Shown: positions 1 through 64,000 of the stretch, piece by piece | How positions within the stretch are numbered: the first letter of the stretch is position 1 | How the letters are laid out: each line of letters opens with the position of its first letter | Source of the DNA: Nocardia sp. BSTN01 | Lineage (GTDB): Bacteria > Actinomycetota > Actinomycetes > Mycobacteriales > Mycobacteriaceae | Reading direction: 5' to 3' | Assembly (NCBI RefSeq): GCF_015354405.1 | Contig: NZ_JADKYP010000024.1 | Coordinates: forward strand, 1-64,000 | Length of the DNA: 64,000 nucleotides | Notes under the pieces: model-generated | What the model was told of the DNA's origin: nothing | The model's input: the letters and a program-made list of their open reading frames with translations, nothing else | Database searches by the model: none | Position numbers and translations under genes: made by a program

Positions 1-39
1 TGAGTGCGTTCGGAGGGATACTGCGATTGCTGTGCGGGG

Positions 40-1254
40 TCAGCGCGGGTGCGCGCGGACGACCACCGCGGAGTTGAAACCCCATCGGCCGCGGGCGAGG
101 ACCAGTCCGGCGTCGAGGTCGGCCGAGCGCGGTTCGCCGCGGACCAGGTCGATCCGGCATCCTTCGGCGAGTTCGGTGGTGGCCACGGTCGGCGGGATCA
201 CCGCGTCGCGCATGGCCAGCAGGCAGGTGACGATGTCGAGCGGGCCCGCACCGGAGAACAGCCGCCCGGTGAGCGGTTTCGTGGCGGTCACCGGGACCCC
301 GCCGGGACCGAAGACGGCGTCGAGGGCGGCCGCCTCGGCACGGTCGGCCTCGGGCACGCCGGCGGCATCGGCGAAGACCACATCGATGTCGTCGCTGCGC
401 AGTCCGGCATCGGCGAGCGCCAGCTCGATGGCCCGCTGCAGTCCCGGCGGGCGCGGTGAACCCGGCGGCGGATCGAAAGTCTGCGCGTATCCGGCGATTT
501 CGCCGTAACAGTCGGGCACGCCCCGGGCCTGGGCCGCCGCGGCGTCCTCGAGCACCAGCATGGCCCCGCCCTCGCCCGGCACGTTGCCCGCCGCCTGCGC
601 GTCGAACGGCAGATAGGCGCGCGCGGGATCGGTTGCGGTGCTGACGGTTCCGGCCGCGATATGCGAGACCCAGCCCCACGGGTCGAGCGCCGAATCGACG
701 CCACCGGTGACCACCAGGGGAGTGCCGCGCCGCACGGTGCGCCGGGCGTGCCCGACCGCGTCGAGGCCACCGGCCTGATCGGCGACCAGAGCGCTGCTCG
801 GTCCGCGCATACCGTGGCGGATCGAGATCTGGCCGGTGTTCACCGCGTAGAACCAGGCGAACGATTCGTACACGCTCACGTGCTCGGAGCCACGCGACCA
901 CAGTTTGTTGAATTCGCGATGGGTGAATTCGAAACCGCCGGAAGCGTTTCCGGTCACCACGCCCATGCCGTAGTCGGTGAGTGCGGTGGTGTCGACCTTC
1001 GCGTCGTCGAGAGCCCACTGCGCGGCCACCAGCGCCATCCGGGTGGAGACGTCGGTCTGCGGCAGCAGCCGGCTCGGCAAGTAGGTGCCGGCGTCGAACT
1101 CGGCGACCTGGCCGGCCAGCGTCGCGCCGAATCCGGTGGTGTCGAAGCGGGTCAGCGGTGCGATCGCGCCGCGACCGGCCAGCACCGCATCCCAGTAGTG
1201 GTCCAGGCCCAGCCCGTTGGGCGCCACCACGCCCATTCCCGTCACGACGCTCAT
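40..1254 (-). CDS. Type II PKS chain-length factor (ketosynthase beta)
   Basis: This 404-residue protein has the ketosynthase fold, but the active-site cysteine is replaced by glutamine (Q160, in the DQAGGLDA motif), the hallmark of chain-length factors. In aromatic polyketide synthases this subunit pairs with ketosynthase alpha and sets the chain length. Its ATG (1254-1252) overlaps the TGA of the ketosynthase alpha gene by 4 bp, so the two are translationally coupled. Length and motif are normal. The family call is secure; the product cannot be predicted because the rest of the cluster lies beyond base 1. Confidence 0.95.
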
Positions 1255-2519
1255 GCCGGCACCCCCTGCGGGCGGCGCAGCACCATGGCGCTCTGGAAGC
1301 CGCCGAATCCGCTGCCGACGCTCAGTACGGTGTCGATGCGGTGGTCGCGCGCGGTGAGCGGGACGTAGTCGAGATCGCATTCGGGATCCGGCTCGTGCAG
1401 ATTCGCCGTCGGCGGCACCACCTGGTGCTGCAGCGCGAGCAGGCAGGCCGCGATCTCCACCGAACCGATGGCGCCCAGCGAATGACCGACCATCGATTTG
1501 ATCGAGCTCATGGGGGTGCGGTAGGCGTGCTCGCCGAGACTGCGCTTCACCGCGGCGGTTTCGTGGCGATCGTTCTGGCGGGTGCCCGAGCCGTGCGCGT
1601 TGACGTAGTCGACGGCGGTGGGATCGACCCGCGATTCGTCGAGGGCCACCCGGATCGCCTCGGCCATCTCGCGTCCGTCGGCCTTGAGACCGGTCATGTG
1701 GTAGGCGTTGCAGCGGGTCGCGTAGCCGGTGATCTCGGCGTAGATGTGCGCGCCGCGGCGGCGGGCGCTCTCGTACTCCTCGAGTACGAACATCGCCGCG
1801 CCTTCGGCGAGGACGAAACCGTTGCGCGAGTTGTCGAACGGCCGCGAGGCGTGCTCGGCGTCGTCGTTGCGCGGCGTGGTCGCCTTGATCGCGTCGAAGC
1901 AGGCCACCACGATCGGCGTGATCGGGGTATCGGCGGCGCCGGCCAGCACCACGTCGGCGGAACCCTCGCGGATCAACTGCACCGCGTGCCCGACCGAGTC
2001 CAGTCCCGACGTACACCCGTTGGACACCATGGCCACGGGCCCCTCGGCGCCCACACTCCACGCCACCTCGGCCGGCATGACACTCGGCACCATGTAGTCG
2101 AACATGTAGGGCGAGACGTGTTTCTCGTCGACCACCCAGTCGCGGCCGGAGTCCGACAGCACCAGATATTCCTGTTCCAGGCTCGTCGCCGCGGCCACGG
2201 CACTGCCGAGGCTGACACCGATACGCTGCGGATCGAGCGTGTCGATGCCGAGACCGCTGTCGGCCACCGCTTCGCGGGCACACACCACCGCGAACTGTGC
2301 GGCGCGATCCATGCGGCGAATCTCTCTGGGCGACAACCCTTCCCGGGCCGCGTCGAAATCGGCCTCACCCGCCACCTGGGACCGGTAGGGGGAGGCGTCG
2401 AAGAAGCTGATCCGGCGGGTGGCGGTGCGCCCGTCCGACAGCAGCTTCCAGAATTCGTCCTTGCCGTTGCCGCCGGGCGCACGCACCCCGAGCCCGGTCA
2501 CGACGACGCGACGGTTCAT
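1251..2519 (-). CDS. Type II PKS ketosynthase alpha
   Basis: This 422-residue beta-ketoacyl synthase catalyses decarboxylative Claisen condensation of malonyl-ACP in an aromatic polyketide synthase. The catalytic set is visible: C169 in [11 protein letters not shown]309 in VNAHGSGT, K341, and H346 in GHSLGA. The ATG at 2519 is preceded by GGAGG with six bases of spacing. It is the first gene of a minus-strand operon with the chain-length factor, divergent from the acetyl-CoA carboxylase genes that would make its extender unit. The presence of both KS subunits separates it from a stand-alone FabF. Confidence 0.95.
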
Positions 2520-2731
2520 AACGAACCTCCGAATGCATTGGCGTACACAGCTGTTGTCCCTTCTCGCCGAAGAGTCCCGAAAGTCCCCGAGATCACGATC
2601 AGGGTGAAGCGGGCCGCTCTAGCCCCGCTCGAGCACCGCGATCGAGCTGTCCTCGAGGACGCGGCGCGAACCTGAGCACACCGGACGCTGCGGTCCGGCT
2701 GACCGTGGCCGATCGAGCACAGGAGACCCCC
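2520..2731. promoter_or_regulatory. Divergent control region between PKS and carboxylase operons
   Basis: About 210 bp separates the ketosynthase operon (minus) from the carboxylase operon (plus), so promoters for both must lie here or just inside. I see ribosome-binding sites at both ends but no convincing direct repeats of the kind SARP activators bind. The role as a shared control region is inferred from gene orientation. Confidence 0.4.
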
Positions 2732-4402
2732 GTGAAGACGCCGCCAAGCTCCCCCACCGCGGACTGGGTACTGTGCCCGGGCTGCCGGATTCCGCTGTAT
2801 CGCAAGCGTTTCGACCGCGACCTGGGCGTCTGCGGTGAATGCGGCCGGCACACCACCCTGTCGGCCGAGCAGCGCTTGCGCCAGCTGGCCGATGAGGGCC
2901 GGTTCGAGCCGCTGCCGATCGCCGGCACCGAGGACGACCCGCTGAACTTCCACGATGTCGTGCCGTATGCCGACCGGCTGGCCGGTGCGCGGGCGCGCAC
3001 CGGGCTGCGGGACGCGGTGGTGTGCGCGATCACGCGTATCGAGGGCGCCGCGGTCGTCGTCGTCGCCATGGACTTCCGCTTCCTCGGCGGCAGTCTGGGC
3101 ACCGCGGTCGGCGAGATGATCACGGTGGCGGCGGAATACGCTCTGGCCGAACGTATTCCGCTGCTGCTGGTCACCGCGTCGGGTGGTGCTCGCATGCAGG
3201 AGGGGCCGCTGTCGCTGATGCAGATGGCCAAGACCAGTGCCGCGCTCGAGCAGCTCGATCGCGCGGGCATCCTCACCGTCAGCCTGATCACCGATCCGAC
3301 CTACGGCGGTGTCGCCGCGTCGTTCGCGACGCTGACCGACGTGCTGATCGCCGAACCCGGCGCCCGGCTCGGCTTCGCCGGGCGCCGGGTCATCGAGCAG
3401 ACGATCCGCCAGGAACTGCCCCCGCGGTTCCAGACCGCGGAATTCCTGCTCGAGCACGGCCTCATCGATATGATCGTGCCCCGCTCGGGCCTGCGCGCCA
3501 CCCTGGGTTCGTTGCTGCGCGTCGCGGGTCCGGTCGACCCCACCGGCGAACCGGGTGCGGCGGCGGAGATCGTCACCGATCCGCATTCGCTGCCCGAGAC
3601 CGAGGCTTGGGAGCAGGTCCGCCGGGCGCGAGAGATCACCCGGCCCACCGCCTTGGACTACGTGGCCCTCGCATTCGACGGATTCCTCGAACTGCGCGGC
3701 GACCGCATCGGTGCCGACTGTTCCGCCGTCGTGGGCGGTCCGGCCTGGCTCGGCGACCGGCCGGTGATGGTGATCGGCCAGCAGAAGGGCCACGATCCCA
3801 AGGAGCTCATGGCCCGCAACTTCGGTATGCCCACGCCGCCGGGATATCGCAAGGCCGCCCGGCTCATGCGCCTGGCCGAAAAGCTCGGGTTGCCGGTCGT
3901 CACGCTCATCGACACCCCGGGCGCCTATCCGGGTGCGACCGCAGAGGAGCAGGGGCAGGCCGTGGCCATCGCCGAGAACATCCGGCTCATGTCGGCCTTG
4001 CGCGTTCCGGTGATCAGCGTGGTGATCGGCGAGGGCGGCAGCGGCGGCGCGCTGGCGCTCGCGGTCGCCAATCGCGTATTGATGCTGGCCGATTCGGTCT
4101 ACTCGGTGATCAGCCCCGAAGGATGCGCGGCCATCGTCTGGAACGATCCGAGCGCTTCGGCCGAAGCCGCTGCGGCACTGCACATCACCGCCCGCGAGCT
4201 GCTGCGGCTGGGCATCGTCGACGGTGTCCTGCCCGGCCACGACGGCGCCGCGGCGCCACGCGTGGCGGCCGAGCGGCTGCACCGCGCCCTGGCCGAGACG
4301 CTGCGGGCCTTGATCGGGCGCAGCGGCGAGGAGTTGGCGGCCGAGCGGCGCGCCCGATTCCGTCGCTTCGGTGTTCCGGTGGCTGCCCGCACGGCGGCGT
4401 GA
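2732..4402 (+). CDS. Fused acetyl-CoA carboxylase carboxyltransferase, beta-alpha (AccDA)
   Basis: The N-terminal half is the AccD beta subunit with a four-cysteine zinc ribbon (C15, C18, C34, C37); from about residue 290 on it is the AccA alpha subunit. Together they transfer carboxyl from carboxybiotin to acetyl-CoA, giving malonyl-CoA. Fused AccDA proteins are typical of aromatic polyketide clusters, whereas housekeeping actinobacterial carboxylases use separate long beta subunits. I chose GTG 2732 because AGGAG ends six bases upstream; an in-frame GTG at 2705 would add nine residues. A separate biotin carrier protein is needed and is not seen here. Confidence 0.9.
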
Positions 4403-4412
4403 GGGAGGCACG

Positions 4413-5771
4413 ATGTTCGACAAGATTCTGATCGCCAACCGGGGTGAGATCGCGCTGCGGGTGGCCCGTACCTGCCGTGAGATGGGCGTGCCCACGGTGG
4501 CGGTCTATTCGTCGGCCGACCACGATTCGGCGGTCGTGGAATTCGCCGACGAGGCCGTGCGGATCGGTCCGGCCGCGGCCAAGCGCAGCTATCTCGATGC
4601 GGCCGCCGTCTTGACGGCCGCGGAGATCACCGGCGCCGACGCCATCCATCCCGGCTACGGATTCCTCTCGGAGTCACCGGATTTCGCCGATGCCTGCCGG
4701 GCCGCCGGGGTCACGCTGATCGGACCGCCCGCGGATGTCATGGCCGAGCTGGGTGACAAGCAGTCGGCCCGCACGCTGATGGCCAAAGCCGGACTGCCGC
4801 TGCTTCCGGGCAGTCTCGACGCGCTCGAATTCGACGAGGCGCAGGCTCTTGCGGACCGGATCGGGTACCCGGTGATCATCAAGGCCGTCGCCGGTGGCGG
4901 CGGGCGCGGGATGGCGGTGGTGCACGACGGCGCCGATTTCGCCCGGGCCTACCGGGACACCCGGGCCACGGCCCGCATGCTCTTCGGCGACAGCCGCGTG
5001 TATGTCGAAAGGTATCTCGACCGCGCCCGGCACGTGGAGGTCCAGGTGCTGTGCGACACCTTCGGCGCGGGTGTCCATCTCGGCGAACGGGATTGCTCGG
5101 TGCAGCGCAGGCACCAGAAGCTGGTGGAGGAGTCGCCGGCGCCGCGGCTACCGGATGGGCTGGCCGCCCGGATCGGCCGGTCCGCGGTCGACGGGGTCCT
5201 CGCCGCCGGCTACACCGGAGCCGGCACCGTCGAATTCCTGCTCGACTCGGCCGGCAACTACTACTTCATGGAAGTGAATTGCCGAATTCAGGTCGAACAT
5301 CCGGTCACCGAAATGGTCACCGGTATCGATCTGATCGCCGAGCAGATCCGGATCGCCACCGGCGAACCGCTGGCATGGACGCAGGATCGCATTCAGCCGA
5401 GGGGCGCCGCGATCGAATGCCGGATCAATGCCGAGAATCCGGCGGCCGGATTCGCGCCGACGCCTGCCGAAATTTCCGAATTCACCGCGCCCGGCGGTCC
5501 GTTCACCCGAGTCGACACGCATATCCGCGCGGGTTATTCGGTGCCGCCGAACTATGATTCGCTGCTCGCGAAGGTTATCGTGTGGGCGCCCGATCGCGAG
5601 GCCGCGATAGCGCGCATGAACCGGGCGCTGGACGAATTCCGGGTCGGTGGCGAAAGGTTGTGCACCACGCGCGAATTCCTGCTGGATGTCCTCGATCAAC
5701 CGAAATTCCGAGCCGGTACCCATACGACCGCTCTGGTGGAGGAAATGTTCGAGGGTACCGCCCCGGAATGA
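4413..5771 (+). CDS. accC: Biotin carboxylase (AccC subunit)
   Basis: This 452-residue ATP-grasp enzyme carboxylates biotin using bicarbonate and ATP. It shows the N-terminal ILIANRGEIA motif, the glycine-rich ATP loop (VAGGGGRGM) and the EVNCRIQVEH catalytic segment. The length matches free-standing AccC, so the biotin carrier domain is separate. The ATG is preceded by GGGAGG, ten bases after the AccDA stop, giving a two-gene malonyl-CoA operon. The PKS neighbourhood suggests dedicated supply for polyketide synthesis. Confidence 0.93.
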   Translation: MFDKILIANRGEIALRVARTCREMGVPTVAVYSSADHDSAVVEFADEAVRIGPAAAKRSYLDAAAVLTAAEITGADAIHPGYGFLSESPDFADACRAAGVTLIGPPADVMAELGDKQSARTLMAKAGLPLLPGSLDALEFDEAQALADRIGYPVIIKAVAGGGGRGMAVVHDGADFARAYRDTRATARMLFGDSRVYVERYLDRARHVEVQVLCDTFGAGVHLGERDCSVQRRHQKLVEESPAPRLPDGLAARIGRSAVDGVLAAGYTGAGTVEFLLDSAGNYYFMEVNCRIQVEHPVTEMVTGIDLIAEQIRIATGEPLAWTQDRIQPRGAAIECRINAENPAAGFAPTPAEISEFTAPGGPFTRVDTHIRAGYSVPPNYDSLLAKVIVWAPDREAAIARMNRALDEFRVGGERLCTTREFLLDVLDQPKFRAGTHTTALVEEMFEGTAPE

Positions 5772-5781
5772 GAATGCCGGA

Positions 5782-6645
5782 TCAGGCGGGCGTGGCCGAG
5801 CGTTCCGCGCCCGCCTGCCAGCCGATCAGATATCCGGCGTGGCGGCGTTCGAGCATCAGGGTCACCGATTCGTCGGAGGCGTTGAGGATGTCGCTGTGTA
5901 ATCGGCGCAATTTGACGCAGGGATCCAGGCCGAGCTCCCGCTGCAGCGAACGGGCGAATTCGTGGTAGGACTCGAGGGCGCGATGGCGACGGCCGGAACG
6001 GCACAGCGCGTACATGTAGTACGCCTGCAGTCGTTCGTGCAGGGGCTGCTCCGCGGTCAGTCGTGCCAGGTCGGGGCAGACTTCCCGGTAGCGGCCCAGC
6101 CGCAGCTGGGCTTCGATGCGCAGTTCGAGGTCGGTCAGCCGCACCTGTTCCAGATGCGACAACTCGGCCGACAAGGGCAGGCCGCATTCGACGTCCAGCA
6201 GCGCCGGACCGGTCCACAGCGCTTCGGCCGCGGTGAACAGATCCACCGCGCGCAGATCGTCACCGGCAGTCAACGCGCACCGGGCGGCATCGGTCATCGT
6301 GCGGTAGTCGCGCACATCGAGTACGCAGTCCTGGGCGTCGAACATATAACCCTTGCTCCAGGTGCGGAGATATCTGTCCGCGATTTCGCCCTGATCGACC
6401 TCCAGATAGTGCGCCATCTTCTTTCGTATTCCCAGGACATAGGTCTGCACGACCGTGATCGCGCTGCGAGGCGGATCGTCGTTCCACAGCTCTTCGATGA
6501 GTGTCGTGACCGGAACCACCGTCGAATGCCGAATCAACAACAATGCCAGCAATTGCCGTTGTTTCTGGGCGGTCGGCGTCGCATTGCGATTGTCGAGGGC
6601 GAGGGTCAAAGGGCCCAGAACGCGGGCGTACACAGGATTCGACAC
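5782..6645 (-). CDS. SARP-family transcriptional activator
   Basis: This 287-residue protein has an OmpR-type winged-helix DNA-binding domain (about residues 10-95) followed by a bacterial transcriptional activation domain (about 100-250), the small SARP architecture. Such proteins bind direct repeats near promoters and switch on antibiotic operons. It lies convergent to the carboxylase genes with only ten bases between stops. It is probably the pathway-specific activator of the PKS cluster, inferred from family and position. No extra ATPase or TPR domain is present. Confidence 0.9.
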   Translation of the reverse strand: MSNPVYARVLGPLTLALDNRNATPTAQKQRQLLALLLIRHSTVVPVTTLIEELWNDDPPRSAITVVQTYVLGIRKKMAHYLEVDQGEIADRYLRTWSKGYMFDAQDCVLDVRDYRTMTDAARCALTAGDDLRAVDLFTAAEALWTGPALLDVECGLPLSAELSHLEQVRLTDLELRIEAQLRLGRYREVCPDLARLTAEQPLHERLQAYYMYALCRSGRRHRALESYHEFARSLQRELGLDPCVKLRRLHSDILNASDESVTLMLERRHAGYLIGWQAGAERSATPA

Positions 6646-6899
6646 GTAGCGTCCCCTTGTAGCATGAATTGCTGTGCGGTGAGCGTGAATTCGTACGTCG
6701 CTGTAGTCCGTTTCAGAGTACCGAGGGCATTGTGGCGTGACCGTAAACCCACTGTGATCATACCGTTAACGCCGTACGGCCGTCTTGTTCTCACATATGT
6801 TTTCGCAGGTGAAGAATAATTTGGACGCTCGACTAGGTGATTGTGCGGCCGACCCCTCGCCGGAACCGGTTGCCGCCGAGCGCAATCCGGGCGGTACGG

Positions 6900-7603
6900 C
6901 GGACCGCCGGTGCCGTCAGGCTCCGGCGAGGGGCACGGCGAGGTGTGCGGCGACGGCGGCGCGGCGGCGGCCGGATAGTCGGTGGTGCCCTCGAAATAGT
7001 GACCGGTCCAGCTGGTGGCGAGTTGCTGCAGAGCTGCCATGTTCCCCAGTTTTGGTGTCCCGCACAGCAATTCGCCCAGCGGATCGCTCGAGGGCCCTTC
7101 GTCGTCGGTGTGTTCGCCGGTGGTGAGGCGCACGTCGAGGAAGCGGCGATGGAGATGTGCCCGCAGGACGGCGGTTCCGCTGCCGAAGTTGTTGCACAGC
7201 GCGGGTGGACCGGAGACGGTGAGGACGGGACGGTCGGTGGCGGCGAGGTCGGCGAGTGCGACACCGGTGTTGTCGCCGAGGTTCTGCAGGGTGCAGCCGT
7301 CGAGGTTCAGGAACGGCAGGCTGGGGATAAGACGAGATATCCTGCGGCCGACAGTGTTTCGGCGAGTGTGGCGACGTTGCCCTCCGCGCGGGCGAAGCCG
7401 TGTTGCAGCCGGACCAAGCCGCGCGGCGTGCCCGCGGGCCGATACCACGCGGCGTCCTGATGCAGGGTCGTCGCCGCGCAGGGCAGATCCACCGTGCCCG
7501 GCAGCGGCGGGCCCGCGGCGACGGGAGCGACTGCGGCAGCCGCGACACACGCGGCGGCGAGGACGGTCGGAATCGAAAGCTCGCAGCCTCGTCGCAACTC
7601 CAC
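6900..7603 (-). pseudogene. Decayed secreted alpha/beta-hydrolase
   Basis: Starting from a GTG at 7603, the reading frame gives a signal-peptide-like segment and a hydrolase N-terminus (LVRLQHGF, then AGYLVLSP). The frame then ends in a stop near 7307-7330. The adjacent minus frame continues the same kind of protein (SLPFLNLDGCTLQNLGDNTG), implying a one-base frameshift near 7330. Soon after, it jumps to a C-terminal part (PALCNNFGSGT, LRLTTGEHTD) with no G-x-S-x-G motif between, so the catalytic centre appears deleted. The downstream limit is approximate. A sequencing error could explain the frameshift but not the missing core. Confidence 0.6.
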
Positions 7604-8115
7604 AAGCACCCTCGCTGTCCCGGTGATGACGCCACCGGGACACCGATCAGTATTCGCCACCGAGACGCGTGGCGGAGGCGCTTCGGGCCGTTACCTGTCG
7701 GCGGGCGTGACGCGCCAGGTCTGCGGCAGTGGCACCGGTCGGAAAACCGCTGGCGGCCAAGGGGTTCGCAGCGTGACGGCGATAGATATGTGGTGCGGGT
7801 ATCCCTTGTCGCAAACTCGCCAAGTGGCAGACTCCTACTGGGTTGTCGTAAGGAATAGCGATATCGTCAACCTCAGGCCCGCCGGTAGCTGGGCGATCAC
7901 CGGCGTGGTGACATGTTGCCCAGACTTTCCAGCGGTGACGCGCCTGCGCTGGGTATTCGCCCCCGGAGGCTGACCCTGTGATCGGCGGCTGCTCGACCGG
8001 ATCCGACGGTGCCACAAGCCCGATTCGGTCGCCGGGCGTGTGCGGCCAGGGCGCCGCCGGCTCGTGATCGGCCCGCGCGAGCTTGATCGAATCGAAGTTC
8101 AAGCCCGCCCCGCGG
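7604..8115. other. Long intergenic stretch, no gene seen
   Basis: About 500 bases between the decayed hydrolase and the stress-protein promoter. Open frames here have no recognisable domain, no good ribosome-binding site and irregular codon use. I see no RNA gene or repeat in it. Confidence 0.5.
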
Positions 8116-8140
8116 GTTTCGCTGAAAGATTGCCGGGTAC
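8116..8140 (+). promoter_or_regulatory. SigB/SigF-like promoter
   Basis: GTTT (8116-8119), a 15-base spacer, and GGGTAC (8135-8140) match the consensus used by actinobacterial general-stress sigma factors of the SigB/SigF type. It lies about 105 bases upstream of the PRC-barrel gene on the same strand. Stress control is inferred from the motif. Confidence 0.55.
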
Positions 8141-8245
8141 CTGCCGACGTGTAGCCGAACATGCTGGGCTGCCGGGGGCGACAGCCGGTCACACCGGCGT
8201 ATCCCCGATGAATCCATCCCATCCGTACCGAGGAGGAGAGCAACC

Positions 8246-9055
8246 ATGACCGGACAGCTCGACACTCTGATGGACAGCACCGTGTACGACTCGCACGACG
8301 ACAAGATCGGCAAGGTCAAGAACATCTACGTCAACAACGAAACCGGTTCGCCGACCTGGGCATCGGTGTCCACGGGACTGTTCCGCCACGATTCGCTGGT
8401 GCCGCTGGTCGGGGCGCAGCACAATCCGCAGTCCGACGCGCTGCGGGTGAATGTGGACAAGGAAATGGTCAAATCCGCGCCCGCCGTCGAACAGGACGGG
8501 CACATCAGCCGGGAGGGCGAGGAACAGCTGTTCCGCCACTATCACGTCGACCCGAACCATTCCGGCTGGGACGCCTACGGCCGTGCGATGCGCGACGGGC
8601 AGGGGACCGCGCGACCCGATGCCGCCCCGACTGGACGCCACGCCGCCACCGATCCCACCGGCGACCAGGGCCTGATCCGTTCCGAGGAACGCTTGAACGT
8701 CGATACGCGGCGTGAGGAGGTAGGCACCGCGCGCCTGCGCAAGTACGTCGTGACCGAGGATCAGACCGTGACGGTGCCCACCAGCCACGAAGAGGTCCGT
8801 GTGGAACGCGAACCGGTCACCGACGCCGGCGCGTACGGCCGGACCTCTCTGGGCGACGAGGAACAGGAAGTCACCCTGCACCGTGACCGGGTGACCGTGG
8901 ACAAGGAGACGGTGCCGGTCGAGCGGGTGCGCCTGGCTGTCGACGACGTCGAGGAACAGGAGACCGTCGGCGACACCGTGCGCAAGGAGCGCATCGACAC
9001 CGAGGGCACCGATCCGGGACGCTACGACGATCGCCGCTACCCGGACGAACGCTGA
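8246..9055 (+). CDS. PRC-barrel and DUF2382 domain protein
   Basis: This 269-residue acidic, soluble protein has an N-terminal PRC-barrel (about residues 8-85) and a C-terminal DUF2382 domain (about 150-265), the latter containing repeated charged segments such as EEVRVEREPV. Both domains are common in actinobacterial and cyanobacterial stress proteins of unknown biochemical role. The ATG is preceded by AGGAGGAGAG. It stands alone, behind a SigB/SigF-like promoter, which fits a general stress response. Confidence 0.88.
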   Translation: MTGQLDTLMDSTVYDSHDDKIGKVKNIYVNNETGSPTWASVSTGLFRHDSLVPLVGAQHNPQSDALRVNVDKEMVKSAPAVEQDGHISREGEEQLFRHYHVDPNHSGWDAYGRAMRDGQGTARPDAAPTGRHAATDPTGDQGLIRSEERLNVDTRREEVGTARLRKYVVTEDQTVTVPTSHEEVRVEREPVTDAGAYGRTSLGDEEQEVTLHRDRVTVDKETVPVERVRLAVDDVEEQETVGDTVRKERIDTEGTDPGRYDDRRYPDER

Positions 9056-9094
9056 CCACTGACGGTGTGCGCCGGGCCCGGACCGGGCCCGGCC

Positions 9095-10135
9095 CTATCG
9101 GGTTGCGCAGCCACAGGTTTCGCCGATCGCCAGGTGGGTCACGATCGGTTCCGGCGGGCCGGGTGGCTGCGTCTGATCCGAAGTCTCGTCCGAATCCAGG
9201 ACGCGGGACAGCGCCAGGCGTGCGATGACGTCGATCGGCTGCCGGACGGCGGTGAGTGTGACCGCCGCGTAGGTGTCGGACGTATCGGTGTCGTAGCCCA
9301 CCACGGAGAGGTCTCGGGGGACGAGCAACCCCGCGTCGGCGACGGCGCGCAGGGTCGCGGCGGCCTGCGCGTAGGTGCCGACCACCAGTCCGTCCGGGGC
9401 CGGGTTGCCGGCCAGATAGCGCCCGACGGCGTGATAGGCGCCGGCAGGGGTGAGATCGGTGGCGATCCGCCGCGCCCGCTCGGAGCCGACGACCGACCGA
9501 TATCCCTCGTATCGTTGCGCGACCGTCTCGCGGTCGCCGTGTGCCACTTCGCCGGCGGTGAAGCCGCCGACGAACACGACATCGCCGCGGCGATGGGTGT
9601 CGGTCAGATGCCGGGTAGCCGACGCGCCGGCCCGGATGTGGTCGGCGCCCACGACGTCGGGCTCGACCTCGTCACGGTTGTTGTGGACCCACACGATCGG
9701 GATGCGCGCGTGGCGGCACAGTTCGGCGGTGGCACGGCCGTTGGCGCCGCCCACCACGATGAGCCCCTCGATACCGGAATCGGTGAAGGCGGAGGCGAAT
9801 TCGATCTCGCGCTCCGGGTCGTAACCGGTATTGCCGATCAGGGTCAGATGGTCGCGTCGGCGTGCCTCGGCCTCGATGTGCCCGACCAGAGTGGCGAACA
9901 GTGGCATCCGCACATCCGGCACGAGCAGTCCGAGATGCCGCCACCGTCGCGGCCGGCGCAGCGCACGCGCGGCCCGATCCGGCCGATAGTTGAGCGCGTC
10001 CAACGCGGCCACCACCCGGGCGCGCGTCGACTCCGAGACCGGCCGCGGGCCGTCGTTGAGCACGTAACTGACCACAGCGGTGGAGGTGCCGGCCCGGCGG
10101 GCCACATCGGCGAGAGTCGCGCGTTTGACAGTCAC
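9095..10135 (-). CDS. LacI-family transcriptional regulator
   Basis: It has the N-terminal LacI helix-turn-helix (TLADVARRAGTSTAVVSYVLN, then the hinge to about residue 60) and a periplasmic-binding-protein-like sensor domain. I chose GTG 10135 because GGAG lies five bases upstream and the HTH starts right after; the open frame extends 20 codons further upstream without a better site. It is divergent from the arylsulfotransferase-family gene and the ABC importer, so it probably controls them in response to a small ligand, possibly a sulfur compound. Confidence 0.9.
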   Translation of the reverse strand: MTVKRATLADVARRAGTSTAVVSYVLNDGPRPVSESTRARVVAALDALNYRPDRAARALRRPRRWRHLGLLVPDVRMPLFATLVGHIEAEARRRDHLTLIGNTGYDPEREIEFASAFTDSGIEGLIVVGGANGRATAELCRHARIPIVWVHNNRDEVEPDVVGADHIRAGASATRHLTDTHRRGDVVFVGGFTAGEVAHGDRETVAQRYEGYRSVVGSERARRIATDLTPAGAYHAVGRYLAGNPAPDGLVVGTYAQAAATLRAVADAGLLVPRDLSVVGYDTDTSDTYAAVTLTAVRQPIDVIARLALSRVLDSDETSDQTQPPGPPEPIVTHLAIGETCGCATR

Positions 10136-10290
10136 ATTCGCTCCATCCTCAACGGTTCGCCCTCGCTCGGCCAGACTTGAAATCATCCGGATCATTACAG
10201 TCTCCGGACGGCTGATCTGCGGCGCAAATCGATTAGATTCGTAACATCGGCGACACGCCCGCTCAACCTGTGACTGATGGAGTGAACTGC
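10136..10290. promoter_or_regulatory. LacI/arylsulfotransferase divergent promoter region
   Basis: This 155-bp space between divergent genes holds two short palindromes, ATCCGGAT near 10185 and AATCGATT near 10228. Either could be a LacI-family operator, but both are short and I cannot choose between them. Confidence 0.35.
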
Positions 10291-11622
10291 ATGGCCTTCG
10301 TACGACTCACCGGCGTCACCTACCACGACCCGGAGCCGGCGCACGACAGTTACATCCTCTTCACCGGGGCCGACGGTGTCACCCGGCTGATCGATCTCAA
10401 TGGCGACGTGCACCGGGAGTGGCCGTTCGCCGGGGTGCCGCCGCGCATCCTCGACCCCGCACTCAACAACGGCCGGCTCGGCGACGTCGGAGTGCAACTC
10501 GAGCCCGGCGACGACCCGCGCGGCGGCATCTACGCCAATCGCACTGTGGGACAACTGGACTGGTCGGGGGAGAAGGTGTGGGAATGGGGACGGGAGGCGC
10601 CCGCCGGCGCCGCCCGGCAGAATCACGATTGGGAGTTGCTGCCGAACGGCAACCGGCTGCTGCTGGTCACCATCCCACGTATCGTGCCCGGTCTGGGTTC
10701 CGATCCGGTCGGCGATCAAGGACTCTACGAGGTGGACCCCGACGGGGCGATCGTGTGGGAGTGGCGCGCCGGCGACCACCTGCACGAACTGGGGTTCTCC
10801 GAGGCCGGCTGGGATGCGCTGCGCGCCACGGTGCTTCGCGATCCGGACGATCCGTGGGGCTACCTGGAGATCAACAGCGCGAAATCGCTGGGCCCCAATC
10901 ACTGGCACCGCGCGGACCCGCACACGGTCTTCCACCCGGACAGCATCCTCATCAGCTGCCGCAAGGCCAATGTCGTCGCCCTGATCGACAAGACCACGAA
11001 AGCCGTTGTGTGGCGGCTGGGCCCGTACTTCAACGCCGAGGCCGGAGCGCAACACCAGCGGATCAACGCGCACAAGGTGCCGCGGCCGCTGGATCAGATC
11101 TCCGGGCAGCACAATCCACACCTCATCGCCGACGGCCTGCCGGGCGCCGGGAACATTCTGATCTTCGACAACCAGGGCGGGGCCGGTTATCCGCCGGCAC
11201 CGCTGGGCATCTACGCGGGATCCCGTGTGCTGGAGGTGGATCCGTCGACGCGCCAGATCGTCTGGCAGTACACCGCCGAGGATTCCGGTCTGCCGTCGTG
11301 GACCTTCTTCAGCTCGTTCGTCAGCAATGCGCAGCGGCTGCCCAACGGCAACACCTTGATCACCGAGGGCATGCAGGGGCGCATCTTCCAGGTGACGCCG
11401 CAGGGCCAGGTGGTCTGGGAGTACGTCTCGCCCTACGAGGGGCTCGGCGTCGCGGGCGAACCGGAGGTCCGGGAGCCCCGCGTGCCGGGTGTGGACCGCC
11501 TCAGTGCGACGCCGATGGTCTATCGGGCGCAGGCGGTTCCGTTCGACTGGGTGCCGATCAGCGCGCCGCGATCCGCCCCGGTCGCCGTCGACCTGCGTGG
11601 CACTGTTCCTCCGGGCGCCTAG
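10291..11622 (+). CDS. Arylsulfotransferase (ASST) family beta-propeller protein
   Basis: This 443-residue protein resembles the arylsulfotransferase family, which transfers sulfate between phenolic compounds. Repeated W-E-W/W-x-Y blade segments and 'LPNGNRLL/NTLI' motifs are visible, with candidate catalytic histidines in NHDW and NHWHRADPHT. No signal peptide is seen, unlike the periplasmic enzymes, so the protein is probably cytoplasmic. ATG 10291 has GGAG eight bases upstream; an in-frame GTG at 10270 is less likely. The ABC importer starts 52 bases downstream, suggesting that aryl sulfates or related compounds are taken up and processed together. Confidence 0.8.
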   Translation: MAFVRLTGVTYHDPEPAHDSYILFTGADGVTRLIDLNGDVHREWPFAGVPPRILDPALNNGRLGDVGVQLEPGDDPRGGIYANRTVGQLDWSGEKVWEWGREAPAGAARQNHDWELLPNGNRLLLVTIPRIVPGLGSDPVGDQGLYEVDPDGAIVWEWRAGDHLHELGFSEAGWDALRATVLRDPDDPWGYLEINSAKSLGPNHWHRADPHTVFHPDSILISCRKANVVALIDKTTKAVVWRLGPYFNAEAGAQHQRINAHKVPRPLDQISGQHNPHLIADGLPGAGNILIFDNQGGAGYPPAPLGIYAGSRVLEVDPSTRQIVWQYTAEDSGLPSWTFFSSFVSNAQRLPNGNTLITEGMQGRIFQVTPQGQVVWEYVSPYEGLGVAGEPEVREPRVPGVDRLSATPMVYRAQAVPFDWVPISAPRSAPVAVDLRGTVPPGA

Positions 11623-11674
11623 TCCGGTTCTCACCGGCCGGGCCGCCGGTCATCCACTCGAGGAAGTTCGACCC

Positions 11675-12526
11675 ATGACATCGAGTCTGCGCACCACACC
11701 GGACACCGCCGGGCCACCCGCCCCGGCATCGCCGCGCCGCGATCGCATCCGGATCGCACGGCTGCCGCGGCACTGGCGGACCGTCGGCGGCACTGCGGCA
11801 GGGCTGGTACTGGCCGCACTCGTGTGGTCGCTGGTGGCCGCATCGGGAAGCTTTCCGCGCCAGCTGTTTCCGACCGTGCCGCAGATCGCCCGCGCGGGGC
11901 AGGCGCTGTGGAGCGACGGTCTGCTGCTGCCCGATATCGCCGCGAGTCTGCAGCGCGCGCTGTTCGGTCTCGTGGTCGGCGTGGCCGCGGGCGTACTCGC
12001 CGCGATCGCCACCTCGACCACCCGGGTGGGCCGCGCGGTGTTGCAGCCCGTGCTGCGGCTGCTCTCGCCGATCCCGACCATCGGCCTGGTTCCGCTGGCC
12101 ATTCTGTGGTTCGGGCTCGGCGAGAACAGCAAGGTGTTGGTCATCGCGTTGGGCGTGTTCGTCCCGGTCTGGATCAACAGCCACTCCGGATTCGCCGGCA
12201 CGCCGGAGCACTATCTGCAGGCCGCGCGCTGTCTCGGTGCGAGCCGATGGCATACGCTCACCCGGATCGTGCTGCCGGAGGCGACGCCGGACGTGGTGGG
12301 CGGGATCCGGGTCGGTGCCGCGATGGCGTTCGTACTGATCGTCGTCGCCGAAATGACCGGAACCACAGCGGGAATCGGCTATCGGATCTATCAAGCGCAG
12401 CTGTTCTCCCAGGCCGACCGGCTGATCTTCTGCCTGATCGTGCTCGGTGTCCTCGGCGCGGCCTGTGATCTGGCGATCGCGGCGCTGACGGCTCCGGTGG
12501 TGCGCTGGGCGAAGGAGGCGAACTGA
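11675..12526 (+). CDS. ABC transporter permease, sulfonate/taurine class
   Basis: This 283-residue membrane protein has about six hydrophobic segments and the EAA-type loop (AARCLGASRWHTLTRIVLPEATPDVVGG) that docks the ATPase. It belongs to the SsuC/TauC/NrtB group that imports sulfonates, taurine, nitrate or related small anions. It is followed two bases later by the ATPase gene. The substrate is not readable from the sequence; the ASST neighbour suggests an organosulfur compound. Confidence 0.9.
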   Translation: MTSSLRTTPDTAGPPAPASPRRDRIRIARLPRHWRTVGGTAAGLVLAALVWSLVAASGSFPRQLFPTVPQIARAGQALWSDGLLLPDIAASLQRALFGLVVGVAAGVLAAIATSTTRVGRAVLQPVLRLLSPIPTIGLVPLAILWFGLGENSKVLVIALGVFVPVWINSHSGFAGTPEHYLQAARCLGASRWHTLTRIVLPEATPDVVGGIRVGAAMAFVLIVVAEMTGTTAGIGYRIYQAQLFSQADRLIFCLIVLGVLGAACDLAIAALTAPVVRWAKEAN

Positions 12527-12527
12527 G

Positions 12528-13286
12528 ATGGCGATCGCCGCACGCGATCTGGTGGTGCGCTTCCCGAACACGGAGCGACCCACGCTGCGCGGTATCGACC
12601 TTACGGTGCCCGACGGCTCGTTCACCGTCCTCGTCGGCGCCTCCGGCAGCGGCAAATCCACTCTGTTGCACTGCCTCGCGGGCCTGTTGCCACCCACCTC
12701 CGGCACGGTCACCGATGCGGGGGAGCGGGTAACCGGTCCTGATCCGCGTCGGGGTGTGGCGTTCCAGCGCGATGTGCTGTTCCCGTGGATGAGCGTCGCG
12801 GCGAATATCGAATTCGCTTTGCGCGCACACGGAGTCGCCGCACGGAAGCGGCGGGACCGCATCGCGGAACTGCTCGACCTCGTCGGTCTGCCCGCTGATG
12901 TCGGCGGACTGCGGCCGAGTCACTTGTCGGGCGGTATGCGCCAGCGCGTCGGCATCGCCCGCATGCTCGCCGGAGAACCCGAGATCATGCTGATGGACGA
13001 ACCGTTCGCCGCCCTCGACGCACTCACCCGGCTCAACATGCAGGACCTGCTGATCGATGTGTGGACCCGGCTGCAACGCACCGTCGTCTTCGTCACCCAC
13101 GACGTCGACGAGGCCATCCGGCTGGCCGACACCATCGGTGTGTTGCGCGACGGGCGGATCGTCGACCTGATCACGAATCCGCTGGCCCGTCCGCGGCCCG
13201 CCGATACGCTCGCCGACCAACCCGGGTACAGCGGTCTGCGGCGCAGCCTGCACCACGAACTCGGAATCGTGCGTTCGGTGCCCTGA
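12528..13286 (+). CDS. ABC transporter ATPase, sulfonate/taurine class
   Basis: This 252-residue ATPase has Walker A GASGSGKST (37-45), a Q-loop near residue 80, signature LSGGM (133-137), Walker B IMLMDEP (153-159) and a D-loop. It belongs to the SsuB/TauB group. Its start follows GAAGGAGG and lies two bases after the permease stop, so the genes are coupled. It energises the importer formed with the permease upstream and the lipoprotein downstream. Confidence 0.92.
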   Translation: MAIAARDLVVRFPNTERPTLRGIDLTVPDGSFTVLVGASGSGKSTLLHCLAGLLPPTSGTVTDAGERVTGPDPRRGVAFQRDVLFPWMSVAANIEFALRAHGVAARKRRDRIAELLDLVGLPADVGGLRPSHLSGGMRQRVGIARMLAGEPEIMLMDEPFAALDALTRLNMQDLLIDVWTRLQRTVVFVTHDVDEAIRLADTIGVLRDGRIVDLITNPLARPRPADTLADQPGYSGLRRSLHHELGIVRSVP

Positions 13287-13347
13287 CGCATTCTCGAAAC
13301 CCCTGTATCGCAACGTTTTACACCCGTCCCCAGATGAAGAGAAGCTC

Positions 13348-14313
13348 GTGAAAACACTGATGTCCCGCGCCGTGATCGCAGTCCTCGCGTTCGTCGCGCT
13401 GATCGTCCCGCTGGCGGCATGCACCGGCGCCGACGACTCCGATCCCCACACCCTCACCGTCGGTTTCGTCGTCGATCCCTCCTGGGCGCAGATACCGGTG
13501 GCGCAGCAGGGCGGATATTTCGACCGGCACGGGGTGAAGGTGAAGGTCGTCAACTTCTCCACCGGGGTCGAGGCGCTGCAGGCGCTCGCCGCCGGCCAAC
13601 TCGATATCGCCACCGCCGCGGACGTCCCGGCCGCGGCGGCGCTGACCCGTTCGCCCGCACTGCGCATCGTCGGCGACGGATCGCGCTGGGAGGGTTCGCG
13701 AATCGTCGCCCGGCGCAGCGCGGGAATCGCGTCTGTGTCGGATCTCGGCGGCCGATCCGTCGGGACGCCGCTGGGTACCAGTGCGGCGTACTTCGCGTCG
13801 AACGCGTTGTCGCACAGCAATGTCGGCGCCAAGCTGGTGCAGGTGGCACCGCAGGCGATGGTGACCGCGGCCGGTCAGCGCAACGTGGACGCGGTCGCGA
13901 TCTTCCAGCCGTACCAGGCCCAGGTGATCGACGCGCTCGGCGGTGACGCGGTAGAACTGGCCGGCGGCACCTACAGCCAGCACAGCTTGTACCTGGCCAC
14001 CGACAACGCCGTCACCGGCAAACCCGATGCGCTGACCGCCTTCTTCGCGGCCCTCGGCGAGGCGGGAACCCGGCTGACCTCCGGAGCCGAGCCGGCGATC
14101 GCCGCGGTTGCCGCATCGACTCAGCTGTCGGCGGACCTCATCCGGAAGATCCTGCCCGAGTTCGACTTCCGCCTCCAGCTGCGACCCGATCTCGCCGGCA
14201 CCCTGACGACGTTGGCCGACTGGGCGAAATCGCAGGGTTCCTTGGACAAAGCGGCCCAGCTGCCGGACTATCAGGCCCTCGCCGAATCGAAGTTCGTGCC
14301 GCAGGGCGGGTAG
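13348..14313 (+). CDS. ABC transporter substrate-binding lipoprotein, SsuA/TauA class
   Basis: This 321-residue protein has a signal peptide ending in a lipobox (LAAC, cysteine near residue 25), so it should be anchored to the outer face of the membrane. The mature part is an NMT1/TauA-like binding protein. It is the third component of the importer encoded just upstream; the 61-base gap may contain an internal promoter. The ligand is probably a sulfonate, sulfate ester or similar anion, inferred from family and context. The start is GTG. Confidence 0.9.
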   Translation: MKTLMSRAVIAVLAFVALIVPLAACTGADDSDPHTLTVGFVVDPSWAQIPVAQQGGYFDRHGVKVKVVNFSTGVEALQALAAGQLDIATAADVPAAAALTRSPALRIVGDGSRWEGSRIVARRSAGIASVSDLGGRSVGTPLGTSAAYFASNALSHSNVGAKLVQVAPQAMVTAAGQRNVDAVAIFQPYQAQVIDALGGDAVELAGGTYSQHSLYLATDNAVTGKPDALTAFFAALGEAGTRLTSGAEPAIAAVAASTQLSADLIRKILPEFDFRLQLRPDLAGTLTTLADWAKSQGSLDKAAQLPDYQALAESKFVPQGG

Positions 14314-14324
14314 GCCGGCGCCGG

Positions 14325-15074
<750 letters not shown>

Positions 15075-15174
15075 CTACGGCCGCGCCTCGTGCCGGGGCG
15101 CGGGCGGTAGGGGCTTGTTCCGGGCGTGGCTCGATAACCCGGCGTCCGGTACCGGTTCCCCGTAGCATGAGCGG

Positions 15175-16599
15175 ATGAGTGAAATAGATACTCAGTCTCT
15201 CGTCATTCCCGGTTCGGGTGCGCGGCATGTCGCCGTGGTGGGCGGGGGCTTGGCGGGGCTGTCTGCCGCCGTGTGGCTGGCCGAGCAGGGATTCGACATC
15301 ACCCTGGTGGAGAAGCGGGGCCGGCTCGGCGGGCGGACATTCTCCTTCGACGTCGCCGGGGTCGGCGAGTTGGTCGACAACGGTCAGCATCTGTTCGCCG
15401 GTTGCTACGACGCCCTGCTGCGCTACGTCGACACCATCGGCACCGCCGACCAATTATGCTGGGACGCGCCACCTTTCGCGATCCGCACCGGTCCGGGCCG
15501 GTTGCTCACCACCCGGGGACCGCGCTGGTTGCCGGCCCTGGTCCGCAATACCGCGGGCCTGGCGTGGATGGCCTGGCCGCCGATTCCGCTGCGCGATCGT
15601 CTTCCGGCGCTGCGCAGTTGGCTGCGAATCGGTGCCGCCGCCTGGAATCCGTCGCCGGAGCTGGACCGGATGACCGTCGACCGGTGGTTCCGGGAGCTCG
15701 ACGTTCCGCATTCCCTGCGGCGGCTGAGCCTGGACCAGCTGGTGATCGGTCTGCTCAACGAAAAGCCGGACCGGGTCTCGGCCTTCACCTTCGCGCAGGC
15801 ATTGCATTTCATCGGCCGGCGGGCGCTGGCGGGCAATATCCGCGCGGGCGACGCCGTGTGGCCACGAGTCAGCCTGCACGAGCTGTTCGTCGCTCCCGCC
15901 GAGCGGTATCTGCGGGAGCGCGGCGCGCGCATCGTGACCGGGGCGCAACTGGTCGATGTGGAACTCGACGCGGGCCCGAATGGGGATCGGCTGACCGGGC
16001 TGCGGCTCGCCGACGGGCGGCGAATCGACTGTGACGCGGCGATTCTCACGCTGCCGCCGTGGTCGCTGACCACCCTGCTGGACCGCAGCGCGCTCGGCAG
16101 CCACGAATTCTTCGCACCCGCGCGCAAGATCGAGCCCGCGCCGATCTCGAGCGTCTACGTCTGGCTGGACAGTCCGCTGCGGATGGTGCGGCTGGCCGAG
16201 AATCTGCGCGACACCACCATCGAGTGGGTGTTCGACAGCAGCGGAATGCACGACGGCGACCACCGCGACGGTTACTGCTATTCGCTGGCGGTCAGCGCGT
16301 CCTGGGAAGTGGTGCACCTACCGGGGGAGGCGTTCGTCGCGGCCGCACTCGAGTCATTGCGCAAACACTATCCCGAGGCGCGGACCGCGACAGTGTTGCG
16401 CACCAAGGTGATTCACCAACCGCAGGCCACCTTCTCGGCGCATCCGGGCTTCGAATCCCTGCGCCTGGACCAGACCACCCCGGTGCGGGGCCTGTTCCTC
16501 GCCGGTGACTGGACACGCACCGAACTGCCCTCCACCATGGAATCCGCCGCCGAGAGCGGCCGGCGCGCAGTCGACGCGGTACGCCGCTACCTGACTTAG
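15175..16599 (+). CDS. hpnE: HpnE-like FAD-dependent oxidoreductase (hydroxysqualene dehydroxylase family)
   Basis: This 474-residue flavoprotein has the dinucleotide-binding motif VVGGGLAGLSAA (about 20-31) and the NGQHLFAGCY segment seen in HpnE and phytoene-desaturase relatives. HpnE removes the hydroxyl from hydroxysqualene to make squalene. The partner genes hpnC and hpnD are not nearby, so the substrate is less certain and a carotenoid or other isoprenoid is possible. The conserved C-terminal FAD motif (LFLAGDWTRTELPSTMESA) is intact. Confidence 0.75.
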   Translation: MSEIDTQSLVIPGSGARHVAVVGGGLAGLSAAVWLAEQGFDITLVEKRGRLGGRTFSFDVAGVGELVDNGQHLFAGCYDALLRYVDTIGTADQLCWDAPPFAIRTGPGRLLTTRGPRWLPALVRNTAGLAWMAWPPIPLRDRLPALRSWLRIGAAAWNPSPELDRMTVDRWFRELDVPHSLRRLSLDQLVIGLLNEKPDRVSAFTFAQALHFIGRRALAGNIRAGDAVWPRVSLHELFVAPAERYLRERGARIVTGAQLVDVELDAGPNGDRLTGLRLADGRRIDCDAAILTLPPWSLTTLLDRSALGSHEFFAPARKIEPAPISSVYVWLDSPLRMVRLAENLRDTTIEWVFDSSGMHDGDHRDGYCYSLAVSASWEVVHLPGEAFVAAALESLRKHYPEARTATVLRTKVIHQPQATFSAHPGFESLRLDQTTPVRGLFLAGDWTRTELPSTMESAAESGRRAVDAVRRYLT

Positions 16600-16626
16600 C
16601 GCCGTCCGGCGCGGCAAGCGGCAGGA

Positions 16627-16800
16627 TCAAGCGCCGTAGAGCCGAACGAAGTCCTGGGCCGGGTCGACGGCGGGCACCGTGTAGCTCGACGAGCTCCCGA
16701 CGACATCCGTCTCCTCGACGTAGTAGGCGGGCTCGGCGGGCAGGTGACGCCACCGGGCACGTGGATCGTCGGCCTGCTCCGGGTGACTGTTCGACGACAT
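16627..16800 (-). CDS. Small hypothetical protein, 57 residues
   Basis: A short, hydrophilic protein with no membrane segment. The ATG at 16800 is preceded by AAGGGGGAC, a strong ribosome-binding site, and codon use matches the neighbours, so it is probably real. The sequence contains WRHLPAEPAYYVEE and ends VRLYGA. I do not recognise a domain. It lies convergent to the HpnE-like gene. Confidence 0.6.
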   Translation of the reverse strand: MSSNSHPEQADDPRARWRHLPAEPAYYVEETDVVGSSSSYTVPAVDPAQDFVRLYGA

Positions 16801-16888
16801 GATGTCCCCCTTCGGAATCGTCGCACCAATGCTACCCGGGTTGTCCGTCCGGTGCGGCATGCGTTGCGGCACAGGCCATTCGGAGGTG

Positions 16889-17659
16889 TCAGTCGCCGGA
16901 TTTATGTGCCACGGCGAAGACCCGACGAAACGGCAACCAGGTCGTTCCGTCCGTGCGCTGGGGATAGGCCGCGCGCAGGAGCGGGACGAGTTGCGCGGTG
17001 AACGCCGCCCATGCCGCGTCGTCGAGTGCGCTTCGGACCGGTCGCAGGGCCGTCCCGGTCACCCACTCGAGGACCGGATCGTCGCCCGTCAGACGCTGCA
17101 GATACGTGGTTTCCCAGGCGTCGACCGTGCATCCGGCGGCGGTGAGCAGCGCCGCGTAGCCGCTCGGATCGAGGACGTCGCGCGGTTGCAGGATGCCGCT
17201 CGATTCCAGCCGCGGACGCCATTCTTCGCGCGCGGCGAGTTCGCGGATGGCGAGATGGGAGGGGGCGTCGAAGTTGCCCGGCACCTGCAACGCCAGCCAG
17301 GCCCCGGACGGCAGGGCCGCGATCCACCGCGGCAGCAGCGCGGTATGTGTCGGCACCCACTGCAGCACCGCATTGGTCACCACGACATCGGTATCGGGTG
17401 CGGGCTGCCACTCCTCGGCGGAGCGCACTGCGGCGTCGATGCCCGATTCTCTTGCCGCCGCGACCATTTCGGGTGAGGAATCGAACGCCTCGACCCGCGC
17501 CCGCGGCCACCGCTGCGCCAGCACGCCGGTGAGCTGCCCGGGACCGCATCCCAGGTCGACCACCCGGCGCGGGTTCCTGGCGTCGATGCGCGCCACCAGT
17601 TCGAAGAACGGCCGCGAGCGATGGTCGCCGAAACTGCGGTACTTCTCGGGATCCCACAT
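16889..17659 (-). CDS. tam: Trans-aconitate 2-methyltransferase
   Basis: This 256-residue SAM-dependent methyltransferase starts with MWDPEKY, has the SAM loop VVDLGCGPGQLT (33-44) and the conserved NAVLQW and VPGNFD segments of the Tam family. Tam esterifies trans-aconitate, a spontaneous by-product that inhibits aconitase. The protein has the family length. No operon partner is evident. Confidence 0.9.
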   Translation of the reverse strand: MWDPEKYRSFGDHRSRPFFELVARIDARNPRRVVDLGCGPGQLTGVLAQRWPRARVEAFDSSPEMVAAARESGIDAAVRSAEEWQPAPDTDVVVTNAVLQWVPTHTALLPRWIAALPSGAWLALQVPGNFDAPSHLAIRELAAREEWRPRLESSGILQPRDVLDPSGYAALLTAAGCTVDAWETTYLQRLTGDDPVLEWVTGTALRPVRSALDDAAWAAFTAQLVPLLRAAYPQRTDGTTWLPFRRVFAVAHKSGD

Positions 17660-17735
17660 GGACCGCTCCCACTCGCCGAAGGTGCGAAACCGTACGAGCG
17701 TTATATTACCGCTGGGTGCCGGATTCGGCTCGCCG

Positions 17736-18350
17736 TCATCGTGGCAGTGACTGGGTGATCATCTGCGCGGCGAGACTACGGCCGGTCCGCAGCGGTTCGA
17801 GCGAGTGGGCGAATTTCGATCCCGACAGCGCGCCGTCGTACACGAGCTGGAGTCGTCCGGCCAGCTCCTCGGGATCGGCGCTGCCGCATTCGCGGAGCAG
17901 GGTGGTCAGGGTGTCGAGCATCCAGCGGCGATGGGCCACAACCGGTTCCAGTGCCTGATCGGGAAATTCGGTGGCCGCGTTGGCGTATTGGCAGCCCCGG
18001 AACCCCTTGGTGGGCGCCGAGGCCAGTGCGAGATCGAAGAATGTCAACACCTTGTCCACCGGTTCGCGCACCGCTGCCACCGCCTCGTCCCAGCGGCCGC
18101 GGTCGCGGCGGTCGAGATGTTCCAGATAAGCCTGCACGAGAGCGTCTTTGGAGCCGTAGCTCTGATACAGGCTCGCCCGCGCCACCCCAGCCTCGGCCAG
18201 GACGCGGTCGATGCCGACCGCGCGGATGCCGTAGCGCGAGAACAGGTCGGTCGCGGTGTCCAGGAGGCGCTGCGCCGGCGCGGGTTTGCCGCGCCGGGTC
18301 GACTGCTGCCGCTCGGCCGGCTCCGTTGTTGTGGCCACGTCTTCCACCAT
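17736..18350 (-). CDS. TetR-family regulator
   Basis: This 204-residue repressor-type protein has an N-terminal TetR helix-turn-helix (about residues 25-70; GIRAVGIDRVLAEAGVARASLYQ) and a C-terminal ligand domain. I chose ATG 18350 because GAGG lies seven bases upstream; an ATG two codons earlier lacks spacing. A perfect 14-bp palindrome sits 19 bases upstream. It is divergent from the DUF4242/ACAD/ABC operon, which it probably represses together with itself. Confidence 0.9.
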   Translation of the reverse strand: MVEDVATTTEPAERQQSTRRGKPAPAQRLLDTATDLFSRYGIRAVGIDRVLAEAGVARASLYQSYGSKDALVQAYLEHLDRRDRGRWDEAVAAVREPVDKVLTFFDLALASAPTKGFRGCQYANAATEFPDQALEPVVAHRRWMLDTLTTLLRECGSADPEELAGRLQLVYDGALSGSKFAHSLEPLRTGRSLAAQMITQSLPR

Positions 18351-18368
18351 AACCATTCCTCGGAGTAG

Positions 18369-18382
18369 ACAGAACGTTCTGT
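18369..18382. promoter_or_regulatory. Perfect 14-bp palindrome, likely TetR operator
   Basis: ACAGAACGTTCTGT is its own reverse complement and lies between the divergent TetR gene and the organosulfur-type operon. A related half site (TCTGAACG) follows about 12 bases later. Size and place fit a TetR-family operator. Confidence 0.6.
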
Positions 18383-18590
18383 ATATGTTTAGTCTGAACG
18401 TGTGACCCGCAGCAACCTCACCCGCCGACTGCACGTGGATCTCGTGCGCGTGGCGGGCGCTGCCTGTCGCCACCGGCGCTGAGGCGTCCGCGTTTCCCGC
18501 GAGACGTCGTACGTTCGCGCACATCTCCGGCCGCCGTATCCGCGCGGCCGTCGAGCCCATCCCCGAGCCTGTTCCGAAAGGCGGCTGTCG

Positions 18591-19112
18591 ATGTCCCTGT
18601 ATCTGTACGAACTCGTGCCCACCGGCGAGGCCGGTCGCACCATCGGCGAATTCGGCGCGCACGCCGACAAGGCCGGCGGTGAACTCATCGAGGCGCAGGT
18701 CACCACCGGTGCGGCGCGTATCTTCGCGATCGCCGAATTCGCCGGATGCGCCGCTCCCGCACTGGCCGCGGACCAGGTGTTCGCGGCCGCGATCGACGGG
18801 CCCCACCAGGTGCGGCTGGTCGGCGCCGACCTCGCCACCGTCAAAGCCGCCCGGCCTGCCGCCGGATACCTGGTCGAATGGGATATTCCGGCCGAGATCG
18901 ACATGGACACCTACCTCGCGCGCAAGAAGGCCAATGCGCCGAAATACGCCGACGTCCCCGAGGTCAGCTTCCTGCGCACCTACGTGCGCGAGGACACGGC
19001 CAAATGCCTGTGCTTCTACGACGCGCCGGATGAGGCGGCGGTGCGCCGGGCGCGCGATGCGGTCAGCACCCCGGTCGACCGGCTGCACACGCTCGCGGAT
19101 CCGCGGACATGA
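18591..19112 (+). CDS. DUF4242 domain protein (SCO4226-like)
   Basis: The C-terminal half of this 173-residue protein (about residues 105-170) matches the DUF4242/SCO4226 fold of small nickel-binding-like proteins, while the N-terminal half looks like a second, diverged ferredoxin-like copy. It opens a plus-strand operon; its TGA overlaps the start of the next gene by 4 bp. The biochemical role is unknown. Its position ahead of a flavoprotein and an ABC importer suggests a part in uptake or oxidation of a sulfur compound. Confidence 0.7.
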   Translation: MSLYLYELVPTGEAGRTIGEFGAHADKAGGELIEAQVTTGAARIFAIAEFAGCAAPALAADQVFAAAIDGPHQVRLVGADLATVKAARPAAGYLVEWDIPAEIDMDTYLARKKANAPKYADVPEVSFLRTYVREDTAKCLCFYDAPDEAAVRRARDAVSTPVDRLHTLADPRT

Positions 19113-20140
19113 CCGTCTCCGCACCGGCCCGGGCGGCGGTGGCCGCCTTCGTGCGCGACCGCGCCGCCGCGCTCGATGCCGCCACAACCGACGTGCGGGC
19201 CGACATCGCCGAGATCGGGGCCCGCGGTCTGCTCTCGATCGGATTGGGCGACAACGATATTCGCGAGTTCGCAGCCGTGGTGGAAGAGGTCGCCGCCGAA
19301 AGCCTCGCCGCCGGATTCTCGCTGTGGGCCCAGCGAATGACCCTCGAATACGTCCGGCGCGCACCGGAATCGGTGCAGGCGCGATACCTGGACGACCTCG
19401 CGTCCGGGCGCCTGATGGGCGTCACCGCGATGGCCGCGGCACTCAAACACCTCGCCGGCCTCGGCGAGCTGCCGCTGCGGGCCGACGCGGGCGCCACCCG
19501 CTCGGTCTCGGGGCCGATCGCCTGGGCCTCCAACGTCTTCGATGACGCGCTGATCGTGTTTCCCTACCGCGATCGGGAGGGCGCGGGGTGTGTCGCCGTC
19601 GTCGCCGCCGGTGCCCACGGCGTGCGGGTGCGCCCCGCGCCGGAACTGCTGGCACTGGGCGCCACCGGTTCGACCGCGCTGATCTTCGACCACGTCGAGG
19701 TGCCCGACGAGCAGGTCGTAACCACGGATCTTCCTCTTTTCGGCGCCGCCATCCGGCCCATATTCCTGCTCCTGCAGACCGCGTTCTGCAGCGGCATCGC
19801 GGGCAGATCGGTGGCCGAGGCCGCGGGCTTGCTCGACGGCCTCGGCGCCCCATTCCGCGGCGAGCACACCGGTCTGGCGGCCCGGCAGGACTCGGTGCGC
19901 GCGCGGCTGTACGACTTCGCCATCGATCCGGGCCGGGTCGCGCCGGCCGATCTGATCCGGTTGCGGCTCGACGCGTCCCGGACCGCGGTGGATGCCACCC
20001 GGCTGGAATCGACGCTGCGTGGCGGCGCCGGATTCGCGCGTGGCTGCGATACCAATCGGCGGTTCCGTGAGGCCGCCTTCCTGCCCGTTCAATCTCCCTC
20101 GGAAGGCCAATTGCGATGGGAACTGTCGCAGTACGACTAG
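19109..20140 (+). CDS. Acyl-CoA dehydrogenase-fold flavoprotein, DszC/SfnC-like group
   Basis: This 343-residue protein has the acyl-CoA dehydrogenase fold, with the middle-domain motif VTAMAAALKH, the GPIAWASN segment and the C-terminal RFREAAFLPVQSPSEGQL tail. It is shorter than normal (about 380-400 residues), mainly at the N-terminus. Relatives near sulfonate importers act as flavin-dependent monooxygenases on organosulfur compounds. It overlaps its neighbours on both sides (4 bp upstream, 25 bp downstream). A true acyl-CoA substrate seems unlikely but cannot be excluded. Confidence 0.75.
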   Translation: MTVSAPARAAVAAFVRDRAAALDAATTDVRADIAEIGARGLLSIGLGDNDIREFAAVVEEVAAESLAAGFSLWAQRMTLEYVRRAPESVQARYLDDLASGRLMGVTAMAAALKHLAGLGELPLRADAGATRSVSGPIAWASNVFDDALIVFPYRDREGAGCVAVVAAGAHGVRVRPAPELLALGATGSTALIFDHVEVPDEQVVTTDLPLFGAAIRPIFLLLQTAFCSGIAGRSVAEAAGLLDGLGAPFRGEHTGLAARQDSVRARLYDFAIDPGRVAPADLIRLRLDASRTAVDATRLESTLRGGAGFARGCDTNRRFREAAFLPVQSPSEGQLRWELSQYD

Positions 20141-20847
20141 CGGGCGCGCGCAAGAGCTACGCCCACCACAGCGCACCGGTCCTCGACGGCGTCGATCTGG
20201 AGATCGCGACGGGCGAGTCGCTGGTGATTCTCGGCCCCAGCGGCAGCGGCAAATCGACGTTGCTGCGGATCATCGCCGGACTGGACCGGCTCGACGGCGG
20301 CAGCATCGGCTGGGGCGAAGGGCGGCAGGCGAACCCGGCCACCGGCATGGTGTTCCAGCAGCCACTGCTGATGCCGTGGCTGACCGTGCGCGACAACGTC
20401 CGATTCGGCGGCCGATTCGACCGCCACCGCGGCGATTTCGATCCCGCGGCGGCGGACGCACTGCTCGAGCGTTTCGGCCTGGCCGGACTGGCCGACCGGA
20501 TGCCCGATCAGCTCTCCGGCGGACAGGCGCAGCGGGTCGCGGTGATGCGGGCCGTCGCGGTGCGGCCGCGGCTGCTACTGCTCGACGAACCCTTCAGCGC
20601 CCTGGACCCGGCGGTACGCGCCGACCTGCAGGACTGGCTCGCCACCCTGGTCGCCGACCTCGGCTGCACCACCGTCCTGGTCACCCACGATGTCGACGAG
20701 GCGCTGCGGTTGGGCGACCGGATCGTGCTGATCGGACACGGCGGCACCGTGCGCGCTCAATTCCCGCGCCCCACCTCGGACGACGAGCGGAACACGCTGC
20801 GCCACAGCATCATCGACCGCTATCGCGATATGTCGGTGGCGGTATGA
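20116..20847 (+). CDS. ABC transporter ATPase, sulfonate/nitrate class
   Basis: This 243-residue ATPase has Walker A GPSGSGKST (40-48), signature LSGGQ (133-137) and Walker B LLLLDEP (153-159). It begins 25 bases inside the end of the flavoprotein gene and its stop overlaps the next start (ATGA). It belongs to the SsuB/TauB group and is the second such ATPase in the window; the two are clearly different proteins, so this is not a recent duplication. Confidence 0.92.
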   Translation: MGTVAVRLAGARKSYAHHSAPVLDGVDLEIATGESLVILGPSGSGKSTLLRIIAGLDRLDGGSIGWGEGRQANPATGMVFQQPLLMPWLTVRDNVRFGGRFDRHRGDFDPAAADALLERFGLAGLADRMPDQLSGGQAQRVAVMRAVAVRPRLLLLDEPFSALDPAVRADLQDWLATLVADLGCTTVLVTHDVDEALRLGDRIVLIGHGGTVRAQFPRPTSDDERNTLRHSIIDRYRDMSVAV

Positions 20848-21989
20848 GACGGCCCGTGATCTCGCGGCGTGGCCTGCTGTGTGGGTGCGCCGGACTCGTC
20901 GCCGCCGGTGGGCTGGCCGGAGTGGCCGACCTCGGCGTGGCCGCGGCCGACCGCCGCGGTACGAGCGGTGAGCGGCTGCGGATCGGATATCTGCCGATCA
21001 CCGACGCCGCCCCGCTGCTGATCGCCGAGCGCGGCACCCAACTCGCCCAGCCCGTGCTGTTCCGCAGCTGGTCGGCGCTCGCCGAGGCATTCCTCACCCG
21101 CCAAGTCGATATCGTGCACCTGCTGATGCCGATGGCGATCCAGTTGCGGTTCGGGCTGGGCGTGCCGGCTCGGATCCTGGGCTGGAACCACACCAACGGT
21201 TCCGCGCTGACCGTCGCTCCCGGCATCACCGAGCTGGGACAACTGGCCGGAACACAGGTGGCGATCCCGTTCTGGTGGTCGATCCACAACATCGTGATTC
21301 AACAGCTGTTGCGCGCCAACGGTTTACGACCGGTGATCCGTGGAGCGGCGTCGCGCTCCGCGGGCACGGTCGAGCTGATCGTGATGAGCCCCTCGGATAT
21401 GATCCCGGCCCTGGCCAACGGGTCCATCAGCGCCTTCACCGTCGCCGACCCGTTCAACGCGGGGGCGGAACTGCGCGGCGTGGGACGGATCCACCGCTTT
21501 CTCGGCGACATCTGGCGCGACCACGCCTGCTGTGCGCTGGTGATGCATCAGGATGTGCTGGACACCCGGCCCGACGTCGCGCAGGCGGTGGCGGATTCGG
21601 TGATTGCCGCGCAGCGGCGGATCGGCGCCGACCGCCCCGCGGCGGCGAAGCAACTCGCGGGCCGGTACCTGCCACAGCCGCTGGGCGCGATCACCAAGGC
21701 GCTGACCTATTCCGACCGGATCCCGGTCCGGCATCCCGATTGGCACCCTCAGCGAATCGGCTTCCAGCCCTTCCCTTTTCCGAGTTTCACCGCCGCGCTG
21801 GCCACCGCCATGCACGACACCGTCGTCGACGGCGACACCCGCTTCCTGTCCCGTCTCGATCCGGCGAGCGCGCACGGCGAACTCGTCGACGACCGGTTCG
21901 TCCGGGCCGCCCTGGACCGTGCGGGCGGGCCCGCCGCGTTCGGGCTGCCGGCGGGGCTCATCCGCACCGAGGAGATCGATCCATCGTGA
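20844..21989 (+). CDS. ABC substrate-binding protein with Tat signal
   Basis: This 381-residue binding protein begins with a twin-arginine signal (SRRGLLCGCAGLVAAGG), so it is probably exported folded through Tat. The mature domain is NMT1/SsuA-like (LRIGYLPITDAAPLLIA). It overlaps the ATPase gene by 4 bp and the permease by 4 bp (GTGA). Many relatives in this group bind nitrate, sulfonates or aromatic sulfur compounds; the ligand is not determinable here. Confidence 0.88.
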   Translation: MRRPVISRRGLLCGCAGLVAAGGLAGVADLGVAAADRRGTSGERLRIGYLPITDAAPLLIAERGTQLAQPVLFRSWSALAEAFLTRQVDIVHLLMPMAIQLRFGLGVPARILGWNHTNGSALTVAPGITELGQLAGTQVAIPFWWSIHNIVIQQLLRANGLRPVIRGAASRSAGTVELIVMSPSDMIPALANGSISAFTVADPFNAGAELRGVGRIHRFLGDIWRDHACCALVMHQDVLDTRPDVAQAVADSVIAAQRRIGADRPAAAKQLAGRYLPQPLGAITKALTYSDRIPVRHPDWHPQRIGFQPFPFPSFTAALATAMHDTVVDGDTRFLSRLDPASAHGELVDDRFVRAALDRAGGPAAFGLPAGLIRTEEIDPS

Positions 21990-22753
21990 ATACCGTCGCC
22001 GTTCACCCACGTGTGCGCGCCGTGGCCTGGTGGCCGCGCTTGGCCGCCGTCGTCGCCGCGATCGTGCTGTGGTGGGTACTCACCGATCTGGTGGCCGGAC
22101 CGCAGTCGTTGCTGCGTGAATTCGGGCCGCAGCATGTGCCCGGAGCCATCACCGGACTGTTCGATCGCGGTGTATTGCTCCCCGATATCGCGGTGAGCAT
22201 GTGGCGGCTGCTGGTGGGATTGCTGATCGCGGTCACCGTCGGCGTTCCGCTGGGGCTGCTGCTCGGATTGCACGCCGCCACCGAATCGGCGGTCGCGCCG
22301 GTGGTGCAATTTCTGCGGATGATCTCACCGCTGTCGTGGGCGCCGATCGCGGTGGCGCTGTTCGGGATCGGGCATCAGCCGGTGATCTTTCTGGTGGCCG
22401 CGGCCTCCGTCTGGCCGGTCGTGCTGAACACCGCCGCGGGCGTGCGCGCCATCGATCCGGGCCTGCTGCTGGTGGCGCGGTCGTTCGGCGCGACCCGGCG
22501 TGAGCAGTTGACCTCGGTGATCCTGCCCGCGATCCGCGGGCCGGTGCAGACCGGATTCCGCGTCGGGCTCGGCATCGCCTGGGTGGTGCTGGTTCCGGCG
22601 GAGATGCTCGGCGTGCGGTCCGGCCTCGGCTATCAGATCCTCAATGCCCGCGACCAGCTCGCCTACGACCAGGTGATGGCGGTCATCGTGGTGATCGGCG
22701 TGATCGGGTTCGTGCTGGACTCCCTCGCCCGGGCGGCGCTGGACCGGCGCTGA
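21986..22753 (+). CDS. ABC transporter permease, sulfonate/nitrate class
   Basis: This 255-residue inner-membrane protein has about six hydrophobic segments and the EAA loop (VARSFGATRREQLTSVILPAI). It starts with GTG 21986 overlapping the stop of the binding-protein gene. It is the last gene of the five-gene overlapping operon that starts at 18591. A perfect hairpin follows immediately. Confidence 0.9.
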   Translation: MNTVAVHPRVRAVAWWPRLAAVVAAIVLWWVLTDLVAGPQSLLREFGPQHVPGAITGLFDRGVLLPDIAVSMWRLLVGLLIAVTVGVPLGLLLGLHAATESAVAPVVQFLRMISPLSWAPIAVALFGIGHQPVIFLVAAASVWPVVLNTAAGVRAIDPGLLLVARSFGATRREQLTSVILPAIRGPVQTGFRVGLGIAWVVLVPAEMLGVRSGLGYQILNARDQLAYDQVMAVIVVIGVIGFVLDSLARAALDRR

Positions 22754-22754
22754 C

Positions 22755-22787
22755 CGCGTCCCGACAGGGTGATGTCGCCGGGACGCG
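22755..22787. terminator. Hairpin between convergent genes
   Basis: CGCGTCCCG (22755-22763) pairs perfectly with CGGGACGCG (22779-22787) around a 15-base loop. It lies between the convergent permease and Eis genes. No T-run is present, as often in high-GC actinobacteria. Confidence 0.5.
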
Positions 22788-22792
22788 CCGGA

Positions 22793-24004
22793 TCAGAAGT
22801 AGGTGCCGGCGAACGGCGCCGCGGTGGTGGCGAACAGCGCGTCCGCGGCATCGACTGCGCCACTGCGGTTTTCGGTAACCCGCCCGGCGAGGGCCAGCTG
22901 CCGCCAGGTGGAGCCGCCGAGATAGACCGCGGCCAGCGTGGCCACATCGGTGCTGAGGTCGGCGGGTGCGCCGACGCGGGTCACCGCATCGGCGGCGATG
23001 CGGTAGGAACCGGAGTTGGCGGGCAGCACGTCGTCGGTCACCGCGAGCACCACCGGCCGCGCTTCGCGGTACGTGCGCCGCGCCAGGGCGGTGAGTACAT
23101 CGACCAGTCGCAGCCAGGTCTCGTCGTGCACTCCGGCGACGGTGACCACCCGCTCGTCGGCGAACATGTGCCGCAGCGGGCTGTCGACAGGTGCGAAGGT
23201 GACCACGATCCGGTCGACGATGTCGTGGGTGAGCAAATGGCGCAGCAATCCGCAGTAGGCCGCGGGGGTGGCGGCCACCCAGTCGTCGACGACGGCCGTG
23301 CGCTGCGGATTCCGCGGCCAGCCGGTGCCCTCGGCGGCACGATAACGCAGGAAGCCGTCCTCGGCGCCCGGTTCGCCGTGTACCACGGTCCAGCCGCCGC
23401 TGCCGGCCACCAATTCCTGGAACCGCCACCAGTACGGCGGCCGGTCGATCGCGCCGGTCCACGAGATATCCGCGGCCGCATAGATTTTCGCGAGTGTCTC
23501 CCACCGGTTCCGGGGATCGGGATACCGCACCGGCCCGCCCGGGGCGACGGTGTCGCGCAGCCGCGCGTGCCGCCGATCCAGTTCGAGCGTGGCATACGAT
23601 CCGGCCACGCCGTAGCCGAACCGTTCGTAGATGCCGCCCTGGGTGGCACGCAGACTCGCGACCACCTCGCCGCGTTCGGCGATATCGGCGAGCTGGCGCC
23701 GCAACAGCGCGCTCACGACACCCCGGCGGGTGTGGGTCGGCAGCACCCCGACATGTGTGACGGCCGCGTGCGGAACACGCTCCCCACCGGCAACGACGAG
23801 CCAACTGGTGTAGGCGTCGGCGGCGCCGACCAACTGCCCGTCCAGCCGCGCCCCGAGCGTTCGTCCGGGCTCGACCAGCCCGTCGGCGTCGGCGGGCAGC
23901 GGCGGCACTCCGACCATCGCCGTGCGAAAGATATCTCCGGCCGCGCGCACGTCGCCGGGATCGGTCAGTGTCTCGAGTTCGACGGCTGTCGTGCCGCTGG
24001 TCAT
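22793..24004 (-). CDS. eis: Eis-family GNAT N-acetyltransferase
   Basis: This 403-residue protein matches the Eis family: an N-terminal GNAT domain with the acetyl-CoA loop VTHVGVLPTHTRRGVVSALL (about 82-101), a second GNAT-like domain and a C-terminal sterol-carrier-like domain. It ends in phenylalanine, as in mycobacterial Eis where the terminal carboxylate is catalytic. Eis acetylates aminoglycosides at several amines and has other amine substrates. The start follows GGAGGTGACGA. Confidence 0.9.
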   Translation of the reverse strand: MTSGTTAVELETLTDPGDVRAAGDIFRTAMVGVPPLPADADGLVEPGRTLGARLDGQLVGAADAYTSWLVVAGGERVPHAAVTHVGVLPTHTRRGVVSALLRRQLADIAERGEVVASLRATQGGIYERFGYGVAGSYATLELDRRHARLRDTVAPGGPVRYPDPRNRWETLAKIYAAADISWTGAIDRPPYWWRFQELVAGSGGWTVVHGEPGAEDGFLRYRAAEGTGWPRNPQRTAVVDDWVAATPAAYCGLLRHLLTHDIVDRIVVTFAPVDSPLRHMFADERVVTVAGVHDETWLRLVDVLTALARRTYREARPVVLAVTDDVLPANSGSYRIAADAVTRVGAPADLSTDVATLAAVYLGGSTWRQLALAGRVTENRSGAVDAADALFATTAAPFAGTYF

Positions 24005-24232
24005 TCGTCACCTCCGAGGTCGCGCGCGAGCATGCCCACGTGCTGTGGGTCCCGGACCACGGTAGCGGGCGACCGTGTGCGGGGAACACGGCTCGGCGTA
24101 GCGGTACGGGTCTCGACGTCGCTCCAGGCCGGGTCACGACGCTTACCGTGATCGGATTCGCCGGCGGGTTGCCTTCGGCTCCGGCTGATCCCAACCGGTG
24201 ACCGTGCCGGCCCGGTGGTCGAAGCTGAGCAC

Positions 24233-25597
24233 ATGTCTCGCGCACTGCATCTGGCCGGATTTCTGATCGCGTCGCACGTCACCCATTCGCATGCGGCCTG
24301 GCGGCATCCCGGCTCGGAGACCGACTATCTGGGGCCGGGGTACTACCGCCGGGTGGCGCAGACGCTGGAGCGCGGCAAATTCGACTTCCTGTTCTTCGCC
24401 GACCTGCTGGCCACGCCGGTGCGCTACGGCGACGACATCCGGGTGCCGTTGCGCAGTGGTACCCAGGCGTCGGCCACGATCGATCCGGCGCTGGTGGCGG
24501 CCGGGCTGGCGAATGTGACCGACCGGATCGGCCTCGCGATCACCAAGTCCACCACCTACTTTCATCCATACGAGGTGGCGCGGATCTTCGGGACGCTGGA
24601 TCACCTCTCGGGTGGGCGCGCGGCGTGGAATGTGGTCACCTCGCTCAATCAGGCGGAGGCGCAGAACTTCGGTCTCGACAACCATCTGGGCCACGACGAA
24701 CGCTACGAGCGGGCGCAGGAATTTCTCGAGGTGGCCTACCGCCTGTGGGGTAGCTGGGAACCCGATGCGCTCGTGCAGGACAAGGCGTCCGGGGTCTTCG
24801 CCGATCCGGACAAGGTGCACGTGGTCGACCATGCCGGAACCTGGTTCAAGACGCGGGGGCCGCTGACCGTGCCGCATTCGCCGCAGAGCCGGCCGGTGAT
24901 CATCCAGGCCGGATCTTCGCCTGTCGGTAAGGATTTCGCCGCGCGCTGGGCCGAGGCGGTCTTCGAGATCGATCCGACTCCGGAGGGCCGTCGCGCCTAC
25001 TACGACGACCTCAAATCGCGGGCCTCCGACTTCGGTCGCAACCCGGACGACATCAAGATCTTCCCGTCGTTCGTGCCGTTCGTGGGCGAGACCGAGTCGA
25101 TCGCCCGGGAGAAGCAGGCCTTCCACAACGAACTCGCCGATCCTGTCTCCGGCCTCATCACACTGTCGGTGCACACCGACCACGACTTCTCGCGTTACGA
25201 CCTCGACGCGCCGATCGAGGACGTGGTGGTGCCGGGTACCCAGGGGCTGTTCGACGTGGCCCGCCGGCTCAGCGTCCGGGACAATCTGACGCTGCGCTAT
25301 ATCGGCCGGCTGTACGCGCAGGGCGTGCTGCTGCCGCAGTTCGTCGGCACGCCCGAACAGATCGCCGACCAGATCGAGGAGGGTTTCCACGGCGGCGAGG
25401 CCGACGGCTACATTCTGTCCGCCGCGCAGGCGCCGGGCACCTTCAACGATTTCGTCGATCTGGTGGTGCCGGAACTGCAGCGCCGCGGCCTGTTCCGCAC
25501 CGACTACACCGGCACGACGCTGCGCGATCACCTGGGCTTGAGTCCGGCGAGTCTCGACCCGGTGGCGCGCGGTGGGGTCGTGCGGGCCGGCGCTTGA
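24233..25597 (+). CDS. FMNH2-dependent monooxygenase, NtaA/SnaA/DszA family
   Basis: This 454-residue luciferase-fold protein matches two-component monooxygenases (nitrilotriacetate monooxygenase A, DszA). It carries the family motifs HAAWRHP, SRxFDFLFFAD-like RGKFDFLFFAD, WNVVTSLN and QAGSSPVGKDFAA. These enzymes need reduced FMN from a separate reductase, which is not encoded nearby. With the two sulfonate-type importers this points to oxidation of an organosulfur or amine-carboxylate compound. ATG 24233 starts the conserved region; an in-frame GTG at 24215 is possible. Confidence 0.88.
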   Translation: MSRALHLAGFLIASHVTHSHAAWRHPGSETDYLGPGYYRRVAQTLERGKFDFLFFADLLATPVRYGDDIRVPLRSGTQASATIDPALVAAGLANVTDRIGLAITKSTTYFHPYEVARIFGTLDHLSGGRAAWNVVTSLNQAEAQNFGLDNHLGHDERYERAQEFLEVAYRLWGSWEPDALVQDKASGVFADPDKVHVVDHAGTWFKTRGPLTVPHSPQSRPVIIQAGSSPVGKDFAARWAEAVFEIDPTPEGRRAYYDDLKSRASDFGRNPDDIKIFPSFVPFVGETESIAREKQAFHNELADPVSGLITLSVHTDHDFSRYDLDAPIEDVVVPGTQGLFDVARRLSVRDNLTLRYIGRLYAQGVLLPQFVGTPEQIADQIEEGFHGGEADGYILSAAQAPGTFNDFVDLVVPELQRRGLFRTDYTGTTLRDHLGLSPASLDPVARGGVVRAGA

Positions 25598-25678
25598 TCC
25601 GCCGCTGACTCCGCACAGGTGTCGGCAGATCTGCATCGCGTGCACGGCCGACCGCACGGACGAGCGCTCACCGGCCCG

Positions 25679-25996
25679 TCAGCTCGCCGCCGCCATCGCC
25701 CGCCACGCCTTTCTCGCGCGGGAGCGGGCTCGCGGTGCGGCGTATTCGATTCGCCGACGCGCCTCGGAGGCGCTGATGCGCAGTAGATCACTCAACAGCT
25801 CCGCCGTGTCCCGGTAGCCGGTGTCGGCGGCGAGACCGCGGCGCTCGGCCTCGGCGACGGCCGCGACCATGGCCGCACCCAATCGACGCCGGCGGCGTTC
25901 GGTTTCGACGAGGGTGCGCAGCAAGTCGACATCGGCCAGTTCCGACCATCCCCGTGCCGGAGCATTCGGTGCCAATGCAGTCGAATGTGTGTTCAC
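25679..25996 (-). CDS. Truncated DUF222 (13E12-type) protein
   Basis: This 105-residue frame matches only the N-terminus of the DUF222/13E12 family (ETERRRRRLGAAMVAAVAEAERRGL, then an ISASEARRRI helix). Full-length members have about 400-500 residues and usually end in an HNH nuclease domain, which is missing. The frame is intact to its stop, so it may be a remnant or a small independent regulator. The family is highly repeated in mycolate actinobacteria and prone to recombination. Confidence 0.6.
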   Translation of the reverse strand: MNTHSTALAPNAPARGWSELADVDLLRTLVETERRRRRLGAAMVAAVAEAERRGLAADTGYRDTAELLSDLLRISASEARRRIEYAAPRARSRARKAWRAMAAAS

Positions 25997-26281
25997 GCGA
26001 GGGAGCCTACCGCATGCTCGAACGTTTGTTCGATATTCGACGCGTCCAGCGAGGCGAACTTCTTGGAGCCGGTGCAGTGCGCTCGAAGCCGAGCCGTGTC
26101 AGTGGGCGTCTCTACGCTGCCGTGGATGAGCTGTTTGCGAACCAGGCCGCACCGCACCGCGGCCGACCCTTTCGCCCTCGCGGTGGTCGACACCGATCCC
26201 GTTGAGTTCAGCACTCCGCCTTCATCCAGCACCCGGCTGCCGGGCGATGGTGGGCTCTCGTCGGTGGGGGTGGTGTGAGAC

Positions 26282-27376
26282 GTGTTCCGGTTCGATGGCG
26301 AGGTAGGAGTCTCCTACGGCCAGCTCTATGTTTCGAGTGTCCCTGGACCCGCCCCCCGCATGCATGACGCGTTCGCCGGCCAGAGCTCAGGACTGTGCGG
26401 CGCTGCGGTACCCGGCGCCCTTTTCCTGCGCACCGGTTTGCACTCCGGCGCTGTCGGTTTCACCGTCGAAGTGCTTCGCCAGGCTCCCCCGCTCGATCCG
26501 GCATACGAGGACATCGTGGAGGTCTCCTTCTACCCGGCCTCGGATCAGAGCTTCCTGGTGCGGTGGGCCGGCGAGGCCCGCTGGGAACTGGACTTGAAAG
26601 AAGGGATCGACTACCGGGTGCGGTACTGCGCGCAGGGTATGGACCAGGCACGTGAGCAGGACGTCAGACTCGACGATGAGCCACTACTGGACCGTTACCT
26701 GCTGCAGTTCTGGCCCGCCCCGCCCGAACCGGACCGCATAGTGCGCCAGACCTCGCAGAACGCGGCCTATGCCCATGACTACGCCCGCCGGCAACCCGAG
26801 GTCGAGTTCCGTGTGCGGTCCATCATGGCGCAACGACGGGCATACCTCACCGGCACTGCCGCCGAATCGTTTCGCGACGCCGAATCGCCGGACGAGAGCG
26901 TAGATGTGGCGGTCATCTCCCGCGAGGCCGATCCCCGGTCTGTCCGCGAGCAGTTGACATCGCTGAGCGCCTATCCCGCGGCGCTGCCCTGGGATTGGGT
27001 CACCGCGTTCGACGCCGAGCATGCCGAGGACGACCGCGCCGGCTACATCCAAGCGTTCCTCGAAGAGATCGGTGAGCACGCCTTTGCCCGCGGTGCTGTC
27101 CTGGCGTCGCTGGATTCCAGGCAGGACTACTGTCTGGCTTTCGTGACATCGGCCCAGTTCGAACAGCTCTCGCGGCTTCTCACCGGACACGGGATGGGCG
27201 TCCAAAGCGTGCGGTTGGGCCTCTGGACACCACGCATGCACCCGGAACAGAGCGCCGCGATCAGAGCCTGGGCCAGGGCCAACGGCCCGGAATCCCCAGT
27301 GACGCGCATAGTGAGCACGGCCCCGCTCGAAAGCTCCGGCGCACCCGAGGAGTCCGAACCGGGATCGCTGGCCTGA
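26282..27376 (+). CDS. Hypothetical actinobacterial protein, 364 residues
   Basis: The protein is soluble, with no signal peptide or membrane segment. The N-terminal 170 residues (SYGQLYVSS, FAGQSSGLCGAAVPGALFL, YLLQFWPAPPEPDRIVRQTS) resemble a conserved family of unknown function found in streptomycetes. The rest (about 200-345) looks like a separate alpha/beta unit and I do not recognise it. GTG 26282 starts the conserved region, behind a purine-rich stretch. The next gene starts 23 bases after its stop. Confidence 0.7.
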   Translation: MFRFDGEVGVSYGQLYVSSVPGPAPRMHDAFAGQSSGLCGAAVPGALFLRTGLHSGAVGFTVEVLRQAPPLDPAYEDIVEVSFYPASDQSFLVRWAGEARWELDLKEGIDYRVRYCAQGMDQAREQDVRLDDEPLLDRYLLQFWPAPPEPDRIVRQTSQNAAYAHDYARRQPEVEFRVRSIMAQRRAYLTGTAAESFRDAESPDESVDVAVISREADPRSVREQLTSLSAYPAALPWDWVTAFDAEHAEDDRAGYIQAFLEEIGEHAFARGAVLASLDSRQDYCLAFVTSAQFEQLSRLLTGHGMGVQSVRLGLWTPRMHPEQSAAIRAWARANGPESPVTRIVSTAPLESSGAPEESEPGSLA

Positions 27377-27399
27377 TGTGGGTCTGAGAGGGTCGCCAC

Positions 27400-28287
27400 A
27401 TGAAAATCGGTGTCGCACTTCCGCAAATGGCGCCCGGCTACGGGCCGGGTACGACGCTCGACTGGGCCCGGCGAATCGACGCGGGCCCGTTCTCGAGCGT
27501 TTCCGTGGGTGAGCGGGTGACGTTCTCGAATCCGGAGATGGTCGCGACGCTGGGTGCCTGCGCGGCGGTCACCGAGCGAGTGCAGGTTCTGGCGAATCTC
27601 TGGGTGCTCCCACAGCATCCGATGGCGATGGTCGCCCAGCAGATCGGCACCCTCGACCAGCTCGCGAACGGCCGCCTCGAGGTCGCGGTCGGTGTCGGCG
27701 CTCGCGAGCACGACTACCGCGCTCTGGGTGCCGAATTCGAGCGACGGCACCAGCAGCTCGACGACAAGGTCGCCGAGCTGAAGTCGCTGCTCGACGGCGA
27801 TCCCCCGTTCGAGGGCGCGGACCCGGTGGGGCCGGCGTGCGTGCAGCCCGGTGGGCCGATCATCCTCGCCGGAGCGATGGGGCCGAAAGCGATGCGCCGG
27901 GCGGCGCGGTGGGCCGACGGCATCTCCGGCTTCAGCATCGCGGGTGACGCCGAGGAGATCGCCAAGGTGAGCGAGCTCGCCGACCGCTGCTGGGCCGAGG
28001 CCGGTCGTACGACGAAGCCACGCAAGGTCAGTGGCTGCTTCACCGCGCTGGGCGTCCCCGATGCGTCCGAGGCGCTGCGCTCCTTCACTGCTCGCTACCT
28101 CGGCTTCCTCGGACCCGACCTGGCCGATCTGGTCGCCGCGTCGGCGCGCGCGTCGAGTCCCGAGGTGCTCGCCGGGATTCTCGACGGCGCGGAGCGGGCC
28201 GGCTGTGACGAGTTCATCCTGGTCCCGGCCGTCACCGACCTGAACTTCCTCGAGGTTGCGTGCGAGGTGGTGGCCGCACGGCCTTGA
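27400..28287 (+). CDS. LLM-class (F420-type) oxidoreductase
   Basis: This 295-residue protein has the luciferase-like TIM-barrel with the start MKIGVALPQMAPGY and the VLANLWVLPQHPMAMVAQQIGTLDQLANGRLEVAVGVG core typical of actinobacterial F420-dependent reductases and dehydrogenases. The substrate is unknown. It follows the orphan gene closely on the same strand and is convergent with the MarR gene. Confidence 0.83.
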   Translation: MKIGVALPQMAPGYGPGTTLDWARRIDAGPFSSVSVGERVTFSNPEMVATLGACAAVTERVQVLANLWVLPQHPMAMVAQQIGTLDQLANGRLEVAVGVGAREHDYRALGAEFERRHQQLDDKVAELKSLLDGDPPFEGADPVGPACVQPGGPIILAGAMGPKAMRRAARWADGISGFSIAGDAEEIAKVSELADRCWAEAGRTTKPRKVSGCFTALGVPDASEALRSFTARYLGFLGPDLADLVAASARASSPEVLAGILDGAERAGCDEFILVPAVTDLNFLEVACEVVAARP

Positions 28288-28429
28288 TCCTCGTGGAGTG
28301 CGCCGACAGAGTATCGGCGATGGAAGGCCTTCGGGTTTGCTCGACTGGTCGGCGCCTCAGCGCACACCTATCGGCGACGGGTGCAGGCTGCGTGGTGGTG
28401 ACCCGCCTGGGGCGCGAGTCGGACCGCTT

Positions 28430-28918
28430 TCACCTCGGTGCGCGGCGTGCTCGGCGTCGTCGTTGCAGGCCGGGGTGTACGCCGGCGGGCAGGCCCGCGT
28501 GGGCGGCGATGCGTTGCAGTAGCGGCAGTAGCTCGGCTCGTTCGGTCTCGTCCAGCGGTGCGAGAACCTCCGATTCCAGTGCGTCGGCTTCGGATTGCAT
28601 CGACTCGAGGACCTGGCGTGCGTTGTCGGTGAGATGGACCGCGTGCGCGCGCCGGTCGGCCGGATGTGGCCGGCGGGTCACCAGTGCGCGTTCTTCCAGC
28701 TCGTCGACCAGTCCGACCATCGCGTTGCGGTGGACTCGCAGCAGATCCGCGAGTTCCTGCTGACTGCGGCCGTCCGCGACGGCCAGCTGGGTGAGGACCG
28801 CGAAGTGGGCCGGGTCCAGATCCAATCGCGCCAGCTGCTCGGTGAGCTGGTACGACACGTGGAAACCGATCTGCGACAACAGGAATGCCGCGCGTGAGTC
28901 CAGCGGCCGGTTCGTCAT
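28430..28918 (-). CDS. MarR-family regulator
   Basis: This 162-residue protein has the MarR winged helix (about 35-100) with the SQQELADLLRVHRNAMVGLVDELE recognition region and the wing RRPHPADRRAHAVHLT. It is divergent from a monooxygenase gene, and the space between holds two copies of a 14-base sequence, likely its operators. The ATG at 28918 has GGAGG only two bases upstream, so an in-frame GTG nine bases earlier could be the real start. The C-terminal tail is arginine-rich. Confidence 0.88.
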   Translation of the reverse strand: MTNRPLDSRAAFLLSQIGFHVSYQLTEQLARLDLDPAHFAVLTQLAVADGRSQQELADLLRVHRNAMVGLVDELEERALVTRRPHPADRRAHAVHLTDNARQVLESMQSEADALESEVLAPLDETERAELLPLLQRIAAHAGLPAGVHPGLQRRRRARRAPR

Positions 28919-28942
28919 GACCTCCACACTAGCAATCCAACA

Positions 28943-28997
28943 TGATTGCCACCTAAGAGTATTGACATAAATTGTGATTGTCACTTAGCGTGACAAT
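28943..28997. promoter_or_regulatory. Duplicated MarR-type operator
   Basis: TGATTGCCACCTAG-like sequence at 28943-28957 recurs as TGATTGTCACTTAG at 28975-28988, 32 bases or about three helical turns apart. The second copy is part of a perfect 8-bp inverted repeat (ATTGTCAC, five-base spacer, GTGACAAT; 28977-28997) that ends at the ATG of the next gene. A TTGACA hexamer lies at 28962-28967. Confidence 0.6.
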
Positions 28998-29360
28998 ATG
29001 ACGAATTCCAGCATCCCCTCCGTTCCTGACACCGACGCGCCGGTGACAGTGATCAACACGATGTCGGTACCCGTGGCCCAGCAGGACCTGTTCCTGCAGC
29101 GCTGGCGTGACAGCGCCCAGTACATGGCGGCCGCCGCCGGTTTCCGCCGAACCCGGATGTTCCAGGCGGCCGGTGAGGCGGCCGAGGCGGTCTTCGTCAA
29201 CGTGGGGGATTGGGACAGCGGCGCCGCCCTCCGTAACGCGCTCGGCACGGCGGAATGGCGGGAATTGACGCTGCGGATGCAGAACGATCTCGACCTCACC
29301 GCCCGGCCGATGATCTTCCATCCCACGCTCGAACTGGGCCCCGGCGACATGTTGTCCTAG
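28998..29360 (+). CDS. Antibiotic biosynthesis monooxygenase-type (ABM) protein
   Basis: This 120-residue protein has the small dimeric ferredoxin-like ABM fold (VINTMSVPVAQQDLFLQRWRDSA, then FVNVGDWDSGAALRNAL). Such proteins act as small oxygenases or as damage-control proteins for reactive quinones. The ATG directly follows the operator repeat, so the mRNA may have a very short leader. It is probably repressed by the divergent MarR protein. Start and length are normal for the family. Confidence 0.8.
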   Translation: MTNSSIPSVPDTDAPVTVINTMSVPVAQQDLFLQRWRDSAQYMAAAAGFRRTRMFQAAGEAAEAVFVNVGDWDSGAALRNALGTAEWRELTLRMQNDLDLTARPMIFHPTLELGPGDMLS

Positions 29361-29418
29361 CGGGCCGGATGCCTTGTGGGGCAACAGTTCACGGTCTGAA
29401 CGTCACAGGAGAACAACC

Positions 29419-29853
29419 ATGTCACGCCGCAACCTCGACACCGTCCTGGCGGCCGCTGTCGTTCTGTTCACTTTCTACCTCGGGATTTCTTTCGTTCTGA
29501 CTCCCGAGACCGCCGCCCAGGGCTTCGGCCTGCCGAACGTGCCCGCCCGCGGCGGCTTCCTCATCGTGAAAGGCTGCCGTGAACTCGCGATGGGTCTGGG
29601 CACGGGCATCCTGCTGGTGACGGGCCGGCGCCGCGCCCTGGGGTGGATTTTGCTGACGACGGCCGTCGCGCCGCTCGGCGACATGATCAACGTCCTGGCG
29701 CATCACGGCTCCGCGGCTACCGCGTTCGGTGTCCACGGATCGACCTCCGCGCTGATCGCGCTCACGGGCCTGCTGATCCTCGGCGAAACCGACAAGGCAC
29801 CCGAGGCTGAGCGGGCCGACGCCCCAGCGCGCACCGCACAGCTCTCGGCCTGA
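29419..29853 (+). CDS. DUF4267 membrane protein
   Basis: This 144-residue protein has four hydrophobic segments and the DUF4267 motif VKGCRELAMGLGTGIL. The function is unknown. ATG 29419 follows CAGGAGAAC. It lies 58 bases after the ABM gene and 44 before the next membrane protein, and probably belongs to the MarR-controlled operon. Confidence 0.8.
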   Translation: MSRRNLDTVLAAAVVLFTFYLGISFVLTPETAAQGFGLPNVPARGGFLIVKGCRELAMGLGTGILLVTGRRRALGWILLTTAVAPLGDMINVLAHHGSAATAFGVHGSTSALIALTGLLILGETDKAPEAERADAPARTAQLSA

Positions 29854-29897
29854 GCTCTATACCCGAACGACCGCATCATCATTCGAACGAGGACTCG

Positions 29898-30323
29898 ATG
29901 AAACAGCTCTACTGGGCCGCCGTCGGCTATACCGCACTGGGACTGCCGTCGGGCCTGGTCTACCGCGAACTCACCAAGGCCCATGAGTTCACCGGCAAGA
30001 CCGAACTCGCCGTGGTCCACACTCACCTGCTGGCGTTGGGAACACTGTTCTTCCTGATCGTCCTGGTGCTCGAACACCAACTCGCCCTGTCGAACACCCG
30101 CGCCTATCGCTGGTTCTTCACCGTCTACAACATCGCTGTCCTCTGGACGGTGGCCTGCATGACGATCATCGGCACCCGGACCGTCCTCGGGTACGGCGAA
30201 TCCACGCCACTGGCGGAGCTGGCCGGCATCGGTCACGTCCTGCTGACCATCGGATTCGTGCTGTTCTTCCGCGCCGTGCACCAGGCCATCGCGGCCCGCC
30301 GCGAGGAAGTGGTTCCCGCCTGA
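29898..30323 (+). CDS. DUF2871 family membrane protein
   Basis: This 141-residue protein has four membrane segments and histidines positioned in helices (VHTHLLALGT, EHQLALS), as in the DUF2871 family. The function is unknown; the conserved histidines could bind a metal or haem. The start follows GAGGACTCG. It is the last gene of the MarR-associated set, ahead of a strong terminator. Confidence 0.8.
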   Translation: MKQLYWAAVGYTALGLPSGLVYRELTKAHEFTGKTELAVVHTHLLALGTLFFLIVLVLEHQLALSNTRAYRWFFTVYNIAVLWTVACMTIIGTRTVLGYGESTPLAELAGIGHVLLTIGFVLFFRAVHQAIAARREEVVPA

Positions 30324-30376
30324 TCCGGCCGAATCGGTGACGGCCGACCCATGCTCGGGGCCGTTCCGCGCGGACG

Positions 30377-30407
30377 CCAACGGCCCGAGATGGTCTCGGG
30401 CCGTTGG
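30377..30407. terminator. Strong bidirectional hairpin terminator
   Basis: CCAACGGCCCGAGA (30377-30390) and TCTCGGGCCGTTGG (30394-30407) form a perfect 14-bp stem with a TGG loop. It lies between convergent genes and could stop transcription from both sides. Confidence 0.8.
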
Positions 30408-30446
30408 TCTTCGGACTGTCGTATCCGCCGCCATACGAAGACGCCG

Positions 30447-30845
30447 CTACCTGATCGAGCTGGCCAGCCGGTCGGCGTAAGGGGCGATGAACTTTCCGAC
30501 GATCGGGAGCGCCGCGCGGACACCGCCGGTGTTGTTCGCCTGGACCATGGCCATGATCCAGACGACGACCGTGAAGACCGCGACGACGAGCCCGGCGAGG
30601 CTGAAGACGATGCCCAGGGCTCCGAGGAGCGAGCCGAGGATGCTCAGCACGATATTCAGCACCGAAACCGCCCCGAAGAAGATGATCGATTGCGAGGCAT
30701 GGAATTTCACATCGGGATCGTTGCGTCCGATGAAGAGGAAGATGATTCCGGTGAGCCAGCCCAGCGCGTACGACAGGATCGCGCTGGTCTTCTTGTCCAA
30801 GCCGGCGGACTGCGGTTGGTTCGCGGGAGGTTGAGAAAATGTCAT
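30447..30845 (-). CDS. DUF4870 membrane protein
   Basis: This 132-residue protein has three to four hydrophobic helices and the DUF4870 pattern (DKKTSAILSYALGWLTGIIFL, then FHASQSIIFF). The family is widespread and of unknown function. The N-terminal tail is proline/glutamine-rich and probably cytoplasmic. It is monocistronic and convergent with the preceding group. Confidence 0.85.
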   Translation of the reverse strand: MTFSQPPANQPQSAGLDKKTSAILSYALGWLTGIIFLFIGRNDPDVKFHASQSIIFFGAVSVLNIVLSILGSLLGALGIVFSLAGLVVAVFTVVVWIMAMVQANNTGGVRAALPIVGKFIAPYADRLASSIR

Positions 30846-30958
30846 GAGGTGAGTAGACGCCGCGCGGGCCCCCTACCGATCCCAACTTTCCCCCGCAAAC
30901 CCTAGAGGGCTTCAGCTCGATCCGTTGTCGGCGAAGGCATCACGAGCTATCACCATGA

Positions 30959-31006
30959 CGTCAACTAATAGTTGACGCGTGCACGATCGTCAACCTATGT
31001 TTGACG
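30959..31006 (+). promoter_or_regulatory. Tandem 19-bp palindromic operators over a promoter
   Basis: CGTCAACTA-A-TAGTTGACG (30959-30977) is a perfect 9+1+9 palindrome. A degenerate copy of the same size (CGTCAACCT-A-TGTTTGACG) lies at 30988-31006, 29 bases downstream. The right arm of the first forms a -35-like TTGACG (30972-30977), and TATGTT (30996-31001) could be the -10, so a bound dimer would block RNA polymerase. Confidence 0.7.
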
Positions 31007-31036
31007 AGCCGATCGCGGCGGACAGGAGGAACCAAG

Positions 31037-31381
31037 ATGCCGGATGCGCCCATCGTCACCGGCGCTGCGGCCAGCCGTGGTGTTGTCGCCGGTCCGGTTC
31101 GGCTGGTGCACAGTGTCGACGACTTCGACGCGGTTCGGCCGGGCGATGTGATCGTCTGTCGCACGACCGATCCGTCGTGGACAGCGCTTTTCGGTGTCGC
31201 CGCCGCGGTGGTGACCGAAACCGGGGGAATACTGTCCCATGCGGCAATCGTCGCCCGCGAGTTCGGGATTCCAGCCGTGGTGGCGGCCGAGGGGGCGATG
31301 CAGACCCTGGCGAATCATCGGATCATCTCGGTCGATGGAACCAAGGGACACGTTCATGCCGTTTGCTCGCCCCGCCGTTGA
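31037..31381 (+). CDS. Stand-alone PEP-utilising enzyme mobile (phosphohistidine) domain
   Basis: This 114-residue protein consists only of the swivelling phosphohistidine domain of PEP synthase and pyruvate phosphate dikinase, with the motif TETGGILSHAAIVAREFGIPAVV around H68. There are no nucleotide- or PEP-binding domains here, so it must act with another protein or in a different role. The ATG follows CAGGAGGA. The next gene, a predicted winged-helix protein, starts 46 bases downstream; both are behind the tandem palindromes. Confidence 0.85.
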   Translation: MPDAPIVTGAAASRGVVAGPVRLVHSVDDFDAVRPGDVIVCRTTDPSWTALFGVAAAVVTETGGILSHAAIVAREFGIPAVVAAEGAMQTLANHRIISVDGTKGHVHAVCSPRR

Positions 31382-31427
31382 CGTCGCTGCACCAGGCATG
31401 GCTGCTCGATACGAAGGAAAGTCCGCG

Positions 31428-32060
31428 ATGACGCACGTTTCACGCAGTTCGCTGCTCGCGTTGCACGCAATTCGCCTGGGCGGGTTCGTTGATACGCACG
31501 CGGCGGCAGGCAGATACCGAATGCCTGTCGACCTCACCGAGTCGCACGTGCGGGACTTCCGGGAGTGGGGTTGGATCAGCCGCTACCGTTTCGGGACGGA
31601 CGCAGGGTGGTCGCTTACCGAGAGCGGACGTGCGCAGAACGAGCGGCAGCTCGCCGACGAGCTGTCCGAGTGTGGGGCGAAAGCGTTGGTGGAAGACGTC
31701 TATCGCAAGTTTCTGCCGCTCAACGCCCGGTTGGTGCAGGCGTGCACCGCCTGGCAACTGACCATCCTTCCCGATGGCAGCATGCAGGACAATGACCACC
31801 GGGACGCGCAGCGGGACCGGCCGATCCTGGCCGAACTGGAAAGCCTCGCACGGGAATTGGTTCCACTGACGAACACTTTCACCGAACGGCTCGCCCGGTT
31901 CGCAGGTTACGACACCCGCTTCGCCGCGGCCCTCTCCCTGGCCGTCGATAATCCCGAGATGGTCACCGGAACCGAACACGACTCGGCCCACCGAGTGTGG
32001 TTCGAACTGCACGAAGATCTGATCGCCACCCTCGGTATCGACAGGGCGCAGCTCTCCTGA
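31428..32060 (+). CDS. Winged-helix protein paired with PEP mobile domain
   Basis: The first 70 residues of this 210-residue protein look like a winged helix (SLLALHAIRLGGFVDT, then a strand-rich WSLTESGRA wing); the rest is helical and acidic, of unknown fold. I chose ATG 31428 because AAGGAAAG lies eight bases upstream; an in-frame ATG at 31398 is possible. It probably binds the tandem palindromes upstream, an inference from gene order. The pairing with a phosphohistidine domain suggests a phospho-dependent switch. Confidence 0.7.
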   Translation: MTHVSRSSLLALHAIRLGGFVDTHAAAGRYRMPVDLTESHVRDFREWGWISRYRFGTDAGWSLTESGRAQNERQLADELSECGAKALVEDVYRKFLPLNARLVQACTAWQLTILPDGSMQDNDHRDAQRDRPILAELESLARELVPLTNTFTERLARFAGYDTRFAAALSLAVDNPEMVTGTEHDSAHRVWFELHEDLIATLGIDRAQLS

Positions 32061-32158
32061 CGAGTACTTCCGAAGCCTCCATCGGTGGTCGAACGCGATG
32101 ACGGAGCGGGTGCCCGGTTGTCCTGTGCTCGGTGTGCGACTGCTCGAACTCCACGCTG

Positions 32159-32275
32159 CTACGCCGGTCGCTGGAACTTCCCGTCCTGTAGGCCGGTGGT
32201 GAAGGAGTCCCGTTCGGCGGGGGAGAAGATGAGTGCTGGGCCGGTGGAGTTTTTGGAGTCGTGCACTCCAACAGC
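32159..32275 (-). pseudogene. C-terminal half of an interrupted DUF397 gene
   Basis: The minus strand encodes AVGVHDSKNSTGPALIF followed by SPAERDSFTTGLQDGKF and a stop, a clear DUF397 C-terminus. The N-terminal half is missing here; it matches the fragment at 35008-35084, 2.7 kb away. The reading frame would join exactly after the HLSDGE of that fragment. The boundary of element and gene is at about 32276-32278. Confidence 0.75.
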
Positions 32276-32365
32276 TTCTCTGCACCAGCGTCGGCGACAC
32301 GCTGAGGTCGCCGAAATTCGGAGGATTATCCTGGGCGGATCTGCTTCGGTGTCGAGGTGATCAAG

Positions 32366-32998
32366 ATGCAGGCCGTCATCGAGGTTCCGGCCTTCGATAC
32401 CGTGTCGCCGCTGCCATGGCTCGTCACGTCGGTAGCCGCGGGGTCGTGGTTGGCACTCGACGCTGGCTGTAGTGATGAGGAAGTTGGGCTGTTTGTAGGC
32501 GCTTTGGCTCATCGCCTGGACGTCGAGTCTCCGGGTGGGCGCGATGAGGTCGTGGCCACACTGCTCGCTGAGGAGATCCTCATCGTGGCTGGTGGTCTGC
32601 GATTGCTCGATACGGTCACCGGGATGGTGGTGGTGCCAGGCTGCTGTGCCGGACTCGAGGATTGGCGCGATTGGGGGCAGGTGCTCACAGGGGGTTCGCC
32701 GTGGCTGGGCCATGACCCGGGCCCGGAGGTCGAGATCGGCGTCGACGGTGGTCTGCGCGTGTGGCAGGACGGCGGCCCGAACCGTCACCACGGCCAGTGG
32801 GCGGGGACAAGCGTCGTGCTGCCCCGGCTCGTGCTGGCCGGCCTGCTGAGGAACGTGCGGGAGGACTTGGTCGGCTTCCTGGCTCTGGTGGAGGCGTGGA
32901 CGGCGCGCAACGGGTTGGGCGAGAACGGAACCGCTCTTGTGGAGGCGATCGACCGGAACTTCACCATTACGGCTCCGTTGGATCTGCCAAGCGATTGA
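32366..32998 (+). CDS. Hypothetical protein inside the element (cargo)
   Basis: This 210-residue soluble, acidic protein has coding-like composition throughout, and its ATG follows GAGGTGAT. It contains SWLALDAGCSDEEVG, VAGGLRLLDTVTGMVVVPGCC and ENGTALVEAIDRNFTI. I do not recognise a domain. It is on the strand opposite the recombinases and lies next to the left end of the element, the usual place for passenger genes. It could be a DUF397-like partner or a defence gene, but nothing in the sequence decides this. Confidence 0.6.
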   Translation: MQAVIEVPAFDTVSPLPWLVTSVAAGSWLALDAGCSDEEVGLFVGALAHRLDVESPGGRDEVVATLLAEEILIVAGGLRLLDTVTGMVVVPGCCAGLEDWRDWGQVLTGGSPWLGHDPGPEVEIGVDGGLRVWQDGGPNRHHGQWAGTSVVLPRLVLAGLLRNVREDLVGFLALVEAWTARNGLGENGTALVEAIDRNFTITAPLDLPSD

Positions 32999-33103
32999 AC
33001 AGCGGTAGGTTTCGGCCCGGACGGCTATTCGGTCGAGGATCTGTGTGGTGACCTGGACCTGTTCATGTTCGTGCTCAGGGGCAACGGCGGCGGTGGTGTT
33101 CAT
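32987..33103 (-). other. Possible gene fragment after the recombinase remnant
   Basis: The minus strand has TAATG at the recombinase stop, and the ATG (33103) opens a coding-like stretch of about 39 residues (MNTTAAVAPEHEHEQVQVTT and RIAVRAETYRCSIAW). After that, the frame becomes antisense to the cargo gene and loses coding character. It may be the start of a third gene of the element, cut by rearrangement. Support is weak. Confidence 0.3.
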
Positions 33104-33749
33104 TAGAGGACAGGGCCGCCTCCCGGGTCTCGGTCGTAGTGCAGGAATGCTTCCGGAGTGAGGTCGGCGAACGCGATGCCCTGGGTGGTCAGCGCGCACG
33201 CGACATCGAACAGGGCCCGGCGCTTGAAGTGCTTGGTCGAATCAGCCGACTCGATCGCGGTGAAGAACCGATCGAGCGGGGGTCGTTGTGCGCTTGGCGA
33301 AAGGCTCCCGCGTAGTCGCGAAACATGGTGGACCGGAACGCTTCCAGCGTCGGCCGGATGATCCGCAGCGCGAAGAATGCTTCCAATGCCTGTGTCGGTG
33401 CGGTCCCGATGTGGGATGAGCTGCCCAGGGCCCGAACCGGATTGCCCCGCAAGTGGAGTCCACTGGCGTCCGAGCGTTCCTGCCAGGTGGCGCCGGGCAA
33501 CTGGGCCAAGTGCTCGCCCAGCTGCTGAAGACCGCGGTCTCGGCTGTGTCTGCGGCTTCGGGGCTCGGGCCAGACGTCGGCCGCGACGGTTCGAATGAGG
33601 TCGATCGGTGCGGCATCGAGCGTCCCGTGCGGGCGCGGCGGAACCGCTGGTGGCGGTGCCGGAGCGGCGATCACGGCCTGGCGCACGAATTTCGTCGGCG
33701 GGACCTCCCGCCGGACGGCTTGCCTGCGACGTCTCAGAGTGTCAGGCAC
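33099..33749 (-). pseudogene. Truncated, frameshifted second tyrosine recombinase
   Basis: The gene begins with GTG 33749, overlapping the first recombinase by 8 bp. It gives the N-terminus of a large integrase-family protein (LIRTVAADVWPEP, then ATWQERSDASGL and SSSHIGT). A frameshift occurs at a run of five Gs (33278-33282). The neighbouring frame resumes with PLDRFFTAIESADSTKHFKRRALF and ADLTPEAFLHY before stopping at 33099. Family members are several hundred residues longer and contain the catalytic domain, which is absent here. Confidence 0.7.
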
Positions 33750-34881
33750 CGAACACCGCCTCGATGTCCTCGGCCGCGTAGCCGGGGGCGAACCGGCGTT
33801 CCTCCCGAGGTCGGGCGAAGTGTTCGGCCAGCTTGTCGTGCAGTTCCTCGATACGCGGCTGCAAGTAGATCTCGGTGGTCGACAGGTGTTTGTGCCGCAG
33901 AACGGCCTGAACTTCCGGCAGCGTCAGCGCCGGATCGGCAGCCATGCGCGCGGCCGCGGTGTGGCGCAGATCGTGTAGCGACCAGTTCGTGCCCAGCACA
34001 TGGTTCGCGCGCTGCAGGACACATCGCATCGCCCAGTACGTCAGCTGCCGCGGCTCGCCCCGCAACGTGCGCCAGACCGGCTCCCTCGCCGCAGGGGTTC
34101 CGTGCTCGTCGAAATACATGGCAAGGTGGCAGAACGCCTCCGGTGACCCCGGAACCGCCATCAACGCGCGAGACCCCTTGGACACCAGCCCGATTCGCTT
34201 ACCCGACCAATCGACCTGCTCGCCCAGAAGTCCGAGCAGCTCCGAGGCGCGCGCACCGGAGGAGACGTAGAACGCCAGCAATGCCCGATCCCGGTGGCTG
34301 CCCATCTCAGCGAACAGCTCGTCCCACAACCTGTCCGGAATCGACCGCGGGGCCCGACTGCCTTGCTTCTGCCGCAGCGGAGCTCGTCCGTGCTGCGGTT
34401 GAACGTCGATCGGGCTGCGGTGACCGAGCAGGCGCCTCCGCTCGGAGGCGAGAGGAACCGGGTTGACCGCCGGGCCACGACCGAAATGCAGGTGGAAATC
34501 GTAGAACCCCGACAACACCGACAACGCATGGTTGATCGTCGATGCGGCGTAACCGGCCTCGAGCGAGGGTTTGCCGGTCCGCAGGTTCACCGAGCCCGGC
34601 GGCATTGCACTCGAAGCCGACCGGGCCCGCTGCGGATTGCGCGCTGTGCGCAGCCATCCGACCAGCAACTCGACCTCACCGCGGCCGGCACGGTCCCATG
34701 CCACGTCGACCACCACGAGCAACCGCCACCAACGCAGTAGGTCGTGCGCGTACGATCGCACCGTCAACGGGCTCGCGTCGGTCAGCAACAGGTCCCGCAA
34801 AAACGTTGTGAACGGCTCGATTTCAACACCGTTTCCGTCGATCACGACATACGCGACGACGCCCGGACCGGACCGCTGCAC
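33742..34881 (-). CDS. Tyrosine recombinase, Tn554 TnpA-like
   Basis: This 379-residue protein has an N-terminal SAM-like core-binding domain (about 20-135) and a complete catalytic domain: R211 in SSGARASELL, K235, H303-x-x-R306 in HDLRHTAA, H330 and the nucleophile Y339 in TTEIYLQ. It should therefore be active in strand exchange. It is the first gene of the element, and its stop overlaps the start of the truncated second recombinase. Members act in pairs or trios, so it may now be unable to move alone. The start is GTG, with a weak ribosome-binding site. Confidence 0.88.
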   Translation of the reverse strand: MQRSGPGVVAYVVIDGNGVEIEPFTTFLRDLLLTDASPLTVRSYAHDLLRWWRLLVVVDVAWDRAGRGEVELLVGWLRTARNPQRARSASSAMPPGSVNLRTGKPSLEAGYAASTINHALSVLSGFYDFHLHFGRGPAVNPVPLASERRRLLGHRSPIDVQPQHGRAPLRQKQGSRAPRSIPDRLWDELFAEMGSHRDRALLAFYVSSGARASELLGLLGEQVDWSGKRIGLVSKGSRALMAVPGSPEAFCHLAMYFDEHGTPAAREPVWRTLRGEPRQLTYWAMRCVLQRANHVLGTNWSLHDLRHTAAARMAADPALTLPEVQAVLRHKHLSTTEIYLQPRIEELHDKLAEHFARPREERRFAPGYAAEDIEAVFGA

Positions 34882-35007
34882 GACCGCACCGGCGCGCGGA
34901 ATCTCAGCTCAGCCCTCGAAGATCCGCTGACGCAACGCGTCTACCAACAACATCACCACCATCACTCGGTGCCCCATGCGCGGGGCGTGTGATGGTGCAG
35001 TTAACGG

Positions 35008-35084
35008 TTCGCCATCGCTGAGGTGCGCAACCTCAACGCATGTATCTTTGCCGTGGCTTCGCTGGCTCGTGTACCACCGGGCAG
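35008..35084 (-). pseudogene. N-terminal half of the interrupted DUF397 gene
   Basis: The minus strand encodes VDLFTARWYTSQRSHGKD and then CVEVAHLSDGE, aligning with residues 3-30 of the two intact DUF397 proteins next to it. Compared with those copies the ATG has become AGG, and no other good start is in frame. After HLSDGE the sequence turns into non-homologous element DNA. Its missing half is at 32159-32275. Downstream limits are set by that alignment. Confidence 0.7.
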
Positions 35085-35362
35085 TGAACAGGTCGACGTT
35101 CCTGTCGTCTACTCCTCTGGCTCCGGATTGCTGGCCCCGGCCACTCCGGCTGCTGTGCGGGGGCTTCGAATCGGCCGTCCTGTACGACAGTGGTGAAAGC
35201 ATCCCATTCTGCGGGCGTGAAGACTAGTGCTGGGCCGGTGGGGTTTTTGGAGTCGCGAACTCCGACCGCGCCGGTGGTGAGGTGTGCTACCTCCACGTAG
35301 TCCCCGGTGGCGTGGCTCCGGCTGCTCTTGAACCACTTGGCAGTGGGTAGGTCAACACTCAT
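35033..35362 (-). CDS. DUF397 protein, second copy
   Basis: The first 68 residues (AKWFKSSRSHATGDYVEVAH, then RDSKNPTGPALVFTPAEWDAF) are a complete DUF397 domain. The remaining 40 residues run out of frame through the broken third copy, so the tail is probably the result of a lost stop codon. It overlaps the first copy by 11 bp. DUF397 proteins are small partners of the neighbouring XRE regulator type and modulate its activity. Confidence 0.8.
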   Translation of the reverse strand: MSVDLPTAKWFKSSRSHATGDYVEVAHLTTGAVGVRDSKNPTGPALVFTPAEWDAFTTVVQDGRFEAPAQQPEWPGPAIRSQRSRRQERRPVHCPVVHEPAKPRQRYMR

Positions 35363-35627
35363 GCTGCGTTCTCCTCTGGCTCCGGTTCGCTGGCGCTTGG
35401 CGCTTGGATCGCTGTGCGTATGCGGAGGCTTTGAATCGGCCGTTCTGAATGCCGGTGGTGAAGGCGTCCCATTCGGCGGGGGTGAAGGTGAGAGCCGGGC
35501 CGGTGGGGTTTTTGGAGTCGCGAACTCCGACCGCGCCGTTGGTGAGGTGCGCTACCTCGACGCACTCTCCGCCGTCCCGGCTTCGGCTGCTCTTGAACCA
35601 CTTCGCGGCTGACGTTTCGGTACTCAC
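35352..35627 (-). CDS. DUF397 protein, first copy
   Basis: This 91-residue protein is a typical DUF397 member with AKWFKSSRSRDGGECVEVAH and SKNPTGPALTFTPAEWDAF. Its ATG overlaps the stop of the XRE regulator gene by 4 bp, the standard arrangement of the actinobacterial HTH/DUF397 pair. Such small proteins probably act as antagonists or co-regulators of the XRE protein, as in the BldB/WhiJ-like systems of Streptomyces. Confidence 0.88.
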   Translation of the reverse strand: MSTETSAAKWFKSSRSRDGGECVEVAHLTNGAVGVRDSKNPTGPALTFTPAEWDAFTTGIQNGRFKASAYAQRSKRQAPANRSQRRTQHEC

Positions 35628-36529
35628 GCTCTGTACTCCTGTTCGATCTTCTCCAGCAGAGCCCTTGACTCCGCTTCGTTCAGCGCCACAGCGGCGATGT
35701 CGGACAGCGCCTGTCGGTACACCTCGATCTCAGTTGGCTTGTCCAGGTACAAGGTTCCGGCGTAGCCCTCGATGTATACCACCGGAGGTTGTGTCAGCGC
35801 CGGGTTCAAGTGTTGCGGAAATTCGAACAACACGAACGAGTCGGTTTCCAGTCCGATATGACCGTCACTGGTGAACGGTATGACGCGAATCGACATATTC
35901 GCCAGCAGGCTCAGTTCATGGAGATGGCGGATTTGGTCGGCCATTACTGCGTTGCCCCCGATCCGATATCGTAGCGCTGCCTCGCCCAGTAAGACTTGCA
36001 TGGTCAGCGGGTTACTCGAATCAGCAAGGCGTGCTTGTCGTTTGGAAAGTAGCTCGAAACTTCTCTGCTCGTTGTATTGAATGTGTTGATCGACAAGGCG
36101 GGATCTGCGCAATTCTGGCTTGTAGTACCGGGCTTTTGCCCGGCGGTAGTCGGCCGTCTGAGTGAGTCCGGGCAATAGTGTCAGTTGAAAGGAATCGACG
36201 CGAGTTGCAGCCTGTTCCAGGCTGAGGAACAGATCGGCGTACACAATCGCGTCGCTGTAGGACTGCCACCACTCCTCTTTGCGGCACTCGTCCGCAAGCC
36301 ACAAAAGCCCATTCTGATCCTCTTCGTTGACCTCGTACACGCGGCACAGTGCTCGGATGATCGGCCTCTTCACTTCCGAAGTCCGCCCGTTCTCCAAGCG
36401 CCACAAGGTTTGTCGGCCGATCTCGGCGAGTTTCGCCGCCTCGTCGCTCTTGAGGTTTGCGGCCTCACGCAACTCGATCAACCGTCGGCCCAGCAGCCTG
36501 CGTGGAAGTGTCGTCGATTCGATCTGCAT
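35624..36529 (-). CDS. XRE-family regulator with DUF5753 domain
   Basis: This 301-residue protein has an N-terminal helix-turn-helix (about 13-67; LKSDEAAKLAEIGRQTLWRLENG) and a C-terminal DUF5753 domain (about 100-285; YADLFLSLEQAATRVDSFQ, PGLTQTADYRRA). This architecture is typical of the regulator member of HTH/DUF397 pairs in developmental or defence-linked control in actinobacteria. It heads a minus-strand cassette with three DUF397 copies, one of them destroyed by the mobile element. Confidence 0.92.
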   Translation of the reverse strand: MQIESTTLPRRLLGRRLIELREAANLKSDEAAKLAEIGRQTLWRLENGRTSEVKRPIIRALCRVYEVNEEDQNGLLWLADECRKEEWWQSYSDAIVYADLFLSLEQAATRVDSFQLTLLPGLTQTADYRRAKARYYKPELRRSRLVDQHIQYNEQRSFELLSKRQARLADSSNPLTMQVLLGEAALRYRIGGNAVMADQIRHLHELSLLANMSIRVIPFTSDGHIGLETDSFVLFEFPQHLNPALTQPPVVYIEGYAGTLYLDKPTEIEVYRQALSDIAAVALNEAESRALLEKIEQEYRA

Positions 36530-36723
36530 CTGGCCCCCTGCCAGTCGTTAGCTTCGCTAGTGAATTCAGATTGTTTGGAACGTTTTTATCTTGGCCCGAA
36601 ACGCTTTGAAACCGTTCCGTTCTCGCGGCAATCGGTGTGTACTCGACGTGTGCGAGCGGCGGGGCGGCCGACCCGGCAATCCGCAAGCACCTCCACTACA
36701 TCCCCGTCTTCGGAAGCCCGAAC

Positions 36724-37386
36724 ATGTCGAAATTTCCCATGCTCGAACCGCTGGACACGCAACCCGACACCGATGGAAGCCGACGAAATGATAAGCGCCC
36801 CAGAGCTATCGGGCTTGTTCGTCCCGGCGTGTCCGGTGCGGACGCGTCGCGGCACGCGCTCGCGATCGAACGCCATGCCGCGCGGCTGGGTTATCACTAC
36901 GTCTACACCGTGCGGCCACCCGAGGATCGGCCGGATCCCGTCGGTTACGGTCTGGCGATCGCCCTCGGTATCGACGCTGCGGCGGTCGTGGTCTACGACT
37001 TGACCACCGTCGATCACAGTCCGGCGCGGGTGTGCGATTGGTGTGATCTGGAAACGGTGTGCCCGCCGGAGACGTGGGCGCGCAGCCCGATCGCACCGGA
37101 GCATGCCGGTCCGCCGCATCCGCTCACGGAAGGGCTCGCGCGGCGAATCATGCAGCAGCACAAGGGGTGTCGCGCCCATCGGTGTCCCCGCAAAGCCGCC
37201 GCGTTCGGGTTCCTCGTGCAGGCTGGGAAGATCGTTCCCCCGGTGCACACGCTGCGCGAGCGTGCCGCGGCGCGCGGTATCCGGCTCGACCCGATCGGCA
37301 GCGAACTGCCGGTGACGACGGGCGCGGACCTCGGCACGCTCCTGAGCGTGCTGGACGGGCTGGTCGCCGACATGCGGGACAGGTAG
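36724..37386 (+). CDS. Hypothetical protein with resolvase-like N-terminal fold
   Basis: Residues 25-100 (RAIGLVRPGVSGADASRHAL, then AAAVVVYDLTTVDHSP) look like the alpha/beta fold of serine resolvases, but the catalytic serine pattern is missing. A cysteine-rich part follows (CDWCDLETVC, then KGCRAHRCPRKAA) and may bind a metal. The same N-terminal pattern recurs in the gene at 37662. ATG 36724 has GGAA nine bases upstream; GTG 36637 would add 29 residues. Function unknown. Confidence 0.6.
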   Translation: MSKFPMLEPLDTQPDTDGSRRNDKRPRAIGLVRPGVSGADASRHALAIERHAARLGYHYVYTVRPPEDRPDPVGYGLAIALGIDAAAVVVYDLTTVDHSPARVCDWCDLETVCPPETWARSPIAPEHAGPPHPLTEGLARRIMQQHKGCRAHRCPRKAAAFGFLVQAGKIVPPVHTLRERAAARGIRLDPIGSELPVTTGADLGTLLSVLDGLVADMRDR

Positions 37387-37392
37387 CCGGCG

Positions 37393-37665
37393 ATGGACGA
37401 TAGGACCAGATGCACCGAGGCGAACGGCCTGGAAGCGGTGTGGACGATGCAGAACTATCGTCATATCGAGATCAGGCAGGCGCGCGACACGGGCACCGGC
37501 GAGGTGATCGAGTTCGCGCCGGGCACCGATCTCGCGGCGGCACGGGAACAGACATCGCGCCACTGGGCCGCCGTCTGGGATCGTGTCGCCCACGAGATGT
37601 GGGCCGAATGGATACCGGGCCACCACAATTCGGAGTCTGCGCCCATGACGCGGTTCCTCGGATGA
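37393..37665 (+). CDS. Small hypothetical protein, 90 residues
   Basis: A soluble protein with many tryptophans and charged residues (RHWAAVWDRVAHEMWAEWIPG). I see no known domain. It starts six bases after the preceding gene, and its stop overlaps the next start by 4 bp (ATGA), so the three genes form an operon. An internal ATG at 37447 is a possible alternative start. Confidence 0.55.
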   Translation: MDDRTRCTEANGLEAVWTMQNYRHIEIRQARDTGTGEVIEFAPGTDLAAAREQTSRHWAAVWDRVAHEMWAEWIPGHHNSESAPMTRFLG

Positions 37666-37982
37666 GCGCGGAGCCGGACAAGTCGAAGTGGCCCAAGGCA
37701 ATCGGGTACGTTCGCTCCGATGTGGCGGGCGATCGGCGAACCGAGATCGACGCCGCGATTCGCCGCCGCGCGGCCGGGGCGGGATATCGGCTGATGGGCA
37801 TCGTCGCCGACGTGCCGGTGCCTGATCTGCTACCCGCGTTGCGCCGGGTCGACGCGATCGCGGTGATTACCCACGACCTCGAGCATGTCGGCGGCAGCCC
37901 GAAATCGGTGTGCGGATTCGCCGCGCTGGTAACGGTCGAGCCCGCAGACATGTGGTGCTGGGGTTACCAGCCGGACTGGTAG
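37662..37982 (+). CDS. Short resolvase-fold-like protein
   Basis: This 106-residue protein is a paralogue of the N-terminal part of the protein at 36724: both share KxPxAIGxVR near the start, an I-A-V/V-V-V strand, HDLEHVGGSP versus YDLTTVDHSP, and a following cysteine-containing segment with ETW/ADMWCW. It lacks the arginine-serine catalytic set of active resolvases and any DNA-binding domain. The ATG overlaps the stop of the previous gene. The function is unknown. Confidence 0.6.
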   Translation: MSAEPDKSKWPKAIGYVRSDVAGDRRTEIDAAIRRRAAGAGYRLMGIVADVPVPDLLPALRRVDAIAVITHDLEHVGGSPKSVCGFAALVTVEPADMWCWGYQPDW

Positions 37983-38049
37983 CCGGAGTGCCTGCGGTGC
38001 GACGTCGGTGATTGCCGGGCCCACGAGTCCCGACGCCCCGAATTTTTCG

Positions 38050-38101
38050 TGCAAACCTCCACGGAAATGCGCGAAAACCGCGAAAAACGGCGAGGTTTGC
38101 A
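38050..38101. repeat. Inverted repeat with adenine-rich interior
   Basis: TGCAAACCTC (38050-38059) and its perfect complement GAGGTTTGCA (38092-38101) flank 32 bases that contain GCGAAAA twice. It follows the resolvase-like operon and could be a terminator of that operon or a protein-binding site. No T-run follows. Confidence 0.5.
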
Positions 38102-38176
38102 GGATTAGTTCATCGTCACGGGCGCGGTCCGGCCGAGCGCAGCTACCCGGCGACGTGCGAGGAGGACGGGCGTGAT

Positions 38177-38482
38177 GTGCTGGGCGATCTGCTGACCACC
38201 TGCACCGCTCGCGGATGGACGATCGATTCGACGGCGGTGCCGGGTCGGCGGGCCGATGCGGTGGCGACCGAATCCCCGGCCGATCGGCTCGTCACGGTGG
38301 GGCTGCGGCTCAGTAAGCCCGGGACCGTGGATACGGCCACGATCCTCGGGGTTATCGCGGCGTGGTGCGGGTCGATGTCGCCGAGAACGAGGACGACCGA
38401 GCCGGATTCGGTTCAGCCCGATCCGGATCCGCGACGTGCACGACGGGCGTTGTTAACGTCGCCCTCATGGATTTGCAGCTGA
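38177..38482 (+). CDS. Possible small protein of unknown function
   Basis: An open frame of 101 codons from GTG 38177, with GAGGAGG about eleven bases upstream. The first 65 residues have coding-like composition (LLTTCTARGWTIDSTAVPGR), the rest is arginine/proline-rich. The end overlaps the start of the SDR gene by 16 bases. It could also be a decayed gene. Otherwise the stretch 37983-38466 holds only the inverted repeat. Confidence 0.25.
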   Translation: MLGDLLTTCTARGWTIDSTAVPGRRADAVATESPADRLVTVGLRLSKPGTVDTATILGVIAAWCGSMSPRTRTTEPDSVQPDPDPRRARRALLTSPSWICS

Positions 38483-39264
38483 GCGGTAAGCGGGCCATCG
38501 TCACCGGCGGTAGTAAGGGAATCGGCCTGGCCGTCGCGCGCGGACTCGCGGCCGAGGGCGTGGACGTGGTGCTCGCCGCCCGATCCGCCGAACCGCTCGC
38601 GGCAGCGGCGCAGGCACTCGCCCAGGAGAGCGGGCGGCGGATCGTCGCGGTGCCCACCGACACCGGCGACGACGAACAGGTGCGGGCACTGGTCGAGCGC
38701 ACCGTGGCCGAGCTGGGTGGGGTCGACATCCTGGTCAATGCCGCGGCCACGCCGTGGAGTGCCGGCGCGCCCGCGGATCTGAACGCGACCAGTGATGACA
38801 TCGTGCGCCGCGAGGTCGAGATCAAGGTGCTCGGATATCTGCGCACCGCCCGCGCGGTCGCGCCGCATCTGATCGCGCAGGGCTGGGGGCGGATCGTCAA
38901 CATCAGCGGACTCGGTGCACGGCAAGCGAATTCGATCGCGCAGACGGTACGCAACGTCGGCGTCTCGGCCCTGACCAAGAATCTCGCGGACGAACTCGGC
39001 CCGCATGGGATCAACGTCACGGTCGTGCACCCGGGCCTTACCCGGACCGAGCGGCTCACCGGACGGCTGGCCGCCCAGGCCGCCGAATCCGGCGCCACCG
39101 TCGAGGAATTGGAGGCCGGCCTGGTCGCCAACTCGATCCGCCGGGTGATCGATGCGAGCGAGGTAGCCGACGTGGTCACCTTCCTGGCCTCGCCGCGCAG
39201 CATCGCGATCACGGGCGATGCGGTCGCGGTCGGCGGCGGAGTGCCGGGGCCCGTCTACTACTGA
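38467..39264 (+). CDS. Short-chain dehydrogenase/reductase with atypical active site
   Basis: This 265-residue protein has the NAD(P) motif TGGSKGIG (about 14-21), the VNAAA strand motif and the NISG serine. At the place of the catalytic Y-x-x-x-K, however, the sequence reads Q-T-V-R-N (in IAQTVRNVGVSALTKNLADEL), so both the tyrosine and lysine are replaced. The C-terminal VHPGLTRTE and GDAVAVGGG segments are normal. It may belong to a divergent SDR subgroup with a different mechanism or to a binding-only protein. Convergent with the TetR gene. Confidence 0.85.
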   Translation: MDLQLSGKRAIVTGGSKGIGLAVARGLAAEGVDVVLAARSAEPLAAAAQALAQESGRRIVAVPTDTGDDEQVRALVERTVAELGGVDILVNAAATPWSAGAPADLNATSDDIVRREVEIKVLGYLRTARAVAPHLIAQGWGRIVNISGLGARQANSIAQTVRNVGVSALTKNLADELGPHGINVTVVHPGLTRTERLTGRLAAQAAESGATVEELEAGLVANSIRRVIDASEVADVVTFLASPRSIAITGDAVAVGGGVPGPVYY

Positions 39265-39349
39265 CGCGAAACCGCCGCGCGCGCCAGGTGCGCCGAACGG
39301 GCAGGCGAGGAATCGGGTCGCGGCCAATGCGACCCGCGCGCTACCTCTT

Positions 39350-39958
39350 TCAGCGTCCGCGCTCGCAGGCGGCGAGGAAGTCGTCGACGATGCGGGTGCA
39401 GTCGTCGCGCCCGGCGCGGCCGATGCCGGTGAGCCGCACGAAGACGATCGGCCCGACGAGCTGCGCCAGCACCGCGGTGAGATCCCGATCGCCGAGCAGT
39501 GCATGCGCCCGCGGGTCGTCGAACAATTCGTCGAACGGGCGGCGATAGGTGTCGATCAGATGGGCGCGCAGCGTTCCGGCCCGTGCGCCGTCGCCGTGCG
39601 CTTGCGCGTCGCCGGTCGCCAGCCACGCCAGCGTGGTCAGATGCAGCGGCACGTCGTTGATCGCCGCGGCCTGCCGGGTGAGCAGTTCGATCAGTCGCTC
39701 CCGCAGCGGGCCCGCGTCCGGTATCTCGACCACCGGCGGCATCAGCTCTTCGAGGGTCTCGGCACGCAGCCGCGCCACGGTGTCGAAATGCCGGTACAGC
39801 GTGGTGCGCGCGACGCCCGAGCGGCGCGTCACCGCATCGATGGTGACCGCGTCCAATCCGCCGTCGCGCAACAATTCGGCCGCGGCGGCCAGCAGGCGGC
39901 GACGTGAGCGCGCCTTGCGCGGGTCGTCCTCGGATTCGATCGCGGCACTCGAAGTCAT
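39350..39958 (-). CDS. TetR-family regulator of the adjacent MFS pump
   Basis: This 202-residue protein has a TetR helix-turn-helix (about 15-62; LDAVTIDAVTRRSGVARTTLYRHF) and a C-terminal regulatory domain. It is divergent from an MFS efflux gene, and the 102-bp space holds a 13-bp perfect inverted repeat. This is the classic local repressor-pump layout; binding of a drug-like ligand would derepress the pump. Confidence 0.92.
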   Translation of the reverse strand: MTSSAAIESEDDPRKARSRRRLLAAAAELLRDGGLDAVTIDAVTRRSGVARTTLYRHFDTVARLRAETLEELMPPVVEIPDAGPLRERLIELLTRQAAAINDVPLHLTTLAWLATGDAQAHGDGARAGTLRAHLIDTYRRPFDELFDDPRAHALLGDRDLTAVLAQLVGPIVFVRLTGIGRAGRDDCTRIVDDFLAACERGR

Positions 39959-40002
39959 GGTCTCAGGATTCCTCCTCGGCAAGATCAGCGGCCGCACGGG
40001 AT

Positions 40003-40049
40003 AGAAACGATACTTCGAGTAGCATAGCGAAACTGTAAGTATCGTTTCT
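40003..40049. promoter_or_regulatory. Long inverted repeat, TetR operator for the MFS pump
   Basis: AGAAACGATACTT (40003-40015) and its perfect complement AAGTATCGTTTCT (40037-40049) are separated by 21 bases. The arms are 34 bases apart, so two dimers or a looped dimer pair could bind. It ends just before the ribosome-binding site (GGGAGG) of the pump. Confidence 0.75.
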
Positions 40050-40060
40050 CGGGAGGCGCG

Positions 40061-41797
40061 ATGAACGCAACCATGACCGAGCCCGTACCCGTGCGCACCC
40101 GATGGGTGATCGTGGTGTCCTGCCTGGCCGTCGCGCTGGTCGTCGCGTCGATGGCGGCGCTCTACACCGCCCTGCCGCAGATCGCCTCGGCCACCGGCGC
40201 CACGCAGTCCCAATTGACCTGGATCATCGACGGTTACACGCTCGCGCTGGCCTGTCTGGTACTGCCGGCCGGCGCCCTGGGCGACCGCTACGGCCGCCGC
40301 ATCGTCATGATCATCGGACTGGCGGTGTTCGCGATCGCGTCGGCGATCCCGCTGGCGGTCGCCGGACCGGAATGGCTGATCGCCACCCGCGCGATGGCCG
40401 GAGTCGGTGCGGCACTGGTGATGCCGTCGACGCTCTCGTTGCTCACCGCCGGGGTGGAACCGGATCGCCGCAATGTCGCGGTCGGTATCTGGGCGGGCAC
40501 GGTCGGCGGCGGCGCGGTCATCGGCATCCTGGGTTCCGGAGTGCTGCTGTGGCGCTGGTCGTGGCTGTCGATCACGCTCGCGATGGCGATCTCGGGTGCG
40601 ATTCTGGCGGTCGCGGCGTGCACGGTCCCCGAATCGCAGGACGGCGAGCGGGCACGGTTCGATCCGTGGGGTGCGGTGAGCGGCGCGGCCGCGGTCGGAT
40701 TGATCGTGATCGCGGCACTCGAGGCCCCGCAGCGCGGCTGGACCGATCCGATGGTGCTGGGCGCGGTGGTCGCCGGGCTCGCGGTCGGCGTCGCCTTCGC
40801 CGTGATCGAACTGCGCGCCGAGCATCCGCTGCTGGATGTGCGGCTGTTCGCCGGGCGCGGCTTCGGCACCGGAACACTGTCGGTGGCGGTGCAGTTCCTC
40901 GTCTCGTTCGGGTTGTTCATGGTGATCGTGCAGTTCTTCCAATTGATCATGGGCTATTCGCCGCTGCTCTCGGCGGTCGCGATGGCGCCGATGATCGTGC
41001 CGATGGTGGGACTATCGGTGATCGCGCCGTGGCTGGCGCAGCGGTTCGGGCTGCGGCTGCCCACCACGGTCGGGCTGGTCGTCGTCGGGATCGGGCTGCT
41101 GTGCCTGTCGCGGCTGACGTCTGTGAGCACCTTCGTCGATGTGCTGTGGCCGCTGCTGATCATGAGCACCGGCCTCGGCTTGGCCGCGGCGCCGGCGACC
41201 GCGGCGATCGTGGACGGCGCGCCGGCCGACAAACAGGGTGTGGCGGCCGCGGTGAACGACGCCGCTCGCGAGATGGGTGCCGCGCTGGGGATCGCACTCG
41301 CCGGCAGTGTGCTGGCGGCCGGCTACAGCCACCGCATGGCCGAGATCGCCGACCGGATTCCCGAACCGATCCGCGGGCCCGTCACCGGCTCGCTCGCGGG
41401 TGCGCTGGCCGTCACCGAGCGCATCGGCCCGCAGGCGAAACCGCTTGCGGACCAAGCGAAATCGGCCTTCGCGCATGGCCTGCACCAGGCCACCCTCGTG
41501 CTCGGGGTGGTGACTCTGGTGGTCGCCGCGATCCTCGGAGTGTGGGCGCCCTCCCGGGCGCGATCCGGCGCCGAATTGCCCGGGGCCGAATCTGCCGGTG
41601 CCGACTCGGCGGGGAAGGGATCTGTCGATGCCGGATCGGCCGGGGCCGAGTCTGCGGGGAAGGGACCTGTCGATGCCGGATCTGTCAGGTCCAACTCTGC
41701 CAGTGTGGGATCTGCTGGTGCCGGATTTGCGGGATCCGACTCTGCCGGGGCGCGATCTGCCGGGGCTGCAACTACTAGGTCCAGCTCGGCAGAGTAG
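40061..41797 (+). CDS. MFS drug efflux transporter, DHA2 (EmrB/QacA) family
   Basis: This 578-residue membrane protein has about 14 predicted helices and the DHA2 motifs (WIIDGYTLALACLVLPAGAL, GDRYGRR in loop 2-3). It should export drugs or metabolites using the proton gradient. The last 75 residues form an unusual serine/alanine/glycine-rich tail with a five-residue period. It is controlled by the divergent TetR gene. Confidence 0.9.
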   Translation: MNATMTEPVPVRTRWVIVVSCLAVALVVASMAALYTALPQIASATGATQSQLTWIIDGYTLALACLVLPAGALGDRYGRRIVMIIGLAVFAIASAIPLAVAGPEWLIATRAMAGVGAALVMPSTLSLLTAGVEPDRRNVAVGIWAGTVGGGAVIGILGSGVLLWRWSWLSITLAMAISGAILAVAACTVPESQDGERARFDPWGAVSGAAAVGLIVIAALEAPQRGWTDPMVLGAVVAGLAVGVAFAVIELRAEHPLLDVRLFAGRGFGTGTLSVAVQFLVSFGLFMVIVQFFQLIMGYSPLLSAVAMAPMIVPMVGLSVIAPWLAQRFGLRLPTTVGLVVVGIGLLCLSRLTSVSTFVDVLWPLLIMSTGLGLAAAPATAAIVDGAPADKQGVAAAVNDAAREMGAALGIALAGSVLAAGYSHRMAEIADRIPEPIRGPVTGSLAGALAVTERIGPQAKPLADQAKSAFAHGLHQATLVLGVVTLVVAAILGVWAPSRARSGAELPGAESAGADSAGKGSVDAGSAGAESAGKGPVDAGSVRSNSASVGSAGAGFAGSDSAGARSAGAATTRSSSAE

Positions 41798-41935
41798 GAA
41801 TCGCGGTTCCGGGTCTGCGGGCCCGACTCTGCCGGTTTGGGCTTTGCGGGGTCGGGTTGGTCGGTGCCGAATCCGCCGACTTCGACTCCGCCGAGTCCGC
41901 CGACTCCGAATCGGCTGCCGGAGCCGGGAAGCGGT
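41575..41935 (+). repeat. Degenerate 15-bp tandem repeats
   Basis: From about 41575 the DNA repeats units like 'GGATCTGCCGGTGCC' with a 15-base period, encoding S-A-G-A-x pentads at the end of the MFS protein. The pattern continues beyond the stop codon (41797) into noncoding DNA to about 41935, so the repeat has expanded through the gene end. Confidence 0.65.
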
Positions 41936-42064
41936 GATCGGAGTGTCGGGGCCGTCGTCCCCGCGCCGAAGTGCGCGGCCGTGTTGTGATGGTCGCGGGC
42001 CGGGCACCGGCCACTCGCGGGTGTGATGGTCGGCCCGCGCGTGCGGTCGAATCGAGGAGTGGCG

Positions 42065-43090
42065 ATGGCGCAGGTGAATGTTGCGGTGATCGGATACGGG
42101 TTGTCCGGGGCGGTGTTCCACGCCCCGCTGATCGCCGCCGACCCCCGGCTCCGCCTGGCCGCGGTGGTGACCTCCTCGCCGGAGCGGGCCGACCAGGCGC
42201 GCGAGGAACATCCCGGCGCGCGGGTATTCGCCACGGCCGACGAACTATTCGGCGCCGCAACGGATATCGATCTGGTGGTGATCGCGAGCCCGAATCGCAC
42301 CCACAGCTCCCTGACGCTGCGCGCGGTGGCGGCGGGGCTGCCGGTGGTGGTCGACAAACCCTTCGCCCTGACCGCCGCCGAGGGTGAGGCGATGATCGAG
42401 GCCGCCTGGCGGGCCGGCACCATGCTGACGGTATTTCAGAATCGGCGCTGGGACAGCGACTTTCGCACGGTGCGCCGACTGATTACCGACGGCGCCCTGG
42501 GGCAGGTGCGCCGTTTCGAATCCCGCTTCGAGCGCTGGCGGCCGGAGATCAAGGGCGGGTGGCGAGAGGTCGGTGGCGCCGACGAAGGCGCCGGCATCCT
42601 CTACGACCTGGGCAGTCATCTGATCGACCAGGCGCTCGTCCTGTTCGGCCCGGTCGAGGACGTCTACAGCGAACTCGACGCCCGCCGCCCCGGCGTGCGG
42701 GCCGACGACGATGTCTTCGTGGCGCTCACCCATGCCTCGGGCGTGCGGTCGCATCTCTGGATGAGCGCCGTTGCGCCCCAGCTGGGTCCGCGCTTCCGGG
42801 TGCTCGGCTCCGAGGCCGGTTACGTCTGTTACGGGCTGGACCCGCAGGAGGCGGCACTGCGGGCCGGTCGTCGTCCCGGCGACGGGCAGCCGTGGGGGAG
42901 TGTCGATCCCGTCGACTGGGGTCAGCTCGGCGCCGAGGGCGAGCTGCGCCCGACCCCCAGCGAACCCGGCGCCTATCCGGACTTCTACTCCGGGGTTGCC
43001 GCCGCCCTGCTCGACGGCGCCGAACCGCCGGTGGACCCCGCCGATGCCGTTGCGGCCCTGCGCATCATCGAGCAGGCGGCAGCTGGATGA
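42065..43090 (+). CDS. Gfo/Idh/MocA-family oxidoreductase
   Basis: This 341-residue protein has an N-terminal NAD(P)-binding Rossmann domain (VAVIGYGLSGAVFHAPLI) and the conserved lysine motif VVVDKPFALT (about 97-106), which includes the catalytic Lys of the family. It probably acts on a sugar or inositol-type substrate. I chose ATG 42065 at the beginning of the conserved region. It is convergent with the methyltransferase gene. Confidence 0.88.
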   Translation: MAQVNVAVIGYGLSGAVFHAPLIAADPRLRLAAVVTSSPERADQAREEHPGARVFATADELFGAATDIDLVVIASPNRTHSSLTLRAVAAGLPVVVDKPFALTAAEGEAMIEAAWRAGTMLTVFQNRRWDSDFRTVRRLITDGALGQVRRFESRFERWRPEIKGGWREVGGADEGAGILYDLGSHLIDQALVLFGPVEDVYSELDARRPGVRADDDVFVALTHASGVRSHLWMSAVAPQLGPRFRVLGSEAGYVCYGLDPQEAALRAGRRPGDGQPWGSVDPVDWGQLGAEGELRPTPSEPGAYPDFYSGVAAALLDGAEPPVDPADAVAALRIIEQAAAG

Positions 43091-43097
43091 GCGGCTG

Positions 43098-43895
43098 TCA
43101 GGGTTTGCGGGCGACGCCGCCGTAGGCCGCGATCTCGGCGGTGCGGCCGACCTCGCGCGAGTCGGGCAGCCACTGCGTGATGCAGGTGAAGCCGGGCTCG
43201 ACGAGCTCGAGTCCGTCGAAGGCGGCGGCGATCTCGGCGCGGGTGCGCGGATAGTACGGCGTGCCACCGGTTTTCGCGTATTCCGCGCACAGGTCGACAT
43301 AGGGCTGACTGTCGTCGGTGCCGTCCCAGAGCACCAGGTAGCTGCCGGAGGAGACCGCCGCCAGCACCGTGCGCACGATGCGCAGCATGTCTTCGTAGCT
43401 GCGGGCGTGGCCGAGGACGCCCATGAACATGACGGCCACCGGCTCCTGCAGATCCAGGATGGCCTCCGCCTCGGCGATGATCTTCTCCGGCTCGTGGAAA
43501 TCGGCGTTGACGTAGGTGGTCACGCCCTCCGGAGTGGTGCTGGTGAGCAGCGCGCGGGCGTGCGCGAGGACCAGCGGGTCGTGGTCGACGTAGACGACCT
43601 TGGCGTCGGGAGCGACACTCTGCGCCACCTCGTGGGTGTTCTGCATCGTCGGCAAACCGGTTCCTATATCGAGGAATTGCCGGATTCCGGCCTCGCCGGC
43701 CAGATGGCGCACCGCCCGGATCAGGAATTGCCGCGACTGCACCGCCATGGTCGCGATATCGGGATCGATCTGCAGACTCGCCTCACCGACGGCGCGGTCG
43801 ACCTCGTAATTGTCCTTGCCGCCCATCCAGAAATTCCAGATGCGCGCCGAGTGCGGGATATCGGTGCGGATCTGCGCCGGATCGTCGATAGCCAT
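43098..43895 (-). CDS. SAV2177-type (DUF574) SAM-dependent methyltransferase
   Basis: This 265-residue protein begins AQIRTDIPHSARIWNFWMGGKDNY, the diagnostic start of the DUF574/SAV2177 family, and carries the SAM motif FLDIGTGLPT. Members are common in actinobacteria and annotated as polyketide O-methyltransferases, though most are uncharacterised. The ATG at 43895 has GGAG ten bases upstream. Confidence 0.9.
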   Translation of the reverse strand: MAIDDPAQIRTDIPHSARIWNFWMGGKDNYEVDRAVGEASLQIDPDIATMAVQSRQFLIRAVRHLAGEAGIRQFLDIGTGLPTMQNTHEVAQSVAPDAKVVYVDHDPLVLAHARALLTSTTPEGVTTYVNADFHEPEKIIAEAEAILDLQEPVAVMFMGVLGHARSYEDMLRIVRTVLAAVSSGSYLVLWDGTDDSQPYVDLCAEYAKTGGTPYYPRTRAEIAAAFDGLELVEPGFTCITQWLPDSREVGRTAEIAAYGGVARKP

Positions 43896-44385
43896 AAGTG
43901 CTGAGCTCCCCGTAGGTGTGGGCGCCGCCGAACCGCGCGGCATCTCGTCGGTGCGAACTACGCGAGTATAGACCTCCCTGCGGCGGTGGTGCGGAACATG
44001 TTGCAGGGCCGAAATATTCGGAACCGGCCCGCGGGTACGAGTGTGCGGCTCGAGCGGATATGTCCGGTGGCTGGTGTGCGGCAAAGGTATTCGGGGAGGT
44101 CTCGCGGTCCCACAGGGGGGACAGCGCCGCTCGTGTAAGTTAGCTGAAAATGTGCTAAATCAGCTCTTGTGGCGGGTCGACCGTCGGGTGGCGTTCGCTC
44201 TCGCTCTCGCTTTCGATGGCGGAAGCCTGGTGTCCCTCAATACTAATCAAGCGTCCAATCTGGAATGTTGTCCAAATAGGCGCGTCGAATCGACGCGTCC
44301 CATTCGGTCTGCGCTGGCGTGGTTTTACGATTTCCTTGCCTCAGGACGTAAGGTTGCCGATCGGTTACTGGATATCTCTTCTCAC
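43896..44385. other. Divergent intergenic region with AT-richer leader
   Basis: Nearly 490 bases separate the methyltransferase and monooxygenase genes. From about 44130 to 44385 the base composition is visibly AT-richer than the surroundings, suggesting promoters and a leader for the monooxygenase. An open frame runs through it but looks non-coding. I see no repeats or hairpins of note. Confidence 0.4.
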
Positions 44386-45882
44386 ATGGAGGTGGTAGAG
44401 GGCTTGCACAGCACAGTGGTCGTCGTCGGTTCCGGATTCGGGGGGATCGGCATGGGAGCGGCGCTGCGGCGCGCGGGAATGGATGATTTCGTCATCCTGG
44501 AGGAGTCGTCCGAATTGGGTGGCGTGTGGCGAGACAACACGTACCCGGGGTGCAACTGTGACGTACCGGCGCACATGTATTCATTCTCGTTCGCGCCGTA
44601 TCGCGATACGGCCGTCCGTTTTCCGGGCCGCCGCCGGACCTTGGAATATCTACGGTCCGTCGCCGCCGCCGAGGGCCTACCCGCCCACCTGCGCACCGGC
44701 ACCGCCGTCACCGAGGCGACATACTCGGAACCGGAGGCGCGCTGGGAACTACGGACCGCGAACGGGATTCGGCTCACCGCCGATATCGTGATCTTCGCCG
44801 TCGGCCAATTGCATCGGCCGAATATTCCGGAGATCCCGGGCCGCGACGAATTCGGCGGCGCGTCGTTCCACACCGCCGACTGGGACCACGCCGCGGCTCT
44901 GCGCGGCCGGCGGATCGCCCTGATCGGCACCGGATCCAGTGCGGCGCAATGTCTGCCGACGCTCGCCGACACCGCCGCATCCGTACGGATATTCCAGCGC
45001 ACGCCGCAGTGGATCCTGCCCAAACCGGCTCCCGAATTCGGCCCGGCGACCCGTGCGGCACTCCGGCTGCCCGGGGCGCAGCGCGCCTACCGCTGGGGTT
45101 TGCACCAGGCCGCCGACTCACTGCTGGCGCCGATGATGCACCGCCGATGGCCCGCCCGGCCCGCGGAATGGGCAGCGCGGCAGTACCTTCGACGGAGCAT
45201 CGCCGATCCGGTGCTGCGCGGCCGCCTCACCCCGGACTATCCGATCGGCGCCAAGCGGATCGTGTTCGACAGTCACTTCTATCGCACGTTGCGCCGCGAC
45301 AACGTGGACCTGGCCACCGCCGCGATCGCTCGCATCACCCCCGACGGCATCCTGACCGCCGACGGCGGACGCTACGATGCCGACGTCATCGTCTACGCGA
45401 CGGGTTTCCGCGCCTCCGAATTCCTCGCCCCGATCACCGTGCGCGGCCGCGGCGGCCGGTCCCTGCGGGATCGATGGCGTTCGGGACCGGATGCCTTCAT
45501 GGGCCTGGCCGTGCCGGGATTTCCCAACGCCTTCCTCATCGCCGGACCCAACTCGTTCACCCCGGCGGGCAGCAATCCCACGATGAAGGAGCATCAGATC
45601 TCCTACATCATGCGCTGCCTGCGCTGGCGCGACGAGATCGGCGCGGCGGCGATCGAGGTGCGCGCCGACGCGATGGCGGCGCATCGGGAATGGCTGGCCG
45701 ACGCGCTCGCGACCACGGTGTGGTCGACGGATGTGCCGAGCTGGTACACCCACGACAGCGGTGCGATCACCAATCCCTGGCCCGCCTCCGTGCGCACCTA
45801 TGCCCGGATGCTGCGTCGCCCGCCTGCGCTGAGCTTCGCGCCGGTGCACCACACCGCCACCGCCGAAGTGGTCGGCGCCTGA
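44386..45882 (+). CDS. Baeyer-Villiger-type flavin monooxygenase
   Basis: This 498-residue protein has two dinucleotide-binding motifs, GSGFGG (15-20) for FAD and GTGSSA (181-186) for NADPH, and the Baeyer-Villiger fingerprint F-x-G-x-x-x-H-x-x-x-W at 156-166. It should convert ketones to esters or oxidise heteroatoms. ATG 44386 is the first start; a TTG at 44404 preceded by GGAGG and AGAGGG is a strong alternative. A terminator follows. Confidence 0.9.
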   Translation: MEVVEGLHSTVVVVGSGFGGIGMGAALRRAGMDDFVILEESSELGGVWRDNTYPGCNCDVPAHMYSFSFAPYRDTAVRFPGRRRTLEYLRSVAAAEGLPAHLRTGTAVTEATYSEPEARWELRTANGIRLTADIVIFAVGQLHRPNIPEIPGRDEFGGASFHTADWDHAAALRGRRIALIGTGSSAAQCLPTLADTAASVRIFQRTPQWILPKPAPEFGPATRAALRLPGAQRAYRWGLHQAADSLLAPMMHRRWPARPAEWAARQYLRRSIADPVLRGRLTPDYPIGAKRIVFDSHFYRTLRRDNVDLATAAIARITPDGILTADGGRYDADVIVYATGFRASEFLAPITVRGRGGRSLRDRWRSGPDAFMGLAVPGFPNAFLIAGPNSFTPAGSNPTMKEHQISYIMRCLRWRDEIGAAAIEVRADAMAAHREWLADALATTVWSTDVPSWYTHDSGAITNPWPASVRTYARMLRRPPALSFAPVHHTATAEVVGA

Positions 45883-45899
45883 TCCGGCCCGCGTGAAAG

Positions 45900-45938
45900 G
45901 ACCGCCCGGCGCGAAAGCCTCTGCGCTGGGCGGTCTTT
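45900..45938. terminator. Hairpin terminator after the monooxygenase
   Basis: GACCGCCCGGCGC (45900-45912) and GCGCTGGGCGGTC (45923-45935) pair at 12 of 13 positions, followed by TTT. It lies between convergent genes. Confidence 0.75.
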
Positions 45939-45941
45939 CGG

Positions 45942-46373
45942 TCATGCCACGGTGGCGTCGAGTTCGACCTCGATATTGCCGCGAGTGGTCTTGGAATACG
46001 GGCAGATCAGATGAGCGCCCGCGACGAGCTCGTCCGCGGTCTGCTGATCGATCCCGGACGCTTCCAGATGCAATGCGGCGCTGAGCCGGAACTCGTCGCG
46101 CTCGGTGTCGTGGTGCAGGGTCACCTCGGCGACCACGGCCAGATCCTTCGGCGTCACCTTCTTCGCCGCTGCCACCCGCCGGACCGCGCCGACGAAGCAT
46201 GAGGCCCAGCCCGCGGCGAACAGCTGCTCGGGATTGCTGCCACCGCCCGCGCCGCCGAGCGCCTTCGGGACGGCCAGGGTGATGTCCAATGCGCCGTCGT
46301 CGGAGGTGGCGCGACCGCCGTTGCGGCCCTCGGCGGTGGAGGTCGCGACTGCGGTGTAGGTGATGTCGGCCAT
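45942..46373 (-). CDS. ohr: Organic hydroperoxide resistance protein (Ohr)
   Basis: This 143-residue OsmC-family protein has the two redox cysteines of Ohr, C59 (in WASCFVGAV) and C124 (in HLICPYSKTT). Ohr reduces organic and fatty-acid hydroperoxides with lipoyl-dependent electron donors. No adjacent OhrR gene is seen; a regulator may be elsewhere. The ATG at 46373 starts the conserved region, after AAAGGATC. Confidence 0.93.
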   Translation of the reverse strand: MADITYTAVATSTAEGRNGGRATSDDGALDITLAVPKALGGAGGGSNPEQLFAAGWASCFVGAVRRVAAAKKVTPKDLAVVAEVTLHHDTERDEFRLSAALHLEASGIDQQTADELVAGAHLICPYSKTTRGNIEVELDATVA

Positions 46374-46539
46374 GGCAAGATCCTTTCGGTAGCGAGTCAC
46401 GACCACTCATCGGCAGCGGAAAGCCCTGTGCTGCTGCCGGTTTCGCGAGAGGTCGAACGTCGTACCGAGACGGTAGGTCGCCGGGTCGCGCCGTCGCGCC
46501 CGTCGGGTGACGCAATCGGTGTACGTCACCCGGTCGCGG

Positions 46540-47151
46540 TCAGTCCTCGTCGTGCGCCAGATGTTGCTTGGCCTGGTCGTAGTCGCCCTCGAGGTGGCGC
46601 CCGGGCCCGTAGACGAGGTGGACGACGCCGGTGCGGAAGGTGCTCGAGCGCAGCAGAGTGAGGGGGAGGGTGGCGTCGGCGTCGTCGAACAGGCGCATGC
46701 CGGACCGTACCGCGATCGGATGCACCAGCAGATGCAGTTCGTCGAGCAGGCCCGCGCCGAGCAGTGCCCGCACCACCGATACCGAGCCGGACATGGCGAT
46801 ATCGCCGCCGGGTTCCCGCTTCAACGCCGTCACCCCGGCGATCAGATCACCCTGCAGCACTTCGGAATTGCGCCAGGTGAAGGTGTGGTCGCTGCGCGAC
46901 ACCACGATTTTGCGGGCATCGCCCAGCTTGCGGCCGAAATCGGCGTCCGGCCCGCCCGCGGCCTCGCGTTCCGGCCAGGCGCCGGCGAAGCTGTCGTAGG
47001 TCGTGCGCCCCAGCAGCAGGGTGTCGGCGGCGCCGAGCTGGGCATCGACCGCCGCGCCCATCTCGTCGTTGTAGTACGGAAAGTGCCAGTCCTGCGGGTT
47101 CTCGACGACGCCGTCGAGAGCGATGAACAAGCCGGCCGTGATGGTGCGCAT
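46540..47151 (-). CDS. RibD C-terminal-type reductase (DHFR-like family)
   Basis: This 203-residue protein starts MRTITAGLFIALDGVVENP and has the ribD-C/DHFR-like fold with the LLGRTTYDSFAGAWP motif. These stand-alone proteins are common in actinobacteria; true substrates are mostly unknown, though flavin- or pterin-type reductions are likely. The start follows AGGAGACATC. A second family member lies at 52428. Confidence 0.85.
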   Translation of the reverse strand: MRTITAGLFIALDGVVENPQDWHFPYYNDEMGAAVDAQLGAADTLLLGRTTYDSFAGAWPEREAAGGPDADFGRKLGDARKIVVSRSDHTFTWRNSEVLQGDLIAGVTALKREPGGDIAMSGSVSVVRALLGAGLLDELHLLVHPIAVRSGMRLFDDADATLPLTLLRSSTFRTGVVHLVYGPGRHLEGDYDQAKQHLAHDED

Positions 47152-47521
47152 GATGTCTCCTGGATCCGAAAGTCCCTGTTGCACAATCCGACGGCGCGAG
47201 CGCGCCGAACTCATCGCTGCCGGAGAAAGCGCCGCGGAGGCGGACGCGGCGGCGGGAACGGAGCAAAAAGTGAGCGGTTCCCCATATTTTGTCGGTAAAT
47301 ATCCCGTTCGTCCCATGCTGTCGCCTATTCGACCAGGTCAGACGCCATGCCGTGCGGTATCGAATATGTCCAAAACGGAGTAGAAGGTGAGCGGAGGCTC
47401 GCATTACCGTTCCATCAGGTAACACATACGGCCGGTGATCGGGCGGTGTCGATATCGCCCGATCACCGATCCGGCAGATCTCGCGAAGGCTGCGAATCCG
47501 GTCCGTGACAAGGAGGTCAAA
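47152..47521. other. Intergenic region upstream of the PucR regulator
   Basis: About 370 bases of divergent intergenic DNA between a reductase gene and the PucR-type regulator. It includes an AT-richer portion (47280-47400) and a large hairpin at 47433-47468, described separately. No gene is visible. Confidence 0.4.
47433..47468. promoter_or_regulatory. Large palindrome upstream of the PucR gene
   Basis: CGGTGATCGGGCG pairs perfectly with CGCCCGATCACCG over 13 bases with a ten-base loop. It lies about 55 bases before the start codon of the regulator. It could be an autoregulatory operator or an mRNA leader hairpin; there is no T-run, so a terminator is less likely. Confidence 0.5.
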
Positions 47522-48769
47522 GTGACTACAGCAAGCACAGTCGGTGCTGAGCGCGCAGGCCGCGCCACCTCGCTGTCCATGCGGGATGCGCAGGCCATGT
47601 CCCGGGAACTGGTCCTACACCTCGGCGGATCCGTGGCGCCGTTCACCACCCTGCCCGCCGACGTGATGTCCGGTGACGTGTCGGCGGTCGCGCGGATCTG
47701 TGTGGAATGGTCGATCCGCCGGGTCAACGGCGGGGATCTTCCCGAACGCACCGATCGCCTGCGGGCCGCGGCCGCGCGCTGGTGCCGCGCCGGCATCCCG
47801 ATCGACGTGGTCGTGCACGCGGTCCACGAAGGATTCAAGGCCGGACTGGACCTGCTGTTCGCCCGTGCCCAGGCCGGCGATGCCGAACTCGTCGTCAAGG
47901 GCACCGCCACGGCGCTGGAACTGCTGGATCTCATCACCGCGACGGTCAGCAAGGCCTATGTCCAGGAGCGCCGGGCCGACGCCGTGGAGCATCACACCGC
48001 CGTGCACACGCTCACCTCGGCGCTGCTCGGCGGGCACGCCACCACGAAGATGGCGCGCGAATGCGGGATCCGGATCGCCGAGCGGTATCACGTTCTCGCG
48101 CTGTGGATTCCGCCGCACCCCGACGAGACGCATCCGCGGCTGGACCGGAACGTGGTCGCGCGCCGCAAGCTGCGGCGGGTGCAGGCCGCGCTGGCGAAAC
48201 TGCTGCGCAACCAGCCGCTCGCCATGCTGTCGGTCGACGGCGGCACCGTGCTGGTCCCCGAAACGGCTTGCACCGAAACGGAATTGGACGACCTCGTAGC
48301 CCAGCTGTCGGAGCTGGCCGGGGTGCCGCTGACCGCCGCGGTGGTGGGCGCCGCCGCGGCCGAGGTCCCGGCCGCGGCGCAACAGGCCCACGATCTGCTC
48401 GACACGGTGCGCCGCCTCGGACGCGGGCCCGGTGTCCATCGCTTCGCCGAACTCGCGCTGCACTATCAGCTCACCCGGCCCGGGATCGGCCGCGACATTC
48501 TCGATGCCCGCCTCGCGCCGCTGGACGACCACCCCGAACTGCTGGAAACGCTGCACGTGTTCTTCAACACCGACCTCAACCGGCAACGCGCCGCGCGGCA
48601 GTTGTGTATCCATCCGAACACCATCGACTACCGGCTGCGCCGCATCGGCCAGCTGACCGGGTTCGACCCGTCGCGCACCACCGGATTGTGGTATCTGCGT
48701 TCGGCATTGATCGCGCGGCTCAGCATCGCCGACCGCGAGGCGTCGACGCCGGCGCGCCGGCCCGCCTGA
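47522..48769 (+). CDS. PucR/CdaR-type transcriptional regulator
   Basis: This 415-residue protein has a central GGDEF-like domain (about 165-280) and a C-terminal PucR helix-turn-helix (about 345-400; DLNRQRAARQLCIHPNTIDYRLRRIGQLTGF). An N-terminal helical RsbT-like domain covers about 20-150. Relatives respond to metabolites such as purines or polyols. GTG 47522 follows AAGGAGG. No target operon is adjacent, and the AI-2E gene is convergent. Confidence 0.9.
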   Translation: MTTASTVGAERAGRATSLSMRDAQAMSRELVLHLGGSVAPFTTLPADVMSGDVSAVARICVEWSIRRVNGGDLPERTDRLRAAAARWCRAGIPIDVVVHAVHEGFKAGLDLLFARAQAGDAELVVKGTATALELLDLITATVSKAYVQERRADAVEHHTAVHTLTSALLGGHATTKMARECGIRIAERYHVLALWIPPHPDETHPRLDRNVVARRKLRRVQAALAKLLRNQPLAMLSVDGGTVLVPETACTETELDDLVAQLSELAGVPLTAAVVGAAAAEVPAAAQQAHDLLDTVRRLGRGPGVHRFAELALHYQLTRPGIGRDILDARLAPLDDHPELLETLHVFFNTDLNRQRAARQLCIHPNTIDYRLRRIGQLTGFDPSRTTGLWYLRSALIARLSIADREASTPARRPA

Positions 48770-48773
48770 CCCG

Positions 48774-49961
48774 TCACGCGTCGGGGCCGGTCGGTGGCCG
48801 GTCGGTGGTGCCGTCCAGGTGCGGGTACACCACCTCCTGCACGATCAGCAGGACCGCGGCGGCGCACGGTATCGCCAGCAGCGCGCCGAGGATGCCGAGC
48901 AGCGCGCCGCCCAGAATGATCGCCACCACCGTGACCACCGCCGGCACTCGGACGGTGCGATCCATGATGCGCGGCACGAGCAGATAGTCCTCCAGCAGCC
49001 GCATCGCGAGGAAGAATCCCGCCGTGGCGATGCTGACCGGCAGCGAAACGGTCAGCGCGACGGCGGTGATGATCAGCCCGGCGACCGTCGAGCCGACCAG
49101 CGGAACCAGGTCCAGCAGGGCCACCAGCACCGAGAGGATCAGCGGGTACGGCACCGAGAACACCGTCAGCCAGACGAAGGTGGCGATCGCGGTGATCAGC
49201 GAGATCACCAGGTTGCCCAGGACGTATCCGCCGACCTTGGCGAAGATGGCGTCGCCGAGCAGGATGGCGCGGGGCCGGCGCGACTGCGGGAAGAACCGGT
49301 ACAGGCTGTGTCGTATCCGCGGGAAATTCGCCGAGAAGTAGATGGTCAGCACCGCGACGATCAACGCGCTGGCCAACGCGCCGAAGACCCGCTCACCGGC
49401 GCCGAGCAGGCCGTGCCGCAGCGAGGGGTTGTCGGTGAGCCCGTGTTGAAGTTCCTGATCCAGGTGCAATCGCTGCGACCACGATCGGATCAGCGGGTAC
49501 TGGTTCTCCAAATCGTGCAGCTGGTCGGTGGCGTGGTCGACCAGATCGCCGCCCTGGATGATCAGCGGTGTGATGGCCGCGGCCAGGAATCCGGCGACGA
49601 GCAGTGTGGCACAACCGAATACGACGGCCACCGCCGCCCAGCGCGGCAGCCGGTGCCGATGCAGCCACGCGACCACGGGCTCGATGCCGATCGCCAGGAA
49701 CAGCGCGACGCCCACCAGGACGAGGGCCTGTCGTGCGGTCGCCAGCATCTGCACGATGCCGATCGCGAGGAGTACGCCGAGGCCGCCGGTCACGCCGATC
49801 ACGAACGGAGAATTCCGGTCGAACCGCGGGCCCGGCCGCCCGTGGGGATGCCGCGCACCGGCCGACTCGGAGGCCGCGCGTTCGGCTGCCGCGATCGGCT
49901 CCGGGACCGACGGTTCGCCCTGCGGGCCGCGCTCGGCGTCCGAATCGGCGGAACTGCCCAT
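48774..49961 (-). CDS. AI-2E family transporter (UPF0118)
   Basis: This 395-residue membrane protein has about eight hydrophobic helices and the family-specific segments VALFLAIGIEPVVAWL and PLVGSTVAGLII. Known members export AI-2 or act as sodium/proton antiporters, so the substrate cannot be named. The first 50 residues are hydrophilic and disordered. Four bases separate its stop from that of the convergent PucR gene. Confidence 0.88.
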   Translation of the reverse strand: MGSSADSDAERGPQGEPSVPEPIAAAERAASESAGARHPHGRPGPRFDRNSPFVIGVTGGLGVLLAIGIVQMLATARQALVLVGVALFLAIGIEPVVAWLHRHRLPRWAAVAVVFGCATLLVAGFLAAAITPLIIQGGDLVDHATDQLHDLENQYPLIRSWSQRLHLDQELQHGLTDNPSLRHGLLGAGERVFGALASALIVAVLTIYFSANFPRIRHSLYRFFPQSRRPRAILLGDAIFAKVGGYVLGNLVISLITAIATFVWLTVFSVPYPLILSVLVALLDLVPLVGSTVAGLIITAVALTVSLPVSIATAGFFLAMRLLEDYLLVPRIMDRTVRVPAVVTVVAIILGGALLGILGALLAIPCAAAVLLIVQEVVYPHLDGTTDRPPTGPDA

Positions 49962-50036
49962 TCTTGGCAGCGTAGTGCCCGCGCGCCCTGCTCGGGCCGG
50001 ACCAGCTGAGTGCGACCGTACCGAAACCGGGTCGGC

Positions 50037-51134
50037 TCACACTCCCAGTGCCTGCGCGAATACCGGCCAGCTCCGGTGCAGGTCCTCCTGCCAGTAGCCC
50101 CACGAATGGGTGCCGGTGGGACGCATGTCGAGGGTGGCGGGGATGGCGAGCTCGGTGAGTCGGGTGCGCAGTTCGCGGGTGCAGCGGACCGCGCCGGTTT
50201 CCAGTGCGCCGCCGACGAGGATCTGATCGGCCAATTTCGCCGGGCTGGAACGGATTCCGGGACCGTCCAGGGTGTCGAGTGGTCCCGGGATTCCGGTGCC
50301 GGTGGAGACGTAGATCGCGGTGCCGCGCAAGCGATCCGCGTGCAGGTAGGGGTCGTTGGCCGCCCACGCCGGATCCGTCGGCGGCCCCCACATGTTCACC
50401 GTATTGCCCCTACCGCCGCCCACGACCGCGTCGACGATGAGCTGACCGGCCGGATCGCTGGTGCGTGCGCAGCCCGAGTACGACCCGATCGCCCGGTACA
50501 AGCCCGGGGCGGCCAGTGCCAGCTGAAAGACCGAGGTCCCGGCCATGGATATGCCGATGATCGCGTTCGTGCCGTTCCCGCCGAAACCGGAATCGATGAT
50601 CGGCGGCAGTTCCCCGGTCAGGAACGTCGTCCACCGCTGCCGGCCCAGGACCGGGTCGTCGGCGCGCCAGTCGGTGAAGTAACTGCTGGCCCCGCCGAAC
50701 GGCACCACGACGTTCACCTGTTTGTCGGCGAAGAACTGCGCGGTATCGGTCCGGTTGATCCAGTTGCCGTCGGCGCCGCCGTCGATACCGTTCAGCAGAT
50801 ACATCGTGGGGGCCGGGCGCGAAGGGTCGGGCGCCGGAAGGACCTCCAGGCGGATTGGACTGTTCATCGCCGCGGAGTGGACGGTGACCGTGAGGGCTCG
50901 CGGCGAACCGGATGCCGCGGTCGTGAGGGCGGAACCGTCGGGGGAGGGGCGGGCATCGGTGATGGCTTGTGTGGCCGAAACCGAGGCGGCGGCAGGCGAA
51001 TTCGGTGCGGCGGCAGGAGGCCGGACGGCAGGTGGTTGGGCGGCGGCCGAACCGCACGCGAGCCCGGCCGTCATCGACAGCGCTGCGGCCAGTCGAGCCG
51101 AGGTTCGGAAGCTCTGTGAGACAGTAGAATTCAC
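50037..51134 (-). CDS. Secreted antigen-85-like esterase, copy A
   Basis: This 365-residue alpha/beta-hydrolase has an N-terminal signal peptide, a proline/alanine-rich linker and an esterase domain with the nucleophile motif GISMAGTS and a catalytic histidine in GTHSWGYW. The fold matches mycolyltransferases of the antigen 85 family, which build trehalose and arabinogalactan mycolates. The start is GTG 51134. A paralogue is divergently encoded from 51374, with DNA identity unusually high in one block. Confidence 0.85.
   Translation of the reverse strand: MNSTVSQSFRTSARLAAALSMTAGLACGSAAAQPPAVRPPAAAPNSPAAASVSATQAITDARPSPDGSALTTAASGSPRALTVTVHSAAMNSPIRLEVLPAPDPSRPAPTMYLLNGIDGGADGNWINRTDTAQFFADKQVNVVVPFGGASSYFTDWRADDPVLGRQRWTTFLTGELPPIIDSGFGGNGTNAIIGISMAGTSVFQLALAAPGLYRAIGSYSGCARTSDPAGQLIVDAVVGGGRGNTVNMWGPPTDPAWAANDPYLHADRLRGTAIYVSTGTGIPGPLDTLDGPGIRSSPAKLADQILVGGALETGAVRCTRELRTRLTELAIPATLDMRPTGTHSWGYWQEDLHRSWPVFAQALGV
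50271..50409 (-). repeat. Inverted repeat, left arm (within copy A)
   Basis: This 139-bp stretch is the reverse complement of 52048-52186 with one mismatch by eye. It lies inside the esterase coding regions, while flanking coding sequence is clearly more diverged. This suggests recent gene conversion. Confidence 0.75.
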
Positions 51135-51373
51135 GCGCCGCCTTTCCTGGGTACGAAACCGCGGAACCGCTGACACCGACGATAGGCCGGTACCGTATTG
51201 CGCGACAATCACATCGCGTCGGCTTTGGCCCGTATGCCAGCGCGGGCGCGGCCGATCTGGTAATGACCACAAATTCCGTGCTATCGGCTACCGGGGCGGG
51301 GGCCGGCGTCGTTGACTGTGGTCGGCCGTCGGGGAGTCGTGCCGCGAACACCTGTCGAGATCGGAGTGCAAGG

Positions 51374-52414
51374 ATGGTCAGCCGTCCGCCGAGAATGCGC
51401 ATCGCCCGTGCCGTCGCCTTCCTGTCGGCCGTGATCACCATCGCGGCAGCGATCACCGCCACGAGCGATCGCGCGGGTGCCGATCCCGACGATCCGGCGA
51501 CCGTCACCGCGCCCGACGGTTCGCACATCAGCGATATCCATCGGCGCGACGACCGGATCCTCGATATCGGCGTGTACTCGGCGGCGATGCGCACTGTGAC
51601 TCGCGTACAACTGATTCGGGCCGCCGACCCGGACCGGCCGGCGCCGACGCTGTATCTGCTCAACGGCGCCAACGGCGGTATCAGCGACGGCAGTTGGTCC
51701 GATCGCACCGATATAGCCGGATTCTTCGCCGACAAGCAGGTCAATGTGGTGGTGCCGTTCGGTGGAGCCAGCAGCTACTTCACCGACTGGCGCGCCGACG
51801 ACCCGGTGCTGGGCCGGCAGCGGTGGCGCACCTTCCTGACCAAGGAATTGCCGCCGATCATCGATTCCGGTTTCAGCGGTACGGGGGTGAACGCGATCGC
51901 GGGAATTTCGATGGCGGGGACCTCGGTCTTCCAGCTGGCGCTGGCCGCTCCGGGTTTGTACAAGGCGGTCGGCTCGTACTCCGGATGTGTGCGCACCAGC
52001 GATCCGCAGGGCCAGTTGATCGTCGACGCCGTGGTCGGAAATCGGATGGGCAATACGGTGAACATGTGGGGGCCGCCGACGGATCCGGCGTGGGCGGCCA
52101 ACGATCCCTACCTGCACGCGGATCGCTTGCGCGGCACCGCGATCTACGTCTCCACCGGCACCGGAATCCCGGGACCACTCGACACCTTCCAGGGCGCGCA
52201 CGGCGACGCGACACAACTCGCGTATCAACTGGTCTTCGGCGCGGCCCTCGAAGGGGTGACCAATATCTGCACCCACCAGTTGCACGACCGCCTGCAGCAA
52301 CTCGGCGTGCCCGCGACCTTCGATTTCCGGGCGACCGGCACCCATTCCTGGGGCTACTGGCAGGACGACCTGCACACTTCCTGGCCGCTGTTCGCCGACG
52401 CCCTCGGCGGGTGA
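51374..52414 (+). CDS. Secreted antigen-85-like esterase, copy B
   Basis: This 346-residue protein has a signal peptide (about residues 1-35) and an esterase domain with the nucleophile motif GISMAGTS and the terminal GTHSWGYW. It is a close paralogue of copy A, encoded head-to-head about 240 bases away. It likely acts in the cell envelope as a mycolyltransferase or lipid esterase. The ATG follows AAGG. Divergent orientation suggests that the two share a control region. Confidence 0.85.
   Translation: MVSRPPRMRIARAVAFLSAVITIAAAITATSDRAGADPDDPATVTAPDGSHISDIHRRDDRILDIGVYSAAMRTVTRVQLIRAADPDRPAPTLYLLNGANGGISDGSWSDRTDIAGFFADKQVNVVVPFGGASSYFTDWRADDPVLGRQRWRTFLTKELPPIIDSGFSGTGVNAIAGISMAGTSVFQLALAAPGLYKAVGSYSGCVRTSDPQGQLIVDAVVGNRMGNTVNMWGPPTDPAWAANDPYLHADRLRGTAIYVSTGTGIPGPLDTFQGAHGDATQLAYQLVFGAALEGVTNICTHQLHDRLQQLGVPATFDFRATGTHSWGYWQDDLHTSWPLFADALGG
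52048..52186 (+). repeat. Inverted repeat, right arm (within copy B)
   Basis: Partner of the repeat at 50271-50409. The single difference I see is C versus T in the codon 'GAC/GAT' of the NDPYLHADRL segment, which is synonymous. Confidence 0.75.
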
Positions 52415-52427
52415 AGGCGCGACCCGG

Positions 52428-53021
52428 TCAGCGCACGCGGTCGTAGACGACGGCCAGCTCGCCCAGCTCACCCGTTTCCTGATGGGAGAGCGACCAATTC
52501 GACGCCGGCAGACCGTCGTCGAACAGACGGGGTCCGCCACCGGCGATCTCGGGGCAGACGATGAGGTAGAGCCGGTCGAGCAGGTCGGCGGCGAGCAGAT
52601 CCTTGATGACGCTCGCGCTGCTGTTGACCAGGATGTCGCCGCTGCCGGTGCGGCGCAGGTCGGCGATCACGTCGGCGGCCGGGGCGTTCACGATGCGAGT
52701 GCGGTCCCAGGGTGCGTCGGTCAGTGTCCGGGACAGCACCACCTTCTTCGTATCGACCAGCCACTTCGCATATCCGCGGTCGCGCGGGTCGGCGGAGTCG
52801 TCGGCCGCGACCGTGGGCCAGAAGCCCAGGAAACCCTGCGCGTTGAGCCGGCCGAGTACCGCCGTCGTGGCGTTCTCCCGCATCCGGGTCATCTGGTCGC
52901 GCGCGACCTCGGTGGTCGCGTAGCGCACGATCGGGCCCATATCGCCCGGACCGGCGGGGCCGTGATACCGGCCGTCGAGGGTGATGCTGAGGTTGGCGGT
53001 CACTCTGCGGGTGTCGCTCAT
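52428..53021 (-). CDS. RibD C-terminal-type reductase (second copy)
   Basis: This 197-residue protein belongs to the same DHFR/RibD-like family as the one at 46540 but is only distantly similar. It has AVLGRLNAQGFLGFWP and SGDILVNSSASVIKDLL motifs. It starts with ATG 53021 after AAGGAG, 28 bases after the end of the ArsR-fusion gene on the same strand, so the two are probably co-transcribed. Confidence 0.83.
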   Translation of the reverse strand: MSDTRRVTANLSITLDGRYHGPAGPGDMGPIVRYATTEVARDQMTRMRENATTAVLGRLNAQGFLGFWPTVAADDSADPRDRGYAKWLVDTKKVVLSRTLTDAPWDRTRIVNAPAADVIADLRRTGSGDILVNSSASVIKDLLAADLLDRLYLIVCPEIAGGGPRLFDDGLPASNWSLSHQETGELGELAVVYDRVR

Positions 53022-53049
53022 CGTGGGGCTCCTTCGTTGTTTCGTCTTG

Positions 53050-53859
53050 TTATTCGGTGGACGTGGATGCGCCGACGGCGTCGGCGAGGTTGTCGAGGAC
53101 TGCGGCCCAACCGGTTTCGATTCCGGCGATGAACGCGACCGCGTCGACGGTGGTGTCGGTGATGGTCAAGGCCACGTGCAGCCGGGTTCCCTCGGCGGTC
53201 TCGGTGAGAGTGAGGGTGTAGCGGCCGGTGAAGGCCACCGCGCCCGCGGCATCCAGGACGGACAGATCGAAGACCAGGTGCTCGTTCTTCTCCGCTGCCA
53301 GCACCCGCCCCTGCGAGCGATACCGCTGCCCCTCGGGATCGCGATAGTCCAGCGCCACCCGCCCGCCGGGTGTGGGCTCGAGTAGGCATTCGGTGATGCG
53401 CATCGGCGCCGGCGCCCACCAGGCCGCCAGCAGATCCGGATCGACCCAGTGCCGCCACACGGCGTCACGCGGCGCGGACACCAGGCGCTCGAAGCTGAAC
53501 GTCCGCCCGTCCGCCCATCGATCCTGCTGCGCCGCAGCGGTTTCCGCGTCGATCGCCGCGCGATACCGGGCAACCACATCCCGCTCACCGGCATGCGCCT
53601 CGACGGTCTCCGCCACCTCACACAGCCGCCGCCCCAGCTCACGCAACGGTCCCACCTCGAGGGCGTACACCCGCCGCTGCCCCAACGGGAAGACGGTGAC
53701 CACCCCCGCCCGCGCCAACGTCTGCAGATGTTTGGTCGTCTGCGGCTGCCGCAACCCGGTCGCCTCCGCCAACTCCCCCACCGAGCGAGGCCGCTCGGCC
53801 AGCAGCTCGACGATCCGCCACCGCGAACCGTCGCCCAAGGCGGAGAAGATCTGATCCAT
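53050..53859 (-). CDS. ArsR regulator fused to an SRPBCC (AHSA1) domain
   Basis: The first 95 residues form an ArsR winged helix (FSALGDGSRWRIVELLAERP, then GLRQPQTTKHLQTLARAGVV). The following 170 residues are an SRPBCC/AHSA1 lipid- or ligand-binding domain (FERLVSAPRDAVWRHWVDPDLL). The two parts are usually separate neighbouring genes in other bacteria. No metal-binding cysteine pair is visible in the ArsR part, so regulation is probably by a hydrophobic ligand in the SRPBCC cavity. An inverted repeat directly upstream suggests autoregulation. Confidence 0.9.
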   Translation of the reverse strand: MDQIFSALGDGSRWRIVELLAERPRSVGELAEATGLRQPQTTKHLQTLARAGVVTVFPLGQRRVYALEVGPLRELGRRLCEVAETVEAHAGERDVVARYRAAIDAETAAAQQDRWADGRTFSFERLVSAPRDAVWRHWVDPDLLAAWWAPAPMRITECLLEPTPGGRVALDYRDPEGQRYRSQGRVLAAEKNEHLVFDLSVLDAAGAVAFTGRYTLTLTETAEGTRLHVALTITDTTVDAVAFIAGIETGWAAVLDNLADAVGASTSTE

Positions 53860-53882
53860 GAGCTAAGTATTCATCTAAGAGA

Positions 53883-53902
53883 ATATTCCTGTCAAGGAAT
53901 AT
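53883..53902. promoter_or_regulatory. ArsR-type operator
   Basis: ATATTCCT-GTCA-AGGAATAT is a perfect 8+4+8 inverted repeat, 24 bases upstream of the ArsR fusion start. AT-rich repeats of this size match ArsR-family operators. Confidence 0.65.
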
Positions 53903-54032
53903 CTTGGTCGTCGCGGTGCCGACCTGCCCCGAACGTGCGAAAGATGCGCCGATGACCGTGCGTGCGAGGCCCATCGTTCGGCCGGCTGTCTTGTAGCGTT
54001 GCCCGCTGACGGTGAAGGAACGGGGAGTTGTC

Positions 54033-55229
54033 ATGAAACGCAGAGGTTTACGACAGCAGTTCGCAGCCGTCGCGGCCGCGACGATGGCCTCCACCGTGCC
54101 TGTCGGCGCAGCGCAAGCAGCCCCTTCGGAGCGCCCTGTGGTGGTCACGCTGCCGGCTCCGACGGGCAATTATCCGGTCGGCGTGAGTGATTGGTATCTG
54201 GACGATGCCGACCGCGCGGATCCGTGGACGTCGGGCCGCCGTGAACTGATGGTGCAAATCTGGTATCCGGCCGCTGACGGGTCGACGGGACCGACCGCGG
54301 AATGGATGCCCCCCGGCGGCCGAGAAGAACAAGCCGAGTACCTCACTGAACTCGGAGTCCCCTCCGGCAGTTGGACTCTCGCGCACAGTCACAGCCTGCG
54401 GGACGCGCCGGCCCGCGCTGACGGAAAGCCGTTTCCGGTGCTTCTGAATTCACCCGGTATGGACGATACGACCGGATGGAGCACCGCTCAGGCCGAAGAC
54501 CTCGCCAGCCACGGCTACATCGTGGTCGCGATCAACCACACCCACGAAGCGTTCGCGGTTCAGTTTCCCGATGGACGCACCGAACATACTCGGGTGCCGC
54601 TGGATTCCCCGCAACACATCCTCCCCGACGTGCTCCTGCCGACCAGAGTCGCCGATACGCGATTCGTCCTCGACCGGCTGGCCGCGGTCGCCCGGCAGCC
54701 CGGTCACACTGAACTTCCCCAGCATCTGGCCGAGGATCTCGACCTGTCGAAGGTGGGGATGTTCGGTCACTCACTGGGCGGGTCGACGACCGCGCAGGCC
54801 ATGCACGACGACACCCGTATCCGTGCCGGTGTCGATCTGGATGGGCCGATTCTGGGCTCGGTCGCCGCTGACGGACTCGACCGGCCGCTGCTGATGCTGG
54901 CCAGCGACACCTCACCCTGGTTCGGGAATCCGGGCTGGGAGCCGCGCTGGGAAACCAACACCGGGATGAAGATTCCGCTGCGCATCGCAGGAACCCGACA
55001 CATGTCGCTGTGCGACCAGCAGATCATCCTGCCGCAACTGTCCGCGCCCGGCCTGCTCGAGCCCGCCGAGAAGGCCCGAGCGGTCGGCACGATAGACGCA
55101 AGTCGTTCCCTCGACCTGCAACGGGCAACCCTGCTCGCCTACTTCGACATCAACTTCAGCCGTGCCGGCGCCGACGTCCCCCGAATGCTCGCCAGACTTG
55201 CTCAGCCGGAAATTCTCCCTCACCCGTGA
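54033..55229 (+). CDS. Secreted alpha/beta-hydrolase, PAF-acetylhydrolase-like
   Basis: This 398-residue protein has a signal peptide (cleavage near AAQA, residue 29) and an alpha/beta-hydrolase domain with the nucleophile motif GMFGHSLGGS and a histidine in GTRHMSL. The layout resembles platelet-activating factor acetylhydrolase and chlorophyllase-like enzymes. The substrate is unknown. ATG 54033 follows GGGGAG; an upstream GTG at 54012 is less likely. Confidence 0.83.
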   Translation: MKRRGLRQQFAAVAAATMASTVPVGAAQAAPSERPVVVTLPAPTGNYPVGVSDWYLDDADRADPWTSGRRELMVQIWYPAADGSTGPTAEWMPPGGREEQAEYLTELGVPSGSWTLAHSHSLRDAPARADGKPFPVLLNSPGMDDTTGWSTAQAEDLASHGYIVVAINHTHEAFAVQFPDGRTEHTRVPLDSPQHILPDVLLPTRVADTRFVLDRLAAVARQPGHTELPQHLAEDLDLSKVGMFGHSLGGSTTAQAMHDDTRIRAGVDLDGPILGSVAADGLDRPLLMLASDTSPWFGNPGWEPRWETNTGMKIPLRIAGTRHMSLCDQQIILPQLSAPGLLEPAEKARAVGTIDASRSLDLQRATLLAYFDINFSRAGADVPRMLARLAQPEILPHP

Positions 55230-55327
55230 AAACGGCCGATAGGGTTGGCGCCCAGGAAAGTTCTGTCGGACCTCTCTCGTATGTTCGCTTCGGAACCGGC
55301 ATGGTGTCGGGCGCGTGAAGGAGTGAT

Positions 55328-55690
55328 ATGGACGGCGGCTGTCTCTGCGGCAATATCCGGTTCTCCGCGTCCGGCGACCCGGATTTTCCACACCTGTGCT
55401 CGTGCGAGCACTGTCAGCGGCTCTCGGGTGCGCCGGTGATGTCGTGGGTGTCCTTCCCGGAGAACGGTTTCGAGTGGATCGGTCCGGGTGGTGAGCCGAC
55501 CTGGTTCGAGACGTTCCCGCGGATCTGCCGCGGGTTCTGTCCGAAGTGCGGTTCCTCGATCGCGTCCAAGGGCGATGAAGCCGGCCTGGTGGGCGTCACG
55601 ATCACGGCGTTGGACGATCACTCCGGGCTGATTCCGGTCAAGCAGAGCTTTGCGCACAACGCCGTTCCGTGGTTGGCGCCGTTGAGTTGA
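55328..55690 (+). CDS. GFA/CENP-V domain protein
   Basis: This 120-residue zinc protein has the cysteine pattern of the glutathione-dependent formaldehyde-activating (GFA) fold: C5 and C7, C24-C26-C29, C67, C71 and C74. These small proteins can bind S-hydroxymethyl-thiols but most have unknown substrates. The start ATG 55328 follows GAAGGAGTG. No formaldehyde genes are adjacent. Confidence 0.9.
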   Translation: MDGGCLCGNIRFSASGDPDFPHLCSCEHCQRLSGAPVMSWVSFPENGFEWIGPGGEPTWFETFPRICRGFCPKCGSSIASKGDEAGLVGVTITALDDHSGLIPVKQSFAHNAVPWLAPLS

Positions 55691-55781
55691 GACCGGTCTT
55701 GCGGGGCAGGCCCTGCGAACTGTCCCGCAGAGTCTTTCTCAGCCGCCGCTGCGGGTCGATGCGCGAAACAGTTGGTCGGCT

Positions 55782-56381
55782 TCAGTTTTGGGCAGCGTGG
55801 TCGAAAGCTCGGGCGTAGATTTCATCGATGATCGGGTTCTTGGCCAGGTTGTAGTCGGCCGGGGTGTCTGCGGTCTTCGCGGCGAGGTCGCGCTTGGCGG
55901 TTCCATAGAGGTCCCGGTCGCCGGGGTGGGTGCGAAGCCAGTCCCGGAAGACCAGATGCCGGATGTGCTCGGGCGCGTTCGGGCCGAAGACGTGGAGATT
56001 CACTGCCGGGGCGGTGCGGGTGAGCATGCGGTGCTGATGCCAGAACGGCTCCCGCAGAACCAGGCGGAATCCGGCGCGTTCGAGGTGGGGAACATAGGTG
56101 GCCTCGTCGGCGGAGTCGGCCACGATGAGGTCGATGTCGATGATCGGTTTGGCGGCCAGGCCGGGGACTGCGGTACTGCCGACATGCTCGATGGTGATCC
56201 GTTGACCGGCAAGAACTTCCCGGATCGCGTCCGCTTGCTCGTCGAACATTCGCGGCCAGCGCGGGTCGTATGGGACGAGAACGACAGGTTCGATCGCCGG
56301 GGGAGTCCCAGCGACCCACGCGGTGGCCATCTGTTCCGGGGTACTGCACAGCCGTTGAGTTACCTCGGGCGGAAACGGCAC
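55782..56381 (-). CDS. GrpB-family nucleotidyltransferase-like protein
   Basis: This 199-residue protein matches the GrpB/YqkA family (VPYDPRWPRMFDEQADAIREV, then HVGSTAVPGLAAKPIIDID), a nucleotidyltransferase-like fold related to dephospho-CoA kinase fusion partners. Its function is unknown. I chose GTG 56381 with AGGAGG about ten bases upstream; an in-frame GTG nine bases earlier is possible. It ends the minus-strand run of hydrolases. Confidence 0.85.
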   Translation of the reverse strand: MPFPPEVTQRLCSTPEQMATAWVAGTPPAIEPVVLVPYDPRWPRMFDEQADAIREVLAGQRITIEHVGSTAVPGLAAKPIIDIDLIVADSADEATYVPHLERAGFRLVLREPFWHQHRMLTRTAPAVNLHVFGPNAPEHIRHLVFRDWLRTHPGDRDLYGTAKRDLAAKTADTPADYNLAKNPIIDEIYARAFDHAAQN

Positions 56382-56499
56382 GGTAGACACACCTCCTGGT
56401 ACCGGACAACAAGTTCTCGAACGTACCTTGCCGCGGACGGTGTGGTGCGATGCGCTGCGCCGGGTTCGGCGGCAGCGCTCGCCGCGAACGGTTTTCGAA

Positions 56500-57366
56500 T
56501 CACCGGTGGGTGTCGAGTACCTCTCGCAACCGCTGTGCGAATGGCTCCGGCTGCCCCGCGTAGCCGACGTCACCGCCGACGAAACCGCTGTGATGGCTGG
56601 GGAATACGGTCGGTTGCTGTCCGAGGAGGGTGGCTGTGGCTGCTGCGGTGCGGCCGGTGAGGACGTTGCCCGTCTCCTCGCCGACGGCGATGAGGATGTG
56701 GGTGGGGGCCGCCGTCAATGCGGGGGCGTCGGGGACGTAACCGCTGACCGCCCAGGATCGGTCCGAGACCAGCGGGTCGTCGCGGGAACCGTCGTCCTCG
56801 GTGGGCATTCCGAACTGTGCCGGGTCGGGGGTGGGGAGGGCGAAGAAGTCCTCGGTGAATTCGCCCTGCCACGATGCCATCGCGATGAATGCCGCCATAC
56901 CGGCGCCGAATCCCTTGGCCTCGTATACATCTCGCACGCCGATCTGTGCGCGGCGGACCGCTTCCGCATCGGGCAGCACCGGCAGGATCGGCGGTTCGTG
57001 CGCGACGAGGGTGGTCACGTCGCCGGGGTGGGCGGCGACCAGGGCCAGGGCGGTCACGGCTCCGCCGCTGCTGGCGAAGATCTCCACGGGGCCGCCGATG
57101 CGCTCGATGAGCGCGTGCAGATCCCCGGCCTGCACGACGGGCGAATTGTCGGTCCGCCCGTCCTTGCGCACGCTGCGCCCCAGCCCGCGTGGGTCGTAGG
57201 TGATCACGGTGCGGTCGGGGAAGTAGGAGGCCAGGGTGGCGAAACCGTCGGCCGTCATCGGCTGGCCGACCATGAGCAGTGGTGCCCGGCCGTCGGCGGT
57301 GGGCAGCGGACCGCGGACGTCGTAGGTGAGATCGGCCTCGGGGGTGCTGAGGATTTCTGTCTGCAT
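56500..57366 (-). CDS. Alpha/beta-hydrolase
   Basis: This 288-residue cytosolic alpha/beta-hydrolase has the oxyanion-side motif YDPRGLGRS and the nucleophile motif FASSGGAV (S in S-S-G-G), with a late histidine in SHHSGFVG. The start ATG 57366 lies four bases beyond the stop of the dienelactone-hydrolase gene. The natural substrate is unknown. It forms an operon with that gene. Confidence 0.83.
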   Translation of the reverse strand: MQTEILSTPEADLTYDVRGPLPTADGRAPLLMVGQPMTADGFATLASYFPDRTVITYDPRGLGRSVRKDGRTDNSPVVQAGDLHALIERIGGPVEIFASSGGAVTALALVAAHPGDVTTLVAHEPPILPVLPDAEAVRRAQIGVRDVYEAKGFGAGMAAFIAMASWQGEFTEDFFALPTPDPAQFGMPTEDDGSRDDPLVSDRSWAVSGYVPDAPALTAAPTHILIAVGEETGNVLTGRTAAATATLLGQQPTVFPSHHSGFVGGDVGYAGQPEPFAQRLREVLDTHR

Positions 57367-57370
57367 GCTT

Positions 57371-58177
57371 CTAGGACGAGGCGGGTGCCGGAAATTCATC
57401 GGGCACCGATCCCAATTTCGCGGCGAACAGTGCGGTCACGCGCTGCCAGGAATCGGCCGCGGCCGCCGCGTCGTGCACGGGACGTCCGGGGAAGAAGTAG
57501 GCGTGCTGCGCACCGGGGTAGACGACCAGTTCGTAATCCGCCCCCGACTGCGCGAGGGCGGCGTCGATAGCGGCGCGCTGTTCGGCGTCGATCACATGGT
57601 CGCGCTCGGCGAGCAGGAGCAGCAGCCGGGTACCGCGTTCGACGATCGACGAGGTGTGGGCGAGCAGCGGATCCGGGATGCTCAACGCGGTACCGGCGAG
57701 CGGCAACCAGCCGGGGTAGAAGATCGCCGCGGCGTCCAGGTCCAGTCTGGTCGCGGCGAAGTAGGTGATGTGCCCGCCGAGGCTGAAACCCAGCGCGCCG
57801 GTGGTGTCGCCGCCCTCACCCTGTGCGCGCGCGAAGGCCACGGCCGCGCGCAGATCCGCCTCCACGCCGTCGCGGGTGAGCGTGCCGAGCAGTTCGAAGG
57901 CCCGCGCCCGGTTCTCGTCGGATTCGGCCAGTCCGGCAGCGGTCTCCGGTCCGCACCGGTGATACAGATTCGCGACCACCGCCACATATCCCAGCGCGGC
58001 CACCCGGTCGGCCACCGCCCGCACTTCGGCTGTCAGACCCCACAGTTCGGCGCCGACCAGCACCACCGGCAACCGGCCGCCGCGCGCCGGTCGTGCCAGA
58101 TAGACGGCCATCGGTGAACCGTCGACTTCGACCTCGGCATGCCGGCCCACGATTTCCTCGGTCAATTCAGCCTCCAC
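57371..58177 (-). CDS. Dienelactone hydrolase family protein
   Basis: This 268-residue protein has the dienelactone hydrolase fold with PVVLVGAELWGL and the nucleophile motif GALGFSLGGH. The nucleophile is serine, while true dienelactone hydrolases have cysteine, so a different ester is likely. The last segments YPGAQHAYF provide the histidine. The start is GTG 58177, without a strong ribosome-binding site. It is divergent from a WYL regulator and leads an operon with the next hydrolase. Confidence 0.83.
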   Translation of the reverse strand: MEAELTEEIVGRHAEVEVDGSPMAVYLARPARGGRLPVVLVGAELWGLTAEVRAVADRVAALGYVAVVANLYHRCGPETAAGLAESDENRARAFELLGTLTRDGVEADLRAAVAFARAQGEGGDTTGALGFSLGGHITYFAATRLDLDAAAIFYPGWLPLAGTALSIPDPLLAHTSSIVERGTRLLLLLAERDHVIDAEQRAAIDAALAQSGADYELVVYPGAQHAYFFPGRPVHDAAAAADSWQRVTALFAAKLGSVPDEFPAPASS

Positions 58178-58333
58178 TGTGCCGCGACCTGCCGATCAGG
58201 TTGCGCCCCAGGCATTCTGCCGCAGTCCGGCCGCTGTCCCCAGTGATGAATCGGCGACGTGGCGGACCACGCGCTCGGCGAGCGGTGCGTATAACGGTCG
58301 GAAACTGTCCTAGTTCTGCGGGAGAATGGACCG

Positions 58334-59314
58334 GTGACCGATACGACGCAGCGCCTGCTCACCCTCCTGTCGCTGCTGCAGACACCGCGCGAATGGTCGG
58401 GGAGTGAGCTCTCGCAGCGACTGGGCGTCAGCCCCCGGACCGTGCGCCGCGATATCGATCGGCTGCGCGAACTCGACTATCCGGTGCAGGCGACGATGGG
58501 TGTGTACGGCGGATATCGGCTGGCGGCGGGGACGGCGATGCCGCCGCTGCTGCTCGACGACCACGAGGCGGTGTCCACCGCGATCGGGCTGCGGACGGTC
58601 GCCGCGCATGCGTTGCCCGGTGCGGACGAGGCGGCGGTGCGAGCGCTGGCCAAACTCGAACAGGTGCTCCCCGCCCGGCTGCGGGCCCGCGTGCGCTCGG
58701 TGAGCGCGGCCACCGAAACCCTTGCCGCCGAATCGGATTCGCCGGTCGACACCGCCGTGTTGACGGTGCTGGCGGCCGCCATCGGCGGTAGGGAACAACT
58801 GCGCTTCGGTTACGTCTCGAACTCCGGTGCGCGGACCCGGCGACTGGTCGACCCGCATCGCCTGGTCGCCGCGGGACAGCGCTGGTATCTGGTCGCCTTC
58901 GATCGCGAGCGCGACGATTGGCGGATCTTCCGGATCGATCGCATCGAGAATCCGCAGCCGATCGGCTTGCGCACCGAAGCACGGGAATTGCCCGCCGAGG
59001 ACGCGGCCACCTACGTACGCGATTCGTTGTATTCGATGGCGCCGGTGTACCGCGCGGAGGTGACCGTGTTCGCCGCGGCGGCCACCGTCCGCGCCACCGC
59101 GAGTGCGCTCGGCGAGATCGAGGACGTCGACGAGCACACCTGCCGACTGCGCACCGAGGCTGACACCGTGCAATGGCTCGTCGTGCGACTGCTGCGGCTC
59201 GGCCACGACTTCCGCGTCGACTCCCCGCCCGAGCTCGCCGATCATGTCCGCGAACTCGGCGGCCGTTTGCAGCGCGCCGCACCCGCGCGTTCGGGGGCGA
59301 AAAAGCTACGGTGA
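58334..59314 (+). CDS. WYL-domain transcriptional regulator (YafY-like)
   Basis: This 326-residue protein has an HTH_11 domain at the N-terminus (about 5-60; ELSQRLGVSPRTVRRDIDRLREL) and a WYL domain (about 140-225; LVAAGQRWYLVAFDRERDDWRIFRIDRI), followed by the C-terminal WCX segment. WYL domains sense nucleic acids or nucleotides. It is divergent from the hydrolase operon and may control it. The start is GTG 58334. Confidence 0.9.
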   Translation: MTDTTQRLLTLLSLLQTPREWSGSELSQRLGVSPRTVRRDIDRLRELDYPVQATMGVYGGYRLAAGTAMPPLLLDDHEAVSTAIGLRTVAAHALPGADEAAVRALAKLEQVLPARLRARVRSVSAATETLAAESDSPVDTAVLTVLAAAIGGREQLRFGYVSNSGARTRRLVDPHRLVAAGQRWYLVAFDRERDDWRIFRIDRIENPQPIGLRTEARELPAEDAATYVRDSLYSMAPVYRAEVTVFAAAATVRATASALGEIEDVDEHTCRLRTEADTVQWLVVRLLRLGHDFRVDSPPELADHVRELGGRLQRAAPARSGAKKLR

Positions 59315-59370
59315 CCGGATATACGCAATTTCTCAGCAAGCTGTACCGGAATACTCGAGGAGAACTGGTT

Positions 59371-59997
59371 ATGCGTCGACTGAGTGTCACCCGTCGTCTC
59401 ACCGCGGCAGCGGCGGCAGCCGCGGCGGCGTCCGTGGTCTTCGCCGGTCCCGTCGCGGCGGAACCTACCGCCGTGGACTGGTCCGCGGCGACCACGCATC
59501 TGCGTGCGGCGGTGGCCGGGAATCCGGCGGCCGAACAGGCCATCGACCGGCTGCTCGCCGCCGGTCCGGCCGTCGAGCAGGCGGCTCTGCCCGCCCAGCC
59601 GTTCCAGATTCCCGCCCAATCCGACATCGGACGCGGCACCGGCCCCGGCGTCTACGGGTCCGGAATCGCGTTGAACTACGACGGTTTCCGCCTCGGCTTC
59701 TTCGGTGGCCCGGGCACCATCGCCCCGAACCAGGCCGGGGCGAATCTGCAGGTCGTCTGGTACAACATGTCGAACGGGCGCAGCGGCACCCAAACCCTGC
59801 TCGAACACAACGACGTGCCGGTGGACACCACCATCCGCACGCCGGTCTTCGATCCGGGGGCGGGCATGGTCGTGGCCGCGGTGTACGGGACGCTCTGGCA
59901 CCGGTGGCCGGTCCCGGTTTCCGATGCCAACCCGGACGGTTTCCAGTACCAGCTGGGCACCATCTCCGTCCCGTCGTTCGGCGCCTTCTACAACTGA
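59371..59997 (+). CDS. Secreted protein of unknown function
   Basis: This 208-residue protein has a clear signal peptide (alanine-rich core, cleavage near VAAEP, residue 30). The mature part contains YGSGIALNYDGFRLGFFGGPG and FGAFYN, with a strand-rich beta-sandwich character. I do not recognise the family; similar secreted proteins occur in nocardiae. The ATG follows GAGGAG. A hairpin follows the stop. Confidence 0.75.
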   Translation: MRRLSVTRRLTAAAAAAAAASVVFAGPVAAEPTAVDWSAATTHLRAAVAGNPAAEQAIDRLLAAGPAVEQAALPAQPFQIPAQSDIGRGTGPGVYGSGIALNYDGFRLGFFGGPGTIAPNQAGANLQVVWYNMSNGRSGTQTLLEHNDVPVDTTIRTPVFDPGAGMVVAAVYGTLWHRWPVPVSDANPDGFQYQLGTISVPSFGAFYN

Positions 59998-60015
59998 GCG
60001 GACGACAGTGCGCGG

Positions 60016-60038
60016 GACCGGTTCGCAGCGAACCGGTC
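60016..60038. terminator. Hairpin terminator
   Basis: GACCGGTTCG (60016-60025) and CGAACCGGTC (60029-60038) form a perfect 10-bp stem with a CAG loop, between convergent genes. Confidence 0.75.
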
Positions 60039-60049
60039 TCGTCGCTGTT

Positions 60050-61045
60050 TCAGTGGATGAACGGCAGACAGCTTGCCATCCCGAAGTGCACCAGCAGATA
60101 TCCGGACGCCGGTACCGCGGCGACGAGAGCCGCGAACAGCGCGAGCGAAATCCCGCGCCCGGCCTGCCGCGTACGCGAGTCGGCGCGCACCAGCCGGTGC
60201 ACCCGGTCGGCGACGGCGAGTGTGCTGGTGCCCAGCGCGGTATCCGGTAGCAGCGAGCGGATCTCGGCATCGCCGGTCGCTCCCGACAGCGTGAGCAGCG
60301 CGGTGAGTACGGCCGTGCGACTGTGGCGCCCGGCGGCGCGGTCGTCGGCGCACATTTCCAGCAGCTGGGCGATGCGGTCGTCGGCCGCCGCGAACAGCGG
60401 AATGCGCGGCAGCGTTGTGGTCAGTGCCCGGGTCGAGGCCCGGATCAGATGATGCCGCCCGGCCAGGTGCGCGTCCTCGTGGGCGAGCACCGCCGCCAGC
60501 TGCGGCCGATCCAGCGCGGCCACCGCGGCGCTGGTCACCACGACCGTCCCCGGTCGCCCCGCCACACAGTAGGCCGCCCGTTGCGGCGCATCGATGACCA
60601 CCGCCGCGGCCGCACCGGACTCGTCGTCGAGTCGCCGCCCGACGAGCGATGCCGATCGGGCGTGCCGGGCGCTGCTGCGCCCCGCGCGCACCACCGCACC
60701 GATCACCCGGACGCCCCGCACCGCGACGAATCCGGTCAGCGCGAGCGCCGAGATCAGCGCCGCGAACTGCGCGACCGGACCGTGGCTGCCGTCGGCGGTC
60801 GCGTGCACGGCCACCACACAGTCGTCGAACAGGTGGGCCATCGGCAGATCCCAGGTGTGGGCGACCTGCACGGCCAGAGCCACCGCGGCGGCCGCCCACG
60901 CGCCGAGGACGGCGGCGATCGCGGTCAGCCAGGCCAGCACCCCGAGCGCCGGGACACTGCCGTGTGCGGTGAGCCGGGTCAGGATCGGCGGCCCAAGAAC
61001 GCAGACCAGTGCCGAATAACCCAGCAGGCACAGCGCGAGGGTCAC
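60050..61045 (-). CDS. M56-family metallopeptidase (BlaR1/MecR1-like)
   Basis: This 331-residue membrane protein has the zinc motif HEDAH at 189-193 between transmembrane helices (about four). It is an M56 peptidase, as in BlaR1, but it lacks the extracellular penicillin-sensor domain. Such proteins cleave the partner repressor or other membrane substrates. It overlaps the BlaI-type gene by 4 bp, so the two are co-transcribed. Confidence 0.88.
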   Translation of the reverse strand: MTLALCLLGYSALVCVLGPPILTRLTAHGSVPALGVLAWLTAIAAVLGAWAAAAVALAVQVAHTWDLPMAHLFDDCVVAVHATADGSHGPVAQFAALISALALTGFVAVRGVRVIGAVVRAGRSSARHARSASLVGRRLDDESGAAAAVVIDAPQRAAYCVAGRPGTVVVTSAAVAALDRPQLAAVLAHEDAHLAGRHHLIRASTRALTTTLPRIPLFAAADDRIAQLLEMCADDRAAGRHSRTAVLTALLTLSGATGDAEIRSLLPDTALGTSTLAVADRVHRLVRADSRTRQAGRGISLALFAALVAAVPASGYLLVHFGMASCLPFIH

Positions 61046-61440
61046 TCGGCGACCTCGCTGCCCGGCTGCTCGGTGTGGGCGTTGCGGGATTTCGCGCGGC
61101 GCAGCACCTTGCGCAGTGCGGCCGTGTCGTCGTCGGAGATCTGCTCGACGAAATGGGCCAGAACCAGATCGGAGCGGCCGCCGCCGAGTGCCTCGCGCAT
61201 CAGCTGGGCGCTGTACTGTTCGCGGCTCAGGCGCGCTCGATAGCGATAGGCCTTGCCGTCGCGTTCGCGTTCCAGCCAGCCCTTGCGGTGCAGATTGTCC
61301 ATGGTGGTCATGACCGTGGTGTAGGCGATTTCCCGGCTGCGCAGCAGATCCTCGAACACGGTCCGCACGGTGATGGTGTCGGGAGCGGACCAGATGCGGT
61401 CCATCACCACCGCCTCCAGATCCCCGAAACGATGTGCCAT
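61042..61440 (-). CDS. BlaI/MecI/CopY-family repressor
   Basis: This 132-residue protein has the BlaI winged helix (about 5-80; GDLEAVVMDRIWSAPDTITVR, then IAYTTVMTTMDNLHRKGWL) and a C-terminal dimerisation region. It represses its own operon and releases when cleaved. The start ATG 61440 follows GGAGAGG. A short inverted pair (ACTA, TAGT) lies just upstream in GACTACGTACCGGGATAGTAC and may be an operator. No beta-lactamase gene is near. Confidence 0.9.
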   Translation of the reverse strand: MAHRFGDLEAVVMDRIWSAPDTITVRTVFEDLLRSREIAYTTVMTTMDNLHRKGWLERERDGKAYRYRARLSREQYSAQLMREALGGGRSDLVLAHFVEQISDDDTAALRKVLRRAKSRNAHTEQPGSEVAE

Positions 61441-61501
61441 CGCACCTCTCCACCATCGACTACGTACCGGGATAGTACCCATTCCCAGCCCTCGGGAACG
61501 G

Positions 61502-61532
61502 CTGTGGCCCCGTCGCAACGACGGGGCCACAG
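61502..61532. terminator. Strong hairpin terminator
   Basis: CTGTGGCCCCGTCG (61502-61515) pairs perfectly with CGACGGGGCCACAG (61519-61532) around a CAA loop. It ends the secreted-protein gene on the minus strand. Confidence 0.8.
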
Positions 61533-61547
61533 GGAGGAGAGCCGATT

Positions 61548-62294
61548 TCAGGAAGCGGCCGGAGCAGGTGCGTTGAGGGTGTTGTACATCTGCACCGCGC
61601 TGGCGATACCGACCGGGACGCCGAGGATGGCGGCGCCGATCAGCGGTCCGACGGTGGCGCCGAGTCCGGCCCCGACCAGGCAGCCGGCCGCGCCGCTGCC
61701 GAGGAAGAACTCCGGCACCAGGGCGAAGCCGATCGTCGCGCCGAGCACACAACCGGTGATGCCGCCCACCGCGCCGCCGGCGAGGCTGCCGATACCGGTC
61801 GCGAGCCCGAACTGGGTGGCGGCCACGCTCAGGGCGGAGTTGAACTCGTCCTGGGTGTAGATCGGCTGGGCGGAGGTGACCGGCTGTTCGACGGCGGCCG
61901 GCTGGGGAGCCGGCTGCTGAGCGGCCGCCTGCTGGGTCTCCGGCAGCGAGGCGGGTGCGGTGGCGGCCTGTTCGGCCTTGGGCGAGGTGGCCAGGGCGGT
62001 ACCGGCGACGAGGGCGCCGTTGCCGTCCTTGACCTGGAACTGGGTGCCCACCGTGGTGAGCGAGCCCAGTCCGGTCTGAATGTTGACCGAGCCGTCCTGC
62101 GTATTGCTGGTGTAGCGCACGCCCGGAAGGATTTCGGTGGTCAGTGTGAACGGGTCGGCGGCGATCGGTGCGCCGGCGGCGGGGGCCGCGGGCGTGCCGG
62201 TGGCGGCGTTCGCAGTGGTGGCGGTGGTGGCTACGGCACCGGTCACCATCAGAGCTATGGTCGCGCCGGAGACCAAACGGGTGGTCTTGTTCAT
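61548..62294 (-). CDS. Secreted protein with glycine-rich membrane-like C-terminus
   Basis: This 248-residue protein has a signal peptide ending near TANAA (residue 31), a central proline/alanine/glutamine linker and a C-terminal region of alternating glycine and hydrophobic residues (about 150-235; GIGSLAGGAVGGITG and later). The latter looks like a channel- or outer-membrane-type segment but not a standard transmembrane bundle. Similar glycine-zipper proteins are found in nocardiae; the function is unknown. Confidence 0.75.
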   Translation of the reverse strand: MNKTTRLVSGATIALMVTGAVATTATTANAATGTPAAPAAGAPIAADPFTLTTEILPGVRYTSNTQDGSVNIQTGLGSLTTVGTQFQVKDGNGALVAGTALATSPKAEQAATAPASLPETQQAAAQQPAPQPAAVEQPVTSAQPIYTQDEFNSALSVAATQFGLATGIGSLAGGAVGGITGCVLGATIGFALVPEFFLGSGAAGCLVGAGLGATVGPLIGAAILGVPVGIASAVQMYNTLNAPAPAAS

Positions 62295-62642
62295 CGGATC
62301 CTCATCGTGGTCGATCGGATAAGGCGGCGAGCGATCGGGAATTCCAGAGGGAGAATTGCCGAATTATCCGCTGCCGGTGCGAGATCCGGATTATCCGGAC
62401 CGCGCGAACCGAGATTAACGAGTACCGAACCCGCGCAAAGGTACGACGCGAAAACGTTTACGGTTGAGAAATGTTGCTAACCAATCGGATACAGCTGCGT
62501 AATAAGCCTTTAACGTGAGAACCGGATGGGTTGAGCGGATTCCGGACATCGTCGCGGCCATTCGACTATGTACGTACGCATTTAGTAGAGAATAGTACGT
62601 ATCCGTCGGCGGCAGTAGCAATCTCCGAGCGATCAGAAAAAT
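62295..62642. other. AT-richer intergenic region
   Basis: Nearly 350 bases without a plausible gene, noticeably AT-richer than the average of the window, containing the promoter of the minus-strand secreted-protein gene. I see no hairpins here beyond the terminator that follows at 62643. Confidence 0.4.
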
Positions 62643-62677
62643 CACAGGGGCGAGACCGCAGCGGTCTCGCCCCTGTG
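62643..62677 (-). terminator. Rho-independent terminator
   Basis: CACAGGGGCGAGACC (62643-62657) and GGTCTCGCCCCTGTG (62663-62677) form a perfect 15-bp stem with a GCAGC loop. On the minus strand it is followed by TGATTTTTCTG, so it is an efficient terminator for the propeller gene. Confidence 0.88.
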
Positions 62678-62693
62678 ACAGCCGAAACGTCGT

Positions 62694-64000
62694 TCAGCTC
62701 GGTGTGATCCGGAACAGTCCGGTCGTCGTGCCCTGGTACTGCACGCGGCCCGGCGCGATCGTGCCGACCATCTGCAGGGTGTCGTGCACGGTGCTGGTGC
62801 CGATCAATCGGCTGGAATTCTCCGTGCCGGTTTCGGCGTCGATCACGACGAGGTGATAGGTGTCGATCACCGCTCCGGCGCTGCCGGTATCGATGCCGGC
62901 GATCTGATTCTTGCGGGCGACCGTGTAGATCTTGCCGTCCGCCAAGGAAAGCCGGGGGACCGCAGCGGATTTCACATCGCTGGTCCATTTCCGGGTGCAC
63001 CCGTTACCGTCGGCATTCACATCGATCCGGACCATGCCGCCGGTGAAGTCGGCTTTGTCCGGCTCGCTCGGACCGGCGTTGTCCGGCAGCGCCGGATACG
63101 GATAGCCGTAGGTGCTCGCCACGAAGACGCTGTTTCCCGAGCCGATCGGCGAGTTCTCGGTGCCGTCCACCGCGGGCACCGAGCAGACCGGGCGGCCGGT
63201 GCGGGTGTCGTAGACGAGCAGATTCTCCTGCGGCACCGCATTGTCGGTGATCGCCAGATAATCGGTGCCGTCGCGCGGGCCGAAGAACGTCGGACTGGCC
63301 CCGCTGCCCCAGCTGAGCTGCCCGGGTTTGCGTGCCGGGCCGCGATCGTAGGGCTGGCGCCACACCTGGTGCGGAGCGCCCGAGCCGTCCGCGGTGAACA
63401 GGTAGGTGGCGTGATCGGTGGTGACCGCGGTGCCCTCCGGGGCGGTCGAGATGCTGTTGTCGACATGTTCCCCGGGCAGCGTGATCGACTGCGCGGTACC
63501 GGTTTTCGGATCGACCGCACCCACCGCGCCGTTGGCGGTGGCGAACCACACCCGGCCGTCGCGATCGGGCATCAGCGAGGCGACGCTGTCGCAGCCGTTC
63601 CCGCCGCAGTGGCCGGTCACCGCGGCGCCGAGGGGAGTCGAGGAGGCGATGGCCAGCTTCCAGCCGTTGCCCTCCTTCGTATGCGCGACCCGCACCAGAT
63701 TGTCGTCACCGTCGACCATGACCATGTGATCGGCATTGTCCAGATAGGCGTAGACCCCGCCGAGCAGACCACCTTTGGGTAGTGACAGCGAGGTGAGCGG
63801 CTGACCGCTGTTCGGATCGAGCAGGAATATCTTGGGCGAACGGTCGGTGACGGTGGTGCACAACGCCTGCGGCATGCCGTCGGAGCCCTGCAGAATGGTC
63901 GGGCACGCGGCGGCCAGTTCGCGGAACTGCGCGTTCACCGCGCCGGTACCGACGCCCGGCAGTGGCGTGCTGTCGGAGGATTCCGCGTCGCCGTGCATGG
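62694..64000 (-). CDS. PQQ/beta-propeller-like protein, partial at right edge
   Basis: The visible 434 residues contain repeated short strands with aspartate/glycine turns (VWFATANGAVGAVDPKTGTA, LAITDNAVPQENLLVYDTRTG, VIDAETGTENSSRLIG), as in quinoprotein-like beta-propellers. Paired cysteines suggest an extracellular location. The frame is open to the window edge, so the N-terminus, probably with a signal peptide or membrane anchor, is missing. The function is unknown. Confidence 0.75.
   Translation of the reverse strand, partial: MHGDAESSDSTPLPGVGTGAVNAQFRELAAACPTILQGSDGMPQALCTTVTDRSPKIFLLDPNSGQPLTSLSLPKGGLLGGVYAYLDNADHMVMVDGDDNLVRVAHTKEGNGWKLAIASSTPLGAAVTGHCGGNGCDSVASLMPDRDGRVWFATANGAVGAVDPKTGTAQSITLPGEHVDNSISTAPEGTAVTTDHATYLFTADGSGAPHQVWRQPYDRGPARKPGQLSWGSGASPTFFGPRDGTDYLAITDNAVPQENLLVYDTRTGRPVCSVPAVDGTENSPIGSGNSVFVASTYGYPYPALPDNAGPSEPDKADFTGGMVRIDVNADGNGCTRKWTSDVKSAAVPRLSLADGKIYTVARKNQIAGIDTGSAGAVIDTYHLVVIDAETGTENSSRLIGTSTVHDTLQMVGTIAPGRVQYQGTTTGLFRITPS

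Follow-up and report, generated by a model that had tools for sequence, protein, structure and literature searches.

A degraded Tn554-related transposon in a DUF397 gene of Nocardia: its ends, and a terminal hexamer that appears to be inherited with the element

Among the systems described so far, the closest to the element reported here are the actinobacterial Tn554-related transposons, which pair a short tyrosine recombinase with a very long one (611-828 aa; Van Houdt et al. 2012, PMC3414803). The section of that paper that deals with these transposons gives no ends, arms or insertion rule. The staphylococcal and listerial transposons Tn554, Tn6188 and Tn552-II (tnpABC) likewise have one ordinary and one large tyrosine recombinase and insert into coding sequence, Tn554 and Tn6188 at a conserved site in radC. 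Tn554 is described as having imperfect inverted terminal repeats and as causing no target duplication, and in all three transposons a new copy is reported to carry, at its right end, 6-7 bp of att sequence that came from the left flank at the donor site. The strand-biased circularizing integrative elements (SEs), described as forming a circle without leaving an empty donor site, also have two catalytic tyrosine recombinases, together with imperfect inverted ends and a 6-bp spacer; several adjacent tyrosine recombinases are known from the RIT and GInt elements. The accounts of Tn554-type, SE and RIT systems on which we draw include the relevant parts of PMC5385486, PMC3788773, PMC10214605 and PMC12486829.

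Genes of the element and their decay

The DNA that we analysed (the window) is a stretch of 64,000 nucleotides from Nocardia sp. BSTN01. By projecting the flanks onto uninterrupted DUF397 copies we placed an insert of exactly 2,735 bp at 32276-35010. A preliminary description of this DNA had proposed a Tn554-like two-recombinase element inserted in a DUF397 gene, with a complete tyrosine recombinase, a truncated second one and an ORF of unknown function between the halves of that gene. The insertion is borne out by uninterrupted alleles in relatives, and all three genes are indeed present. The complete recombinase, tnpA (33742-34881, - strand), codes for an enzyme of ordinary size (379 aa) with Phage_int_SAM_1 and Phage_integrase domains (PF02899, PF00589). 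The R/K/HxxR/H/Y residues are located at R211, K235, H303, R306, H330 and Y339, which the motif makes candidates for the catalytic ones. The second recombinase, tnpB, is a remnant (33749 to about 33118, - strand) that corresponds to residues 8-213 of an 808-aa relative; it is spread over two frames, with a frameshift near 33279-33294, and the rest is missing, leaving about 205 of about 806 aa.

The gene pair and its order are the same as in the actinobacterial Tn554-related transposons (PMC3414803). Two recombinases adjoin each other on the Nocardioides plasmid pNOCA01 (NC_008697). The window TnpA shares 45% identity (177/393) with the shorter one, and the longer one shares 35% (253/729) with the long recombinase of the relative L029. 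The pNOCA01 record is listed in Table 2 of PMC3414803, and we equated its pair with the pair of that table by plasmid record, not by protein number. No TnpC is annotated on pNOCA01, and PMC3414803 says the same of this plasmid. No gene so annotated lies beside tnpB in the plasmid relatives inspected, where several neighbours are called "hypothetical" and two records (L205 and L208) are unannotated. Unlike the transposons described in 2012, the window copy lacks most of the long recombinase. Since the partner has just about 205 residues here and 740-808 aa, with PF00589, in the four intact relatives scanned, the window element is a degraded copy of a member of this group. Counted from the first possible start, the partner ORF is 652-909 aa long in relatives; in the intact plasmid relatives no gene lies between the two recombinases, and in six others the partner is broken, shortened or missing. 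With two genes, the family differs from the SEs, for which four conserved genes (intA, tfp, intB and srap) are described, and its intact members, in which one of the two genes codes for about 800 aa, differ from the RITs and GInts, described as having three recombinase-fold genes (with ginD in addition in the GInts).

An 814-bp segment (32290-33103, + strand) lies in the window where relatives have the far-end region together with the 3' part of tnpB. This segment is 85.5% identical to DNA of another Nocardia genome (G116), in which 10.5 kb around the homologue are free of any arm of the element. The ORF of unknown function, orf213 (32357-32998, + strand), lies in this segment and is cargo; it has homologues in 8/150 other Nocardia genomes, and it could be assigned to no family by searches of Pfam (E<=0.01) and of NCBIfam and PHROGs (both 0.1). 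The G116 homologue has a sub-threshold match to DUF3452, which we do not trust.

Because most of tnpB has been lost, the window copy is probably immobile by itself. It is possible, if rather doubtful, that tnpB was not lost by decay after insertion but earlier, i.e. that the 2.7-kb element is mobile in its own right as a non-autonomous derivative, and moved here with the help of TnpB in trans. Its arms, its terminal hexamer and tnpA are all intact, and a short derivative of 2,878 bp whose ends are of this kind occurs on two plasmids of Streptomyces (L205 and L208). The genome that contains the window also codes for a second, distant long recombinase (contig C175, 35% identity), but this enzyme would be unlikely to recognise the arms. 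On the other hand, there is only one copy of the element in the 206-contig assembly, and 150 other Nocardia genomes yielded none that is close, the best TnpA there being 69% identical.

Recurring arms and the two hexamers

The element is bounded by two arms, the halves of an imperfect inverted repeat. The tnpA-side arm TTAACTGCAC (34995-35004, - strand; consensus TTRACTGCAC) borders on the outermost base pairs of that side, a hexamer X (35005-35010, GAACCG on the - strand) that is missing from empty sites. The far arm GTGCAGAGAA (32276-32285, - strand; TTCTCTGCAC on the + strand) borders on a native target hexamer Y (32270-32275, GCTGTT on the - strand) within the DUF397 coding sequence. CTGCACC, which had been noticed earlier in inverted orientation near both ends, is a real feature and forms part of these arms.

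The same ends are found in relatives from Nocardia, from other actinobacteria and from Streptomyces plasmids. Of the 14 examined elements with a TnpA at least 53% identical (window included), 13 have the tnpA-side arm, as do 16/18 further loci and 13/13 Streptomyces plasmid records, five of which are also among the 18 further loci. For the far arm, the numbers in the same three sets are 8/14, 11/18 and 8/13; early contig ends or damage account for some, not all, of the 6/14, 7/18 and 5/13 loci in which it is absent. Two partial loci (L019 and L020, TnpA 55-60% identical) lie outside this survey, and two loci were left out as duplicates (L032, identical to L072, and L034, 96% identical over 5.8 kb to L033). 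The tnpA-side motif was seen in 0/24 more distant relatives, a set that served as negatives and in which one member has a partial far motif. The supposition of the preliminary description that other copies would not end elsewhere is thus correct for the close relatives and does not extend to these 24.

The target choice of which the preliminary description spoke is not one of DUF397 as such: relatives with the same ends occupy a gene coding for FFFK^QWGG, a small uncharacterised gene and, on Streptomyces plasmids, a conserved hypothetical gene. The first of these, going by its motif, is presumably of the DUF5131 type. The targets are also different from those of Tn554, Tn6188 and Tn552-II. Position 1 of the native hexamer is G in 14/18 filled sites and little else stands out at the junction, a weak consensus in which several of the 18 sites come from a single lineage in a single target.

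Natural empty sites were found for five element/target pairs, including the DUF397 gene of the window. Where both flanks aligned at the junction (the tnpA-side flank to <=6 bases from it and the far flank starting <=11 bases from it), the last host base before X is adjacent to the first base after the far arm. Such adjacent flanks were seen in 4/11 loci examined for L074, 3/14 for L073 (one locus, L108, being counted for both), 9/13 for L077 and 8/8 for the Streptomyces-plasmid site. In two of the L074 loci (L104 and L109) the junction was reached on the tnpA side, and the far matches are just 20-23 bp long and out of register. These filled and empty sequences show insertion to be clean, with no target base duplicated or lost; X is the element's, and the hexamer past the far arm the target's.

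The behaviour of X among relatives points in the same direction. All 13 Streptomyces records, 12 of them in the same target gene, have X = GGTCTG; they represent at least three distinguishable insertions and are not independent (L195-L197 share one site, and L205/L208 and L206/L207 are near-identical pairs). Three of these elements (L195, L201 and L198) are 99.7-99.9% identical over 1,200 bp and have different far hexamers, at two alleles of one target and one unrelated site. Likewise, L030 and L031 have the same X (GAACTG) and different flanks. The last base of X is G in 22/22 lineages, as against 2/17 native hexamers (Fisher p 5e-9; the lineages are not fully independent).

By analogy with Tn554 and the SEs, one might instead regard the tnpA-side hexamer as a footprint of the donor site, taken along by the circle and not part of the element. 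SEs, Tn552-II and Tn554-related elements are reported to carry a 6-7 bp donor-side spacer to the new site (PMC10214605, PMC12486829), and very close copies could share X from one common donor. However, the X of the Streptomyces records is constant among elements that differ by up to about 10%, GGTCTG occurs in none of the far native hexamers (8/13 records) and in none of 8 empty alleles, and the G at position 6 sets X apart from native hexamers. Moreover, the sides are different: the native hexamer is described on the intA or left side in SEs and Tn552-II, whereas here the tnpA side has the foreign hexamer and the far side the native one. We dropped the donor footprint, since near-identical copies at different sites keep the same hexamer, and we consider it unlikely. 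L198 has a native hexamer (GGTCTA) similar to its X (GGTCTG), and this may leave room for an occasional exchange of hexamers; a search for an empty site of L198 returned L198 alone.

The interrupted DUF397 gene

The DUF397 gene that hosts the element is broken. It is the last of three tandem DUF397 genes on the - strand, the other two being intact (35033-35362 and 35352-35627, both - strand), with a regulator of the HTH_31 + DUF5753 type (35624-36529, - strand) as their upstream partner. As had been noticed, its two pieces lie on the same strand and are complementary. The N-terminal part (35011-35202, - strand) matches positions 1-25 of the Pfam DUF397 profile (21.0 bits, with a Pfam cut-off of 24) and is read in an ORF (34909-35202) that runs on into the element; the C-terminal half (32159-32275, - strand) matches positions 26-54 (25.7 bits). 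The uninterrupted alleles mentioned above are 7 copies in 6 of the 7 Nocardia genomes tested; in the seventh (G040) the left flank alone aligned. In these 7 natural copies the positions that correspond to 32275 and 35011 by projection lie next to each other, so the split is not due to chance. One genome (G083) gives gapless alignments of both flanks, over 117 and 115 positions, with no base between them; alignments of the right flank to the other genomes contain gaps farther inward, and some positions were projected by as many as 14 bases past the point where an alignment stops.

That there was no insertion at all, and that the pieces are remnants of two paralogues of the cluster joined by a deletion, is very improbable. 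Two more DUF397 genes adjoin, so shuffling would be possible, and the halves differ in their similarities, the upstream half being 85% identical to G083 and about 70-77% to the other relatives aligned, the downstream half 76-90% to all seven. Against this, the profile halves abut exactly at 25/26, the G083 flanks are adjacent without a gap, and the boundaries match element ends that recur at unrelated sites.

The preliminary description had also taken GAA/TTC to be shared by the two junctions, and had rejoined the halves with GAA kept once (HLSDG-E-AVGV). The triplet is present at both junctions, but not as target sequence common to the two: joined in this way, the gene has one codon more than the intact neighbours (HLTNG-AVGV and HLTTG-AVGV), and the uninterrupted copies have neither GAA nor the extra codon that the rejoined sequence calls for. 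One GAA is formed by the last three letters of the far arm, the other by the start of the hexamer GAACCG, outside the tnpA-side arm. A 3-bp target-site duplication in a gene that originally had one GAA at the junction, as the two triplets might suggest, is ruled out for practical purposes by the 7 uninterrupted copies, in which the flanks adjoin without GAA; furthermore, relatives at unrelated sites keep the far GAA as the last letters of the arm, and GTC, GAC, GCC and others stand in for the tnpA-side GAA in relatives.

A possible route of insertion and what it means

The best explanation of the locus, and in our opinion a likely one, is a defective actinobacterial Tn554-related transposon at 32276-35010 that inserted cleanly, with X staying on the tnpA side and the target hexamer on the far side. 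Inverted arms around a short spacer are the usual layout for tyrosine recombinases. In the circle, the arms would face each other as GTGCAGAGAA-X-TTRACTGCAC, i.e. as 10-bp inverted arms around a 6-bp spacer, and TnpA and TnpB would bind the two arms. The circle would be closed by strand exchange at the boundary between arm and X, and the exchange that joins it to the target would use this very position and strand; in this way, X would remain at the tnpA end and the target hexamer at the far end, and excision would leave the target exactly as it was before. The choice of strand is inferred solely from the final positions of the hexamers, and a double-strand exchange followed by strongly biased repair would look alike. 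A pattern for the circular joint gave 0 matches in viral_contigs and, in 151 Nocardia genomes, two matches with 2 mismatches each, versus one for a reversed control pattern.

In Tn554 and the SEs the hexamer is shuttled with a switch of strands. Whether the window family differs in that the same strand is exchanged at the same position both in excision and in integration, we regard as evenly balanced. If it does, the 6-bp spacer would belong to the element for good, and each insertion could be exactly reversed by excision, because the same strand is exchanged both ways. We include in this evenly balanced proposal that a host gene can be joined directly to a far end of at most about 14 bp, with that end surviving.

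The family itself was described in 2012 (PMC3414803); what is new are the exact ends and the heritable hexamer, a rule that we did not find in print in the open-access literature. As far as the window is concerned, one broken DUF397 gene is explained, by an ordinary event. With the exact ends and the rule, annotators can cut such elements out of actinobacterial genomes to the base. The hexamers, which in contrast to Tn554 are inherited at the tnpA end and native at the far end, suggest that such elements may insert by a slightly different route from Tn554. Transposons of the Tn554 type are poorly understood, and the question is how a pair of unequal recombinases, together with a spacer that lacks homology, brings about directional, duplication-free insertion. 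Now that the ends are exactly placed, that element and target can be told apart by a rule, and that filled sites can be set beside natural empty ones, this question becomes testable in harmless Streptomyces.

The interrupted DUF397 gene and its uninterrupted copies

Beside a regulator gene with HTH_31 and DUF5753 domains (35624-36529, minus strand), we see two intact DUF397 genes on the minus strand and a third one in two pieces. The upstream piece matches positions 1-25 of the Pfam DUF397 profile with 21.0 bits, which falls short of the cut-off of 24, and the downstream piece matches positions 26-54 with 25.7 bits. Just past this cluster there is an ORF (31001-31381) which we take to resemble a stand-alone PEP-utilising-enzyme mobile domain. 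Streptomyces XRE-DUF397 pairs are described as regulators of antibiotic production, and a toxin-antitoxin role has also been proposed.

The preliminary description had claimed that the third gene was split by an insert, and had suggested a search for an uninterrupted allele in related genomes. We aligned the two flanks separately to the corresponding locus of seven Nocardia genomes and found such an allele in six of them, G083, G076, G014 (two copies), G084, G086 and G092, where positions 32275 and 35011 project to neighbouring bases; in the seventh, G040, the left flank alone was aligned. The split is therefore borne out. Note that both flank alignments are free of gaps in G083 (117 and 115 positions, 89% and 85% identity), and that in the other genomes the right flank shows 70-77% identity, with gaps at some distance from the junction, and projections overrun an alignment end by up to 14 bases.

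Because the two bases project side by side, the insert comprises positions 32276-35010 (2,735 bp), and no target base was duplicated or lost. The trinucleotide GAA, earlier described as shared at both junctions, is matched by nothing in the uninterrupted copies, and both occurrences are part of the insert. The protein that had been proposed by rejoining the halves is one residue too long (LSDG-E-AVGV, compared with LTNG-AVGV and LTTG-AVGV in the intact neighbours). In summary, the DUF397 gene is indeed split, which taken alone is an ordinary event.

The contents of the insert

The insert carries one intact tyrosine recombinase gene, tnpA (33742-34881, minus strand, identified by its Pfam domains), in which we presume R211, K235, H303, R306, H330 and Y339 to be the catalytic residues. 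The gene after tnpA codes for 740-808 amino acids in the four intact relatives that were scanned, with a phage-integrase domain spanning roughly residues 474-667; counted from the first possible start, this partner ORF varies from 652 to 909 amino acids across relatives. In the window only residues 8-213 of this tnpB remain, spread over two frames that change near 33279-33294.

Van Houdt et al. (2012) defined a group of Tn554-related transposons of actinobacteria in which a long tyrosine recombinase is paired with one of ordinary size, and pNOCA01 is among those that they give (PMC3414803). Since the short recombinase of the adjacent pNOCA01 pair is 45% identical to the TnpA of the window, and its long partner shares 35% identity with the long recombinase of the related locus L029, we regard the window element as a degraded member of this group. 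It is the only copy in the 206-contig assembly; on contig C175 of the same genome (23467-27705), both recombinases have distant matches lying near each other (35% and 30% identity), the 35% one being a long recombinase. Two loci (L031, 3835-8430; L075, 5404-10000) carry tandem tnpA-type genes, one 59-68% and the other 43-46% identical to the window TnpA.

From about 33103 to 32290, 814 bp are 85.5% identical to a stretch of another Nocardia genome, G116. This segment is joined directly to the tnpB stump on one side and, on the other, to a far end no longer than about 14 bp. The 10.5 kb surrounding the matching stretch contain no arms of this element, the best TnpA-like match in the whole G116 genome has an E value of only 7e-8, and a gene for a Mutator-family (IS) transposase lies about 350 bp past the stretch. 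The segment includes orf213, presumably a host gene captured very close to the arm; 8 of the 150 other Nocardia genomes contain homologues of it. Near these we see an EspG-family gene in G116 and a WXG100 gene in G109 (regions L220, 2952-3758 and 5802-7049; L221, 3898-4515), hinting at ESX-type loci.

Ends and targets of the element family

Upstream of tnpA, relatives have GTTRACTGCAC in common and diverge beyond it; far downstream they share RGTGCAGAGAAG. The two arms, TTRACTGCAC on the tnpA side and GTGCAGAGAA on the far side, form imperfect inverted repeats (GTGCAGAGAA against GTGCAGTYAA, the reverse complement). Among 14 elements with a TnpA at least 53% identical, the window included, 13 have the tnpA-side motif and 8 the far motif. 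The exception, L072 (9000-12700), is the related element in genome G106, which belongs to the genus of the window's genome, Nocardia; a G106 contig matches one of Nocardia sp. CY41 (L032) at 100% identity over 11,122 bases. L072 has its long recombinase in pieces and is another decaying copy. Another 18 loci, drawn from related genomes and from plasmids, gave 16 and 11 (the variant GTGCAGTCAA accounts for two of the 11), and 13 Streptomyces plasmid records, five of them also counted among the 18, gave 13 and 8. For 24 more distant relatives the numbers are 0 and 1, the latter a partial match. The unannotated Streptomyces plasmids L205 and L208 hold, at about 6000-9000, a derivative of 2,878 bp that has these ends and shares the target, likely another element without a full tnpB.

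Relatives with the same ends occupy a gene coding for FFFK^QWGG, a conserved hypothetical gene of Streptomyces plasmids, and a small gene coding for HAWARx^xxGxWxG, the frame being picked by conservation across empty loci. Judged by these sequences, DUF397 genes as a class are not the target; the elements sit in conserved coding sequence, as is also reported for Tn554 and Tn6188 with their radC target (PMC3788773).

An inherited hexamer and the proposed movement

Outside the tnpA-side arm lies a hexamer, X; the far hexamer is the 6 bp beyond the far arm. For three other Nocardia elements, matches of the 700-bp tnpA-side flanks stop 3 to 7 bases short of the arm. With both flanks placed on natural empty loci, the last host base precedes X and the next follows GTGCAGAGAA. 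The host bases were adjacent at every locus where the tnpA-side alignment came to 6 bases or fewer from the junction and the far flank started at most 11 bases from it. Such loci number 4 of 11 for L074, 3 of 14 for L073 and 9 of 13 for L077; in the others one flank was missing at the junction. For L104 and L109, far matches are 20-23 bp only and out of register. At the Streptomyces site, whose target stretch is carried, filled or empty, by 72 plasmid records, all eight empty alleles examined, chosen among the 50 matches listed, agree; in the best of them, L210, the two sides are 99.2% and 100% identical. From these projected junctions it follows that X is not host DNA.

A first reading of X as a footprint of the donor now seems unlikely, since copies at different sites keep the same X. 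For example, the elements L195, L201 and L198 show 99.7-99.9% identity across 1,200 bp; L195 and L201 occupy two distinguishable alleles of one gene, and L198 lies elsewhere. Their far hexamers differ (AATCGA, CGTCCA and GGTCTA), and X is GGTCTG in each, as in all 13 Streptomyces records, which are not independent (L195-L197 share one site, L205 is nearly identical to L208 and L206 to L207, and 12 have the same target gene). Similarly, L030 and L031 have GAACTG in common and different flanks. X ends in G in 22 of 22 lineages, compared with 2 of 17 native hexamers (Fisher p = 5e-9, only a guide, as the lineages are related and four of the 17 come from the Streptomyces group, with two targets). 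Since position 1 is mostly G in both sets (20/22 and 14/17), the exact exchange point is uncertain by one base.

These comparisons establish clean insertion, the arms, a heritable X and a native far hexamer. We propose a circle with a GTGCAGAGAA-X-TTRACTGCAC joint, in which exchange would take place where the far arm meets X and at the equivalent position of the target, one and the same strand being used in either step. This would yield the observed outcome, and excision would restore the target. The circular joint was not found in the sequence collections searched. In the literature consulted we found no description of such ends, clean insertion or heritable hexamer. Circles of Tn552-II, a Tn554-related tnpABC element, are reported mostly to take the left att, which is then present at the right end of the new copy (PMC12486829), and in SEs the fingerprint is likewise reported to change sides (PMC10214605). 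Excision may proceed in a similar way in all of these, whereas the integration step proposed for elements of the window type differs. The comparison provides base-exact ends and an insertion rule unlike that reported for Tn554-related and SE elements.
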